Below, one piece after another: positions 1-48,961 of a stretch of 48,961 nucleotides of DNA. The notes beneath the pieces are model-generated. The model had not been told where the DNA came from. It saw only the letters and a list, made by a program, of their open reading frames with translations, and did not search any database. Position 1 is the stretch's first letter, and every line of letters starts with the position of its first letter. The DNA comes from Longimicrobium sp. (lineage in GTDB: Bacteria > Gemmatimonadota > Gemmatimonadetes > Longimicrobiales > Longimicrobiaceae): NCBI GenBank assembly GCA_036389795.1, contig DASVWD010000041.1, positions 1 to 48,961 on the forward strand, written 5' to 3'. Both the position numbers and the translations under genes were made by a program.

Positions 1-9
1 GAAAAGGTC

Positions 10-90
10 TCACACAGAGGGCACAGAGAACACAGAGGAACAGCGGAAGAGATTGAAGTTCTCTCCGTGTCCTCCGTGTCCTCTGTGTGA
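10..90. repeat. Family A long hairpin repeat, copy 1
   Basis: This is an imperfect inverted repeat of CACAGAG-type units. The left arm starts TCACACAGAGG and the right arm ends CTCTGTGTGA, with a short A/G-rich loop. The same structure recurs at five other intergenic sites in the window. It is followed at 91-138 by the conserved flank that also occurs in the 27-kb element. Confidence 0.85.
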
Positions 91-138
91 TGCCAATCTG
101 TTTCTCGCGAACCAGAACAATGCTCGGAAACGTGGTAT
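91..138 (+). repeat. Conserved flank and right terminal repeat of the family A MITE-like element
   Basis: Positions 115-138 match the 24-base terminal inverted repeat of the 26987-27150 element, starting GAACAATGCTC and ending GTGGTAT. Positions 91-114 also match that element's interior. The left terminal repeat would lie before base 1, so this looks like the right part of a copy cut by the window edge. Confidence 0.6.
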
Positions 139-192
139 GAAGCCCCACCCCCGGCGCTATCTCGTATGGGCGCGGCCCGGGGCACCCCGGCT

Positions 193-444
193 TTAGACGC
201 AGCAGGCGGGAGCGCTCCCCGTGTAGCAGACCGTCGGGTCCGAGGGGCACATGCGGTCGCAGGTGAAGCAGATCGTCCGTTCGCACATGGTGTCCCAGCT
301 GATCGCCGGCGCCGCCTTGTCCTCGCCGGGGAGGGGCTGCGGGTCGGTGTCGTGCGCGCGCACGGTGCCGGGGGAGAGCCCGGCGGGTCCGGCCACGAAG
401 GTGTCCACCTTCAGCTGCTCCAGGGTGAGCGTCAGCTTCTTCAT
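193..444 (-). CDS. Pinensin-like lanthipeptide (RiPP) precursor peptide, orphan
   Basis: This encodes an 83-residue peptide. The ATG at 444 is chosen because AAGGAGGG lies about six bases upstream; the longer upstream reading frame has no such site. The leader begins MKKLTLTLEQLKVDTFVAG and contains GTVRAH (residues 32-37), the pattern known from pinensin-family class I lanthipeptide leaders in Bacteroidetes and relatives. The C-terminal 32 residues hold seven Cys (ending ACCV) interleaved with Thr and Ser, as expected of a core that forms thioether or disulfide rings. Family membership is inferred from leader likeness. No LanB/LanC dehydratase or cyclase, protease or transporter gene lies in this window, so modification would have to be by enzymes encoded elsewhere. 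Alternatively it is an unmodified Cys-rich secreted peptide. Confidence 0.75.
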   Translation of the reverse strand: MKKLTLTLEQLKVDTFVAGPAGLSPGTVRAHDTDPQPLPGEDKAAPAISWDTMCERTICFTCDRMCPSDPTVCYTGSAPACCV

Positions 445-560
445 GCGTCCCTCCTTCGTGGTTGGGAAGAGCCCGCCGGAACGCCCGGCTGCGGCGCGCA
501 GTGCCGCGGTGACCTGGGCGCGTGCTCCCGCCGGCGGGCGGGGCGCGGCGCGGCCGAGCT

Positions 561-593
561 GATTACGCCGATTGAGAATCTGATCCGGTAATC
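561..593. promoter_or_regulatory. AT-rich dyad upstream of the RiPP precursor gene
   Basis: GATTAC and GTAATC form the outer arms of a 33-base dyad, and GATT-gag-AATC lies inside it. It stands out as AT-rich within very GC-rich DNA and lies about 120 bases upstream of the precursor start. It may be an operator or promoter element. No clear -35/-10 pair was found. Confidence 0.25.
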
Positions 594-599
594 GGGCTC

Positions 600-915
600 G
601 TAGGGGCGAGGCCTGCCTCGCCCGCTGCCTGTCGCAACACCAAAGCTCGTCGAAGCGGGCCGGGCATGTCGCCGCGTGATGGCCTTCGGCCATCCGGGCG
701 AGGCAGGCCTCACAGTTGTCGAAAGTCCAAATCAGCTAGGCGTATCAAGGACTTTCGCCGAACGCACTGGATGGATTTTCTAGGCGGTAGCCGAAAACCC
801 ATGCGCCTGCACGTCGAAAGCAGTGGATCGCCTTGGCTACCCGAGCCTCACTGGATCGAATAGCGACGCTGCTTTTCGACACTTTCGACAACTGTGAGGC
901 AGGCCTCGCCCCTAC
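600..915. repeat. Composite family B element with GTAGGGGCGAG ends
   Basis: The left end starts GTAGGGGCGAGGCCTGCCTC and the right end finishes with its reverse complement CGCCCCTAC. Inside, about 28 bases near 703-730 (GGCCTCACAGTTGTCGAAAG) recur inverted at about 877-905, so it is a repeat within a repeat. It is about three times longer than the 100-bp family B copies elsewhere. No coding sequence is apparent within it. Confidence 0.7.
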
Positions 916-1129
916 GGGAACTTCGACCGCGAATACCGAAGCAGATCGTCGATCAGCATCATCCGCGTGCTCGACAGGTGAGGCTGCGCGTCGACGGTTC
1001 CCCTGCCGGATTTCGCCCCCCGCGGGTCGACGGATGCTCCAATCTCTCACCTCGGGGCGCATCGCACGCGGTGATCACCGGCAAAAAACGTGACGGGCTG
1101 CCCCCGCGACAATCCGGTACCACCCGGGT

Positions 1130-1158
1130 TTGCCCCGACCGCGCCGGGCGCCTAGCTT
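1130..1158 (+). promoter_or_regulatory. Promoter of the tricorn-like protease gene
   Basis: TTGCCC (1130-1135), a 17-base spacer and TAGCTT (1153-1158) precede the ATG by about 44 bases. The -10 form matches several other promoters in the window. Confidence 0.5.
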
Positions 1159-1202
1159 CGCTCTCAGCCACCGACGCCGTCCACCATCGCACGTCCACCG
1201 CC

Positions 1203-4200
1203 ATGCGCTCGCTCTCCGCCTTCCCGCTCCTCGCGCTCCTCGGCGCCGCCACGACGCTCGCCGCCCAGCGCGCACCCGAGGCCCGCCCCTCCTTCGCCGA
1301 GCCGGCCATCTCGCCGGACGGGAGCGAGATCGCCTTCGTCTCGGGGGGCGACGTCTGGGGGGTGCCGGGCGCCGGCGGCGAGGCGCGGCTGCTGGTGTCG
1401 CACCCCGCCAGCGAGTCGCGCCCGCTCTATTCGCCCGACGGGCGCCGGCTGGCGTTCGTCTCCACCCGCAGCGGCAACGGCGACGTCTACGTGCTCACCT
1501 TCGGCACGGGCGAGCTGAAGCGGCTGACGTTCGACGACGGCCTCGACCAGCTCGACGGGTGGTCGCGCGACGGGCGCTTCCTCTACTTCTCCTCCAGCAG
1601 CCGCGACATCTCGGGGATGAACGACGTCTTCCGCGTGAGCGTGGAGGGCGGCACCCCGATGCCCGTGAGCGCCGACCGCTACACCAGCGAGTTCGGCGCG
1701 GCCGAGAGCCCCGACGGGCAGACGATCGCCGTGGCCGCGCGCGGGGTGGGCGCCTCGCAGTGGTGGCGCCGCGGGCACAGCCACCTGGACGAGAGCGAGA
1801 TCTGGCTGGTCCGCGCCGGCTCGCCGCCCCGCTACGAGCAGGTGGCCCCGCGTGGCGCCCGGCAGGCGTGGCCGCTGTGGGCCCCCGACGGGCGCAGCCT
1901 CTACTACGTCTCCGACCGCGGCGGCGCGCAGAACCTGTGGGTGCACCCGCTGGGCGGGCAGCCGCGCGCGCTCACCTCGTTCCGCGAGGGGCGGGTGCTC
2001 TTCCCTTCCATCAGCCGCGACGGGCGCACCATCGTCTTCGAGCGGGACTTCCGCGTCTGGCGGCTGGACACGGCGAGCGGCGACGCCCGGGAGGTGCCGG
2101 TCTCGCTCCACGGCGCGCCCGCCGCGCCCGGGGTGGAGCACCGCACCCTCACCGGCGACTTCCAGGAGCTGGCCCTCTCGCCCGACGGGAAGAAGGTGGC
2201 GTTCGTGGCCCGCGGCGAGGTCTTCGCGGCTTCGGCGAAGGACGGCGGCGACGCGGAGCGGGTGACCACCACGGCGGGGCGCGAGTCGCAGCTGGCTTGG
2301 GCGCCCGACAGCCGCCGGATCGTCTACGCCTCGGAGCGCGACGGCGCCTCCAACCTCTACCTCTTCGACTTCGCGTCCCGCACGGAGACGCAGCTCACGC
2401 GCGGGGCGCACGCCGACGTGGCCCCGCGCTTCTCCCCCGACGGGAAGCTCGTGGCCTTCACGCGCGACGCGCGCGAGCTGCGCGTGGTCGACCCCGCCAC
2501 CCGGCAGGAGCGCCTGCTCGCCACGGGCTACTTCGACCGGCCGCCGTTCGTGGCCACCGGCGCCTTCGCCTGGTCGCCCGACAGCCGCTGGCTGGCCTAC
2601 CTCTCGGCCGACGAGCAGCTCTTCACCAACGCCTACGTGGTCCCCGCCGCGGGCGGCGAGCCGCGCCAGGTGAGCTTCCTGGCCAACGTCTTCGGCAACA
2701 CCGTCTCCTGGAGCCCCGACGGCACCTACCTCCTCCTCGACACCAGCCAGCGCACCGAGGGCGGGCAGGTGGTGCGGGTGGACCTGGTGCCGCGGCTCCC
2801 CCGCTTCCGCGAAGACCAGTTCCGCGACCTCTTCCGCGAGGAGGCGCCGCCCACCCTCACCCCGCCCGAGCAGCGCCAGGAGCCCCGCCCCGAGGCGCCG
2901 CCCGCCCGCGCGGCCGCCGCCGGGGACTCGGCCCGCGCGGCGCCGGCCGGGCGCGGCAGGAAGCCGGTGGAGATCGTGTTCGACGGGATCCGCCGCCGGC
3001 TGAGCCCGGTCCCCGTGGGGGTGGACGTCGGCGCGCAGACGATCAGCCCCGACGGCAAGTGGCTGCTGATGATCGCGTCGGCGGCCGGCCAGCAGAACCT
3101 CTACGTCTACTCGCTCGACGAGCTGGCGCGGGAGACGCCCGTCGCGCGGCAGCTCACCTCCACCGCGGGCGCCAAGCGCGACGCCTGGTTCTCGCCCGAC
3201 TCCAAGGAGGTGTTCTACCTGGACCAGGGGCGGATCAACGTGGTGCCGCTGGAGAGCCGCCAGCCGCGCGTGCTCTCCGTCTCGGCCGAGATGGACGTGG
3301 ACTTCGAGCGCGAGAAGGAGGCCGTCTTCCGCCAGGCGTGGGGCTACCTGCGCGAGAACTTCTACGACCCGCGCATGCACGGCGTGGACTGGGAGCAGGT
3401 GCGCCAGACGTACGGGCCGCAGGTGGCGGGCGCGCGCACCCCCGACGAGATGCGCCGCATCCTGGCGCTGATGGTGGGCGAGCTGAACGCCTCGCACCTG
3501 GGCGTCAGCGGGCCCGCGGGGAGCGCCCAGCAGACCACCGGGCGGCTGGGGCTGCGCTTCGACCCCGCCGAGTACGAGCGCTCGGGCCGCCTGCGCGTGG
3601 CCGAGGTGGTCCCGCTCGGCCCCGCGGCGCTGGCGGGGAACGTGGCCGCGGGCGACGAGCTGCTGGCGGTGGACGGGGTCCGCGTCGAGCGGGACACGAA
3701 CTTGGACGCGCTGCTGGAGCACCGCATCGGCCGGCGGGTGGTGCTGACGGTCGGCAGCGGGGGGAGGACGCGCGAGGTGCCGGTGCGGCCGGTGAACGCG
3801 GCCACCGAGAAGGGGCTCCTCTACCGCGACTGGGTGGAGAAGAACCGCGCCTACGTGGCCCGGGTGAGCGAGGGGCGGCTGGGCTACGTGCACATGTTCG
3901 ACATGTCGGCGGCGTCGCTGGCGCAGCTGTACGTGGACCTCGACGCCGAGAACCACGCCCGGCAGGGGGTGGTGATCGACGTGCGCAACAACAACGGCGG
4001 CTTCGTGAACGCCTACGCGCTCGACGTGTTCGCGCGGCGCCCGTACCTGGTGATGACCCCGCGCGGCCAGCCGGCGGGCCCGGCGCGGACGGTGCTGGGC
4101 CAGCGCGCGCTGGAGGCGCCCACCGTGCTGGTGACCAACCAGCACTCGCTCTCCGACGCGGAGGACTTCACGGAAGGCTACCGCGCGCTGGGGCTGGGGA

Positions 4201-4475
4201 AGGTGGTGGGCGAGCCGACGGCGGGGTGGATCATCTACACGGGCAACGTGCCGCTGGTGGACGGCACCGTGCTGCGCATCCCCGGCACCCGCATCACCAC
4301 CGCGGCGGGGGAGAACATGGAGCTCAACCCGCGCCCGGTGGACGTGCCGGTCACGCGCCCGCTCGGCGAGAGCTACACCGGCCGCGACAGCCAGCTCGAC
4401 GCCGCCGTCCGCGAGCTCCTCCGCCAGGTGGGCCCGGCGCCGCGCCGCTCCGCCTCGTCGGGCGGACCCGAGTGA
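1203..4475 (+). CDS. Tricorn-like S41 family peptidase with PD40 beta-propeller
   Basis: A 1090-residue exported peptidase. A signal peptide (residues 1 to about 22, ending LAAQ) is followed by repeated PD40/WD40-like blades carrying S-P-D-G/S motifs to about residue 520. A Pro/Ala/Arg-rich linker (about 540-590) and further blades lead to a PDZ-like region around 800-870 and a C-terminal S41 core. The core has DVRNNNGGFVN and the nucleophile region HSLSDAEDF, with Ser984-Asp985 equivalent to the Ser-Asp of tricorn. Tricorn-type enzymes degrade oligopeptides, with the propellers gating substrate; periplasmic action is inferred from the signal peptide. The ATG at 1203 is chosen because the signal peptide begins there, although no strong ribosome site precedes it. 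It ends at a terminator shared with the convergent gene. Confidence 0.9.
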   Translation: MRSLSAFPLLALLGAATTLAAQRAPEARPSFAEPAISPDGSEIAFVSGGDVWGVPGAGGEARLLVSHPASESRPLYSPDGRRLAFVSTRSGNGDVYVLTFGTGELKRLTFDDGLDQLDGWSRDGRFLYFSSSSRDISGMNDVFRVSVEGGTPMPVSADRYTSEFGAAESPDGQTIAVAARGVGASQWWRRGHSHLDESEIWLVRAGSPPRYEQVAPRGARQAWPLWAPDGRSLYYVSDRGGAQNLWVHPLGGQPRALTSFREGRVLFPSISRDGRTIVFERDFRVWRLDTASGDAREVPVSLHGAPAAPGVEHRTLTGDFQELALSPDGKKVAFVARGEVFAASAKDGGDAERVTTTAGRESQLAWAPDSRRIVYASERDGASNLYLFDFASRTETQLTRGAHADVAPRFSPDGKLVAFTRDARELRVVDPATRQERLLATGYFDRPPFVATGAFAWSPDSRWLAYLSADEQLFTNAYVVPAAGGEPRQVSFLANVFGNTVSWSPDGTYLLLDTSQRTEGGQVVRVDLVPRLPRFREDQFRDLFREEAPPTLTPPEQRQEPRPEAPPARAAAAGDSARAAPAGRGRKPVEIVFDGIRRRLSPVPVGVDVGAQTISPDGKWLLMIASAAGQQNLYVYSLDELARETPVARQLTSTAGAKRDAWFSPDSKEVFYLDQGRINVVPLESRQPRVLSVSAEMDVDFEREKEAVFRQAWGYLRENFYDPRMHGVDWEQVRQTYGPQVAGARTPDEMRRILALMVGELNASHLGVSGPAGSAQQTTGRLGLRFDPAEYERSGRLRVAEVVPLGPAALAGNVAAGDELLAVDGVRVERDTNLDALLEHRIGRRVVLTVGSGGRTREVPVRPVNAATEKGLLYRDWVEKNRAYVARVSEGRLGYVHMFDMSAASLAQLYVDLDAENHARQGVVIDVRNNNGGFVNAYALDVFARRPYLVMTPRGQPAGPARTVLGQRALEAPTVLVTNQHSLSDAEDFTEGYRALGLGKVVGEPTAGWIIYTGNVPLVDGTVLRIPGTRITTAAGENMELNPRPVDVPVTRPLGESYTGRDSQLDAAVRELLRQVGPAPRRSASSGGPE

Positions 4476-4521
4476 GACAGGCCGCGCCGGGTCCGGCGCG
4501 GGGCCATGTGTCCTGAATCGC

Positions 4522-4555
4522 AGAGGCGCGGGAGCGGCATCGCCCCCGCGCCTCT
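4522..4555. terminator. Bidirectional terminator between convergent genes
   Basis: The 11-base arms AGAGGCGCGGG (4522-4532) and CCCGCGCCTCT (4545-4555) form a perfect hairpin between the convergent S41 gene and the small 4581-4811 gene. Confidence 0.7.
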
Positions 4556-4580
4556 TCCGCGCCCGGTGATCCGGTGGACG

Positions 4581-4811
4581 CTACTTCCCGCCGAGCATCC
4601 CGCCGAGCCCGCCGGCCATCTTCCCCAGGTCGGGCATCCCGCCGCCCCCTCCCCCGCCGCCGTGCACCAGCTTGGCCAGGTTCCCGCCGACGGGCGCGGG
4701 GAGCCGCGAGTCGAGGAACTCCACCGCCGTTCGCGCCGCGGCCTCCGCCTTGTCGGCGGGGATCCCGGTGCGGCTGCTGATCTGCTGCGCCAGCTCGTCG
4801 AGCATTCCCAT
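4581..4811 (-). CDS. Small helical protein with Gly-rich tail (DUF2267-like, tentative)
   Basis: A 76-residue protein starting MGMLDELAQQISSRTG. The first 50 residues look helical, with an amphipathic pattern and the phrase FLDSRLPAPVGGNLAKLV, which resembles DUF2267-type proteins. The rest is a Gly/Met-rich tail with eight consecutive Gly and a final GGLGGMLGGK. There is no signal peptide. GGGAGGTGG lies just upstream of the ATG as a ribosome site, and a promoter-like TTGCGG-N17-CAACTT lies about 27 bases upstream. It is monocistronic between terminators. The function is unknown, and the domain assignment is weak. Confidence 0.75.
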   Translation of the reverse strand: MGMLDELAQQISSRTGIPADKAEAAARTAVEFLDSRLPAPVGGNLAKLVHGGGGGGGGMPDLGKMAGGLGGMLGGK

Positions 4812-4838
4812 CGACCACCTCCCGTTGAGAGTCGCCTC

Positions 4839-4867
4839 AAGTTGCGGGCGGGTGGGTCGAGCCGCAA
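4839..4867 (-). promoter_or_regulatory. Putative promoter of the 4581-4811 gene
   Basis: On the minus strand, TTGCGG (4867-4862), a 17-base spacer and CAACTT (4844-4839) lie 27 bases before the start codon. Confidence 0.35.
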
Positions 4868-4885
4868 GCCGAGCGCTGACAAAAA

Positions 4886-4921
4886 CCGGCGGGCCGTGCG
4901 CCGGAGCGCACGGCCCGCCGG
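4886..4921 (-). terminator. Rho-independent terminator of the lipoprotein gene
   Basis: Perfect 15-base arms (CCGGCGGGCCGTGCG and its complement) are followed on the minus strand by TTTTTG. It lies directly downstream of the minus-strand gene ending at 4948. Confidence 0.85.
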
Positions 4922-4947
4922 CCGTCCGGGGAATCCAGGCGGGACGC

Positions 4948-5532
4948 TCAGCCGCCGAACGGGTCGCAGCCGGAGATCTGGGCGAACTCCGGGTCGAGCT
5001 GCTTGAGCCAGGCGAACAGCTCGCGCGCCGCGGCCGAGAGGTTCGCCCGCGCGATGTCGCCCGTCTGGCGCAGGAGCACGCGGCGGTAGGCGCCGGTGGA
5101 CGCGTCGTAGACCATCGCGCTGTAGCGGACCCCGCCCGCGTCGGCGCAGGTGCCGCGCGGCTCCGTGTACGGCCCGGCGATCGCCTCGTCGACGCGCTGG
5201 TAGCGCGCCAGGACCTCGCCGGAGGGGAGCGTCGTCAGCAGCTGGCCGTTCTGGTCGTACTTCGCGCGCAGCTCCGCCTCGCTGAACACCTCGTCGGCGG
5301 AGTCCGCCGGCCGGGGGTTGTCCAGGCGGTAGCGGGAGACGTTCCCGTCGCGGTCCACGTGGAAGCCGTACCAGGTCGGCGCCCACGCGAAGTTCACGTA
5401 TTCGACCTCGAAGAGCACGCTCCCGGGCTCGAGCGGCTCGCCGCCCGTGAGCTGGGAGCAGGCGGCGCCCGACGCAGCGAGCACCGCCGCGGCGGCGAAG
5501 GTGGAGAGAAGTCGCGAACGGACGAATCGCAT
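4948..5532 (-). CDS. Lipoprotein of unknown function
   Basis: A 194-residue protein. The start at 5532 is the first Met that gives a clean lipoprotein signal (MRFVRSRLLSTF, hydrophobic stretch, lipobox ending GAAC at about residue 25); the frame upstream reads as repeat-like sequence. The mature part begins with a beta-rich stretch (VLFEVEYVNFAWAPTWYGFHV), has two downstream Cys (around residues 132 and 189) that could pair, and ends GCDPFGG. It is predicted to be lipid-anchored in a membrane, facing the periplasm. I do not recognise a family. It is monocistronic, with a strong terminator immediately downstream. Confidence 0.8.
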   Translation of the reverse strand: MRFVRSRLLSTFAAAAVLAASGAACSQLTGGEPLEPGSVLFEVEYVNFAWAPTWYGFHVDRDGNVSRYRLDNPRPADSADEVFSEAELRAKYDQNGQLLTTLPSGEVLARYQRVDEAIAGPYTEPRGTCADAGGVRYSAMVYDASTGAYRRVLLRQTGDIARANLSAAARELFAWLKQLDPEFAQISGCDPFGG

Positions 5533-5658
5533 CGGCAGTCTCCGGCGTTGAACGGATCGATCGACCCTGCATCTTCCGACGGAGAACGCCGCCGCACCGG
5601 CGGGAATGACACCGTCGACGGTCGAAAAGACCGGGTCGCGCACGGAAAGCAGCCCTGC

Positions 5659-5714
5659 AGCCTCGCGCGGTTTGCGAGGCTTCCTGCCATTGTAGTTGCG
5701 GCTTCAGCCGCCCG
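5659..5714. repeat. Family D repeat, copy 1
   Basis: A GCCTCGC/GCGAGGC hairpin is followed by TTGCGGCTTCAGCCGC, itself a small dyad. Related units recur at 8.6, 13.9, 14.0, 14.6, 28.9 and 45.4 kb. The hairpin followed by a pyrimidine stretch could also terminate transcription. Confidence 0.65.
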
Positions 5715-5742
5715 GACCGAAGCAGGCGAAGCGCGCCCGACC

Positions 5743-6147
5743 TCAATGCATCCCCACGTCCCGGATCAGGTGCAGCGGGGCCAGCCGCGCGCGCTCGCCG
5801 CTGACGGCCAGCTCGAAGACGTACGTGCCTTCCGCGGGGAAGACGACGCGCTCCAGCGGCATCACCAGGCGCGTCAGCGGCGGACCCTGCATCGGCTGGC
5901 GCTCGCCCACCTCCGTCTGGCCCTTGATGCTGAGCACGGGGCTGCTGCTCGGGTCCATCAGGTCGATGGAGAGGTCGATGGTCCCCCGCTCGTGCGGCTC
6001 CCACTCGACGGCGACGGCGAGCGTCAGCCGCTCCTGCTGCGCCGGGAAGCCGGGCGCGTAGAGCTGGTGGAAGATGCCGTGCACGTCGAGCCGGCCGTCC
6101 TGCCGCTCGCGCGCGTCCTCGCAGACCAGCGCGTAGAGAACCTTCAA
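5743..6147 (-). CDS. DUF6941 family protein
   Basis: A 134-residue protein that, using a TTG start at 6147, begins MKVLYALVCEDARERQDGRL. This opening and the phrase GIFHQLYAPGFPAQQERLTL match the DUF6941 family as I know it. The TTG is preferred because the conserved N-terminus begins there and no ATG or GTG precedes it closely. The predicted fold is a small beta-sandwich (alternating beta strands; ends RLAPLHLIRDVGMH). There is no signal peptide, so it is probably cytoplasmic. The family has no established function. Family B element copy 2 lies directly upstream and a family D repeat directly downstream. Confidence 0.75.
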   Translation of the reverse strand: MKVLYALVCEDARERQDGRLDVHGIFHQLYAPGFPAQQERLTLAVAVEWEPHERGTIDLSIDLMDPSSSPVLSIKGQTEVGERQPMQGPPLTRLVMPLERVVFPAEGTYVFELAVSGERARLAPLHLIRDVGMH

Positions 6148-6195
6148 CGGGAAGCTCCGTCCAGGGTCGTTTCTCAGGTCGATGGGAATCCCATC

Positions 6196-6297
6196 GTAGG
6201 GGCGAGGCCTGCCTCGCCCGGCGGATGCCGATCCATGCGCGACAGGCGGCCTCTTGCGCCGGTCCCGCCCGTGCCGGACTCGCAGGCTCGCCCCTAC
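6196..6297. repeat. Family B element, copy 2
   Basis: A 102-base element starting GTAGGGGCGAGGCCTGCCTC and ending GGCTCGCCCCTAC, with the interior phrase CCTCTTGCGCCGGT shared with the copies at 12.6 and 40.1 kb. Confidence 0.85.
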
Positions 6298-6325
6298 GAG
6301 CCGTCGCGGGGCCGGCTCCAGATCG

Positions 6326-6967
6326 TCACGAGATGAACAGCTCGACGGACTCGCCGCGCTCCGCCGCGTGCCGGACGACGACCTCGATCTCGCGCAGCTC
6401 GCGGGCGTAGAAGTCCAGCAGTTCGCCGTGCTCCAGCGTGAGCGGCGTCCCGCGGAAGAGGCGCTCGAACGCCTCGACCGAGAGCCGCACCTGGCCCCGC
6501 GCCGAACCGGACGACGGCGCGAGCGCGGCCGCCACCTCCGGCGCCACCTCCTCCAGCACGGGTGGATCGTAGGGCACCTCGGACCGGCGCTCTTCCCACA
6601 CCTCCGGCGCCATCGGGACGGCGGACAGCCGGTCGAAGACGTCCTCGGCCATGTAGACCGTCCCACGCCACCGGAAGTAGGCCGCGTCGCTCGCCGCGAG
6701 CGTGCCGTGCGGCCCCCGCCACTCGCGCCAGACCCGGTACAGGGTGGGGAGCTCCACGGCGCGCAGCGTGGCGAGCGTGTCCTCCCACCAGCGCAGGAGC
6801 TCGCCGCCGTCGACCCTTCTCCCGTCGTCGCAGTAGCGGTACGGGTTGTCGAGGCTTCACTCCTCCAGCGCGTCCAGCCCGTCGTTCCAGAACACGAAGG
6901 TGAAGCTCGACGAGGCGTCGTAGCGCGCCTGCCCGCACGAGCACGCGAAGGAGACGGTGCGCGACAA
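6326..6967 (-). pseudogene. Hypothetical protein gene interrupted by an in-frame TGA
   Basis: Reading from a TTG at 6967 (GGAAGG six bases upstream) gives MSRTVSFACSCGQARY and then FVFWNDGLDALEE before TGA at 6859-6857 (codon 37). The same frame then continues as SLDNPYRYCDDGRRVDGGEL and on to a stop at 6326. The stretch between the TGA and the next usable start (GTG at 6757) still reads like protein. The simplest view is therefore one 213-codon gene in which a Trp TGG became TGA, or a base error. The CSCG near the start and C at YRYCDDG might bind metal. If translation begins at 6757, a 143-residue product (VELPTLYRVW to VELFIS) remains. The family is not recognised. A real stop separating two genes is possible but less likely. 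Confidence 0.55.
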
Positions 6968-6998
6968 GATCCGCCTTCCCGCTCCAGGCTCTGCAAAG

Positions 6999-7059
6999 TA
7001 CCCTCACCCGAAGTCGGGAGAGGGTGGCGACGCGGTAGCGGCGCCGGGTGAGGGCCGCC
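6999..7059. repeat. CCCTCACCC/GGGTGAGGG intergenic palindrome
   Basis: ACCCTCACCCGAAGTCGGGA and, 30 bases on, GCCGGGTGAGGG form an inverted pair, with a nested GGGAGAGGGT. A similar CCCTCTCCC/GGGAGAGGG dyad occurs at about 8700-8726. Confidence 0.5.
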
Positions 7060-7077
7060 GGCCGCCGCGCCGAAACG

Positions 7078-8364
7078 CTACAGCCGCACCCGCACGGCCT
7101 CCGCGTGCCCGTGCAGCCCCTCGGCCTCCGCCAGCCGGATCACGTCGCCCGCGTGGGCGCGCAGGCGCTCGCGCGAGTAGCCGATCAGGCTGGTGCGCTT
7201 CACGAAGTGGTACACGCCCAGCGGGCTGGCGAAGCGCGCCGTCCCGCCCGTCGGCAGCACGTGGTTGGGGCCCGCGAAGTAGTCGCCCATCGGCTCCGGC
7301 GAGTTGGGGCCCAGGAAGATCGCCCCCGCGTTGCGGATGCGCCCCGCCAGCGCCAGCGGCTCCGCCACCAGCAGCTCCAGGTGCTCCGGCGCCCGCAGGT
7401 CCGCCGCCTGCGCCGCCGCCTCGAGGTCGGGGACCACGACGATCGCCCCGTTCGCCTCCAGCGCCGCGCGCGCCACCTCGCGCCGCGGGTTCGCCCGCAG
7501 CAGGCGCTCGATCTCGGCGGGGACCGCCGCGGCCAGCGCCTCCGACGTCGTCACCAGCCAGGCGATGGCGTCGGGATCGTGCTCCGCCTGCCCGATCAGG
7601 TCCGCCGCCGCGTGCACCAGGTCCGCCGACTCGTCCGCGATCACCAGGATCTCCGACGGGCCCGCCACCATGTCGATGTCCACCCGCCCGAACACCTGGC
7701 GCTTGGCCTCGGCCACCCACTTGTTGCCGGGGCCCACGATCTTGTCCACGCGGGCGATGCTCTCGGTCCCGTGCGCCAGCGCCGCCACCGCCTGCGCCCC
7801 GCCGATGCGCAGCACCTCCGTCACCCCCGCCACGTGCGCCGCCGCCAGCACCACGTCGAGCACCACCCCGCCGGGCGCCGGCGACGCCATCGCGATCTCC
7901 TCCACGCCCGCCACCGCGGCCGGGATCGCGTTCATCAGCACCGACGACGGGTACGCCGCGCGCCCGCCGGGAACGTAGATCCCCACCCGCCGGAGCGGCG
8001 CCACCTTCTGCCCCAGCAGCGAGCCGTCGGGGAGCCAGTCCACGAAGCCGTGCTCGCGCTGCCGCTCGTGGAAGCTCCGGACGTTCTCCGCGGCGCGCTC
8101 CAGCGACTGCAGGAGCGCCGGGTCGATCGCCGCCGCGGCGCGCTCCAGCTCCTCCGTCCCGACGCGCAGCTGTGCGCCGGTGGAGACGTCCAGGTTGTCG
8201 AAGCGCCGCGTGTACTCCACCAGCGCCGCGTCCCCGCGCGCGGCCACGTCGGCCACGATGCGAGCCACCGCCTCGCGCAGCTCCGGGTCGTCGGTCGCGG
8301 CGGCCGCCGCCATCTCGCGCAGCTCGTCGAACGGCGGCGCGGCGCGCAGGGTGCGGATCTTCAT
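7078..8364 (-). CDS. hisD: Histidinol dehydrogenase
   Basis: A 428-residue enzyme, the usual length, oxidising L-histidinol to L-histidine in two NAD-dependent steps (last steps of histidine synthesis). The hallmark VDKIVGPGNKWV is at 207-218. The zinc ligand region GQAEHDP gives Gln259 and His262, APEHLE supplies catalytic Glu327-His328, and Asp361 and His420 fit the remaining zinc ligands. The ATG at 8364 begins the conserved N-terminus (MKIRTLR); the upstream frame is repeat sequence. It follows hisZ and hisG on the same strand but is separated from hisG by 469 bases of repeats, so it may have its own promoter. Confidence 0.97.
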   Translation of the reverse strand: MKIRTLRAAPPFDELREMAAAAATDDPELREAVARIVADVAARGDAALVEYTRRFDNLDVSTGAQLRVGTEELERAAAAIDPALLQSLERAAENVRSFHERQREHGFVDWLPDGSLLGQKVAPLRRVGIYVPGGRAAYPSSVLMNAIPAAVAGVEEIAMASPAPGGVVLDVVLAAAHVAGVTEVLRIGGAQAVAALAHGTESIARVDKIVGPGNKWVAEAKRQVFGRVDIDMVAGPSEILVIADESADLVHAAADLIGQAEHDPDAIAWLVTTSEALAAAVPAEIERLLRANPRREVARAALEANGAIVVVPDLEAAAQAADLRAPEHLELLVAEPLALAGRIRNAGAIFLGPNSPEPMGDYFAGPNHVLPTGGTARFASPLGVYHFVKRTSLIGYSRERLRAHAGDVIRLAEAEGLHGHAEAVRVRL

Positions 8365-8423
8365 CTCGGAAGTTCTGTCTCTCGTAACGGCGAACGGCCA
8401 ACGGCAACGGCGACCGCGGATCC

Positions 8424-8592
8424 GGGCGTGTCCCTCCGCTGCGCTCCGGGCCGGGCTGCGCGCGCCGTAGGGCACGAAACGACTGTGCCCAACGGCGCCG
8501 GGCCCCGGTCGTGCCAAACCCCCGGCACGCCCGTGTCCCGGCCCTCCGGGCGCGCATCCCTCACGCGGGGTTCGTCGCGCGAAGCGCCGGGT
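8424..8592. repeat. Family C element, copy 1
   Basis: About 170 bases starting GGGCGTGTCCCTCCGCTGCG, with a central pair of dyads, then TCCCGGCCCTCCGGGCGCGC and ATCCCTCACGCG, and ending GAAGCGCCGGG. The full-length sister copy is at 43251-43422 and a short form is at 31321-31385. It has no coding potential that I would accept. Confidence 0.75.
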
Positions 8593-8599
8593 CGCGAGC

Positions 8600-8680
8600 G
8601 GGTAAACCCGCCCGCTGGAACCACGGAAAGCCTCGCAAACCCCGCGAGGCTTCAACCGCCTCTCGCGCGGTTTTGTCGCG
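8600..8680. repeat. Family D repeat, copy 2
   Basis: The hairpin GCCTCGCAAACCCCGCGAGGC is followed by TTCAACCGCC and preceded by GGGTAAACCCGCCCGC. It lies between hisD and hisG. Confidence 0.6.
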
Positions 8681-8802
8681 CGCAGCGCCGAGGTGTTTCC
8701 CCTCTCCCGCAGTCTGGGAGAGGGGAGCGCGGCCCCTGGTCGTGAGGAACGAACGACCGGGGCCGCGCGGGGGAGAGGGCCCCGGCGGCTCCGCCGCCGG
8801 AC

Positions 8803-8837
8803 GGGCGAGGCCTGCCTCAGGCATGCCTCGCCCCTAC
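8803..8837. repeat. Short family B element, copy 3, overlapping the hisG stop
   Basis: Only the two ends remain, nearly head to head (GGGCGAGGCCTGCCTC, then GAGGCATGCCTCG-like sequence and CCCCTAC). On the minus strand its end reads GTAGGGGCG, and that TAG is the hisG stop codon. Confidence 0.75.
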
Positions 8838-9502
8838 GAGTCGCTTCCCGGCCCCTGTCCCCTGCGCTCCAGCGCCGCGGCCAGGTCCGCGATCAGCCGC
8901 TGGTGCTCCTCCAGGCGCAGCTTGTGGCTGGCGCGGTTCACGATCAGCCGCGCCGTCGAGGCGCCGATCTCCTCGAACACCACCAGGCCGTTCTCGTCCA
9001 GCGTGCGCCCCGTCTGCACCAGGTCCACGATCCAGTCCGAGAGCCCCAGGAGCGGCGCCAGCTCCACCGAGCCGGAGATGCGCACCAGCTCCACCTGCAC
9101 CCCGCGCCCCGCGAAGAAGCGCCGCGCCGACTCCACGTACTTGGTGGCCACCCGCGGCGTGCGCCCCCCCGGCAGCCCGGGGTACGGCGCGCCCCGGGGC
9201 CCCGCCACCGCCAGCCGGCACCCGCCGAAGCCCAGGTCCAGCGGCCGCAGCACGTCGGGCCCGGCCTCGTCCAGCACGTCGAGCCCCGCCACCCCCGCGT
9301 CGGCCACCCCGGCCTCCACGTAGACCGGCACGTCGCCGCTCTTCACCGGGAGGAACTCGAAGCGCCCGTCCGCCGACGGCAGGATCAGGCGCCGGGAGTC
9401 GCGCGCCGCCGGATCGAGCCCCGCGCCCATCGCCCCGAACAGCGCCAGCGCCTCCTCCATCATCCGCCCCTTGGGAAGGGCGATCCGCAGCGGCCGGCTC
9501 AT
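8834..9502 (-). CDS. hisG: ATP phosphoribosyltransferase, short form (HisG-S)
   Basis: A 222-residue catalytic subunit for the first step of histidine synthesis, joining ATP and PRPP. It starts MSRPLRIALPKGRMMEEALA, typical of HisG. The length is that of the short form, which lacks the C-terminal regulatory domain and needs HisZ; hisZ is directly upstream and overlaps by four bases (ATGA). The motif LVQTGRTLDENGL (about 161-173) is the conserved phosphoribosyl-binding loop. Feedback inhibition by histidine would act through HisZ. The TAG stop belongs to the end of a family B repeat, so the last residues (GPGSDS) may have been set by repeat insertion. Confidence 0.97.
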   Translation of the reverse strand: MSRPLRIALPKGRMMEEALALFGAMGAGLDPAARDSRRLILPSADGRFEFLPVKSGDVPVYVEAGVADAGVAGLDVLDEAGPDVLRPLDLGFGGCRLAVAGPRGAPYPGLPGGRTPRVATKYVESARRFFAGRGVQVELVRISGSVELAPLLGLSDWIVDLVQTGRTLDENGLVVFEEIGASTARLIVNRASHKLRLEEHQRLIADLAAALERRGQGPGSDS

Positions 9503-10479
9503 CCCTCCTCCGCGAGCAGGTCGGCCAGCGCGTCGGTCTCCAGCGCGAACCCCACCGCCGGCCGGTCCAGCCCGTACAGCGCCAGCAGTCCGTCGTAGCG
9601 CCCGCCGAAGCCCACCGCACGCCCGACCCCCGCCACGAACACCTCGAACTGGATCCCCGTGTAGTAGCCCAGCCCGCGGATCTCGCCCAGGTCGTACACC
9701 ACGCGCGAGCGCTCCTCGGGGGTGAGCAGCGCGTCCACCGCCGCGAGCCGCCCGATCGCCTCCTCGGCCTCGGGCGCGGACGCCAGCGAGCGCGCCCGCT
9801 GCAGCACGCCGCCCCGGCCGATCAGCTCCGGGAGCTCCACCAGCGCGCGCGCCGCCGCCGCCGGGGCGTCCGCCTGCCGCGCGATCGCCGCCAGCGCCGC
9901 GCGGTCCTTGCGGTCGATGGCCGCGCGCAGCGCCTCCGCCGCCGCGGGCTCCAGCCCCGCGAAGAGCGGACGGACGAAGCGGATGTCGCCCAGGTTGATC
10001 TGGAACTCGCTCAGGCCCAGCGCGCGCAGCAGCGACAGCACCAGCCGGAGCGCCTCCACGTCGGCCTCGGCGCCCGCGTCGCCGATCAGCTCCGCGCCCA
10101 GCTGGAAGAGCTCGCGCCGGCGCCCGCCGCCCTCCGGCTCCTGGCGGTAGACCTTCCCCGCGTAGCTCAGCCGGAGCGGCAGGGGCGCCGAGGCCAGCCG
10201 CGTGGCCACCACGCGCGCGATCGCCGAGGTGAAGTCGGCGCGCAGGGCCACCAGCCGCCCGTCGCGGTCCACGAAGCGGATGAGGCGCGCGGCCAGCTCG
10301 GGCCCGGCGCTGGTGGTGAACACCTCCTCGTACTCGAAGGTGGGGGGGATCACCTCCTGGTAGCCGTGCGCCTCGGCCAGCCCGAACCAGGCGCCCTGGA
10401 TGCGGCGCCGCCGGCGGACGTCGCCCGCCAGCAGGTCCTGCGAGCCCGGCGGCACGTGCGAGATGCGGGGGGTCGGCAT
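9499..10479 (-). CDS. hisZ: ATP phosphoribosyltransferase regulatory subunit HisZ
   Basis: A 326-residue HisRS-like protein without tRNA-charging function in this family. It activates HisG-S and carries histidine feedback control. It starts MPTPRISHVPPGSQDLL, and the class II synthetase-like core follows (ADFTSAIARVVATRL, KVYRQEPEGGG, LGYYTGIQFEVF, GFGGRYDGLL). The ATG at 10479 is preferred over an upstream start at 10515 because a promoter (TTGCCG-N17-TATCTT) ends only seven bases before it, which would leave the message leaderless. It overlaps hisG by four bases, so the two are translationally coupled. Confidence 0.95.
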   Translation of the reverse strand: MPTPRISHVPPGSQDLLAGDVRRRRRIQGAWFGLAEAHGYQEVIPPTFEYEEVFTTSAGPELAARLIRFVDRDGRLVALRADFTSAIARVVATRLASAPLPLRLSYAGKVYRQEPEGGGRRRELFQLGAELIGDAGAEADVEALRLVLSLLRALGLSEFQINLGDIRFVRPLFAGLEPAAAEALRAAIDRKDRAALAAIARQADAPAAAARALVELPELIGRGGVLQRARSLASAPEAEEAIGRLAAVDALLTPEERSRVVYDLGEIRGLGYYTGIQFEVFVAGVGRAVGFGGRYDGLLALYGLDRPAVGFALETDALADLLAEEG

Positions 10480-10486
10480 GCGCGGG

Positions 10487-10515
10487 AAGATATCGGCCCC
10501 GTCCGGGCCCGGCAA
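10487..10515 (-). promoter_or_regulatory. hisZ-hisG promoter, predicted leaderless
   Basis: On the minus strand, TTGCCG (10515-10510), a 17-base spacer and TATCTT (10492-10487). Only seven bases separate the -10 from the ATG at 10479, so transcription should begin at or next to the start codon. Confidence 0.55.
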
Positions 10516-10636
10516 CGCGGATGCGGCACAAGTGCCTATGAGTACGGAGCTTACGTATCAGGCACGCGGATTGCCTCTCATCTGTGACGAGAGTGCGCTG
10601 TACTCAACTGTTCACCCCTGACAGGGGGAGGGAATC

Positions 10637-10795
10637 GTGGACCTGATCCTCATCATCGGCATCGTGCTGCTGGTCCTGGCGCTGCTCGGCTTCACCGGCG
10701 TGTTCGCCGCGCTGAAGAGCATCGCCGTGTTCCTGCTGATCATCGCGGTCATCGTGATCGCGTGGCGGATCATCACCGGCCGCCGTCCGGTCTGA
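10637..10795 (+). CDS. Small membrane protein (DUF1328-like)
   Basis: A 52-residue hydrophobic protein translated from GTG ([20 protein letters not shown], then [14 protein letters not shown], ending IITGRRPV). There are two membrane helices around a [13 protein letters not shown] hinge, which resembles the short DUF1328/YtjA-type membrane proteins; this is a resemblance, not a firm match. GGGGGAGGGA sits just upstream of the GTG. It is divergent from hisZ and convergent with otsB, and ends at a strong hairpin. The function is unknown; small proteins of this kind are often stress-induced. Confidence 0.75.
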
Positions 10796-10820
10796 CGCCG
10801 CGAGCGCCATCGGCAGGCGC

Positions 10821-10848
10821 GCGGGGGCCCTCACCCGGGGGCCCCCGC
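10821..10848. terminator. Bidirectional terminator between the membrane peptide gene and otsB
   Basis: The arms GCGGGGGCCC (10821-10830) and GGGCCCCCGC (10839-10848) overlap the last codons of the convergent otsB. On the plus strand the hairpin is followed by TCGCGTTT. Confidence 0.6.
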
Positions 10849-11664
10849 GTCGCGTTTCGCCCAGGCCCCCCCGCCCTCCCCCGCCTCCGCCAGCGCCGCG
10901 AACAGCTCGCCCACCTCCGCCGGCTCGCGGAGGTACGAGCTCGCCGCCGAGTCCTCGGGCGGGTGCTCGGCGACCAGCACGCCCTCGCCGGAGCCGCGGT
11001 CGCGCAGCGCGCGGAAGGCGTCCTCGTCGGTGCGGTCGTCGCCCAGGTAGAGGACCGCCGCGCCGGCGGGCGGGCGCATCTGGTCCAGCAGGAAGAGCAC
11101 GGCCCTCCCCTTGTCCCAGTCCACCGGCGGGCGCACCTCCAGCACCTGCTTCCCCGTGGTCATCCGGAGCCCCAGGAGCGCGGCCGTGCCGGCCACCGCC
11201 TGCGTCAGGGCGCCCAGGCGCTCGCGCGGCGCCAGGCGGAAGTGCACGCTGAGCGTCAGCTCCTTGTCTTCCACGAACGCGCCGGGGACCTGCGCCACCA
11301 GCGGCGCCAGCCGGCGGACGGCCTCCTCGAGCCGCGGGCGCGCCGCGGCCGCCTCGGGGTGCACGCGGTCGACGCCGGGGCCGTGGATCTCCATCCCGTG
11401 GTTCCCCGCGTAGGCGATGCCGGGGATCGCCGCGCGCTCGCGCACGTCGGCCAGCCCGCGCCCGCTCACCACGGCCACCTCCACGCCCGGCATCGCCATC
11501 AGCCGCTCCAGCGCGCGGCGGGTGGCCCCGGGCATGGCGGCCAGCTCCGGGCGGTCGACGATGGGAGCCAGGGTGCCGTCGAAGTCGAGCAGCAGCACCA
11601 GCCGGCCCGTCCGCCTCCAGGCGTCGGCCCAGCGCGGCACCCGCTCCAGCGCGTGGGGCAGCAT
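10831..11664 (-). CDS. otsB: Trehalose-6-phosphate phosphatase
   Basis: A 277-residue HAD-superfamily enzyme that removes phosphate from trehalose 6-phosphate. Motif I is [12 protein letters not shown] (Asp27, Asp29), motif II lies in [15 protein letters not shown] is a family signature, and motif IV is [12 protein letters not shown]. The ATG at 11664 is chosen because residues upstream of it are encoded by the tandem GAAGTGCGAAGTGC repeat. No trehalose-phosphate synthase gene is in the window. It is divergent from hisIE across a 183-base spacer with inverted direct-repeat clusters, and a promoter is visible about 103 bases upstream. Confidence 0.93.
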
Positions 11665-11679
11665 CGGTCTTTCCAGTGC

Positions 11680-11706
11680 GAAGTGCGAGGTGCGAAGTGC
11701 GAACAC
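11680..11706. repeat. Family E short tandem repeats (GTGCGAA), otsB side
   Basis: Three imperfect copies of GTGCGAAGT/GTGCGAGGT lie just upstream of otsB. An oppositely oriented cluster stands at 11807-11840 before hisIE, giving an inverted pair. Confidence 0.7.
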
Positions 11707-11767
11707 CGAGGTCGGAAGGCGGCACGGTTGCCTCCGTCACGCGCCGCCGCTTACGTTGCGCGGCGGG

Positions 11768-11796
11768 AAGCTACGCGCGGAGCCCGGATTCCGCAC
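11768..11796 (-). promoter_or_regulatory. otsB promoter
   Basis: On the minus strand, GTGCGG (11796-11791), a 17-base spacer and TAGCTT (11773-11768). The -10 is identical to those of the sigma factor and tricorn-like genes. Confidence 0.45.
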
Positions 11797-11806
11797 GTCC
11801 CCTCTG

Positions 11807-11840
11807 AAATCGCACTTCGCACTTCGCACTTCGCACTTTT
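11807..11840. repeat. Family E short tandem repeats (ACTTCGC), hisIE side
   Basis: About four copies of GCACTTC run up to eight bases before the hisIE start codon. They are the reverse complement of the 11680-11706 cluster; relatives sit at about 31291 and 43228. Confidence 0.75.
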
Positions 11841-11847
11841 CCGACGG

Positions 11848-12531
11848 ATGTCCTGGATCGACGAAGTGAAGCTCGACGAGCGCGGCCTGGTCCCCGTCGT
11901 GGCGCAGGACGCGCGCACCGGCGAGGTGCTGATGCTGGCCTGGGCCAGCGCCGAGGCGCTGCGGCTGACCGCGGAGTCCGGGCGGGCGCACTACTGGAGC
12001 CGCTCGCGCGGCGAGCTGTGGAAGAAGGGGGAGACGAGCGGGAACGCGCAGGAGGTGGTGGAAGTGCGGCTGGACTGCGACGGCGACGCCGTGCTCTACC
12101 GCGTCCGCCAGACGGGCCCGGCCTGCCACACCGGCGAGCGGAGCTGCTTCTTCCGCGCGGCCGGGGCCGACGGGCTGTCCCGGGCCGCCGACCCGCGCCC
12201 CGTGCTCGCCCGCGTCGAGGAGATCGTGGCCGCGCGCGACGCCGGGCGGCCGGAGGGGTCGTACACCACCTACCTCTTCCAGCAGGGGGTCGACAAGATC
12301 CTGAAGAAGGTGGGCGAAGAGGCGGCGGAGACGATCATCGCCGCCAAGAACGAGGGCGTGGAGCAGCTCCGCTCCGAGTCCGCCGACCTGCTCTACCACC
12401 TGCTGGTGCTCTGGCGCGCGAAGGGGCTGGCGCTCGACGACCTCTGGGCCGAGCTGGACCGCCGCTTCGGCCAGGCCCCCCGCCCCGGCGCGGCCGACCC
12501 GGTAGAGCGGCGCTCGTCGGAGGTGGGGTAG
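11848..12531 (+). CDS. hisIE: Bifunctional phosphoribosyl-AMP cyclohydrolase / phosphoribosyl-ATP pyrophosphatase
   Basis: A 227-residue fusion for steps two and three of histidine synthesis. The HisI domain (about 1-110) has [19 protein letters not shown] and Cys77, Cys93 and Cys100 as zinc-site residues. The HisE domain (about 118-205) has [20 protein letters not shown] then [11 protein letters not shown], the metal-binding Glu-rich helix. The ATG at 11848 gives the standard [15 protein letters not shown] start. The start codon directly follows the ACTTCGC repeat cluster, and no clear ribosome site is present. A weak TTGCCT-N17-TTACGT promoter lies about 90 bases upstream. It is separated from hisZGD by otsB. 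Confidence 0.95.
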
Positions 12532-12577
12532 ACGGTCCGCCGCGAGCGGCCGGGCGGGAATCAACGCGATGTGTTTC

Positions 12578-12679
12578 GTAGGGGCGAGCATGCGAGTCCG
12601 AGCACAGGCGGCATCGGCGCAAGAGGCCGTCTTCCGCGCACGGGCTGGCTTCCTCGATCGAGGCATGCCTCGCCCCTAC
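12578..12679. repeat. Family B element, copy 4
   Basis: A 102-base element in the opposite orientation to copies 2 and 5: it starts GTAGGGGCGAGCATGCGAGT and ends GAGGCATGCCTCGCCCCTAC. Confidence 0.85.
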
Positions 12680-12688
12680 GAATCATGA

Positions 12689-12738
12689 AGCCTCGCCGGC
12701 CATCCCGCACTCCGCGGGTTCGGCCGGCGAGGCTTTCG
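12689..12738. terminator. Terminator downstream of hisIE
   Basis: AGCCTCGCCGGCC pairs with GGCCGGCGAGGCT and is followed by TTCGG. It lies between the convergent hisIE and the 12761-13249 gene. Confidence 0.6.
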
Positions 12739-12760
12739 GCTGCCGCCGCTCCGGGATCTT

Positions 12761-13249
12761 TCAGCGCGCGGCGGCGGCGGCTCCCCGGGCGAAGGCGGCG
12801 TCGAGGATCATCTCCTCCTCGCCGGGGTCGCGCCAGCCGTCGTTGAGGGGCTCGCCCCACTCCACCCCCCGGCCGGTCACCGTGAAGGGCTGCATCCAGA
12901 AGAGCCGCGTCCCGTACTTGCAGCGCACCTCGGCGATCAGCACCGGCCCGTCGTCCATCTCGGCCTCCAGGGCCAGCATGAGGCAGTCGGGCTTCTTGGT
13001 CTCGGCGTAGCGCGCGATGATGCCGGAGAGCACCTCGGGCGAGAGGCCCCCGAAGCGGTCGGGGACCGGGATGTTCAGCGTGCGGAACTCGGGGGTGGCG
13101 TGGCCGGGGCGCTCGTGGACGCTGCGAAGGCGCGGCGGGGTGTCCGACCCATCCATCTTGGCCCTGCCGACGTCGCTGCGGACCTCCTCCAGAAGGCGCG
13201 TGGCGAAGCTCAGCACGCGCTCCATCTGCATGATCTTGCTTCGCGGCAC
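12761..13249 (-). CDS. Hypothetical protein
   Basis: A 162-residue soluble protein. A GTG at 13249 preceded by CAGGAGAGC is chosen as the start (MPRSKIMQMERVLSFATRLL); Met codons at positions 7 and 9 are alternatives. The N-terminal 35 residues look helical and basic. The middle and C-terminal parts alternate beta strands (CLMLALEAEMDDGPVLIAEV, KYGTRLFWMQPFTVTGRG). There is no signal peptide, membrane segment or recognised motif. It stands alone, with the HNH nuclease gene 263 bases upstream on the same strand. The interval 13250-13512 shows nothing else. Confidence 0.7.
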   Translation of the reverse strand: MPRSKIMQMERVLSFATRLLEEVRSDVGRAKMDGSDTPPRLRSVHERPGHATPEFRTLNIPVPDRFGGLSPEVLSGIIARYAETKKPDCLMLALEAEMDDGPVLIAEVRCKYGTRLFWMQPFTVTGRGVEWGEPLNDGWRDPGEEEMILDAAFARGAAAAAR

Positions 13250-13512
13250 TGCGCTCTCCTGCTGCTGCACTTCAGGTCGGAATCGACGCGAGCCCCGCGC
13301 GCTACCACGCGCCGCCCACCCGCGGAAGCCCACATGCAAACCGGACGCCATGAGCCGCCGCTCAGCCGCCCATGCATCGATCGTTCCCATCCGTTTCCCG
13401 TGCTGTAAGTCATTGTTCAACAGAGACCTGCGCGATTTGCAACGAAAGGGATGCCCGCCCCGGCCGCCGATCGGGAGACGTGAACTGATGTTGGGCACGA
13501 TGGGCGGCGGGG

Positions 13513-13869
13513 TCAGCTCCGGGCGGCCTCCTGCACGGCGCGGCGCAGTCGGGGCCAGACGGCGGTGGCGTAGCGGAGGAAGTTGGCGCGCTCGTCGGGG
13601 TTCTCGGCGAGCCAGGCCCAGGCGGGGAGGTTGCCCTTCTTCGTGTTGCAGGCCTTGCAGGCGGTGACCAGGTTGCCGTCGGAGTTGTCGCCGCCGCGCA
13701 TGCGAGGCTGCACGTGGTCCAGCGACAGCAGTTCCACCGGGTAGAGCCCCGCGCAGTACACGCAGCGGAACCCGTCCCGCGCGAAGATGCGGTCCCGCAC
13801 CGAAAGGAAGTCGTCGGACAAGGGCTGTGCTCGGTGGATGGTCGGCGTCCGGCTCGTCGGGCGCCGCAT
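13513..13869 (-). CDS. HNH endonuclease
   Basis: A 118-residue nuclease of the HNH/McrA type. CVYCAG (around residue 38) and CKACNTKKGN form the two Cys pairs that bind zinc. LLSLDHVQPRMRGG holds the catalytic His, with the Asn in SDGNLVTACKACN. It cuts DNA, but its natural role (restriction, mobile DNA or housekeeping) cannot be told from sequence. The ATG at 13869 is the first in-frame start beyond repeat sequence; a start nearer QPLSDDFLSVRDRIF is possible. No methyltransferase or phage gene is adjacent. Confidence 0.85.
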   Translation of the reverse strand: MRRPTSRTPTIHRAQPLSDDFLSVRDRIFARDGFRCVYCAGLYPVELLSLDHVQPRMRGGDNSDGNLVTACKACNTKKGNLPAWAWLAENPDERANFLRYATAVWPRLRRAVQEAARS

Positions 13870-13902
13870 GCCGCCGATGCCGGCCGGGGTTCCTCGCCGA
13901 AG

Positions 13903-13960
13903 GCGGCTGAAGCCGCGGCAACAACGGCAGAAAGCCTCGCAAACCCCGCGAGGCTTCAAT
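13903..13960. repeat. Family D repeat, copy 3
   Basis: GGCGGCTGAAGCCGCGGCAA is followed by GCCTCGCAAACCCCGCGAGGC, the inverse orientation of copy 1. Confidence 0.65.
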
Positions 13961-13978
13961 TCAACCGCGAACATCCCC

Positions 13979-14073
13979 GACACCACACCGGGACCGGTCG
14001 CAGCGCGCGGATCTCCTCGCGGGAGTCCGCGCAGGCGGACTTCGTGTGGTCGTTGCAGCGAATTCATTCGCCC
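13979..14073. repeat. Family D-related repeat, copy 4 (AGTCCGCGCAGGCGGACT type)
   Basis: The hairpin AGTCCGCGCAGGCGGACTT is followed by CGTGTGGTCGTTGCAGCGAA and TTCATTCGCCCG. It is nearly identical to 14581-14680; the two flank the META lipoprotein gene in the same direction. Confidence 0.75.
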
Positions 14074-14078
14074 GGCGC

Positions 14079-14558
14079 CTACCTGCCGGACTGCGCCACG
14101 AACCGCGCGACCGGCCCGGCTTCGCCGGCGAGGACGAGCGTGTCGGCGGTGATGCGCCAGGTGCGCGTGTCGCCGAGCGCCTGGAGGAACGCGGCCTCCT
14201 GGCGGTTCATCTCCGGGTCCACGCACGCGCGGCGGGTCGAGGCGAGCGGGCCGAGGCGCAGCGACTGCCCGCTCAGCTCGTAGGGGCCGAAGAAGCGATT
14301 GCACCCGGCGTTGCCGCCCGCCTGCTTCTGCGCCGGGTCGAGCCGCAGGTCCGGCCCGGCGGCGTCCGCGGAGGCGCGCACCGGTCGGCCGCCGAGCTCG
14401 AGCAGTTTCCAATCGGTGTTCTCCAGCGGCGCGCCCGGCACCGGCCCCGCGGCGGCGCCGCCCGACGCCTCCGGCTGCCCCCCGGGAACGCCGGGCGAGG
14501 TGCAGCCGGCGGCGAACGCGAGCACGAGAGTGAAAAACCGAGTGGCCGGCCTGTGCAT
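14079..14558 (-). CDS. META domain lipoprotein (HslJ-like)
   Basis: A 159-residue lipoprotein. The signal is MHRPATRFFTLVLAFAAGC with lipid-modified Cys19. A Gly/Pro-rich linker precedes one META domain: NTDWKLLELGGRPV, then GGNAGCNRFFGPYEL (the family's G-C-N-x-F motif), LGPLASTRRACVDPEMN and a terminal beta strand. The META family includes heat-inducible HslJ, and its role is poorly known, perhaps in envelope stress. AAGGAGAGGG lies at good distance before the ATG. Similar D-type repeats bound the gene on both sides, which could have helped it move as a cassette. Confidence 0.9.
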   Translation of the reverse strand: MHRPATRFFTLVLAFAAGCTSPGVPGGQPEASGGAAAGPVPGAPLENTDWKLLELGGRPVRASADAAGPDLRLDPAQKQAGGNAGCNRFFGPYELSGQSLRLGPLASTRRACVDPEMNRQEAAFLQALGDTRTWRITADTLVLAGEAGPVARFVAQSGR

Positions 14559-14580
14559 ATCCCTCTCCTTCGTGCGAGTT

Positions 14581-14680
14581 GTCGACACCGCACCGGGGCG
14601 CGTCGGAGCGCGCGGATCCTCGCGCGGGAGTCCGCGCAGGCGGACTTCGTGTAGTTGTTGCCGCGAATTCATTCGCCCGT
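14581..14680. repeat. Family D-related repeat, copy 5
   Basis: The near-duplicate of 13979-14073: CACCGCACCGGG, GCGCGGATCC, then GAGTCCGCGCAGGCGGACTT and TTGTTGCCGCGAATTCATTC. A CCCCGGCAT tandem follows to about 14710. Confidence 0.75.
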
Positions 14681-14723
14681 CATCCCCGGCATCCCCCGGC
14701 ATCCCCGGCCTGCACCGCGAGGC

Positions 14724-15932
14724 TCACCCCCGCTCCACCACGTACCCCGCCGCGGAGAGCGCCCGCACCAGCTCCTCCACGTGGGCGAGGCCGCGCGTCT
14801 CCAGCGTCAGCTCGATTCCCGCCTCGGTGAGCCAGAGGCCCTCCTGCCCGCGGCGGTGCTCCAGCGAGACGATGTTGGCGCCGCACTCGCCCAGCCGCGC
14901 GGTGAGCGCCGCCAGCGCGCCGGGGCGGTCCTTCACCCGCACGTTCAGGTGCACCATGCGCCCGTCCCGGCGCAGCCCGCGCTCGATGATGCGCGAGATC
15001 AGCGTCACGTCGACGTTGCCGCCCGAGAGCAGCATCACCACGTTCTTCCCCACCAGCCCCTCCACGTGCCCGTTCACCACCGCCGCCACGGTGGTGGCGC
15101 ACGCCGGCTCGGCCACCGTCTTCTCGCGCTCCAGCAGCAGGAGCACCGCCGCCGCGATCTCCTCCTCGTCCACCGCCAGCAGCTCGTCGACGTACTTCTC
15201 CAGGTAGCCGAAGGTCTTCTCGCCGATCCGTCGCACCGCGATCCCGTCGGCGATGGTGTCGGCCGGGGGGATCTCCACCACGCTCCCCGCCTCGCGCGCC
15301 CGCACCGCCGCCGGCAGCGCCGACGACTCGACCCCCACCACGCGCACCCCGGGCCGCGACTCCTTGATCGCCAGCGCGATCCCCGAGATGAGGCCCCCGC
15401 CGCCCACCGGCACCACCACCACGTCCACCTCCGGGCACTGCTCCAGCAGCTCCAGCCCGATGGTGCCCTGCCCCGCGATGATCTCCTCCTGGTCGAAGGG
15501 GTGCACCAGCGCCTGCCCCTCCTCGGCCTGGATCCGCAGCGCCTCCTCCATCGCCTCGTCGTACACCGAGCCGTGCAGCACCACCCGCGCGCCGTAGCGC
15601 TCGGTGTTGGCCACCTTGATGAGCGGCGTGCGCTCGGGCATCACGATGGTGGCCGGGATCCCCAGCCGGCGGGCGTGGAAGGCCACCCCCTGGGCGTGGT
15701 TCCCCGCGCTGGCCGCGATCACGCCGCGGCGGCGCTGCTCGGGCGGGAGCGTGAGCATGCGGTTCAGCGCCCCGCGCTCCTTGAACGAGCCGGTGCGCTG
15801 CAGGTTCTCGAACTTGAACCAGGCCTTGCCCCCGAACGCCTCGCCGAAAGCCTGCGACGGCGTGCAGGGGGTCAGCACCACCCGGCTGCAGACCCGCTCC
15901 CGGGCGGCCTGGATATCCTCGAGTCGTATCAT
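14724..15932 (-). CDS. ilvA: Threonine ammonia-lyase with C-terminal ACT domain
   Basis: A 402-residue PLP enzyme deaminating L-threonine to 2-oxobutanoate, the entry to isoleucine synthesis. The PLP lysine is Lys51 in TGSFKERGA. SAGNHAQG and the Gly-rich loop VPVGGGGLISG bind substrate and phosphate. The last 75 residues (MVHLNVRVKDRPGALAALTA) form one ACT domain, the layout of the shorter TdcB/IlvA group. The ATG at 15932 starts the conserved MIRLEDIQAARERV. It is divergent from the Nudix gene. TACAAT at 15969-15964 on the minus strand may be its -10, without a good -35. Confidence 0.93.
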   Translation of the reverse strand: MIRLEDIQAARERVCSRVVLTPCTPSQAFGEAFGGKAWFKFENLQRTGSFKERGALNRMLTLPPEQRRRGVIAASAGNHAQGVAFHARRLGIPATIVMPERTPLIKVANTERYGARVVLHGSVYDEAMEEALRIQAEEGQALVHPFDQEEIIAGQGTIGLELLEQCPEVDVVVVPVGGGGLISGIALAIKESRPGVRVVGVESSALPAAVRAREAGSVVEIPPADTIADGIAVRRIGEKTFGYLEKYVDELLAVDEEEIAAAVLLLLEREKTVAEPACATTVAAVVNGHVEGLVGKNVVMLLSGGNVDVTLISRIIERGLRRDGRMVHLNVRVKDRPGALAALTARLGECGANIVSLEHRRGQEGLWLTEAGIELTLETRGLAHVEELVRALSAAGYVVERG

Positions 15933-15956
15933 CGGCGGCGGAAATCGGACGGAAAG

Positions 15957-15985
15957 TTGCCGGATTGTACGGAATGTGATAACCT
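15957..15985 (+). promoter_or_regulatory. Putative promoter of the Nudix gene
   Basis: TTGCCG (15957-15962), a 17-base spacer and TAACCT (15980-15985), about 60 bases before the GTG start. It overlaps the possible ilvA promoter on the other strand. Confidence 0.35.
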
Positions 15986-16045
15986 CTCCCCTCGCGGCGG
16001 GCAAGACGCCGGCCGGAGCACCCCGGGAGCCCGCGCTCGAACGCC

Positions 16046-16651
16046 GTGAACGACGCCCGCTTCGCCGCGCTGGAGGCCGCCCTGGCGTCGCGGCCGCCGT
16101 TCCGCGCGCCGCCGGACGCGGCCGCGCTGCGGGCCGCCGTGGCACTCCTCCTGCGGCCCGCCGCCGCGCCCGACCCGGAGCTCCTGCTCATCCGGCGGGC
16201 CGAGCGCGAGGGCGACCCGTGGTCGGGGCACATGGCGCTCCCCGGCGGGCGCGCCCAGCCCGGGGACGCCGACCTGGCCGCCACCGCGGCGCGCGAGGCG
16301 AGCGAGGAGGTGGGGATCGACCCGGCGCGCGAGGGGCGGCTCCTGGGCGCGCTGGACGACCTGGCGCCGCGCTCGGCGCGCCTGCCGAGCGTCGTGGTCT
16401 CCCCGTTCGTGTTCGCCGTGGGCCCCGGCGCCGAGGCGGCGCCGAACCACGAGGTGCAGACGGCGCTCTGGATCTCCGTGCGCGAGCTGCTGGAGCCCGA
16501 CGCGGTGACCGAGTACCTGCACGAGCTGGCCGACGGGGCCACGCTCACCTTCCCCGCCTTCGACGCGCGGGGGTACGTGGTGTGGGGGATGACCCACCGC
16601 ATCCTCACCGGCTTCCTGGAGCTCTACGCCCAGGCGGCGGCGGAGGGGTGA
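16046..16651 (+). CDS. CoA pyrophosphatase-type Nudix hydrolase
   Basis: A 201-residue Nudix hydrolase. LPGGRAQPGDADLAATAARE followed by ASEEVGI (to about residue 92) is the Nudix box; the GDADL form and the upstream LLLIRRA and GHMALPGG are typical of the NudL/YeaB group that hydrolyses CoA and its derivatives. The metal-binding Glu residues lie in REASEEVG. The GTG at 16046 is the only start near the conserved N-terminus. It is cytoplasmic and divergent from ilvA. The substrate is inferred from the subgroup, not shown. Confidence 0.88.
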   Translation: MNDARFAALEAALASRPPFRAPPDAAALRAAVALLLRPAAAPDPELLLIRRAEREGDPWSGHMALPGGRAQPGDADLAATAAREASEEVGIDPAREGRLLGALDDLAPRSARLPSVVVSPFVFAVGPGAEAAPNHEVQTALWISVRELLEPDAVTEYLHELADGATLTFPAFDARGYVVWGMTHRILTGFLELYAQAAAEG

Positions 16652-16846
16652 GGGAGGGGAGGCCGCCGGGCGGTCGGAGGCGCGTCGGCGGGGAGGTGGA
16701 CTCGCACCGTCCCGGATCCGCATTCTCTTCCGAAGCGGGGAGGGGCGGACCCCCCGCGGCCGGGAAGGACCCGTACTGCATGCACCTGTGACGGACGTTC
16801 GTTCGGGCTCGTCCCCGACGGCGCGTCCCGGACGTTGTTTCCGTTG

Positions 16847-17038
16847 ATGCCGAAGGAAGCGCTCACCCTGCAGCTCACGCCCCGCCAGGCCGAGGCCCTC
16901 CGCGCGCTCGCCGCGCTGGAGGACCTTCCGCCGGAGGTGTACGCGGCCGAGGTGCTGGCGAAGCACCTCTACCACGCCTACACCCCCGAGGCGGCGCGCC
17001 GCGCGGCCGGGGCGCGCCCGGCGGCGGACGCGGGGTGA
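16847..17038 (+). CDS. Small hypothetical protein upstream of the M42 peptidase
   Basis: A 63-residue helical protein, MPKEALTLQLTPRQAEALRA to RPAADAG. It starts from the ATG at 16847; an in-frame TTG lies 12 bases earlier. It has regular Ala/Leu/Glu helices, no signal peptide and no recognised domain. Its stop (17036-17038) overlaps a possible GTG start of the next gene at 17035, which suggests one transcript with the M42 peptidase. The 16652-16846 interval upstream holds nothing I can name. Confidence 0.6.
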   Translation: MPKEALTLQLTPRQAEALRALAALEDLPPEVYAAEVLAKHLYHAYTPEAARRAAGARPAADAG

Positions 17039-17082
17039 GCGCTTCCTCCTTTCCCTCCCCGGAAAATCCAACCTCGACCCCG

Positions 17083-18156
17083 ATGGAAGACAGCACGTAC
17101 GGGTTCCTCAAACGGCTCCTCGACACCCCCGGCCCCTCCGGGTTCGAGACGCCCGCCGCCCGCGTCTGGCGGGCCGAGGCCGAGACCTTCGCCGATTGCG
17201 TGACGGCCGACGTCGCGGGGAACTCGCTGGCCTCGGTGGGCCGCGGGGGCTCGCCGCGCATCATGCTGGCCGGCCACATCGACGAGATCGGGGTGATGGT
17301 CACCCACATCGACGACGAGGGCTTCCTCTACATCGAGGGGATCGGCGGGTGGGACCCGCAGGTGCTGGTGGCCCAGCGCATCCGCTTCCTCACCCGGAAC
17401 GGGCCCGTGGTGGGCGTGGTCGGCAAGAAGCCGATCCACCTGATGAAGAACGACGACCGCGACAAGGCGGTCAAGATCCACGAGCTGTGGGTGGACGTGG
17501 GGGCGAAGGACCGCGCCGCGGCGCTGCAGCGGGGCCTGCGCGTGGGCGACGCCGGGGTGGTGGACTGCCAGATGGTGGAGCTCCACGGCGGGCTGATCGC
17601 CTCGCGCTCGATCGACAACCGCATCGGCGCCTTCGTGGTGCTCGAGGTGCTGCGGGCGCTGGCCCGGGGCCCCGGGCCCGCCGCCGAGGTGGTCGCCGTG
17701 GCCACCACGCAGGAGGAGATCGGCTTCTCCGGCGGGGGCGCGCGCACCTCGGCGTACGCGCTCGACCCGCAGGTGGCCATCGTGGTGGACCTCACCTTCT
17801 CCACCGACGCGCCGGGGATCGAGAAGAAGCAGGTGGGCGACCACCGGCTGGGGAGCGGCCCCGTGCTGGCCCGCGGCTCGGCGGCCCACCCGCTCCTCTT
17901 CGAGCGCCTGGCCGAGACCGCCGAGCGCGAGGGGATCCCCTACACCATCCAGGCGAGCCCGCGCACGACCTCCACCGACGCCGACGCCATCTACCTGCAG
18001 CGCAGGGGCGTGGCCACCGCCGTGGTCTCGCTCCCCAACCGCTACATGCACTCCCCCAACGAGATCGTCTCGCTCGACGACATCGACGCCACCGTGCGGC
18101 TGATCACCGCCTTCTGCCGGGGCGTGGACGGCGACACCGACTTCGTCCCCCGCTGA
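17083..18156 (+). CDS. M42 family aminopeptidase (glutamyl aminopeptidase/FrvX-like)
   Basis: A 357-residue cytoplasmic metallopeptidase, the usual M42 length. Dinuclear metal ligands are visible: His65 in AGHIDEIGVM, Asp in SRSIDNRIG, the Glu-Glu of TTQEEIGFSGG (catalytic Glu first), Asp in VVDLTFSTDAPG, and the final His in NRYMHSPNE. Members trim peptides from the N-terminus, often as 12-mers. The ATG at 17083 fits the family start (MEDSTYGFLKRLLDTPGPSG). A GTG at 17035, overlapping the upstream stop, would add 16 unconserved residues. Confidence 0.9.
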   Translation: MEDSTYGFLKRLLDTPGPSGFETPAARVWRAEAETFADCVTADVAGNSLASVGRGGSPRIMLAGHIDEIGVMVTHIDDEGFLYIEGIGGWDPQVLVAQRIRFLTRNGPVVGVVGKKPIHLMKNDDRDKAVKIHELWVDVGAKDRAAALQRGLRVGDAGVVDCQMVELHGGLIASRSIDNRIGAFVVLEVLRALARGPGPAAEVVAVATTQEEIGFSGGGARTSAYALDPQVAIVVDLTFSTDAPGIEKKQVGDHRLGSGPVLARGSAAHPLLFERLAETAEREGIPYTIQASPRTTSTDADAIYLQRRGVATAVVSLPNRYMHSPNEIVSLDDIDATVRLITAFCRGVDGDTDFVPR

Positions 18157-18169
18157 CGGGCGCGCCCCG

Positions 18170-18643
18170 GTGCACACGGTCGACGAGACGGTGATGGGCG
18201 CCCCGCCGGAGCGCTGCTTCCAGGCGGCGGCCGACGTGGAGCGCTGGCCCGAGCTCCTCCCCCACTACCGCCGGGTGCGCTTCCAGCGGAAAGACGGCTT
18301 CGGGACGGGGCTGGTCGAGATGGCGGCCCGGCGCGCCTTCGGCCCCCTCCCCTGGCCCGTCTGGTGGGCGTCGGAGATGCACCTGGACCAGGCCCGCCCC
18401 GCCGTGGTCTACCGCCACGTCGCCGGGATCACCACGGGGATGGACGTCGAGTGGACCTTCGCGGACCGGGGCGACGGCACCACGCACGTGCGGATCGTCC
18501 ACGCCTGGAAGGAGGGCCCCCGCTGGCCCCTCCCCCGCTTCCTGCGCCGCTGGATCGCCGACGCCGTCATCGGCCCCGTCTTCATCCACCACGTCGCCTC
18601 GCGCACCCTGGCCGGCGTCAAGCGCGCGGTGGAGCGCGGGTGA
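18170..18643 (+). CDS. SRPBCC (START-like) family protein
   Basis: A 157-residue protein of the polyketide cyclase/COQ10-like START fold. It begins MHTVDETVMGAPPERCFQAA followed by DVERWPELLPHYRRV, the characteristic strand-helix opening, then a beta sheet, and closes on a long helix (VASRTLAGVKRAVERG). The fold binds hydrophobic ligands. The GTG start is at 18170, 13 bases after the M42 gene, so the two are probably co-transcribed. A FabF-like ketosynthase gene follows 324 bases later, which hints at a lipid or polyketide role; this is inference only. Confidence 0.85.
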   Translation: MHTVDETVMGAPPERCFQAAADVERWPELLPHYRRVRFQRKDGFGTGLVEMAARRAFGPLPWPVWWASEMHLDQARPAVVYRHVAGITTGMDVEWTFADRGDGTTHVRIVHAWKEGPRWPLPRFLRRWIADAVIGPVFIHHVASRTLAGVKRAVERG

Positions 18644-18669
18644 CTTCGGATCCGGGAAACATCAAAGCC

Positions 18670-18745
18670 TCACGCAGAGTCAGCAGAGTCAGCAGAGAAC
18701 CCCTCCGTTCACTGCTGACTCTGCTGACTCTGCGACTCTGCGTGA
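18670..18745. repeat. Family A long hairpin repeat, copy 2
   Basis: TCACGCAGAGTCAGCAGAGT pairs with ACTCTGCTGACTCTGC and ACTCTGCGTGA. It lies between the SRPBCC and fabF-like genes and could act as a terminator. Confidence 0.85.
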
Positions 18746-18897
18746 GAAAAGTCTTTTGCCGGGCCCGGGAAGAGCCCGGGCGAAGAGAAGCGGTCGCGGC
18801 CCATTCACGGCCGGGCCCCGCCTGCCGAGGCACGGCGCCTTCGCGTCGCAAGCAACGGAAACGCGCGTGTGGTGTAACAGGCGCGGCACGACTACAA

Positions 18898-18926
18898 TTG
18901 ACGGGCGCGGGCGAGCGGATCGGCTT
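18898..18926 (+). promoter_or_regulatory. Putative promoter of the fabF-like gene
   Basis: TTGACG (18898-18903), a 17-base spacer and CGGCTT (18921-18926), a partial match to the TAGCTT pattern, lie about 40 bases before the ATG. Confidence 0.3.
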
Positions 18927-18967
18927 CCCGCGCCTCACTTTCTGATCCGAACGAGTCGCGGGCGCGC

Positions 18968-20236
18968 ATGAGCGAGAGCAACGGCAACGGCGGCCCCCCC
19001 GGGCGGCGCCGCGTCGCCATCACCGGCATCGGCGCCATCACGCCCATCGGCACCGGCGCCGAGGGGCTGTGGGAGGGCCTGCTGCGCTGCGAGAGCGCCG
19101 TGCAGAAGGTCGACCGCTTCGACCCCTCGCCGTTCCGCACGCACATCGCGGCGCAGGTCAACGACTTCGAGCCCGCCGACTACATGGACCGGCAGCGGGT
19201 GCGGCGCACCGAGCGCTACGCCCAGTTCTCCATCGCCGCCAGCCGGCAGGCGCTGGAGGACGCGCGCATGGACCCGGCGGGCGAGGACCCCGACCGCGTG
19301 GGCGTGCTGATGGGGAGCGCGCTGGGCGGCGTGGCGTACGGCGAGGGGCAGTTCACCAGCTACATCCACAACGGCGTGCGCGGGGTGGACCCGATGCTGG
19401 CGCTGGCGGTGTTCGGCGGCGCGGCCAGCTGCAACGTGGCCATCGAGTTCGGCTTCACCGGCGTCAACTCCACCAACGGGATGAGCTGCGCCTCGGGCGC
19501 CATCGCCGTGGGCGAAGGCTGGCGCGCCGTGCGCGACGGCGACGCCGACGTGGTGCTGGCCGGGGGGGTGGAGACCCCGCTGGCACCGCTCTGCTACGGC
19601 GCCTTCGCCATCATCCGCGCCATGTCCACCCGCAACGACGACCCGCGCCGCGCCTCGCGTCCCTTCGACCGCGACCGCGACGGGTTCGTGATGGGCGAGG
19701 GGGCGGCCGTCCTGGTCCTGGAGGAGCTGGAGCGGGCGAAGGCGCGCGGCGCGCGGATCTACGCCGAGGTGCTGGGCTACGGCACCAGCAACGACGCGCA
19801 CCACATGACGGCGCCGCGCCCCGACGGCAGCCAGGCCGCCCGCGCCATGCGCGACGCCCTGCGGCGGGCGGGGCTCGAGCCCGGGCAGATCGACTACGTC
19901 AACGCGCACGGCTCGTCCACCCCGCTCAACGACTCCACCGAGAGCCGCGTCATCCGCGAGGTCCTGGGCGGGCACGCCGACCGGGTGGCGGTGAGCGGCA
20001 CCAAGGGCTACCACGCCCACGCCCTGGGAGCCACGGGCGCCATAGAGGCCGCCATCAGCGCGCTCGTCATCCAGAGGGGGTGGGTGCCGCCCAACCTGAA
20101 CCTGGAGTGCCCGGGCGAGGAGTGCGACCTCCCGTACGTGGACGGCCGGGGCGAGGCGCGCCCCGTGCGCCACGTGCTGTCCAACTCGTTCGGGTTCGGG
20201 GGGATCAACGCCGCCCTTGCTTTCGGGGCGGTCTGA
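18968..20236 (+). CDS. fabF: Beta-ketoacyl-ACP synthase II-like (FabF family)
   Basis: A 422-residue thiolase-fold condensing enzyme that elongates acyl chains by joining them to malonyl-ACP. The catalytic triad is present: Cys in GMSCASG, His in VNAHGSSTP, and His in KGYHAHALGATG with the conserved Lys before it. NSFGFGGIN near the C-terminus is the gating loop. The motif around the second His is GYHAHALG rather than the usual SMTGHLLG, and the Cys loop is SCASG, so it may be a specialised paralogue instead of the housekeeping FabF. No acpP, fabD or fabG gene is alongside. The 20-residue N-terminal Gly/Arg tail is unconserved. Confidence 0.85.
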   Translation: MSESNGNGGPPGRRRVAITGIGAITPIGTGAEGLWEGLLRCESAVQKVDRFDPSPFRTHIAAQVNDFEPADYMDRQRVRRTERYAQFSIAASRQALEDARMDPAGEDPDRVGVLMGSALGGVAYGEGQFTSYIHNGVRGVDPMLALAVFGGAASCNVAIEFGFTGVNSTNGMSCASGAIAVGEGWRAVRDGDADVVLAGGVETPLAPLCYGAFAIIRAMSTRNDDPRRASRPFDRDRDGFVMGEGAAVLVLEELERAKARGARIYAEVLGYGTSNDAHHMTAPRPDGSQAARAMRDALRRAGLEPGQIDYVNAHGSSTPLNDSTESRVIREVLGGHADRVAVSGTKGYHAHALGATGAIEAAISALVIQRGWVPPNLNLECPGEECDLPYVDGRGEARPVRHVLSNSFGFGGINAALAFGAV

Positions 20237-20402
20237 GCCTTGCGTCACCCTCCCGCTCCCTTTCCCGGGCCGGAAGCTGGACGGATCAGGACACCCGGAG
20301 GAGGGCGGGAAGGCGGCGGCAAGGTGGACGCAAGCGGCGAAAGCACAACAGCTTGGGCCGTAAGCCCGTGGGGGGCACGTCCACTTGTGGTGGAGGGAGA
20401 AA

Positions 20403-20431
20403 TTGACTTTCCACGGACACCCGGTTAGCTT
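20403..20431 (+). promoter_or_regulatory. Promoter of the sigma factor gene
   Basis: TTGACT (20403-20408), a 17-base spacer and TAGCTT (20426-20431). It is the best match to a sigma-70-type promoter in the window and leaves a leader of about 100 bases. Confidence 0.6.
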
Positions 20432-20475
20432 AGCCGTTTATGGGGATTTCCGGAGACACGTAGCGCACTGCAAGG

Positions 20476-20510
20476 GCAGCGAGTCCTCGAACACCACCGA
20501 GGCTCGCTGC
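20476..20510 (+). promoter_or_regulatory. Hairpin in the sigma factor 5' leader
   Basis: GCAGCGAG (20476-20483) pairs with CTCGCTGC (20503-20510), with inner TCCTCG/CGAGG pairing, followed by TCTTGTCATTT. It sits between the promoter and the ribosome site and could be an attenuator or a stability element. Confidence 0.45.
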
Positions 20511-20538
20511 TCTTGTCATTTCCGAAAGGAAAAACCAC

Positions 20539-21399
20539 ATGTTCTTGAGCTCACGGGCACTCGACTCGTTCGACCAGTACCTGCACGACGTTGAGAAGTA
20601 CCCGCTGATCGAAGACCCCGCCGAGGAGCGTGCGCTGGCCCAGCGGGCGCGCACCGGAGACAAGCTGGCCGCCGAGCGGCTGGTGACGGCCAACCTCCGG
20701 TTCGTGATCTCGTACGTGAAGAAGTACCAGGGCCGCGGGCTGGGGCTGGCCGAGCTGGTGTGCATCGGGAACGAGGGGCTGCTGAAGGCGGTGAAGAAGT
20801 TCGATCCCGACAAGGGGGTCAAGTTCATCTCCTACGCCGTGTGGTGGATCCGCCAGACGGTGCTGCAGGCGCTGGCCGAGCAGACCCGCTCGGTGCGCAT
20901 CCCGCTGAACCAGAACTCGAACCTGGTGCGCCTCTCCCGCGTGGAGACGGCGCTCACCCAGACGCTCGGCCGCTCGCCCACCGACGAGGAGATCGCCGGC
21001 GAGATGGGCGAGCCGGTCGACACCATCCGCGCGCTGCGCCGCGTGGCCGCCAGCGAGCTCTCGCTGGACGCCCCGCTGGACCGCGGCGACCGCGACAGCG
21101 CCTCCTTCGGCGAGCGCTTCGCCGGGAGCGAGGCGGTGGAGATCGAGGAGGAGGTCGAGGCCCAGGCCCGGCGCGAGTTCCTGGAGAAGATGTTCGAGAA
21201 GTACCTCACCGAGCGCGAGCGCAAGATCCTCTACCTCTACTACGGCCTGGACGAGGGCGAGGAGCGCACCCTGGAGGAGATCGGCTCGCTGCTGGGCGTC
21301 ACGCGCGAGCGCATCCGCCAGATCCGCAACCGCGCCTTCGAGAAGCTCCGCGAGAGCCCCGACGGCGCCGCGCTGGAAGGGTTCTGGGCGGTCTCGTAG
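20539..21399 (+). CDS. RNA polymerase sigma factor, RpoD/SigA family
   Basis: A 286-residue sigma-70 factor. Region 1.2 (DSFDQYLHDVEKYPLIEDPA) opens the protein with no region 1.1. Region 2 (about 38-115) includes LVTANLRFVISYVKKYQGRG and the -10 recognition helix FISYAVWWIRQTVLQAL. Region 3 follows (IPLNQNSNLVRLSRV), then region 4 (about 215-275) with the helix-turn-helix TLEEIGSLLGVTRERIRQIR. The size and form match the primary sigma of Bacteroidetes-like lineages, so it could be the housekeeping factor or a close paralogue. AAAGGAA precedes the ATG. Its own promoter is of the TAGCTT type, and a leader hairpin suggests extra control. A strong terminator follows. Confidence 0.95.
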   Translation: MFLSSRALDSFDQYLHDVEKYPLIEDPAEERALAQRARTGDKLAAERLVTANLRFVISYVKKYQGRGLGLAELVCIGNEGLLKAVKKFDPDKGVKFISYAVWWIRQTVLQALAEQTRSVRIPLNQNSNLVRLSRVETALTQTLGRSPTDEEIAGEMGEPVDTIRALRRVAASELSLDAPLDRGDRDSASFGERFAGSEAVEIEEEVEAQARREFLEKMFEKYLTERERKILYLYYGLDEGEERTLEEIGSLLGVTRERIRQIRNRAFEKLRESPDGAALEGFWAVS

Positions 21400-21426
21400 G
21401 CCGTTTTCCGATCCGGCAGACGCAGA

Positions 21427-21458
21427 AGGTGGGGGGCGCTTCCCGGCGCCCCCCACCT
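21427..21458 (+). terminator. Rho-independent terminator of the sigma factor gene
   Basis: Perfect 13-base arms (AGGTGGGGGGCGC, 21427-21439, and its complement 21446-21458), a six-base loop, then CTGTTTTGG. Confidence 0.9.
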
Positions 21459-21492
21459 CTGTTTTGGCCCTGAGAACGAGAACTGCTTATTC

Positions 21493-21570
21493 TCACGCAG
21501 AGTAGCAGAGGAAGCAGAGAACTCATCGCCCGGCGTGGTTTCCTCTGCTACCTCTGCTTTCTCTGCGTGA
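21493..21570. repeat. Family A long hairpin repeat, copy 3
   Basis: TCACGCAGAGTAGCAGAGGA and its complement enclose a CGCCCGGCGTGG loop. The left flank GAACTGCTTATT recurs before copy 5, so the conserved unit is longer than the hairpin. Confidence 0.85.
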
Positions 21571-21618
21571 GGCCTTGCAGTTCATCGGTAAACATCGACC
21601 CGAGAGCAGCATCCGACG

Positions 21619-22881
21619 ATGAGGAACCCGACGTTCCCCGAGCGCGTCCGCGCCGACTTCCCCGTCTTCGAGCGGCGGATCGCCGGCCGCCCGATCGCCT
21701 TCTTCGACGGGCCCGGCGGGAGCCAGGTGCCGCGGCAGGTGGCCGAGGCCGTCGCCGGGTACCTGACGCTGCACAACGCCAACGCCCACGGCGACTTCGC
21801 CACCAGCGCCGAGACCGACGAGACCATCCGCGGCGCGCGGCAAGCGATGGCCGACTTCGTGAACGCGCCCTCGCCCGACGAGATCGTCTTCGGAGCGAAC
21901 ATGACCACGCTCACCTTCCACCTCTCGCGCTCGCTCGCGGGCGAGTGGGGGCCGGGCGGCGAGGTGGTGGTCACCGAGCTGGACCACCAGGCCAACGTGG
22001 CCCCCTGGAGGCGGATGGCCGAGGACGCGGGGATGACGGTGCGCGCGGTCCCCTTCGACCCCGAGACCCTGCAGCTCGACTACAGGGCGCTGGAGGCCGC
22101 CCTCGGCCCACGCACCCGGCTGGTGGCGGTCGGGGCGGCGTCGAACGCGGTGGGGACGGTCAACGACGTGCGGCGCGTGGCGGCGCTGGCGAAGGAAGCG
22201 GGGGCGCTCACCTTCGTGGACGCGGTGCACTACGCGCCGCACCGGCTCCCCGACGTGCGGGAGCTCGGGTGCGACTTCCTGGCCTGCTCCGCCTACAAGT
22301 TCTTCGGGCCGCACGTGGGCGTCCTGTGGGGCCGGCGCGAGCTGCTGGAGCGCTTCACGCCGTACAAGGTGCCCCCCGCGCCCGACCAGGCGCCGGAGCG
22401 CTGGGAGACGGGGACGCTGAACCACGAGGGGCTCGCCGGCGTGCGCGCGGCGGTGGACTGGATCGCGGGCCTGGCGGGACGGGACGGAGACACGCGCCGG
22501 GAGGCGCTCCGGCGCTCGTTCGACGCGGTGCGCGCGCACGAGGCGGCGCTCTTCCGCGAGCTGGAGGACGGGCTGCGCGCCATTCCCGGCGTGCGCTTCC
22601 ACGGCGCCCCGCGCGGCGCCGAGCGGACGCCGACCGCCGCCTTCACCATCGACGGCGCGGACCCCGCCGAGGTAGGGCGCCGCCTGGGCGAGGAGGGCGT
22701 CTTCGTCTGGCCCGGGAACTTCTACGCCGTCACCGTCTGCGACGTGCTGGGCCTCTCCGACTGCGGCGGGCTGGTCCGCGCCGGCCTGGCCCCCTACAGC
22801 ACGCGGGACGACGTGGAGCGCCTGGTCGACGGCGTGGCCCGCATCGCCGGCGCCGCGGTCGGCGCCGGCGCGGGGAGCTGA
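21619..22881 (+). CDS. Cysteine desulfurase-like protein (class V aminotransferase fold)
   Basis: A 420-residue PLP enzyme of the NifS/SufS-related group, of the kind named cysteine desulfurase-like. PLP-site residues are Asp201 and His204 in FVDAVHYAPH, His123 in ELDHQANV and the Schiff-base Lys227 in SAYKFFGPHVG. The N-terminal phrase FFDGPGGSQVPRQV and the HGDFATSAETD loop are typical of this subgroup. No Suf or Isc scaffold genes are nearby, so the physiological sulfur acceptor or even the substrate is uncertain. Isolated by family A hairpins on both sides. Confidence 0.88.
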   Translation: MRNPTFPERVRADFPVFERRIAGRPIAFFDGPGGSQVPRQVAEAVAGYLTLHNANAHGDFATSAETDETIRGARQAMADFVNAPSPDEIVFGANMTTLTFHLSRSLAGEWGPGGEVVVTELDHQANVAPWRRMAEDAGMTVRAVPFDPETLQLDYRALEAALGPRTRLVAVGAASNAVGTVNDVRRVAALAKEAGALTFVDAVHYAPHRLPDVRELGCDFLACSAYKFFGPHVGVLWGRRELLERFTPYKVPPAPDQAPERWETGTLNHEGLAGVRAAVDWIAGLAGRDGDTRREALRRSFDAVRAHEAALFRELEDGLRAIPGVRFHGAPRGAERTPTAAFTIDGADPAEVGRRLGEEGVFVWPGNFYAVTVCDVLGLSDCGGLVRAGLAPYSTRDDVERLVDGVARIAGAAVGAGAGS

Positions 22882-22898
22882 TCAATAAAATCCTGATC

Positions 22899-22970
22899 TC
22901 ACACAGAGAAACAGAGACACAGAGAAACAGAAGAAAGAAGTTTCCTCTGTTTCTCTGTGTCTCTGTGTGA
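22899..22970. repeat. Family A long hairpin repeat, copy 4
   Basis: TCACACAGAGAAACAGAGAC and its near-perfect complement, with an AAGAAAGAAGTTT loop. It lies between the convergent desulfurase-like and M1 peptidase genes. Confidence 0.85.
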
Positions 22971-23000
22971 GCTTTTGCTGTTCCCGCCCCTCCGCCGCCT

Positions 23001-24989
23001 TCAGCTTCTCGTCCAGACGTTGTTGGCGCGGTCGACGTCGGGGAAGTACATCTCGGGGTCGATCTCCACGCGCACCACCGGCGAGGCGCCGGCGGGGAGC
23101 GTCACGGTGGCCGTGCGCGCGCCCGCCAGCCACGTCTCCACCGGCACCTCGCGCCGCTCCGTCCGCCCGTCGGCCCGCGTGACCAGGAGCCGCGCGGGCA
23201 TCGGCGCCAGGCCGCGGTCCTCCACGGTGATGGTGGTGCCCCCCGCGCCGTCGGCCACGCCCTGCACCGCCTGGTCCAGCGCCCAGCGCTCGCCGTACCA
23301 GGTGGACCAGAACCACCCCAGGTCGCGCCCGGCCGCGGTGTTGAAGGCGTTGAAGAAGTCGTACGGCTTGGGGTGGCGGAAGCGCCAGTCGGCCAGGTAC
23401 TTCCGGTAGCCGCGCAGGAAGGTCTCCTCGCCCAGCAGGCCGCGCAGCGCCCACAGCACCGCGGCCGGCTTGGTGTACGTGGCGAAGGTCGACACCCCCG
23501 GAGGGAACTGGAAGTCCGTCCACACCAGCAGCTCGGCGTCGATGCCCCTGCGCGCCAGGTCCAGGTACTGGCGCTGCTCGGCCACGTGCGCGTTCCCCGA
23601 GCCGGGGTAGAAGTCGTTGCGGGCCTCGTTCTCGTTGAAGTCGGTGGTCCCCTCGTCCATCCACCCGTAGCGCGTCTCGTCGACCCCCACGATCATCGGC
23701 ACCCACATGTGCGCCAGCTCGTGCGACGTGACGCTGTACAGCGCGGTGTCGCTCGCCTGGCTGTACGAGCCGATCAGCGTCATCATCGGGTACTCCATCC
23801 CCCCGCCGTTGATCTCCTCGCCCTCCACCGCAGTCATGTGCGGGTACGGGTAGCGCACCCCCGTGAACTCGGAGTGGTGGGTGATGGACTGCTGCCCGTA
23901 GCGCACCGCCTGCGCCCAGCGCGGCGCGTCCTGCCGCCAGAACGCCTGCACCAGCGCGTGGTCGGCGCGCCCGTCGCCGTCGCGGTCGCCCACCGGGGTG
24001 CGTGCGGCGTCCCACAGCGACTGGCGGAACACGCCGAACGCCACGTCGCGCACGCTGTCGGCGCGGAAGGTCCACTGCAGCCGGTCCCCCGGCGCGTCGA
24101 CGGTGGCCTTCCCCACCCCGAAGTCGCCCGCGCCGAGCACGTGCACCACCGAGTCGCTCCGCATGGCGCGGCGCCAGCGCTGGAGCACCGCGGGGGCCAG
24201 CACCTGCTCGGGGTTCACCAGCTGACCCGTCCCCATCACCACCCACCCCTCGGGGGCGTCGACGGTGTACTCGTAGCTCGCGTAGCCCATGTAGAACTCG
24301 GCGGTGCCGCGGAACGGGTCGCGCTGCCACCCCGCCACGTCGTCGTACACGGCCATCTGCGGGTACCAGTACGCCAGGTAGAGGAGGTCGTCGCGGCTGT
24401 ACCCCATGCGCCCGCCGATCCCCTGCCGCGCCAGGCGGAAGCTCCACTCCACCTCGATGCGCACCGTGTCGCCCGGGGGCACCGGCCGCGTGGGGACGAG
24501 CAGCAGGTTGGTCCCGCCCACCGCGTAGCGGGAGCCCTCGGTGGACCCCGTTTGCTGGAGCACCTCCCCGCCGACGGCCACGCGGCCGAGCTGCACGCCG
24601 CCCGTGACCTCGGCCTCCTCGTTGCGCACCGCGCCCGGCGCGTGGTGGTCCTGCCACAGCTTCATCACCAGCACGAACAGGGTGTCGGGCGAGCGGTTGT
24701 GGTAGGTGACGGTCTCGCTCCCGGCGAGCGTGCGGGCCTGGGCGTCGACGCGGGTGGAGATGCGGTAGTGCGCCCACTGCTGCCAGTAGCGCGGGCCCGG
24801 CGCGCCGGTGGTGGAGCGGGTGCCCGCCGCCAGCGCCCGCTGGAAGGTGCCCGGCACCTGCAGCGGGTTGGGCACCGGGCGCGCGGGCGGCCAGGGGGCG
24901 GGCGCGCCCTGCGCGGGCGCGGGCGCGGCGTCGGCGAGCGCCAGGGCCAGGGCCAGGGCGGCCACGAGCACGGGAAGCCAGCGGGTCAT
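23001..24989 (-). CDS. M1 family metallopeptidase, secreted
   Basis: A 662-residue zinc peptidase. A signal peptide covers about residues 1-27 (MTRWLPVLVAALALALALAD). The M1 core has GGGMEYPMM (exopeptidase-type substrate loop), zinc site HELAH (His423, Glu424, His427) and Glu446 in WMDEGTTDF, exactly 18 residues after the second His. A C-terminal beta domain (TTITVEDRGLAPMPARLL onward) ends RANNVWTRS. It is expected to remove N-terminal residues from peptides in the periplasm or outside. The ATG at 24989 has GGAGC upstream; a TTG six bases earlier is possible. The promoter is visible 45 bases upstream. Confidence 0.92.
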   Translation of the reverse strand: MTRWLPVLVAALALALALADAAPAPAQGAPAPWPPARPVPNPLQVPGTFQRALAAGTRSTTGAPGPRYWQQWAHYRISTRVDAQARTLAGSETVTYHNRSPDTLFVLVMKLWQDHHAPGAVRNEEAEVTGGVQLGRVAVGGEVLQQTGSTEGSRYAVGGTNLLLVPTRPVPPGDTVRIEVEWSFRLARQGIGGRMGYSRDDLLYLAYWYPQMAVYDDVAGWQRDPFRGTAEFYMGYASYEYTVDAPEGWVVMGTGQLVNPEQVLAPAVLQRWRRAMRSDSVVHVLGAGDFGVGKATVDAPGDRLQWTFRADSVRDVAFGVFRQSLWDAARTPVGDRDGDGRADHALVQAFWRQDAPRWAQAVRYGQQSITHHSEFTGVRYPYPHMTAVEGEEINGGGMEYPMMTLIGSYSQASDTALYSVTSHELAHMWVPMIVGVDETRYGWMDEGTTDFNENEARNDFYPGSGNAHVAEQRQYLDLARRGIDAELLVWTDFQFPPGVSTFATYTKPAAVLWALRGLLGEETFLRGYRKYLADWRFRHPKPYDFFNAFNTAAGRDLGWFWSTWYGERWALDQAVQGVADGAGGTTITVEDRGLAPMPARLLVTRADGRTERREVPVETWLAGARTATVTLPAGASPVVRVEIDPEMYFPDVDRANNVWTRS

Positions 24990-25034
24990 CGGCAAGCTCC
25001 AGGGGGGACGCGGGGTGGGTGCGGGTGACCGGGA

Positions 25035-25064
25035 AAGCTACGCGGCCCACCGCGCGCGCCGCAA
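25035..25064 (-). promoter_or_regulatory. Promoter of the M1 peptidase gene
   Basis: On the minus strand, TTGCGG, an 18-base spacer and TAGCTT (25040-25035), with a leader of about 40 bases. Confidence 0.5.
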
Positions 25065-25198
25065 GGCGGCGGGACACGGCTGTTTGCGCACCGCCCCGGC
25101 CTTCTCCACGCCGGAGCTGCCCCCCCGGCCCCTGACCGGGAGTGCCACGCTCTCCGGGCACGCGCCCTCCCCTCCGGCACGGGAAGGGAGGGCTCGCG

Positions 25199-25633
25199 TC
25201 ACAAAATGCGGTAGCTGGTGCGGCTGAGCGTGAAGCCGTGCCGGGAGCGGTTGCGGCAGGTCACGCCGGTGCGCTCCACGGTGCAGGTGAACGGGCCCAC
25301 GCTCCAGGTGCTGCCGTAGCTCAGCGTCGGTGCGCCGGGCCCCAGCACGGTGTCGCCGTGGCACACCCAGTAGGCGCGGCCGGTGGCGTTCAGCCCCAGC
25401 GAGTCGCCGTCGTCGAGGTCGCACTCCTCCCCCGCGGAGCCGCCCTCCCAGCTGCGCTGAGACATCGCGATGTCGCAGCGCAGCGTCCAGCCGCCGTCGT
25501 CCTCCACCGCCGCCATGCAGGCGATGTTTCCGCTCGGCGTGCGAAAGGAGTGGGATTGCCCCGCATCCGGTGCGGGGCCCAGCCCGAGGGCAGCGACCAC
25601 GGCGGCGGCGAGCGCGGACAGGCGGATCGGCAT
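25199..25633 (-). CDS. Secreted DUF6636-like protein
   Basis: A 144-residue exported protein. The signal peptide MPIRLSALAAAVVAALGLGP is followed by a mature part with FRTPSGNIACM, LRCDIAMSQRSWEG, YWVCHGDTVLGPG, LSYGSTWSVGPFTCTVERTG and VTCRNRSRHGFTLSR, ending with a Tyr-rich strand. The paired Cys (six in the mature part) and the order of these phrases fit DUF6636, a family without known function. The ATG at 25633 is chosen for the signal peptide; a Met seven residues earlier is possible. It is divergent from the tandem-paralogue genes and upstream of the M1 gene, which has its own promoter. Confidence 0.85.
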   Translation of the reverse strand: MPIRLSALAAAVVAALGLGPAPDAGQSHSFRTPSGNIACMAAVEDDGGWTLRCDIAMSQRSWEGGSAGEECDLDDGDSLGLNATGRAYWVCHGDTVLGPGAPTLSYGSTWSVGPFTCTVERTGVTCRNRSRHGFTLSRTSYRIL

Positions 25634-25766
25634 GGCGGCTTCTCGGTCGTGCATCGTGGGAAGAGGTGGCGCCCGGCATCGGCGCCAGGTGGGTCGATCC
25701 CTGCGTGGAGTGCGGGCCAGCGGCCCAGCGGCACCCTCCGGGGGGCGGCTGGGCGGTGGATCGGAC

Positions 25767-25794
25767 AAGCTACGTGCCTGCCCCCGCGCCGCAA
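25767..25794 (-). promoter_or_regulatory. Promoter of the DUF6636-like gene
   Basis: On the minus strand, TTGCGG (25794-25789), a 16-base spacer and TAGCTT (25772-25767). Confidence 0.45.
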
Positions 25795-25820
25795 GCGAAG
25801 GCGCCACCGCCGCGCCCGGC

Positions 25821-25849
25821 TTGCCCGGGGCCGCGCGGCGGGCTACCAT
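25821..25849 (+). promoter_or_regulatory. Promoter of the tandem secreted paralogues
   Basis: TTGCCC (25821-25826), a 17-base spacer and TACCAT (25844-25849), about 46 bases before the first ATG. Confidence 0.4.
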
Positions 25850-25895
25850 AGCGGGTCCACGCGGCTTTTTCTCCGGCAGGTCGAGAGTCTTCCCC

Positions 25896-26372
25896 ATGCG
25901 CAGGACCCTGCTCTGCGCGGCCATATTGGCGGCCGCGCTCCCGCTCCACGCCGCGCCCGCGCGGGCGCAGGCGCCTCCCACGACCCTGGCGACGCAGCGC
26001 GGCGCGGTCACCGCGCGCCTGGAGGCCGCCACGCAGACCAAGGCCGGCGAGGGGTACCGGGTGGACCGCGCGGTGGACGACGCCACGGTGATCGGCAAGC
26101 TGGGCCGCGCCGGCTCGGTGGTGCTGGAGCTGCGCCTGCGCGAGGGGGTGCAGTACTGGATCCCCGCCGGCTGCGACGGCGGGTGCGACGACCTGGACCT
26201 GCGCGTGCACTCGCCCGAGGGGGAGCTCCTGGACGAGGACGTGGAGGCCGACGCGGTCCCCGTGGTAAGCTTCACCGCGCCGGAGAGCGGGCTCTTCCTG
26301 CTCACGGTGACGATGTCGAGCTGCAAGGCGGAGCTGTGCTACTTCGGCTTCCGCGTGCTGGCCAGGCAGTAG
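25896..26372 (+). CDS. Secreted protein of unknown function, paralogue 1
   Basis: A 158-residue exported protein. The signal peptide (MRRTLLCAAILAAALPLHAA, cleaved near ARAQA) is followed by a helical stretch and a beta-sandwich-like domain. Two Cys pairs are prominent: GCDGGCDDLDLRV and SSCKAELCYFGFRVL. The order of strands (GSVVLELRLREGVQYWIPAG, VPVVSFTAPESGLFLLTVTM) recalls pre-peptidase C-terminal (PPC)-type sandwiches, but this is only a likeness. The Asp-rich loop CDDLDL may bind calcium. The next gene encodes a clear relative 45 bases downstream, so the two form an operon. Confidence 0.85.
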   Translation: MRRTLLCAAILAAALPLHAAPARAQAPPTTLATQRGAVTARLEAATQTKAGEGYRVDRAVDDATVIGKLGRAGSVVLELRLREGVQYWIPAGCDGGCDDLDLRVHSPEGELLDEDVEADAVPVVSFTAPESGLFLLTVTMSSCKAELCYFGFRVLARQ

Positions 26373-26417
26373 CCGGACCTCCGGCCTTTCCCTTCTCCCC
26401 GCATCCCGACGAACTCC

Positions 26418-26885
26418 ATGCGCGCCCCGCTCCTCTTCCTCGCCTCCGCCGCCGCGCTCCTCTCGGCGGCCGCCCCGGTCCGCGCCCAGACGCACCGCGC
26501 CACCGTCCTGCGCCAGCTCGACGCGGTGGCGACGCAGCAGCGCGCCCGCGGCTTCCTCCCGGACGCCCGCGTGCTGAACGGCGGCACGCAGATCGGCCTG
26601 CTCCAGGCCAACGGCCTGGTGATGCTGGAGATCCCGCTCCGGACCGGCGCCCGGTACTTCGTGATGGGCGTCTGCGACAGCGACTGCGAAGACCTGGACC
26701 TGCGCGCGGTGGGGAGCAACGCCCGGACCGCGCTGGCCGAGGACGTGGGCGACGACGACGTCCCCGTCCTGACCTTCACCGCCCGCGAGACGGGACCGCA
26801 CCTGCTCACCGTGTCGATGGCGAAGTGCAAGACGGACCTCTGCTACTTCGGGGTGCGCGTGTTCTCGAGCGGCGGCGGGCGGTAA
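26418..26885 (+). CDS. Secreted protein of unknown function, paralogue 2
   Basis: A 155-residue exported protein (signal peptide MRAPLLFLASAAALLSAAAP, cleaved near VRAQT). It shares the whole plan of paralogue 1: VCDSDCEDLDLRA matches GCDGGCDDLDLRV, VPVLTFTARETGPHLLTVSM matches VPVVSFTAPESGLFLLTVTM, and AKCKTDLCYFGVRVF matches SSCKAELCYFGFRVL. It arose by tandem duplication and has diverged mainly in the N-terminal half. All four Cys and the Asp-rich loop are kept, which argues that both are functional. Its role is unknown. Family A repeats follow immediately. Confidence 0.85.
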   Translation: MRAPLLFLASAAALLSAAAPVRAQTHRATVLRQLDAVATQQRARGFLPDARVLNGGTQIGLLQANGLVMLEIPLRTGARYFVMGVCDSDCEDLDLRAVGSNARTALAEDVGDDDVPVLTFTARETGPHLLTVSMAKCKTDLCYFGVRVFSSGGGR

Positions 26886-26916
26886 AGCGGATACCCGAGA
26901 AAGACAACTGCTTATC

Positions 26917-26987
26917 TCACGCAGAGTCAGCAGAGGAAGCAGAGAACTCACCGCGTGGTGTGGTTTTTCTCTGCTTCCTCTGCGTGA
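26917..26987. repeat. Family A long hairpin repeat, copy 5
   Basis: TCACGCAGAGTCAGCAGAGG and its complement. The left flank AACTGCTTAT is shared with copy 3. Its right edge touches the left end of the MITE-like element. Confidence 0.85.
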
Positions 26988-27150
26988 TACCACGTTTCGG
27001 AGCATCGTTCTGGTTCCAAACAGAACAGCAACAGATTGGAATCACACAGAGAAACAGAGGAACAGAGAAAACCGAAGTCCTCCGTTTCTCTGTTTCTCTG
27101 TGTGAGGCCTTTCAGGACCTATTCCCGAACGATGCTCTGCAAGGTGGTAT
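26987..27150. mobile_element. MITE-like element with 24-bp terminal inverted repeats and a family A core
   Basis: The left end (26987-27010, starting ATACCACGTTTCGG) and right end (27127-27150, finishing GTGGTAT) are inverted repeats that match at 21 of 24 positions. A family A hairpin (27042-27105) fills the core. The element is 164 bases and has no coding frame. The right half, including the terminal repeat, recurs at 91-138. This suggests a non-autonomous transposon; no target duplication could be confirmed by eye, and no transposase is in the window. Confidence 0.5.
27042..27105. repeat. Family A long hairpin repeat, copy 6
   Basis: TCACACAGAGAAACAGAGGA pairs with its complement ending CTCTGTGTGA. 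It forms the core of the 164-base element. Confidence 0.85.
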
Positions 27151-27177
27151 GAGGCCAGGCAGTTGATCGCCGAGCGA

Positions 27178-27213
27178 AAGAAGGGCGCCTCCGCGGTGGA
27201 GGCGCCCTTCGTG
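27178..27213 (-). terminator. Terminator of the amino acid permease gene
   Basis: AAGGGCGCCTCC pairs with GGAGGCGCCCTT across a short loop. On the minus strand it is followed by CTTTCG, just downstream of the stop at 27232. Confidence 0.7.
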
Positions 27214-27231
27214 TCTTCGAGGCGCGTTCTT

Positions 27232-28647
27232 CTACCGATCCCGAAGCGGTTCCCCGGGTCTCCCGCTCACCGCGCGCCAGAGGTAGTAGGCGGGGATGCC
27301 GGCCAGGATCACCCCGAAGCCGATCAGCGTGTCGCGCGCGCTGTTGACCGCCGAGTTGAGCAGCATCGCCACCGAGGCGACCAGGAAGACGGCGGGGACC
27401 ACGGGGTAGCCCCAGGTGCGGTACGGGCGGGGAGCGTCGGGGCGGCTCCGGCGCAGGATGTAGACGGCGCCCACGGCCAGCGCGTAGAACGGCCAGATCC
27501 CCAGGATGAACGCGTCGGCCAGCTGCTGGAAGTTGCGCACCAGCACGTAGCCGATCCCCAGCGCCGCCGCCAGCAGGATGGCCGCGTACGGCGTCTTCCA
27601 GCGCGGGTGCACCGCGGCGATCGGGCGGAAGAAGTTGCCGTCCTCGGCCATCGCGTAGAAGATGCGCGGCCCCGTCATCATCGAGCCGTTGGTGGCGCCG
27701 AAGGTGGAGACCATCACCACCGCGGCCACCACCGACGCGCCCGCCACCCCGAAGATCTTCTGCGCCGCGTCGGAGGCCACCAGCGGCGACCTGGTCATCT
27801 CGGGGATGGTGAGGAGGAAGAGGTACGCCAGGTTCACCGCCAGGTAGATCGCCACGATCGCCAGCACGCCGCCGATGATGGCGCGCGGCATGGTGCGCCC
27901 GGGGTCCTTCACCTCGCCGGCCACGAAGGTGAGGTCGGCCCACCCGTCGTACGCCCACATCACCGACACCAGCGCCAGGCCGAAGCCCACCCAGGAGAGC
28001 GGCGCCAGGTCCATCGGCCCCGCGGCCAGCGCGCCCGCGGAGCCGTCGCCCAGGAGGAAGCCCAGCACGGCGAGCCCCACGATCCCCGCCACCTTGGCCG
28101 CGGTGGAGAGGTTCTGCACCACCGCGCCCCAGGTGACCGAGCGCAGGTTGGCCGCCGCCAGCAGCGCCAGCGTCCCGGCCGCCACCCAGCGCACCCCCGG
28201 CTGCCCGAAGCCGAGGAGCCGGTTGGCGTACTCGGCGAAGATCACGGCGATGGCCCCCAGCGCCGAGGGGCGGATCACCAGCAGCTCCGTCCAGCCGAAG
28301 AGGAAGGCGGGGAGCGGCCCGTACGCCTCGCGCAGGAACACGTAGATGCCGCCCGAGCGCGGGAACATGGCCGCCAGCTCGGCGATGGTGAGCGCGCCCA
28401 CCAGCGCCACCAGCGCGCCCACCAGCCAGATGAGCCCGATGGCGCCCACCGTCCCCACGCGGTCGGCCACGCCGTTGTCGCCCCCCATCACGCGGAAGAT
28501 CCCGCTGCCGATGGTCGACCCCACCAGGACCGCCGCGGCGCTCCACACGCCCAGGCTGCGCGGCAGCCGGTCGGGGACCACGGAAGCCGCGCCGTGGTCG
28601 GCTCTCTCTACGTCGGACGCGGGAGGAGTGGGCGCCTGGGTGTGCAT
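27232..28647 (-). CDS. APC superfamily amino acid permease
   Basis: A 471-residue inner membrane transporter with about 12 helices. The first helix carries VLVGSTIGSGIFRV, the G-S-G-I-F signature of amino acid/polyamine/organocation carriers. AYDGWADLTFVAGEVKDPGR (helix 6 region) is typical of the LAT/YfnA-like branch. The N-terminal 30 residues are soluble. The substrate cannot be told. The ATG at 28647 is the first Met after repeat DNA. A promoter is visible 46 bases upstream and a terminator directly downstream, so the gene is a single-gene unit. A second, distant APC permease lies at 41.8 kb. Confidence 0.92.
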   Translation of the reverse strand: MHTQAPTPPASDVERADHGAASVVPDRLPRSLGVWSAAAVLVGSTIGSGIFRVMGGDNGVADRVGTVGAIGLIWLVGALVALVGALTIAELAAMFPRSGGIYVFLREAYGPLPAFLFGWTELLVIRPSALGAIAVIFAEYANRLLGFGQPGVRWVAAGTLALLAAANLRSVTWGAVVQNLSTAAKVAGIVGLAVLGFLLGDGSAGALAAGPMDLAPLSWVGFGLALVSVMWAYDGWADLTFVAGEVKDPGRTMPRAIIGGVLAIVAIYLAVNLAYLFLLTIPEMTRSPLVASDAAQKIFGVAGASVVAAVVMVSTFGATNGSMMTGPRIFYAMAEDGNFFRPIAAVHPRWKTPYAAILLAAALGIGYVLVRNFQQLADAFILGIWPFYALAVGAVYILRRSRPDAPRPYRTWGYPVVPAVFLVASVAMLLNSAVNSARDTLIGFGVILAGIPAYYLWRAVSGRPGEPLRDR

Positions 28648-28693
28648 GCGGCGGCGGGAGCGGGGGAAGAGCGCTTCTGCGTTGATTCCGACG

Positions 28694-28723
28694 AAGATAG
28701 CCCGACGACGGCGAGACGGACAA
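28694..28723 (-). promoter_or_regulatory. Promoter of the amino acid permease gene
   Basis: On the minus strand, TTGTCC (28723-28718), an 18-base spacer and TATCTT (28699-28694). Confidence 0.45.
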
Positions 28724-28850
28724 GACAACCGCCGGCATCGGACCGCCACGGCCGGCCCCGGCGCGGCCGCGGGCGGCCCCCCCTGGCGCCTGAGGCGCCT
28801 GTCCCCCCCGCTGCGCGGGAGGGACGACAGGGCGCGAAGGATGTGGCACG

Positions 28851-28910
28851 TGAAGCCTCGCGGGGTTTGCGGCTTTCTGCGGTTGTTGCCACGACTTCGG
28901 TCGCCCGGCA
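28851..28910. repeat. Family D repeat, copy 6
   Basis: AAGCCTCGCGGGGTTTGCGG is followed by CTTTCTGCGGTTGTTGCCAC and TTCGGTCGCCCGGC. It is the clearest D unit, with the consensus order hairpin, TTGTTGCC, dyad, CCCGGC. Confidence 0.65.
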
Positions 28911-29033
28911 TCCCCCAACACCCCGGCTGCCCCGGCGAGCGGAACCGCACTGGCGCTCGGCAGTACCAGGCCGCATCATGTAGCGCGAATCGACGCGATA
29001 CCGAGAGAAGGCGTTACCCTTTTCACCTCTCCC

Positions 29034-31226
29034 ATGAGAGTAGCGATGCTCCTCGACACCCGTCCGGCCGCCGCCGGGCTCGTGCTCGCGCTCGCGCTGG
29101 CGGCCGCCCCCGCGGCCGGCCAGCAGCAGCTCACGCCCGAGCGCATCTTCTCCGGCGAGTTCCGCCTCCAGTCGCTCCCCGAGGCGCACTGGATGAACGA
29201 CGGCCAGCGCTTCACCTTCATCGACCCGCAGGGCAACCTGGTGGCCGAGGACGCCGCCAGCGGACGGCGCACCGTGCTGGTCGAGGGCTCGCGCCTGGTC
29301 CCCCCCGGCGCCACGAAGCCGATCGAGATCGAGGCGTACGAGTGGTCGGCCGACGAGCGCAGGCTCCTGATCTACACCGAGAGCCAGCCCGTCTGGCGGC
29401 AGAACACCAAGGGGAAGTACTACGTCTACGACCTGGCCGGCGGGCGGCTCACCCCCGCCTCCACCCGCCCCGGCTGGCAGCAGTTCGCCAAGCTCTCGCC
29501 CGACGCGACGAAGGTCGGCTTCGTGCGCGACAACGACCTCTGGGTCGTCGACCTGGCCAGCGGGCGCGAGACGCGGCTCACCAGCGACGGGAGCGAGACG
29601 GTCATCAACGGCACCTTCGACTGGGTCTACGAGGAGGAGCTGGGGCTGCAGGACGGCTGGCGCTGGAGCCCCGACGGGCAGCGCATCGCCTTCTGGCGCA
29701 TCGACCAGTCGCCCGTGCGGAGCTTCACCTGGCTGAACGACACCGACTCGGCGTACTCGCGCGCGATCGAGCTGCGCTACCCCAAGGCGGGCGCGGCCAA
29801 CCCGAAGGCGCGCATCGGCGTGGTCGGCGCCGGCGGCGGGCAGCCGCGCTGGATCGACACCGGAGCCGACACGCTGTACCTGGCGCGGATGGAGTGGGCC
29901 GAGTCGCCCACGGAGCTGATGATCCAGCGGCTGAACCGCCACCAGGACCGGCTGGACGTGCTGCTGGCCGACGCGGCGACCGGCGCCGTCCGCACGCTCT
30001 TCACCGACACCGACCCGGCCTGGGTGGACGTCGACGACGACCTGCAGTTCATCGAGGACGGCCGCCGCTTCCTCTGGTCCAGCGAGCGCGACGGGTTCAA
30101 CCACCTCTACCTGTACAACCGCGACGGCACGGTGGCGCGCCAGCTCACCCGCGGCCAGTGGGACGTGATGGAGGTGTTCGGGGTGGACGAGCGGGGCGGC
30201 TGGGTCTACTTCACCTCCAGCGAGGAGGGGCCCGAGGAGCGCCAGCTCTACCGCGTGCGGCTGGACGGCACCGGCAAGGAGCGCATCACCCGCGAGCCGG
30301 GGACGCACTCGATCACGCTCAACACCCGCGCGCCGTACTACCTGGACTCGTACTCGCGCGCCGGGGTGCCGCCGGTGATCCGCCTGCACCGCGCGGACGG
30401 CACGCCGGTGCGCACGCTGGTGGAGAACGCGGGGGTGAAGGAGAAGCTCGGCCAGCTGGGGCTCAATGCCCCCGAGTTCTTCCAGTTCAGGACGAGCGAC
30501 GGGGTACAGCTGAACGGCTGGATGATCAAGCCGCCCGGGTTCGACCCGGCGAAGAAGTACCCGGTGCTCCAGTACGTGTACGGCGGCCCCGGCTCGCAGA
30601 CGGTGCTCGACTCCTGGGGCGGGAGCCGCTACCTGTTCCACCAGATGCTGGCGCAGCGCGGCTACGTGGTGGTGAGCGTGGACAACCGCGGCACCGGCGG
30701 GCGCGGGCGCGAGTTCAAGAAGCTCACCTACCTGAACCTGGGCGAGCGCGAGGCGAAGGACCAGATCGAGGCGGCGCGCTGGCTGGCCGCGCAGCCGTTC
30801 GTCGACCCTTCGCGGCTGGGGATCTGGGGGTGGAGCTACGGCGGCTACATGACGGCGCTCACCATGATGACCGAGGGGAGCCCGTTCAAGGCGGGGATCT
30901 CGGTGGCGCCGGTGGCCGACTGGCGGCTCTACGACAGCATCTACACCGAGCGCTTCATGCGCACGCCGCAGGAGAACCCGGGAGGGTACGACCGCAGCAG
31001 CCCGGTGCGCATGGCCCGCAACCTCAGGGGCGAGCTGCTGGTGGTCCACGGCACGGGCGACGACAACGTTCACTTCCAGAACAGCGTGCAGCTGGCCAAC
31101 GCGCTGCAGGACGCGGGGAAGCAGTTCAGCTTCATGCTCTACCCCGACCGCAACCACGGCATCGCCGGCGGCCGCAGCGTGCACCTCTACACGCTGATGA
31201 CCAACTGGATCACGAAGAACCTGTGA
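29034..31226 (+). CDS. Dipeptidyl peptidase IV (S9B family)
   Basis: A 730-residue secreted serine peptidase releasing Xaa-Pro-type dipeptides. A signal peptide (to about residue 33, AAGQQQ) precedes an eight-bladed propeller (to about 480). This includes the DWVYEEELGL motif, whose Glu pair anchors the substrate N-terminus. The C-terminal alpha/beta-hydrolase has Ser601 in GWSYGGY, Asp676 in GTGDDNVH and His708 in DRNHGI, matching the known triad. The ATG at 29034 is used; another Met four codons on would also give the signal peptide. A perfect terminator follows. Confidence 0.95.
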   Translation: MRVAMLLDTRPAAAGLVLALALAAAPAAGQQQLTPERIFSGEFRLQSLPEAHWMNDGQRFTFIDPQGNLVAEDAASGRRTVLVEGSRLVPPGATKPIEIEAYEWSADERRLLIYTESQPVWRQNTKGKYYVYDLAGGRLTPASTRPGWQQFAKLSPDATKVGFVRDNDLWVVDLASGRETRLTSDGSETVINGTFDWVYEEELGLQDGWRWSPDGQRIAFWRIDQSPVRSFTWLNDTDSAYSRAIELRYPKAGAANPKARIGVVGAGGGQPRWIDTGADTLYLARMEWAESPTELMIQRLNRHQDRLDVLLADAATGAVRTLFTDTDPAWVDVDDDLQFIEDGRRFLWSSERDGFNHLYLYNRDGTVARQLTRGQWDVMEVFGVDERGGWVYFTSSEEGPEERQLYRVRLDGTGKERITREPGTHSITLNTRAPYYLDSYSRAGVPPVIRLHRADGTPVRTLVENAGVKEKLGQLGLNAPEFFQFRTSDGVQLNGWMIKPPGFDPAKKYPVLQYVYGGPGSQTVLDSWGGSRYLFHQMLAQRGYVVVSVDNRGTGGRGREFKKLTYLNLGEREAKDQIEAARWLAAQPFVDPSRLGIWGWSYGGYMTALTMMTEGSPFKAGISVAPVADWRLYDSIYTERFMRTPQENPGGYDRSSPVRMARNLRGELLVVHGTGDDNVHFQNSVQLANALQDAGKQFSFMLYPDRNHGIAGGRSVHLYTLMTNWITKNL

Positions 31227-31248
31227 TCCGCGGCTGATGCGCGGCGAC

Positions 31249-31287
31249 GGAAGCCCCGCCCGGCGATCGCTGCCGGGCGGGGCTTCC
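31249..31287 (+). terminator. Terminator of the DPP-IV gene
   Basis: Perfect 16-base arms GGAAGCCCCGCCCGGC (31249-31264) and its complement (31272-31287), then GCTTTCG. Confidence 0.8.
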
Positions 31288-31320
31288 GCTTTCGCACCTC
31301 GCACTTCGCGCCGGGGTCCT

Positions 31321-31385
31321 GGGCGTGTCCCTCCGCTGCGCTCCGGGCCGGGCTGCGCTCCGGGCGCGCATCCCTCACGCGACTC
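31321..31385. repeat. Family C element, short copy 2
   Basis: The start GGGCGTGTCCCTCCGCTGCG and the end GGGCGCGCATCCCTCACGCG are joined directly, lacking the roughly 90-base centre of copies 1 and 3. A partial family E repeat lies just before it and a fragment of family B (GAGGCATGCCTCGACCG) just after. The rest of 31400-31660 shows no feature I can support. Confidence 0.65.
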
Positions 31386-31664
31386 CCCTCATCGTGGGGT
31401 TCGAGGCATGCCTCGACCGCGCCCGCCCTGCCCGGCGCGAATGCCGCCGGCGAGCCAAGGCCACCCCCGGCGGCTGCTTCGGCGCGGTGACGAATGCGGC
31501 GAGAAGCGCGCGCTCCACGGGTAATCGCATTTCTTCCCCAGCCGGCAGTCCGGGATTCCGCACAAAAGCGTCGCCTTTCGCGACCCTGGCACTTATCGTA
31601 TTCGCCGCGGCCCGCGGTTCATCCTCCCCGCCCCCTCCATGTCGCACACCCACAGGAGAAGACC

Positions 31665-32783
31665 ATGCCCCACACCATCATGTACGGCGCGTACAACCTC
31701 TGCTTCGACCGCCAGCTGGGGCGCGAGACGCCCACCGGCCCCGACTTCTTCCAGTACATCCGGAACGGCGGCTGGCCGGTGAACCGCGTCAAGGTGATCG
31801 TCTTCCGCAACTCGAAGCAGGAAGGGCTGGCGGGCGACCGCGCCATCCCGCTCTACGACGGCAGCCGGCAGATCAACGGCGCCTTCATGGCCAACCTGCG
31901 CACCCTGGTGGAGCGCGCGCGGCAGACCGGCTTCACGGTGCAGATCTGCCTGTTCAGCTACCACTCCGTGGCCGGCGGCGAGACGCCCGAGAACGTTCCC
32001 GCGGCGCTCGACCCGGCGCAGTGGCCGAGCCCGTGCGAAAAGCTGCGGAACTTCTACAGCCTGAAGAGCCCGGCGGTGGTCGCCGAGCAGGTGAAGCTGG
32101 TCCAGGCCGTCGTCAACAACCTGCGCTACACCGGCAACCTGGGGCCGAACGTGAGCTTCGAGCTCGCCAACGAGCTGCGCATCGAGAACTGCCCCGGCCC
32201 CGACGGAAAGCCGAGCCTGACCGTCAGCCGCGAAGCGAACTGCCAGATGCTCCCCTGGATGCACCGCATGGTGCAGACGATCCGCGACGCCGCGGGGCCG
32301 ATCGCCACCTCGGTGTCGACCAGCACCGGCACGCACGACGAGGCCCTGGACACGAACAAGGTCGGCGAGGCCAACGAGAAGATCGTCTTCGACACGCACC
32401 GCCCGGCCGACGGCTGCAGCGCCCAGCCGCTGGTGCCCGGCTACTTCGACCTGCACTCCGGGCAGTGGGCGCCGCCGCGCGGCTCGTTCGTCCCCATCGA
32501 CCAGGACGGCGGGGCCGACTACCGGGCGAAGATCCCGGTCTACATCCAGAAGATGAGGCAGCGGCTCAACTACGGGTACGGCTACCCCAGCCCGTTCATC
32601 ATCCTCAACGACGACGGGCTGAGCGACGGGATGCGCACCCGGTTCCTCGAAGACCACGCGAGGGAGGCGTTCCGGGCAGGGTGCGGGTTCGCGTCCAAGC
32701 AGCAGTACCCGCCCGATCCGATCGGCTTCGACGAGGCCGCCCTCGACGCCCTGAAGCGCGCGGCCGCCGCGGCCGGAGGCTGA
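31665..32783 (+). CDS. Glycosidase-like (TIM-barrel) protein, family uncertain
   Basis: A 372-residue protein with no signal peptide. It alternates beta strands and helices as in a TIM barrel: RVKVIVFRN, FTVQICLFSYHS, NVSFELANELRIE, KIVFDTHRPADG, PFIILNDDGL. Asn169-Glu170 in SFELANEL resembles the Asn-Glu acid/base pair at strand 4 of clan A glycoside hydrolases. FDTHRP resembles the His strand of that clan, but I cannot place the nucleophile. The substrate is unknown. AGGAG six bases before the ATG fixes the start. It stands alone between repeats and the toxin-antitoxin pair. Confidence 0.75.
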   Translation: MPHTIMYGAYNLCFDRQLGRETPTGPDFFQYIRNGGWPVNRVKVIVFRNSKQEGLAGDRAIPLYDGSRQINGAFMANLRTLVERARQTGFTVQICLFSYHSVAGGETPENVPAALDPAQWPSPCEKLRNFYSLKSPAVVAEQVKLVQAVVNNLRYTGNLGPNVSFELANELRIENCPGPDGKPSLTVSREANCQMLPWMHRMVQTIRDAAGPIATSVSTSTGTHDEALDTNKVGEANEKIVFDTHRPADGCSAQPLVPGYFDLHSGQWAPPRGSFVPIDQDGGADYRAKIPVYIQKMRQRLNYGYGYPSPFIILNDDGLSDGMRTRFLEDHAREAFRAGCGFASKQQYPPDPIGFDEAALDALKRAAAAAGG

Positions 32784-33012
32784 CCAGCGCCGGGAGCCGG
32801 CAAACCACATCGCACGGAACCGGCAGGGCCGGTGGAGAGAGGCTGTCGGCAGAGCGTCGATTCGACTTATACTCCAGTGAGCGCAGGCCCGGCCGTGTAA
32901 CTACGTCCGTTTCGCTGGCTGGGCTGGCAGGCTGCGCGTCGGAACTCGAGTACCCGAGAACAGGCTGCGGTGCGCAGTCCGCCATGACGTTAGCCGCTCA
33001 GGCACGCCCGCC

Positions 33013-33234
33013 ATGATCGACTGGTCTACCTGCGCCGCGGTGGAACGCGACCCTGAACGCGTGAGCGGAGCCTGGGTCTTCCGCGGCACGCGCGTGCCCG
33101 TCGCAGCCCTCTTCGAGAACCTGGAAGACGGAGTTCCGGTCGGTGAGTTCGTGGAGCTCTTCCCCGGTGTGACTCTGGAACAGGCGCGCGCAGTGCTGGA
33201 ACACATCGCTCGAAGCGCTCTTGCGGCGGCGTAA
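33013..33234 (+). CDS. DUF433 family antitoxin
   Basis: A 73-residue protein, MIDWSTCAAVERDPERVSGA followed by WVFRGTRVPVAALFENLEDG. The G-T-R-V-P-V motif and the C-terminal helix (TLEQARAVLEHIARSALAAA) are those of DUF433, usually the antitoxin partner of DUF5615 PIN-like toxins. Its TAA stop is immediately followed by the GTG of the toxin frame, the standard order and spacing. The 32784-33012 upstream interval holds no convincing promoter. Confidence 0.9.
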   Translation: MIDWSTCAAVERDPERVSGAWVFRGTRVPVAALFENLEDGVPVGEFVELFPGVTLEQARAVLEHIARSALAAA

Positions 33235-33554
33235 GTGCGCGTCCTCTTCGATCAGGGCACTCCGCGCCACTCCGGAAGCTTCTGCCGGAGCACGAGGTGG
33301 CCACTGCGTACGAGCGTGGCTGGTCCACGCTCACGAACGGCGAGTTGCTCGTCGCGGCCGAGGTCCAGGGCTTCGAAGTACTGGTCACCACCGACACGAA
33401 TCTCAAGTACCAGCAGAACCTCGCTTCGCGGACCATCGCGATCGTCGTTCTCAGCACAACGAGCTGGCCGCGCATCAAAGCCGCGGCTGGGCTTGTTGCG
33501 GCCGCTGTCGCCGCCGCCGCTCGGGGAACGTACGCAGAAGTCCCCATCCTGTAA
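33235..33554 (+). pseudogene. DUF5615 PIN-like toxin gene with a -1 frameshift
   Basis: The GTG at 33235 opens MRVLFDQGTPR, the conserved Asp-containing start of DUF5615 PIN-like nucleases. The family continuation LRKLLPEHEVATAYERGWST is in the next frame from 33270, and the protein then runs to IL at 33554 with VLVTTDTNL holding the second acidic site. One base appears missing in CGCCACTCC at 33265-33273; an extra C would restore GTPRPLRKLLPEH. It is a real inactivating mutation, a base-call error in a short C run, or unusual programmed slippage. If intact, the product would be about 106 residues. Confidence 0.8.
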
Positions 33555-33626
33555 CGCAGGGGCGTGCAGCGAGGCCGATCGCACCCACACCCGTCGCCGC
33601 CCGCATTCACGTTCCCACACGAGAAG

Positions 33627-33658
33627 GCGCGCCGGGCGGCATGAGCCGCCCGGCGCGC
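33627..33658. terminator. Bidirectional terminator between the toxin and BNR protein genes
   Basis: Perfect 14-base arms GCGCGCCGGGCGGC and complement with a four-base loop, then GGGTGTTT on the plus strand. Confidence 0.75.
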
Positions 33659-33685
33659 GGGTGTTTCCTCCGCGTGAGGAAGCCT

Positions 33686-35002
33686 TCAGCGGGGCGCGCG
33701 CCGGAGCCGCACCGACTCGCCGTCGTGCCAGGCGAGCGCGGCGCCGCGGGAGGAGGTGGCGAGCGCGGGCGAGCTGGCCGCCGGGATCGTCCCCTCCATC
33801 TCCAGCCTGCCGCCCTCGACGCGCGCGACGCGCACCGTGCCGGGCTTCTCGCGGCGGTCGTCGAAGGTGATCCAGACGCGCTCGCCCTCGGCGGAGAGCG
33901 CCACTTGCGAGGGCGGCACCCACTCGGCCGTGAGCAGCGCCGCGGGGCGGCCGAAGGTGCGGCCCGCGTCGTCCGACGCGGCGTACCAGAGGCCCTGCCG
34001 CCCCTCCTTCCCCGTGTACCAGCCGACGTGCACCCGGCCCCGCGCGTCGACCGCCACCGACGGCCCGGCGTGCGGGCACCCGGGGAACACCCAGCCGTCG
34101 GCGTGCACCCGCGCCGGGGCGGACCACGACACGGCGCCCGGGGCGAGGCGCGCCACCACCACGTCGCGCACGTCGCCGGGGAAGACCTTGCGCCAGGCGA
34201 CGTAGACCGACCCGTCCGGCCCCACCGCCAGCGAGGTGCGGCAGCAGGGGCACACGTCGCCGTCGACGGCCAGGCTCGGCCCGAACGTCTTCCCCCTGTC
34301 GGCGGAGCGCGCCACGCGGATCTCCGCGCCCGGCAGGTCCGCGTCCTCCTTCATCCCCCCGCCGTGCCCGTGCCCGTGCCCCGCCGCCGCGCCGCCGGAC
34401 GGTGCGACGGGATGGGGGTTGCGGCGCGCGCGCTCGGCGTCGCGGACGCGCGAGTCGATCCAGGACACCCACACGGTGCCGTTCGGCGCCACCGCCACGT
34501 CGTGGAAGGTGTGCGAGGACGGCGCCCCGGCCGCGTCGTCGTTCACGGTGACGGCGGGCTCGAAGCGCTTCCCGCCGTCCGTCGAGCGCGCGAAGCGCAG
34601 GTCGCTGGCGGGGAAGCGCCGCCCCGGCACCTCCCGGTTGTTCTGCCAGAGGACGTAGACGTTGCCCTCGGGGCCCACCGCCACCTGCGCCGGCGCCTGC
34701 TCGTGCGGGGCGGCGTCGCCGGGGCGGTCGTTGGCGCGCACGGAGACGGAAGCGGCGCCCTCGTCGCCCGCCACGCGCGAGACGAAGACGTTCGACGCGC
34801 CGCCCTCGGTCTCCACCCACGCCACGAACGCCGCGCCGGTGCGCGGGTCCACGGCCGCGGTGGGGTTCGACGCGCCGTGCGCGGCCAGCGTGACCGTCTC
34901 GCCCCACGCGGAGCCGCCCGCGCGGGCCTCGGCGCACGCCAGGCCGAACCCCACCGCCGCGGCGACGGCGGCCGCCGCTCCCAGGGTCGCTCTCGCGCTC
35001 AT
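33686..35002 (-). CDS. Secreted BNR/sialidase-like propeller protein with CPCC motif
   Basis: A 438-residue exported protein (hydrophobic signal to about residue 22, possible lipobox-like LAC). At least three Asp-box repeats are visible: ARSTDGGKRFEP, ARSADRGKTFGPS and ASDDAGRTFGRP, marking a six-bladed sialidase-type propeller. Sialidase catalytic Arg residues are not evident, so enzyme activity is doubtful. Unusual inserts are a His/Gly stretch (GHGHGHGGGMKEDAD, about residue 215) and GDVCPCCRTS (about residue 250), both likely metal-binding. It overlaps the TonB receptor gene by four bases and follows it, suggesting a shared role at the envelope, perhaps in metal binding. Confidence 0.85.
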   Translation of the reverse strand: MSARATLGAAAAVAAAVGFGLACAEARAGGSAWGETVTLAAHGASNPTAAVDPRTGAAFVAWVETEGGASNVFVSRVAGDEGAASVSVRANDRPGDAAPHEQAPAQVAVGPEGNVYVLWQNNREVPGRRFPASDLRFARSTDGGKRFEPAVTVNDDAAGAPSSHTFHDVAVAPNGTVWVSWIDSRVRDAERARRNPHPVAPSGGAAAGHGHGHGGGMKEDADLPGAEIRVARSADRGKTFGPSLAVDGDVCPCCRTSLAVGPDGSVYVAWRKVFPGDVRDVVVARLAPGAVSWSAPARVHADGWVFPGCPHAGPSVAVDARGRVHVGWYTGKEGRQGLWYAASDDAGRTFGRPAALLTAEWVPPSQVALSAEGERVWITFDDRREKPGTVRVARVEGGRLEMEGTIPAASSPALATSSRGAALAWHDGESVRLRRAPR

Positions 35003-37335
35003 CGGGCACCTCCCGAGGGGTTCAGGCGGTACTGGACGCCCAGGTACAGCGTGCGCGGCATCCCCGGCGCGTACTCCTCGCCCTGGGCCGCGGTGTAGGC
35101 GGCCGACTCGGCGTAGCGCCGGTCGGTGAGGTTGTTGACGCGCCCCACCAGCTCCAGCGAGCGTGCCACGGGGAGCGTGGCGTGCAGGTTGAGCAGGGCG
35201 TGCCCGCCGTAGCGGTGCGTATTCTCGGCGTCCATCCAGTAGCTGCCGATCCGCTGCCACTCGGCCATCACCCGCCCCTCGCCCACGCTCTTCGCCAGGC
35301 GCGCGGAGACGAGCGTGCGCGGGGCGCTCTCGATCTCGTTGCCGTCGAAGACCACGCCCTCGCGCGGGCGCCACTCCTCGTAGGTGTGGCGGGCGCGGCT
35401 GTAGCTCACGTCGGCGCGGAAGCCGGCGGGGAGCTCGGCGCCGAGCCCCGCCTCGAGCCCGCGGTGCAGCGTCCGGCCCGCGTTCGTGGTCTCGCGCGTG
35501 CCGTCGGGGTTGATGAGCGTCAGGATGTCGTTCTCCACCCGCATCCGGTACGCCGAGAGCTGCCAGCCCACGCGGCCGAAGAGCGTGCCGCGGGCGCCCG
35601 CCTCGTGGCTGTGCGCCTCCACCGGCTCCAGGCCGACGGTGTTCGCCGCCTGCCCCTGCCGGAAGAGCTGCCCCTCCGACGGTGCCCGGAAGCCGTCGGC
35701 GTAGCTGGCGAAGACGCTGAGCGCCGCGCCGGCCTCGTAGGTCACGCCCAGCTTGGGGCTCAGGTGGCGGTAGGTGACCGAGGTGTCGGCCGGGCGGCGG
35801 TACCGCCCCGTCTCGACGTCGGCGAGGTGGTTGTCGTAGTCGAAGCCGAGCACGTCGTAGCGCATCCCGCCGGTCACGTGCAGCCGGTCGGTCGGCGACA
35901 CCTCGGCCTGCAGGTACGGCGAGACGCCGCGGAAGGCCACGTCGTAGTCGTAGACCCGCTCGGCCGCCGTGTACGAGGTGAACACCCGCCCGCTGCGCAC
36001 CGGCGCGATGCGGTCCTCGCGGCGGAAGCCCGGGCTGTAGTCCACGTCCACCCCGCCGATCAGGCGCGTGCGCAGCGCGTCCACGTCGGCCCGGTACTTC
36101 GCCAGCACGCCGAGGGAGCGGTGGCCGGTGGTGTAGACCGTGGGGTCGTAGGTGAGCGACCAGTTCGGCAGCAGCTCCATCTCGTTCCAGCGCACGAACG
36201 GCGTCACGCTGAGCAGCGTGCCGGCGCCGCGCCGCTCGTACGCCGCCGAGAGCCGCGCCGCGCGCACGTCGCGGAAGGAGATCGGCGTGTAGTTGGCCGT
36301 GGGGTCCGCCCGGTAGTCGTCCGCGGTGAGCGTCGACGAGCCGGCCGTCTGCTGGCCGATGCGCGAGACGGCCAGCACCGTCCGGAGCGACGCGCCGCCG
36401 CCGAAGTGGTGGTCCCAGCGCACGGTGCCGCTCTGCCGGTCGTACGCCGTCCCGCTCCGCCAGCCGTCGGTCCGCGTCAGGTTGAAGTCGGCGCGGAGCC
36501 CGTCGTCCCCCCGCGTCCCCGAGGCGGCCAGGAGGAGCCGGCCCCAGCCGTAGGGCCCGCCCTCGCCGTACGCCTCCAGGGTGGGCCGGGCGGTGGGGGC
36601 GCGCGTCTCGACGTTGATCACGCCGCCGATGGCGTCGCTCCCGTACAGCGCCGTCGCCGGGCCCTTGAGCACCTCGATGCGCTCGGCCTGGGGGACGTTC
36701 ACCTCGTACAGCGCGTTGTGGTTGAAGAAGCCCGTCGAGCGCGTGGGGACGCCGTCCTCCAGGAAGAGGTAGACGGGGTTCGTGGTCTTCGGCTGGCGGA
36801 TGGAGGTGGTGTGCCCCTCGCCGCCGGTGACGCTCACCCACACGCCGGGGATGCGCCCCATCACCTCGCCGGGGTGCGTGGGCTTCGCGTCCCGCAGCTC
36901 GCGCGAGGAGACGACGCCCACGGTGGCGGGGGTCTCGCCCAGGCGCCGCACCTCGCGCGTGGCGCTCACCACCAGCGACGGGAGCACCGCCGCCTCCTCG
37001 CCCATGCGGAGGTCGACGCTGGCGGTGGCCCCCGGCGCCACGCTGACGGCGCGGGTGAGCGACGCCAGCCCCAGGCGCGAGGCGGCGAGCGTGTGCTCGC
37101 CCGGGGCGACGGAGGGGAGGCGGAAGCGCCCGGCGGCGTCGGTGACCGCGGCCGCGGCGCCGTCCAGGCGGATGCTCACGCCGGCCAGCGGCGCGCCGCC
37201 GGCCTGCGCGGTGACGGTGCCCTCGACGGACCCGGCGCCCTGGGCCGGGAGGGGGACGGAGAAGCAGGTCAGGAGCAGCGCGGCGGCCAGCGCGGCCCCG
37301 CGTCGCAGTCGGTCTACGGTGATGATGGCAGGCAC
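34999..37335 (-). CDS. TonB-dependent outer membrane receptor
   Basis: A 778-residue receptor. A signal peptide (LRRGAALAAALLLTCFSVPL, cleaved near PAQG) is followed by a carboxypeptidase-regulatory-like domain (SVEGTVTAQAGGAPLAGVSI, to about 115). Next come a plug (about 125-240) with RIEVLKGPATALYGSDAIGG and a 22-strand barrel ending YLGVQYRLNPSGGAR. It would import a scarce substrate using TonB energy. The His/Cys-rich gene upstream and the BNR gene downstream point to a metal or metallophore, not proven. A GTG start at 37335 with GAGGTGGA nearby is preferred. Confidence 0.93.
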   Translation of the reverse strand: MPAIITVDRLRRGAALAAALLLTCFSVPLPAQGAGSVEGTVTAQAGGAPLAGVSIRLDGAAAAVTDAAGRFRLPSVAPGEHTLAASRLGLASLTRAVSVAPGATASVDLRMGEEAAVLPSLVVSATREVRRLGETPATVGVVSSRELRDAKPTHPGEVMGRIPGVWVSVTGGEGHTTSIRQPKTTNPVYLFLEDGVPTRSTGFFNHNALYEVNVPQAERIEVLKGPATALYGSDAIGGVINVETRAPTARPTLEAYGEGGPYGWGRLLLAASGTRGDDGLRADFNLTRTDGWRSGTAYDRQSGTVRWDHHFGGGASLRTVLAVSRIGQQTAGSSTLTADDYRADPTANYTPISFRDVRAARLSAAYERRGAGTLLSVTPFVRWNEMELLPNWSLTYDPTVYTTGHRSLGVLAKYRADVDALRTRLIGGVDVDYSPGFRREDRIAPVRSGRVFTSYTAAERVYDYDVAFRGVSPYLQAEVSPTDRLHVTGGMRYDVLGFDYDNHLADVETGRYRRPADTSVTYRHLSPKLGVTYEAGAALSVFASYADGFRAPSEGQLFRQGQAANTVGLEPVEAHSHEAGARGTLFGRVGWQLSAYRMRVENDILTLINPDGTRETTNAGRTLHRGLEAGLGAELPAGFRADVSYSRARHTYEEWRPREGVVFDGNEIESAPRTLVSARLAKSVGEGRVMAEWQRIGSYWMDAENTHRYGGHALLNLHATLPVARSLELVGRVNNLTDRRYAESAAYTAAQGEEYAPGMPRTLYLGVQYRLNPSGGAR

Positions 37336-37430
37336 ACTCCACCTCGGGTGGAAAGGCGTTCTCGGCAACGCCGCGAGTCGAACGGGCGATCCGTTCGCGG
37401 GCGGCGCGATCTCGTTGTTGTCAGCGAGGA

Positions 37431-37847
37431 TCAGCCGAGGACGGGAGGTGCCTGGCCGTAGGGGAGGAAGAAGGGAGCGAGCCGCGCGGGGACGGCCGCC
37501 CGGTCGTCGGGGCGCGCCTCGCGCACCGACGCGGGGGCCACGCGCAGGGAGGCGTCGCCGGCCACCGGCGGCGCGTCGGCCGCGGCCGAGGGGCAGGTGC
37601 CCTGGCAGGTGCAGGCGCCGTGCTCCGCCGCCGGCGCCGCGGGCCAGCCGTGGTCGTGGCCGGCGGCTTCCGCGGCGTGCCGGCCGTGGCCGGCGTGCCC
37701 GTGCTCCGCCGCCGCGTGGGCCGCCGCGCCCGGCACCTGCGAGTGGTGCGGACACGCGTGCTGGCCCAGCGCTTCCCCCGTCCAGCTGAACAGGAAGAAG
37801 ACGGCGGCCAGGAGCGCGGTCAGGCGGTGCGGAAGCGAGCGGGACAC
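37431..37847 (-). CDS. His/Cys-rich secreted metal-binding protein (predicted)
   Basis: A 138-residue exported protein from a GTG at 37847. Signal peptide: LTALLAAVFFLFSWTGEALG. The mature part has eleven His between residues 30 and 77 (QHACPHHS, EHGHAGHGRH, GHDHG) and then CTCQGTC (Cys79, 81, 85), with Cys32 near the start. Its spacing of soft ligands suits copper, zinc or similar ions. The last 50 residues are ordinary. It lies 95 bases upstream of the TonB receptor in the same direction, most likely one operon. No ribosome site is clear, so the start is tentative. No family was recognised. Confidence 0.75.
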   Translation of the reverse strand: MSRSLPHRLTALLAAVFFLFSWTGEALGQHACPHHSQVPGAAAHAAAEHGHAGHGRHAAEAAGHDHGWPAAPAAEHGACTCQGTCPSAAADAPPVAGDASLRVAPASVREARPDDRAAVPARLAPFFLPYGQAPPVLG

Positions 37848-37900
37848 GGTTTTCGGTTGTCGGGTTCGACGTTCACGCTGGTCGTGAAGATCGTGGCTTA

Positions 37901-37906
37901 AAGATA
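37901..37906 (-). promoter_or_regulatory. Possible -10 of the metal cluster without a -35
   Basis: TATCTT on the minus strand lies 54 bases before the start, matching the window's -10 pattern. No TTG-type -35 is at the right distance, as expected for an activator-dependent promoter. The remaining interval to 38283 shows no gene. Confidence 0.25.
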
Positions 37907-38283
37907 ATGCAACAATCGGGAAACCTGTATACCGCCGTGCGGAGATCCCCCACAACGCCGCGCAATCCCTTGTACACCGCGGCTTTCGCCTGGATTCGCT
38001 TGCGTTTACGCCGATTTTCCAGCCCTGGAAATCTCACAGGTTCGCGCCATGGGGCGGCGCAACGTGCACAGAACCTGTGCATACTCGTATCTCCTGCCGC
38101 CGGAAGAGGTTACACGGGAATGTCGTCCCGGGGGAGCCGCCGCGCCGGCCCTGCCCGGCACCGGTGTCCGGCGGCGACGCGTCCAGCCTCTGGCGCGGAG
38201 GAAAAGTCTCGCCAGGACGCTCGCTCGGGATGACTCCTGGTGTGAAGTGCATCCGTGGCGGGACGAACGGATCGCGACGCGGG

Positions 38284-38315
38284 GCGGAGGAAGCGCTCCC
38301 CCGCCCCACTGTCGC
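38284..38315 (-). terminator. Likely terminator of the lytic-transglycosylase lipoprotein gene
   Basis: On the minus strand, GGGGCGGGGGAGCG pairs with CGCTTCCTCCGCCCC, with one mismatch region. It lies directly after the stop at 38335. Confidence 0.45.
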
Positions 38316-38334
38316 CCGTCCTCCTCGAATCCGC

Positions 38335-39870
38335 TCAGCTCGTCAGCGCCAGGCGGTCGAGCTTGAACCAGCCGGAGCCGGTCTGCGGGGAGATGGCGAT
38401 CCCCCACACCTCGGTGAGGCCCAGCACGCCGTCGGTGGGCGCGTTGGCGGGCTGCCAGGTGGAGCGGCGGAACTCGCTCCAGGGGATGTGCACGTAGCGC
38501 CAGCCGGTGAAGTCGTCGCGGAAGTAGCAGGTCCAGCGCTCGGCCGTGTCGCCCGTGAAGCCGGGGTTGCGGTTGTCCTGCAGCTCCACCTTCACGTCCA
38601 CCCCGCTCCCCGAGCTCAGGTACTTCCCGTTCCCGTAGTACCAGAAGCTCACCCCGCCCGTGGTCCCGAAGCCGGCCGTCCGCCAGTTCCTGGCCGTGGA
38701 GTAGAAGCGGCCCACGCCGCCGTACCCGCCCGAGACCATCGTGTAGTCCGCGCGCAGGCTCCCGCCGTCGTCGGCCCCCAGCGAGCTCGCGGCGATGGTC
38801 ACCGTGCTGCCGCCGCCCGAGTACGCGCTCCAGCTCGCCACGCCCGAGTTCAGGTCCTCCAGCACCTGCCTGCTGCGGCTCGCGTCGGCGGCCACGTCCT
38901 GGAAGATCACCGTGTAGTGCTTCACCCGCTCCAGGTAGTCGCTCGCCTCGTACTCGCGGGTGCCCGGCGGATAGCCCTCCAGCGACTGCACCCAGCCGGC
39001 CCCGTAGGCTCCCAGGCGGTCGAAGACGAACGTCATCCCCGCGTTGTAGCTCACCGTCACCAGCTCCAGCATCTGCGCCTCGGTGACGGGGTTGCCGCCG
39101 TTCAGCACCTGGCGCGCGCGGGTGGCGTAGCCCTCGTGCACCACGCCGCTGCCGTCGGTCCACGTCTCGTGCGTGCGCCAGGTGGTCTCCAGCTGCCGCA
39201 GGTCGTAGACGCCCACCTGCGTGTTGTCGCGCGGGTTGAAGAAGTACGAGTTGCGCGAGTTGATCTCGCCGCTGGCCAGCAGCGACTCGGTGTTCGCCTC
39301 GGTGGCGCTGTAGCTGTGCACCCGCGGGTCGCGCGGGAGCGACAGCAGGTAGGAGCGCATCCAGCCGATCTCGGGCATCCAGGTGGTGCGGTCCAGCAGC
39401 CCCTGGTCGGCGCCGTGGGTGATCTGCGTGTAGCCGTTGGCGGGGTAGCCGCTGACGCTCAGCGAGTCCATCCCGCTCTCCTTGGCGATGATCGCCAGCA
39501 CGTAGCTCGGGTTCAGGTTGAGCCGGCTGTCCTGCGCCAGCGACGCGATCAGCGCCGGCACCCCGCTGCTGCTCCAGAAGCCCGTGTAGTTGGCCGCCTT
39601 CGCGTCGGTGATCCGCGGGTCGCCGGACCACCCGCCGCGCGGATTCGTCGGGTCGACCAGCGTGAGGGTGCGCCGCGGCGCGTTGCCCAGCGCGTACTGC
39701 CCCGCCGCGTAGAAGCGCGGCGCGGGCGACGCCACCGACCCCACGAAGACGGGCCCCGGCGGCGGCTGCACCGGCCCACCGGCGAGATCGGGGCCGGTGA
39801 CGGAGGCTGCGTCCTGGCACGCCGCGGCGAAGGCGGCCAGCGCGACGAGGGAGAGAGCGGAGCGGCGCAT
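38335..39870 (-). CDS. Lipoprotein with lytic-transglycosylase-like domain and C-terminal sugar-binding-like domain
   Basis: A 511-residue lipoprotein: signal MRRSALSLVALAAFAAAC with Cys18. The central domain has NPSYVLAIIAKESGMDSLSV with Glu131 and GYTQITHGADQGLL, the pattern of SLT lysozyme-like enzymes that cleave peptidoglycan. LVTVSYNAGMTFVFDRLGAYG further fits this fold (the Y-N-A motif). From about residue 350 a beta-sandwich follows (STVTIAASSLGADDGGSLRA, RWTCYFRDDFTGWRYVHIPW, VWGIAISPQTGSGWFKLDRL), like family 11-type carbohydrate modules. This pairing implies cell wall targeting. Only the active-site match is seen; the second domain is inferred by pattern. Confidence 0.78.
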   Translation of the reverse strand: MRRSALSLVALAAFAAACQDAASVTGPDLAGGPVQPPPGPVFVGSVASPAPRFYAAGQYALGNAPRRTLTLVDPTNPRGGWSGDPRITDAKAANYTGFWSSSGVPALIASLAQDSRLNLNPSYVLAIIAKESGMDSLSVSGYPANGYTQITHGADQGLLDRTTWMPEIGWMRSYLLSLPRDPRVHSYSATEANTESLLASGEINSRNSYFFNPRDNTQVGVYDLRQLETTWRTHETWTDGSGVVHEGYATRARQVLNGGNPVTEAQMLELVTVSYNAGMTFVFDRLGAYGAGWVQSLEGYPPGTREYEASDYLERVKHYTVIFQDVAADASRSRQVLEDLNSGVASWSAYSGGGSTVTIAASSLGADDGGSLRADYTMVSGGYGGVGRFYSTARNWRTAGFGTTGGVSFWYYGNGKYLSSGSGVDVKVELQDNRNPGFTGDTAERWTCYFRDDFTGWRYVHIPWSEFRRSTWQPANAPTDGVLGLTEVWGIAISPQTGSGWFKLDRLALTS

Positions 39871-40084
39871 CGTTGCCTCGCGGTCAGAAGGGAACGGGGA
39901 CGATCCCTCCCTGGGGCTCGGCCCGTTGCGGGCGAGCCTGCGGGGCCACCGCCGCCACGCAACGCGTGTGCCATGGCAAGGCGTTGCGGTTGAATCACTT
40001 AGGCGGAAACATCCGACAGAATACAGGCGCGTCGGTGACAGGAGTTCGAAAGTGCGTGGAGTGCGATTCCTGACCGGGGAATCC

Positions 40085-40188
40085 GTAGGGGCGAGGCATG
40101 CCTCGACCGGCGGATTGTCCGCTCGCGTGTGGCAGGCGACCTCTCGCGCCGATGCCGCCTGTGCTCGGACTCGCATGCTCGCCCCTAC
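40085..40188. repeat. Family B element, copy 5
   Basis: A 104-base element from GTAGGGGCGAGGCATGCCTC to GCATGCTCGCCCCTAC, with the interior GCGCCGATGCCGCCTGTGCT shared with copy 4 inverted. Confidence 0.85.
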
Positions 40189-40250
40189 GAACACCTTGCG
40201 TCGAGCATCGGCTGTTGCACCGCACTCGCCCCCCGCAGTTGCGGGCAAGC

Positions 40251-40287
40251 GAAGCGGGGCGGGGGAATCGCTCCCCCGCCCCGCTTC
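40251..40287 (-). terminator. Terminator of the lysyl oxidase gene
   Basis: Perfect 15-base arms GAAGCGGGGCGGGGG and complement. It lies about 45 bases after the stop at 40331 on the minus strand. Confidence 0.7.
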
Positions 40288-40330
40288 TCCAGTCCGTCAG
40301 GCGGCCGTGCCGAGGCGCCGCCTCAGGCGA

Positions 40331-41260
40331 TCACTGCGACTGCCCGGTCGCCTCGGGGTGGTGGTAGGGGTCGAGCTGCTCGTTGAACTCGCCCTTGCCC
40401 GGGCCGTAGCCGAGGCGGCCCACCCGGTTGGGGATCTCGATCTGCACCATGCCCACGTTGTTGTCGTAGTTGCTCTCGAGGAACATGTGGCAGAAGCCCT
40501 TGCTGTCCTTCACCGGGCACACCTCGCCCCGCTTGGCGGTGAAGGGCGGGTTGGCGGTGATGCGGATCACGTACTTGCCCGGCGCCACCGGCTCATTCGG
40601 GTCGGTGAGCAGGAAGAGCTGGCCGGGGAGCTGCTTGGTGTACTCGTCGCCCCACTGGGACGAGATCCCCTGGTTGCCGTGGATCGTCAGGTTGCCGCAG
40701 TTGCGGTAGTAGGGGGTCTCCGGAGCGCCGTCGCTGCCGTTGGTCGGCGTGGTGTCGAGCATGCAGAAGCCGCGCTTGCGCGACTGCACCGGCGTGCCGA
40801 ACGAGCCGTCGGCGTTCAGGCGCAGCAGCTCGTAGGTGGCGTAGTTGCGGAAGTGGAAGTGGCGGTGGCAGCTGGCGAACTCGAACAGCCCGTCCTGGTC
40901 GGAGAAGTCGCCGTCGCCGTTGGGGTCCATGTGCGCCAGCGGGTCGCCCACCACCAGGTCGGCGTCGCCCACGTTGTTGATCAGCACCGAGAAGCGCAGC
41001 GACCTGTGCGTGCCGGTGGGGATGTTGCCCTCCTCCACGCTGCACTGGCCCTCGAAGAAGTCCTCCTCGCGCACCACCCAGGAGCTCGACAGCGTGGGGG
41101 TGTGCACCACCAGGTCCGGCGTCCCCTCCAGGTCCTGCTCGATCCCCGCCATCAGAGCTTCGGGCGCGTTGAGCCCCGCCGGCGCCTTCTCGCACGCCGC
41201 GTAGATCACGGTTCCGGCCAGGGCCAGCGCCCCGAGCGCCAGCACGGTCTTCCTCTGCAT
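40331..41260 (-). CDS. Lysyl oxidase-like copper amine oxidase, exported
   Basis: A 309-residue exported protein (signal to about residue 22, with YAAC that could be a lipobox). The copper site CHRHFH gives His132, His134 and His136 (animal enzymes: CHQHYH). SRKRGFCMLD places Lys162 and GDEYTKQ places Tyr207 at the positions that form the lysine tyrosylquinone cofactor in LOX. GKYVIRITANPPF and ESNYDNNVGMVQIEIP match the LOX C-terminal fold. A calcium-like loop DPNGDGDFSDQDG precedes the copper site. LOX oxidises primary amines, such as protein lysines, to aldehydes. The bacterial substrate is unknown. GAGGGA before the ATG at 41260 supports this start. Confidence 0.9.
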   Translation of the reverse strand: MQRKTVLALGALALAGTVIYAACEKAPAGLNAPEALMAGIEQDLEGTPDLVVHTPTLSSSWVVREEDFFEGQCSVEEGNIPTGTHRSLRFSVLINNVGDADLVVGDPLAHMDPNGDGDFSDQDGLFEFASCHRHFHFRNYATYELLRLNADGSFGTPVQSRKRGFCMLDTTPTNGSDGAPETPYYRNCGNLTIHGNQGISSQWGDEYTKQLPGQLFLLTDPNEPVAPGKYVIRITANPPFTAKRGEVCPVKDSKGFCHMFLESNYDNNVGMVQIEIPNRVGRLGYGPGKGEFNEQLDPYHHPEATGQSQ

Positions 41261-41584
41261 CGTCCCTCGCTTCAAAGAGAGTGTGGGTGGGGCGTCCCGC
41301 CCCGGGGTGGGACCCGCCCTTCACGGCGGGTCGGAGTGGTGCGAATCGGTGCAGGGCGACCCAGGATGGTGCGGTCGCCGCGAGCGCTCGGCCTTCTTCC
41401 TGGCTGGAAACGTCCGTTCCAGGGGCGGGAAAGCGCGGCTTCCGTACGCCGCGCTTCCGGGGCGAGAACGCTGGTATTGCCTTGTGGTAGCTTGCTTTGG
41501 GCGGATTCTGGCAGGCCGCCGCCGGGGGAGACCGGGACCCGCAGGGGCCCCCTGTGCCGTCCCGAAGGGTGCGACTGGCGGGCA

Positions 41585-41614
41585 AGTATACTACACCTTC
41601 CGTGCCAGGCGCAA
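41585..41614 (-). promoter_or_regulatory. Possible promoter of the lysyl oxidase gene
   Basis: On the minus strand, TTGCGC (41614-41609), an 18-base spacer and TATACT (41590-41585), about 325 bases upstream of the start codon. The leader between (41261-41584) shows no gene; it holds several GC-rich dyads. Confidence 0.35.
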
Positions 41615-41797
41615 GTCTTTTGAACGACAGTGCCCGAAACGCGCGGACCGGGAGCGGCGGGCGTGCCCCCGCGCGGGAGATCGCGCGGGAGGTGCACGGA
41701 GTATCGGCTGCGCCGGCCGAGACGCGCGAGCGCGGTGGGGCGAGGCGCGCTCTCCCGAGGGCGAAGCGCGGTGGGGCGAGGCGAGGCGGAGGCGGCG

Positions 41798-43174
41798 TCA
41801 CCCGGCGCGCCGGCGCGCCCGGTCGGCGAGGAGGTAGAGGGGCGGGCCCAGCGCGGCGGCCGCGAGCGCGCCCGCGATCGCCGGGAGCCCCATCTCCGGG
41901 TCCCGCAGCCCCAGCACGACGACGAAGACGAGCACCGCCATCGGCAGCGCGGCCAGGAGCGCCACGCCGGCCGTGCCCAGCGGCAGGCGGAAGGGGCCGC
42001 GCAGCCCCGGCTCGCGCGCGCGCAGCGCCACCAGCGAGGCGAACTCCAGGAAGAGCGCCAGCGCGTAGAGGAGGATGTCGGCCACCACCAGCTGGCCGAG
42101 CGGGAGGAGGGCGAAGAGCGAGTAGAACACGGCGGAGACCAGCACCGCCGCGCGCGGCGTCCCCCGCGCGTCGGTGGCCGCCAGCCGGCGCGGGAGGAGC
42201 CCGTCGGCCGCCATCACCAGCGGGATGCGCGAGTAGGCCATCAGGAGCGAGTTGAAGAGCGCCAGCGCGCTCACCATCCCCGCCGCCGCCAGCCACACCG
42301 CGATCGCCGGCCCGCCCCACGCCGCGGCGTGGCGCGCGATGTCGGGCCAGCCGCCCTCGCGCCAGGTGCTCCAGTCGCTCGCCGAGAGCGCGGCGGTGAG
42401 CGGCGCCAGGTAGCCGAGCGTCACCAGCGGCAGCGTCACGAAGAGGGCGCGCGGGTAGCTGCGGGAGGCGTCCACCACCTCCTCCTGCACCGTCGAGGCG
42501 TTGTCCCACCCGATGTAGTTCCAGAGCGCCAGCGAGAGCGCCACCCCCAGCGCCCCCAGCTCGCCGCCGCTCCCGGGCAGGGTGAACGGCCGCCACGGCA
42601 CCCGCCCCGCGTTCGGCAGCGCGGCGAGCGTGAGCGCCAGGAAGCCGCCCAGCACCACCGCCCCGGCGGCCACCGAGGTCCACCCCACCCGCAGCGCCCC
42701 GCGCAGGTTGACCGCCGTCGCGCCCCAGATCACCGCCAGCGCCACGAGCCAGCGCGCCGCGCCGCCCAGGCCGGGGAAGAAGAACGCCAGGTACTGGTTG
42801 AAGAGAACGGGGTAGATCGCCATGTCCACCAGCGAGTAGACCCACGTCATCCACCCGTTCTGGAACGCCGCGTACGGCCCGAAGGCGCGCTGCACCCAGC
42901 GGTAGTAGCCCCCCTCCACGGGAAGCATGCTGGCCAGCTCGCCCACGATCAGCGTCTCCGGCAGCGCCCACACCAGCGGGATCAGTACGATGATCAGCAG
43001 CGCCATCCCCGGCCCCACCTCGGCGACCAGCCCCTCCAGGCTGAACGCCCCGCCCGAGATGTTGAAGTACATCACGAACACCAGCGGCAGCACCGTCAGC
43101 GAGCGCCTGAGGTGCAGCGCGCGGCCGGCGTGGGGCGCGTCGTGCGTGGGAGCCGGGAGGACGGAGTCGGTCAC
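41798..43174 (-). CDS. APC superfamily amino acid permease
   Basis: A 458-residue membrane transporter with about 12 helices. The first helix region reads LTVLPLVFVMYFNISGGAFS, where the usual G-S-G-I-F signature is changed to N-I-S-G-G-A-F, seen in the plant-type/PotE-like branch. VGELASMLPVEGGYYRWVQR and WNYIGWDNASTVQEEVVDAS are characteristic of that branch. This makes it unlike the 27-kb permease. The substrate could be polyamines or amino acids. The GTG start at 43174 is tentative with no strong ribosome site. It is the most downstream gene of a minus-strand run but is separated from it by repeats. Confidence 0.9.
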   Translation of the reverse strand: MTDSVLPAPTHDAPHAGRALHLRRSLTVLPLVFVMYFNISGGAFSLEGLVAEVGPGMALLIIVLIPLVWALPETLIVGELASMLPVEGGYYRWVQRAFGPYAAFQNGWMTWVYSLVDMAIYPVLFNQYLAFFFPGLGGAARWLVALAVIWGATAVNLRGALRVGWTSVAAGAVVLGGFLALTLAALPNAGRVPWRPFTLPGSGGELGALGVALSLALWNYIGWDNASTVQEEVVDASRSYPRALFVTLPLVTLGYLAPLTAALSASDWSTWREGGWPDIARHAAAWGGPAIAVWLAAAGMVSALALFNSLLMAYSRIPLVMAADGLLPRRLAATDARGTPRAAVLVSAVFYSLFALLPLGQLVVADILLYALALFLEFASLVALRAREPGLRGPFRLPLGTAGVALLAALPMAVLVFVVVLGLRDPEMGLPAIAGALAAAALGPPLYLLADRARRRAG

Positions 43175-43250
43175 GGTCCGGCGACGGAAAGGCTGGAGGC
43201 TGCGGAGCTGGAGAGATCGAGCGATACTTCGCACTTCGCACTGCCGTTTG

Positions 43251-43422
43251 GGGCGTGTCCCTCCGCTGCGCTCCGGGCCGGGCTGCGCGCGCGGTAGGGC
43301 AACAAACGACGTTGCCCAACCGCGCCGGGCCACCGCCGCCACGAAACCCCCGTGGCGGCGGCGTCCCGGCCCTGTCGGGCGCGCATCCCTCACGCGGGTC
43401 TGGTCGAGAGAAGCGCCGGGGT
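43251..43422. repeat. Family C element, copy 3
   Basis: A full-length copy, GGGCGTGTCCCTCCGCTGCG to GAAGCGCCGGGG, with the central dyads GTAGGGCAACAAACGACGTT and GCCCAACCGCGCC. An ACTTCGC repeat cluster lies at 43228-43243 just before. Confidence 0.75.
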
Positions 43423-43426
43423 CGTC

Positions 43427-43538
43427 GCAGGGGCGAGCGTGCGAGTCCGTGCGAGGGCTGCACCGGCACATCGCTCGGCTCCCGCGCACACGCCGGCCCC
43501 GCCGGTCGAGGCGTGCCCGAGGCGTGCCCCGCCCCTAC
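43427..43538. repeat. Family B element, copy 6, overlapping a stop codon
   Basis: From GCAGGGGCGAGCGTGCGAGT to GCGTGCCCCGCCCCTAC, with a small internal duplication (GAGGCGTGCCC twice). On the minus strand its end supplies the TAG of the 43535-44410 gene. Confidence 0.8.
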
Positions 43539-44410
43539 GCCGTGAACGGGAAGATCAGCCCCCAGTCGGTGTCGTCCCCGCCCCGCGCCTCGCCCTCCAG
43601 CGCGGCGCCGTGGTCGGCCACCAGGTCGATCTCGCGCGCCAGCACCAGGAGGCTCTCGGGCATCGCCGTGGCGCCCATCAGCGCGCCGATGCGCCGCGCG
43701 TCGGCGTCGTCCACCACCGGCACGCCCTCGGGGGTGGCCAGCGCGGCCGGGGCGGCCAGGATCCCCAGGTCGTAGCCCACCGGCGGCTGCACCAGCTTCC
43801 CCAGCACGTTGGCCAGCACCTCGCTGTGGAACTGCGCCAGCTCGCACAGGAAGCGGGCCGCCATCACCGCCACGTCCACCCGCACCCGGGCCGCGCCGCC
43901 GCGCTCTTCCGCCGCGCGCCGGGCGGCCTCGCGCGACGTGCCCTGCTCCAGGTGCGCGCGCGCCGAGTCCAGCAGGTCGCGCATCCGCACCGCCTGCGAG
44001 CGGTCCACGCCGCCCACCACGCGCACCAGGCACCCCACCGCCCGCTCGTGGGAGAGCGTGAACAGCCCGCCGTCGTCCCACCCCAGCTCGGGCGCCACCG
44101 CCAGCAGCGCGCGGGCGGCCGCGATCAGCCCCTCGTAGGTCAGCTCCGCCCGGCGCCCGCGCCGGCCGCGGCGGGCGGCGCGCGCCCCCGACAGCGCGGC
44201 GGTGGCCGCCAGCATCAGCTTGGCCGCGCAGTACGAGCGCACCATCCACTCCGCGTTGCGCTCCGGGCCCCAGTCCCGCGCCAGGCCGGTGAAGCGCCGG
44301 CGCAGGTTCCACGCGTGCATCGACAGCGCGCGCTCCTGCAGCCGCCCCGGCAGCTCCACGTACGGGAAGTCGTACCCCGACCCCGAGAGCTCCCGCGGGT
44401 CGTACTTCAT
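43535..44410 (-). CDS. Protein of unknown family, tandem paralogue B
   Basis: A 291-residue soluble, mainly helical protein starting MKYDPRELSGSGYDFPYVEL. It shares with the next gene's product the landmarks ERNAEWMVRSYCAAKLMLAA, DVAVMAARFLCELAQFHSEV, LANVLG, VGYDLGIL and VDDADARRIGALMG. The body holds regular helices without membrane segments. No domain was recognised. The ATG overlaps the stop of the upstream paralogue (ATGA), so translation is coupled and the two products may form a complex. The stop codon comes from a family B repeat. Confidence 0.85.
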   Translation of the reverse strand: MKYDPRELSGSGYDFPYVELPGRLQERALSMHAWNLRRRFTGLARDWGPERNAEWMVRSYCAAKLMLAATAALSGARAARRGRRGRRAELTYEGLIAAARALLAVAPELGWDDGGLFTLSHERAVGCLVRVVGGVDRSQAVRMRDLLDSARAHLEQGTSREAARRAAEERGGAARVRVDVAVMAARFLCELAQFHSEVLANVLGKLVQPPVGYDLGILAAPAALATPEGVPVVDDADARRIGALMGATAMPESLLVLAREIDLVADHGAALEGEARGGDDTDWGLIFPFTA

Positions 44411-45276
44411 GGGAGCGGGAGGACCAGGGACCAGTCCAGCTCCACCTCGCCCGCCTTCTCCTCCCACGGCCGCCGGAGCTCCTCCACGAGCCCGCCCCCG
44501 AGCAGCGCGGCGAGCGAGATCGGGTGCGGCAGCTCGCCCATCAGCCCGCCCAGGCGCCGGGGGTCGTCGTCGTCCACCAGCGGCGGGTCCACGGCGCCCG
44601 GGGTGCCGATCGGGATCAGGACCCCCAGGTCGTAGCCGGCCGGCTCCTCCAGCGCCTCCCCGAGCACCCCGGCCAGCACCTCGCTGTGCCACTGGGCCAG
44701 CTCGGCTAGGAAGCGCGCCGCCATCACCGCGATGCGCAGCTGCGGGGCGGGAGCGCCGGCCCCGGGCACGGCCGCGCCGGCGGACTGCTGCGCCCACAGG
44801 TGCTCCTGGTGCCGGCGCGCCTGCTCCAGGACCTTCCACACCCACCCCGACTGCACGCGGTCGAGCGGGGCCACCGCGTCCGCCGCCAGCGCCGCGATGC
44901 GCGCGCGGGGGAGGCCCAGGAGCGCGCCGCCGCCCCACGGCTGCTCCGGCAGCAGCAGGAGGAGGGCGCGCGCCGCGTCGAACACCCCGTCGTCCACCAG
45001 GTACGGCGCCGCCAGCCGCCCCGTCCCCCGCCGCCCCGACCCCGCCACCGAGAGCATGGCGCCGGCCCCCACGGCGAGCTTCGCCGCGAAGTAGGCGCGC
45101 ACCATCCACTCGGCGTTGCGGGCGGACCCCCAGGTGGCCGCCAGCCCGCCGAAGCGCGCCCGCACGGAGCGGTGGTACGCCTTGAGCGACTTCTCGGAGA
45201 TGCGCGTGGGGAGCTCGGCGTAGGGGAAGCCGTCCTCGCCGCCCGAGATCTCCTGCGGGTCGTACTTCACGGGCAT
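44407..45276 (-). CDS. Protein of unknown family, tandem paralogue A
   Basis: A 289-residue protein starting MPVKYDPQEISGGEDGFPYA. It aligns along its whole length with the downstream neighbour: ARNAEWMVRAYFAAKLAVGA, RIAVMAARFLAELAQWHSEV, LAGVLGEAL, AGYDLGVL, VDDDDPRRLGGLMGELPHP. The strongest shared block (about residues 185-215) is probably the functional core. It is predicted cytoplasmic. It is the first gene of a two-gene unit, 194 bases downstream of the HerA-like ATPase gene in the same direction. Family and role are unknown. Confidence 0.85.
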   Translation of the reverse strand: MPVKYDPQEISGGEDGFPYAELPTRISEKSLKAYHRSVRARFGGLAATWGSARNAEWMVRAYFAAKLAVGAGAMLSVAGSGRRGTGRLAAPYLVDDGVFDAARALLLLLPEQPWGGGALLGLPRARIAALAADAVAPLDRVQSGWVWKVLEQARRHQEHLWAQQSAGAAVPGAGAPAPQLRIAVMAARFLAELAQWHSEVLAGVLGEALEEPAGYDLGVLIPIGTPGAVDPPLVDDDDPRRLGGLMGELPHPISLAALLGGGLVEELRRPWEEKAGEVELDWSLVLPLP

Positions 45277-45354
45277 CGGTGCGCGGGTGGAAATGGGGCG
45301 CGGCCTTCTCGCCCGCTCGAGGTGTGATGGGCGCGCCGAAGCTCGCCCGTGCAC

Positions 45355-45411
45355 GGAAGGAGCCCGCGCAGGCGGGCTTTTCGCCGTTGTCGCCGCGGGC
45401 TCACCCGCCTA
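45355..45411. repeat. Family D-related repeat, copy 7
   Basis: The hairpin GGAGCCCGCGCAGGCGGGCT is followed by TTTCGCCGTTGTCGCCGCGG and GCTCACCCGCC. It could serve as terminator of the HerA-like gene on the other strand. Confidence 0.6.
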
Positions 45412-45470
45412 TGAACGAACGCCGCCCCGGACGAAGCGTCGTCGACGCGGGTCGCCGGGGGCGCCGGACC

Positions 45471-47054
45471 TCAGTACCGCCGCCGCCTGCGCCCGCGCGA
45501 GGAGCCGCCGAGCAGCGCCCCCATCACCCCGCGGGTGATCTGCGTGGCCACCGAGCGGGCCACGGGCGAGCGGAGGATCTGCGTCAGCATCCCCTTCTCC
45601 TCCCCGCGCCGCCCGCGGCCGCGGTCGCGCCCACGGTCGTCCCGCTCGTCGCGCTCGTCGCGGTCCCGGCGCTCATCGCGGCGGTCTGCTTCCTCCTCGT
45701 CGTCGCGCGCGGCCTCCACGCGCTCCTGGAGCATCTCCCGCGCGCTCTCGCGGTCGATGTCCTCCGCGTACTTCCGCACCTGCGCGGACGCGGCCAGGCG
45801 CTGCGCCAGCTCGTCGGGCGCGAGCGGCCCCATGCGCGACGACGGCGGCACCACGCGCGTGGCGAACGGCGGCGTCGGCACCCCGTTCTGCGACAGCGTG
45901 CTCACCAGCGCCTCGCCGATCCCCAGCGTGGTGAGCGTCTCCTCCACGTCGTAGAAGTCCGTCTTCGGGAAGGTGCGCGCCGCCGCCCGGAGCGCCTGCT
46001 CGTCGTCGGGGGTGAAGGCGCGCAGCGCGAACTGGATGCGGTGGCCGAGCTGCCCCAGCACGTCGGGCGGCACGTCCTTGGGGCTCTGGGTGATGAAGAA
46101 CACGCCCACGCCCTTGGAGCGGATCAGCCGCACCGTCTGCTCCACCTGCTCCACCAGCGCCTTGCCGGCCCCCTCGAACAGCAGGTGCGCCTCGTCGAAG
46201 AAGAACACCAGCTTCGGCTTGTCCAGGTCGCCCACCTCCGGCAGGTCGCCGTAGAGGCGCGCCAGCATCCACAGCATGAAGGTGCTGAAGAGCGCGGGCC
46301 GGTCCTGCACGTCCCGCAGCTCCAGGATCGACACCAGCCCGCGCCCGTCGCGCTCCGTCTGGACCAGGTCGTCCAGGTCGAACTCCGGCTCGCCGAAGAA
46401 GTCCTCCGCCCCCTGCTGCTCCAGCTCCACCATCTCGCGCAGCAGCACGCCCACGGTCTGCTTCGACATCCCCCCGTAGCCCTCCAGCTCGTCCGCCCCC
46501 TCGCCCGACAGGTACTGCAGCACCGCGCGCAGGTCGGCGAAGTCCAGCAGGAGCAGCCCCTTGTCGTCGCAGTACTTGAAGACCAGGGTGAGCACGCTGG
46601 TCTGCGTCTCGTTCAGCCCCAGCACCTTGGCCAGCAGCATCGGCCCGAAGCCGGAGACGGTGGCGCGCAGCTGCGCCCCCAGCTTCCCGGTGAGCGACAG
46701 GTACTCCACCGGGAAGGCGGCGCCGCGCCAGGCATGGCCCGTCTCGCGCGCCCGGGTCGCCACGCGCTCGCTCTCCTCCCCCGCCGCGCCCAGCCCCGAC
46801 AGGTCGCCCTTCACGTCGCTGACGAAGACCGGGACGCCGGCCGCGGAGAGCTGCTCGGCCAGGAGCTGCAGCGCCTTGGTCTTCCCCGTCCCCGTGGCCC
46901 CGGCGATCAGGCCGTGCCGGTTCATCATGGCGAGCGGGATGGAGACGATCGGCTCCGGGTGGCACTCGCCCCCGTGCACCACCGCGCCCAGGGTGACGGT
47001 GTTCGCCGCGCCGGGGAACGCCCTGCGGGCCGCGTCGAGAACGTTGCTGTCCAT
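45471..47054 (-). CDS. HerA/DUF853-like P-loop ATPase
   Basis: A 527-residue ATPase related to the FtsK-HerA superfamily (YjgR/DUF853 group). Walker A is GATGTGKT (residues 52-59) and Walker B is KLVFFFDEAHLLFE, followed by VGVFFITQSPKDVPPDVLGQ. The C-terminal part has a long charged segment of Asp/Glu/Arg (RRDERRDRDERDERDDRGRD) and ends in a Gly/Arg tail (GGSSRGRRRRRY), likely to contact nucleic acid. Members are presumed DNA translocases or helicases; the YjgR role is not settled. No NurA-like nuclease is adjacent. The two tandem paralogues of unknown family lie downstream. Confidence 0.92.
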   Translation of the reverse strand: MDSNVLDAARRAFPGAANTVTLGAVVHGGECHPEPIVSIPLAMMNRHGLIAGATGTGKTKALQLLAEQLSAAGVPVFVSDVKGDLSGLGAAGEESERVATRARETGHAWRGAAFPVEYLSLTGKLGAQLRATVSGFGPMLLAKVLGLNETQTSVLTLVFKYCDDKGLLLLDFADLRAVLQYLSGEGADELEGYGGMSKQTVGVLLREMVELEQQGAEDFFGEPEFDLDDLVQTERDGRGLVSILELRDVQDRPALFSTFMLWMLARLYGDLPEVGDLDKPKLVFFFDEAHLLFEGAGKALVEQVEQTVRLIRSKGVGVFFITQSPKDVPPDVLGQLGHRIQFALRAFTPDDEQALRAAARTFPKTDFYDVEETLTTLGIGEALVSTLSQNGVPTPPFATRVVPPSSRMGPLAPDELAQRLAASAQVRKYAEDIDRESAREMLQERVEAARDDEEEADRRDERRDRDERDERDDRGRDRGRGRRGEEKGMLTQILRSPVARSVATQITRGVMGALLGGSSRGRRRRRY

Positions 47055-47226
47055 GCGGATTCGGTGGATCGGGAGCGGAGGGTGATCGGGCCTTTCGTGC
47101 CGGGTGCGGGAGAGCTTCGGTGCTACGGGCGGAATGCGCAAGGGGAGGTGGATCCAACCGCGTCCCCTCCTCTTCGGAGCCAGTTCCTTCCTCGCGCTGA
47201 AACGGGGTGCTGCGGAAGGAGCTGCT

Positions 47227-47817
47227 TTACAGCTCCAGCGCCAGGCCGTAACGCTCCATGAGTCGCAGCGTGCGCAGGTCGGAGCCGGAGAGCGGGTGTT
47301 TGGAACCGGCGGTAATCTTGTGAGCGGCGCGCTCGAACAGCGCCAGCGCGAGCACCGAGTCGTCGTGCCGGGCAGTATAGAGGATTCCATCCACGTTGGC
47401 GGCGTGGTCGTGAATCGCCTTGCTCCACGGCTGCGAAAGACCCGGGTAATCGTCGCCGTGCACCACGGCCGCATCGGCGCCCGCTCCCACCAGGTACTTC
47501 CCGTAGAGCCGTACGGCGCGTATCTCCTGCCGGATGTGAACCACGGAGATCGCGCGCTTCGCCAGCGTCTTCTCCGAGATCACGCGCCGAGGGACCGCCC
47601 GGTGAATCACACCCTCGATGAAGGCCGCCTCCTCGCCGAGTCCCAGGTAGCAGACTCCGTAGCTGCCATCCGGCGCGTCGAACCGGTACTTCGGCGGGTT
47701 GCCAGCACCCGGCCCGAAGAAGATCGCGTCCCGATCCGTGTTGTGGGCTCGATGGAGCTCTCGGCCGGCTGAGAGTTTCCTGATCGAAAGCCTCGCGGAG
47801 ACGTCCGGCACGATCAT
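47227..47817 (-). CDS. RES domain toxin
   Basis: A 196-residue protein with the RES fold, MIVPDVSARLSIRKLSAGRE followed by LHRAHN. The three residues that name the domain are visible: Arg23 in ELHRAHN, the Glu in EEAAFIEGV (about residue 68) and the Ser in LSQPWSKAIHD. RES toxins degrade or ADP-ribosylate NAD and related targets. The ATG overlaps the stop of the upstream antitoxin-like gene (ATGA). The order antitoxin then toxin fits RES-Xre modules. The 47055-47226 interval is featureless. Confidence 0.88.
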   Translation of the reverse strand: MIVPDVSARLSIRKLSAGRELHRAHNTDRDAIFFGPGAGNPPKYRFDAPDGSYGVCYLGLGEEAAFIEGVIHRAVPRRVISEKTLAKRAISVVHIRQEIRAVRLYGKYLVGAGADAAVVHGDDYPGLSQPWSKAIHDHAANVDGILYTARHDDSVLALALFERAAHKITAGSKHPLSGSDLRTLRLMERYGLALEL

Positions 47818-48605
47818 TCGTCCGAATACGCTCTCGCGACAGCCACGATCCTCCTCCGTTCCTCGTCGCTTAGAGCGTCCTGGAGCGCCTGAATCACCGT
47901 ACGCCCCTCGAGCGCGGGAGCCGGGGTGACCAGCCCGCCCAGCGTCTCCCAGAAGCTGCCGGCAGACATGGCCGCGAGAACGTCTTCCAAACCCGGCACG
48001 GTACCGTCCGCGGTAAACTGGCACGCTGGAAACTCGAACCCCCGGGGCGTTTCGACGGCGAGCAGCTTGCCCTCTCGCCGCCGCTTGTCGACGGATTGAC
48101 GGCGAATCTCGAGATGCTCGGCCACCCACGTGGTCGAACGGAACCCGCCTGCGGCCTCGCGCAACTGCTCGCGCACCAGGAGTGCGCGCTCCAGGGCGCG
48201 CTCCCGCAGCCTGCGGACTTCGCTCTCCTCGGCCGATGGAGGGACGACGGTCAGGACATGGACCATCGTGCTCCGTGCATTCGGCTGGGTGAGTGCCTCG
48301 GCAAGGACCGACGAGGGCGCGCTGGATGCCAGCTGCCGCGTCCAGTTGCGCATACGGCGGAGGAAGATCGCGCGTACCGATGGCTCCTTGAGGTTGATGC
48401 TGGATTCCTCGGCCACATCGGCCGCTGTTCCGGCAGACACCCGGAGAGGCCGGCGCCGCTTTTTCGTTACGGCGACTCTCACCGTGCCCGTCTCCTCCTC
48501 GAATGCAACAACATCTGCACTCGGCGTAGTATCACGGCCGCGGCTGCCCGAAGCACCAAAGCCGCGGCCGGTTTCCGTCGTGGTTCCCGACTCTCTGGTT
48601 CTCAT
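47814..48605 (-). CDS. Putative antitoxin of the RES module (HTH and toxin-binding-like domains)
   Basis: A 263-residue protein. The N-terminal 60 residues are Thr/Ser/Gly-rich and probably disordered. A helical region follows (RAIFLRRMRNWTRQLASSAP). A helix-turn-helix-like segment is at about residues 167-190 (WVAEHLEIRRQSVDKRRREG). The C-terminal FWETLGGLVTPAPALEGRTV with IQALQDALSDEE recalls Xre/MbcA/ParS toxin-binding domains; this is a likeness. It overlaps the RES gene by four bases. The ATG at 48605 is used; earlier starts would cover the promoter. A promoter with a dyad follows upstream, fitting autorepression. Confidence 0.75.
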   Translation of the reverse strand: MRTRESGTTTETGRGFGASGSRGRDTTPSADVVAFEEETGTVRVAVTKKRRRPLRVSAGTAADVAEESSINLKEPSVRAIFLRRMRNWTRQLASSAPSSVLAEALTQPNARSTMVHVLTVVPPSAEESEVRRLRERALERALLVREQLREAAGGFRSTTWVAEHLEIRRQSVDKRRREGKLLAVETPRGFEFPACQFTADGTVPGLEDVLAAMSAGSFWETLGGLVTPAPALEGRTVIQALQDALSDEERRRIVAVARAYSDE

Positions 48606-48639
48606 GGGCCCTGCACCCTTTCGTCGGGGCGATCCAGAT

Positions 48640-48680
48640 TGCACAAGCTGCATGATAACCCAGATGCGCATCCTCTGCAA
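48640..48680 (-). promoter_or_regulatory. Promoter and dyad of the RES toxin-antitoxin operon
   Basis: On the minus strand, TTGCAG (48680-48675), a 17-base spacer and TATCAT (48657-48652). A TGCA-N5-TGCA dyad at 48640-48652 overlaps the -10 edge and the expected transcription start, a natural site for repression by the antitoxin. Confidence 0.5.
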
Positions 48681-48934
48681 CCGACGTGCCCTCAGGCGGA
48701 ACCGAGACGAACACGGTGCCGGGCGGGCTGACACGGGATCCGGCGACCCCCCTCCGGCCCGCGTCCGGCATAATGCCGGGAGTCGCGCATTCTGGGCCCT
48801 CGCGCTGTGTCCACCCTCCGTGCCGGCGCCGGGGACGAGGATGACTAAATGTGCCTCCGGACGCGCGTTAGCCGCCGTGCTCGCCAGGGGGCACGTCGGC
48901 TGCCTTGAATCCCCTCCGAACGAAGTGGTCGGAG
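48681..48934. other. Intergenic DNA with no gene seen
   Basis: The sequence is less regular than the repeats elsewhere. I found no reading frame with a recognisable start and family, and no hairpin with a terminator tail. Confidence 0.5.
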
Positions 48935-48958
48935 CCCCCCCCCCCCCCCCCCCCCCCC
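48935..48958. repeat. Poly-C run of 24 bases at the window end
   Basis: An uninterrupted run of 24 C is followed only by ACA. Homopolymers this long are rare in bacterial chromosomes; a contig-end or sequencing artefact is likely. Confidence 0.9.
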
Positions 48959-48961
48959 ACA

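Follow-up and report, generated by a model that had tools for sequence, protein, structure and literature searches.

A putative lanthipeptide precursor gene in Longimicrobium sp., very probably one of about 150 dispersed precursors served in trans by a single class I enzyme set

The window analyzed here, 48,961 nucleotides in length, is the entire contig C41 of a 7.52-Mb Longimicrobium sp. genome (G000; 285 contigs, 98% complete). Close to one end it carries a short open reading frame (ORF) on the minus strand, with its ATG at 444-442 and its stop codon at 195-193. Translation confirmed exactly the position that a first-pass annotation had assigned to this ORF, and the strong ribosome site and seven-Cys core with interspersed Thr and Ser residues described there were also found. 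The gene and its parts are as follows.

193 to 444, minus strand: gene for a LanA-like lanthipeptide precursor, 83 amino acids plus stop codon, recognized by its translation, its leader profile score (E=1.6e-13) and a 70% identical orthologue on contig C36 of genome G008
349 to 444, minus strand: leader, residues 1-32, MKKLTLTLEQLKVDTFVAGPAGLSPGTVRAHD, fitting positions 1-32 of the family profile A1
301 to 348, minus strand: variable linker, residues 33-48, unconserved relative to the G008 orthologue (dN 0.54, dS 0.21, 15 codons)
196 to 300, minus strand: core, residues 49-83, SWDTMCERTICFTCDRMCPSDPTVCYTGSAPACCV, with 7 Cys and 8 Ser/Thr residues, all 15 of which are kept in the G008 orthologue
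449 to 456, minus strand: ribosome binding site AAGGAGGG, read from the sequence, strong and located 4 bases ahead of the ATG

The full peptide, MKKLTLTLEQLKVDTFVAGPAGLSPGTVRAHDTDPQPLPGEDKAAPAISWDTMCERTICFTCDRMCPSDPTVCYTGSAPACCV, holds its seven Cys and eight Ser/Thr residues within the last 35 positions, and its leader reads MKKLTLTLEQLKVDTF...GTVRAHD. Conservation places the probable start of the core at residue 49, so that it would comprise Cys at positions 54, 59, 62, 66, 73, 81, and 82 and Ser or Thr at S49, T52, T57, T61, S68, T71, T75, and S77. Comparison of the peptide with Pfam and PHROGs gave no credible match. The neighboring gene (1203-4475, plus strand) is in divergent orientation, and the precursor gene therefore stands alone, with only 192 bp of contig left downstream of it. 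The first-pass annotation had noted that no maturation enzymes lie within the 48 kb downstream; no synthetase is encoded in the window, as the sole LanB and all four LanC-domain proteins of the genome are found on other contigs, but the 48 kb in question is upstream of the gene. Two sets of repeats flank it. An inverted repeat of 28 nt (CACAGAG/CTCTGTG type, 10-37 and 63-90), downstream of the gene and at the very end of the contig, may have caused the assembly to break there, and nested inverted repeats of the GTAGGGGCGAGGCCTGCCTCGCCC type (599-619 and 896-916; 696-726 and 881-911), located between the precursor and the next gene, resemble a dispersed intergenic repeat.

A tblastn-type search of the genome recovered dozens of siblings of the window peptide. 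Leader profile A1, built on 31 leaders of which the window leader is one, gave at least 150 matches in this genome, down to weak ones, and scored the window ORF at the E value given above. Precursors were counted by collecting the DNA around the profile matches, rerunning the profile in six frames, and removing four doubtful candidates, which left 152 credible precursors; these occupy 76 loci and are spread over 65 contigs. Most of these loci (53 of 76) consist of a single gene, while the two largest contain 13 genes each. All 152 precursors start with ATG, 144 are preceded by a purine-rich ribosome site similar to that of the window gene, and their median length is 74 amino acids; a few peptides with weak leader scores could be decayed or false. 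When 298 genomes of the phylum were scanned with the profile (E≤1e-5), 8 were positive and 290 were without a match. Because of its profile score and its roughly 150 siblings, set against these 290 genomes, the window ORF is far from a chance occurrence.

The leader consensus of the family is M-x-K-L-x-L-x-L-D-x-L-x-V-E-S-F-x-T, followed by ~8-10 variable residues and then G-T-V. Mean identity among the precursors is 55% in the leaders (23% when shuffled) and 35% in the cores (32% when shuffled), so the cores have little in common beyond their composition. Between paralogues on different contigs, nucleotide similarity typically starts 5-10 bases before the ATG, at the ribosome binding site, and ends near the end of the leader. 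Dispersed paralogues on C48, C53, C126, C259, and C261 have the same initial core segment (GTVFGEQCTCYT.CTCPGCPTC) and then diverge, which is possibly a trace of how new cores originate.

The orthologue of the window gene (G008:C36:2711-2968) has different flanking genes, and only the ORF and ~33 bp upstream of it align. Synteny was thus rejected as support for the window copy, and orthology rests on the peptide itself. By a simple count over few sites, dN/dS relative to this orthologue is ~0.44 in the core and above 1 in the linker. These figures bear on whether the window copy is a silent remnant within a true family, an unlikely reading, though one compatible with the explanation preferred below. 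The gene is alone beside a contig end, and k-mer enrichment upstream of the 76 loci relative to other genes revealed no convincing common promoter motif, both of which would suit a remnant. Against this, the ORF and its ribosome site are intact, and the orthologue holds every Cys and Ser/Thr residue while the linker drifts and the core shows the low ratio just given, albeit from few sites.

Conservation of Ser/Thr among homologues, which the first-pass annotation had proposed to examine, extends beyond the window gene. In seven orthologue pairs between G000 and G008, 40 of 42 core Cys residues (95%) and 46 of 51 core Ser/Thr residues (90%) are conserved, compared with 149 of 229 other residues (65%). 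Cores of the G000 family contain 15.2% Cys, 12.1% Thr, and 6.5% Ser, and the Ser/Thr count equals or exceeds the Cys count in 93% of them. So high a Cys content (15% of core residues), along with CxxxC repeats in some members that would suit disulfides or metals, could suggest that the peptides are unmodified, Cys-rich, and disulfide-bonded or metal-binding, with the common start acting only as an export or binding tag. This is improbable: Ser/Thr conservation between orthologues nearly equals that of Cys, an NCBIfam lanthipeptide leader model matches 60 of 148 members, and the distribution and clustering of the LanB genes described below also argue against it.

The arrangement of these residues is likewise nonrandom. 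A distinct upstream Ser/Thr is available for 95% of core Cys residues, vs 79% in shuffled cores. Ser/Thr are strongly enriched at one and five residues before Cys and depleted at three residues before it. Repeats of the type xxTC account for much of this enrichment; the preference for five residues before Cys has a z of 6.4 after their exclusion, and it recurs in G008. The window core contains five pairs at this spacing (S49-C54, T57-C62, T61-C66, S68-C73, and S77-C82), a pattern that suggests overlapping rings of the corresponding size as the predicted product.

Only one LanB-type protein is encoded in G000, and the search for LanB/LanC and for a peptidase and transporter, which the first-pass annotation had recommended alongside the search for further leaders, led to two contigs with the following genes.

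C225 (L037): glutamylation protein, 1077 aa (PF04738, E 3.5e-46)
C225 (L037): separate elimination protein, 350 aa (PF14028, E 5.5e-41)
C225 (L037): LanC, 681 aa (LANC_like, E 4.2e-49)
C206, 12550-17035: ABC exporter, HlyD-type protein, and S8 protease, adjoining precursors
C206, 17301-21889: 13 precursors, beside the exporter group

The LanC of C225 has WCHG and LCHG motifs, corresponding to the Cys, Cys, His type of zinc binding, when aligned with LicM2, and it is closer to this LanM cyclase (E 1.5e-11) than to NisC (E 0.003). The closest PDB sequence relatives of the glutamylation and elimination proteins are 6ec7 and 5ehk, respectively, presumably TbtB and MibB; sequence similarity to them is low. 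TbtB and MibB are dehydratases of known structure from thiopeptide and lanthipeptide biosynthesis, each of which serves a local precursor. No precursor was found on C225, and none in G000 is contiguous with LanB because C225 stops 335 bp past LanC. No C39 domain was found in the ABC exporter of C206. Exporters and proteases were sought in the fetched stretches of the genome, where this is the one candidate set. The terminal gene of C206 encodes MnmG and the first gene of C225 encodes ParA; since MnmG and ParA are neighbors in G015, C206 and C225 probably adjoin, in which case some 40 kb would separate LanB from the exporter group.

Related leaders are present in related genomes, and their distribution follows that of LanB. 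Ten of 61 related genomes carry the leader family (G000, G001, G002, G006, G007, G008, G009, G014, G015, and G020), and LanB scores above its cut-off in exactly these ten; both are missing from three genomes of the same genus. The chance of such an exact match is 1 in C(61,10), or ~1e-11, if the genomes are independent, a figure that their relatedness weakens. The scan of 298 genomes added two distant ones, G192 and G194, each with one leader copy, a LanB gene within ~3.5 kb of it, and LanC alongside. The first-pass annotation had named conservation of the peptide in genomes devoid of lanthipeptide enzymes as evidence against its proposal; LanB was present in all 12 leader-bearing genomes that were examined. 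Moreover, leader genes adjoin LanB/LanC in seven genomes. G015 has a contiguous set of LanB, elimination protein, LanC, two precursors, ABC, HlyD, and S8 genes, the same functions are again together in G009 and G002, and LanB, elimination protein, LanC, and precursors are found together in G008 and G014, with G192 and G194 as described. The perfect co-occurrence of leader and LanB among the 61 genomes and the presence of LanB, LanC, and precursors in one cluster in relatives both oppose the view that the peptides go unmodified.

The number of precursors varies widely among these genomes, from 1 in G006, G192, and G194 to 47 in G015, 67 in G014, 78 in G009, at least 131 in G002, and at least 150 in G008. 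Other LanB-family genes are present in several leader-rich relatives, G008, G009, and G014 among them, and the case for one enzyme serving all precursors is therefore cleanest only in G000 and G002. G008 contains a second, divergent LanB set (L156, contig C98, 4365-9812) that is preceded by an S8 protease and accompanied by a precursor of CSxC-type repeats at contig positions 18824-19096. In G014, a further type of LanB, whose PF14028-like partner is a separate protein, occurs beside VAGG-leader peptides on C273 (L152, 9310-13214) and C393 (L153, 1034-6286); the peptides beside the LanB of C393 have almost pure Ser/Cys cores (e.g., SSSGTCCSCSSCSS), and these systems possibly represent a different class of ribosomally synthesized, modified peptide (RiPP).

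Besides the class I set, G000 seems to encode lanthipeptide systems of classes II and V. Two LanM synthetases of class II (L038, G000:C28:5001-25000; 5576-8863 and 11266-14334) lie amid short precursors with VAGG (double-glycine) leaders and constitute a system separate from that of the pinensin-type leaders. A class V-like set (L039, G000:C285:100001-118000; 9895-13593) consists of a LanC of 439 aa, a HopA1-family protein of 343 aa, and a 375-aa protein without a Pfam match that may be a phosphotransferase. As both enzyme sets are present in the genome, either might be thought to modify the family in trans, a proposal that is very hard to credit on distribution. Four leader-bearing genomes lack LanM, namely G006, G007, G020, and G008 (which has 150 leaders or more), and the leaderless G003 has it; HopA1 was found among the 61 genomes only in G000, G014, and the leaderless G005. 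These distributions relative to the leader family, together with the different, VAGG leaders of the peptides around the LanM genes, led to the rejection of LanM and of the class V set as the general modifier. Modification by radical SAM enzymes, which would make the peptides ranthipeptide or sactipeptide precursors, is similarly remote. TIGR04114, a model of Cys-xxx repeat radical SAM targets, gave a weak match among the 148 siblings, but the match is limited to one member, a reading of the genes (as opposed to a family search) recognized no radical SAM enzyme in the clusters of relatives, and such chemistry does not need conserved Ser/Thr.

In class I lanthipeptide biosynthesis, the leader binds LanB, and Ser/Thr residues are then glutamylated with Glu-tRNA as the donor; elimination of the glutamate leaves dehydrated residues to which LanC adds Cys, and the product is exported and its leader cut. 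A candidate part for each of these steps is present once in G000 (for the exporter and protease, within the fetched stretches), whereas precursors are present ~150 times; the parts include LanB glutamylation and elimination proteins, a separate LanC, and a leader followed by a Ser/Thr/Cys core, and relatives provide the genome-context link. As judged from sequence comparisons, the window gene very probably encodes a lanthipeptide precursor of class I and belongs to a family of ~150 that are dispersed in the genome and modified in trans by one enzyme set. The first-pass annotation had offered processing by a distant synthetase that serves many scattered precursors as one option, and the 152 precursors with one leader type, the single LanB with its LanC, the single exporter and S8 set, and the co-occurrence of leader and LanB give it good genomic support. 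Under this explanation, the conserved leader would be recognized by the single LanB-type dehydratase, the 1077-aa glutamylation protein of C225, which would glutamylate core Ser/Thr residues; the 350-aa elimination protein would then remove the glutamate, and the 681-aa LanC would join Cys to the dehydrated residues, forming thioether rings. The product would be exported by the single ABC/HlyD exporter of C206, and its leader would be cut by the single S8 (subtilisin-like) protease encoded there. Each of these steps, from substrate recognition through dehydration and ring closure to the export route and cleavage, is inferred from sequence. Served in trans in this manner, the single- and tandem-precursor loci would together amount to a natural combinatorial library.

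Class I lanthipeptide enzymes are usually bound to one or few local precursors. If the proposal is true, a single class I set acting on ~150 hypervariable precursors nearly doubles the precursor count of the prochlorosins, and natural combinatorial lanthipeptide synthesis arose separately in another enzyme class, with another leader, and in another phylum; the arrangement is apparently of independent origin. Genomes ranging from one precursor (G192, G194, and G006) to at least 150 (G000 and G008) offer a graded series for studying the expansion, and promiscuous LanB/LanC enzymes, if this is what they are, would have practical use in cyclic peptide libraries. Cluster mining beside the synthetase alone, which is noted to miss most prochlorosin precursors (PMC7268733), would likewise overlook most precursor genes of the G000 family. 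The sole related item found in the literature, an antiSMASH list for Longimicrobium terrae, gives three lanthipeptide-typed regions and leaves scattered precursors unremarked (PMC7291104), and no report of such a scattered class I arrangement was found in the open-access literature.

By leader, split LanB, and LanC affinity, the pinensins are the closest known group. In pinensin biosynthesis the glutamylation and elimination proteins are split, and the LanCs of this group are related to LanM domains (PMC7268733). The G000 system resembles these class I systems of Chitinophaga in its split LanB, its leader family (NF038180), and a LanC nearer to LicM2 than to NisC. The pinensin-like label of the first-pass annotation is fair for the leader family, in which NCBIfam model NF038180 matches 60 of 148 siblings at E≤0.01; the window peptide itself has no match, and the 24-bit cut-off of the model was exceeded by 1 of 10 siblings scanned singly. 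By these scores the family is borderline to NF038180 and the window copy lies outside it. Pinensin genes form a local cluster in Bacteroidetes, whereas here ~150 Cys-rich precursors are dispersed in a member of the Gemmatimonadota.

In genomic organization, the closer parallel is with the prochlorosins and synechococsins of Prochlorococcus and Synechococcus (ProcA/ProcM and SyncA/SyncM), in which a promiscuous synthetase acts on scattered or tandem precursors with a conserved leader and a hypervariable core (PMC10783134; PMC7268733). G000 similarly combines many dispersed precursors with one synthetase, a conserved leader, and a variable core. Prochlorosins, however, depend on a class II LanM and have Nif11-type leaders that are cut after Gly-Gly, while the G000 family has a class I split LanB, a separate LanC of the Cys-Cys-His type, leaders without a Gly-Gly site, and an S8 protease, and LanM does not track its leaders. 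Because enzyme class, leader, and protease differ, the family is not a member of the prochlorosins. The zinc ligands of prochlorosin-type cyclases are tabulated as CCC (PMC11251773), and the counts reported for prochlorosins and synechococsins do not exceed 83 and 79 precursors per genome (PMC10783134); the 152 precursors of G000 are about twice this maximum of 83. It is reasonably likely that no natural lanthipeptide library known from a single genome is larger than that of this family (two genomes have at least 150 precursors each and a third has at least 131), that the library is produced by a promiscuous class I split LanB and LanC without the prochlorosin CCC zinc site, and that the unusual five-residue Ser/Thr-to-Cys spacing of its cores leads to many overlapping, larger rings.
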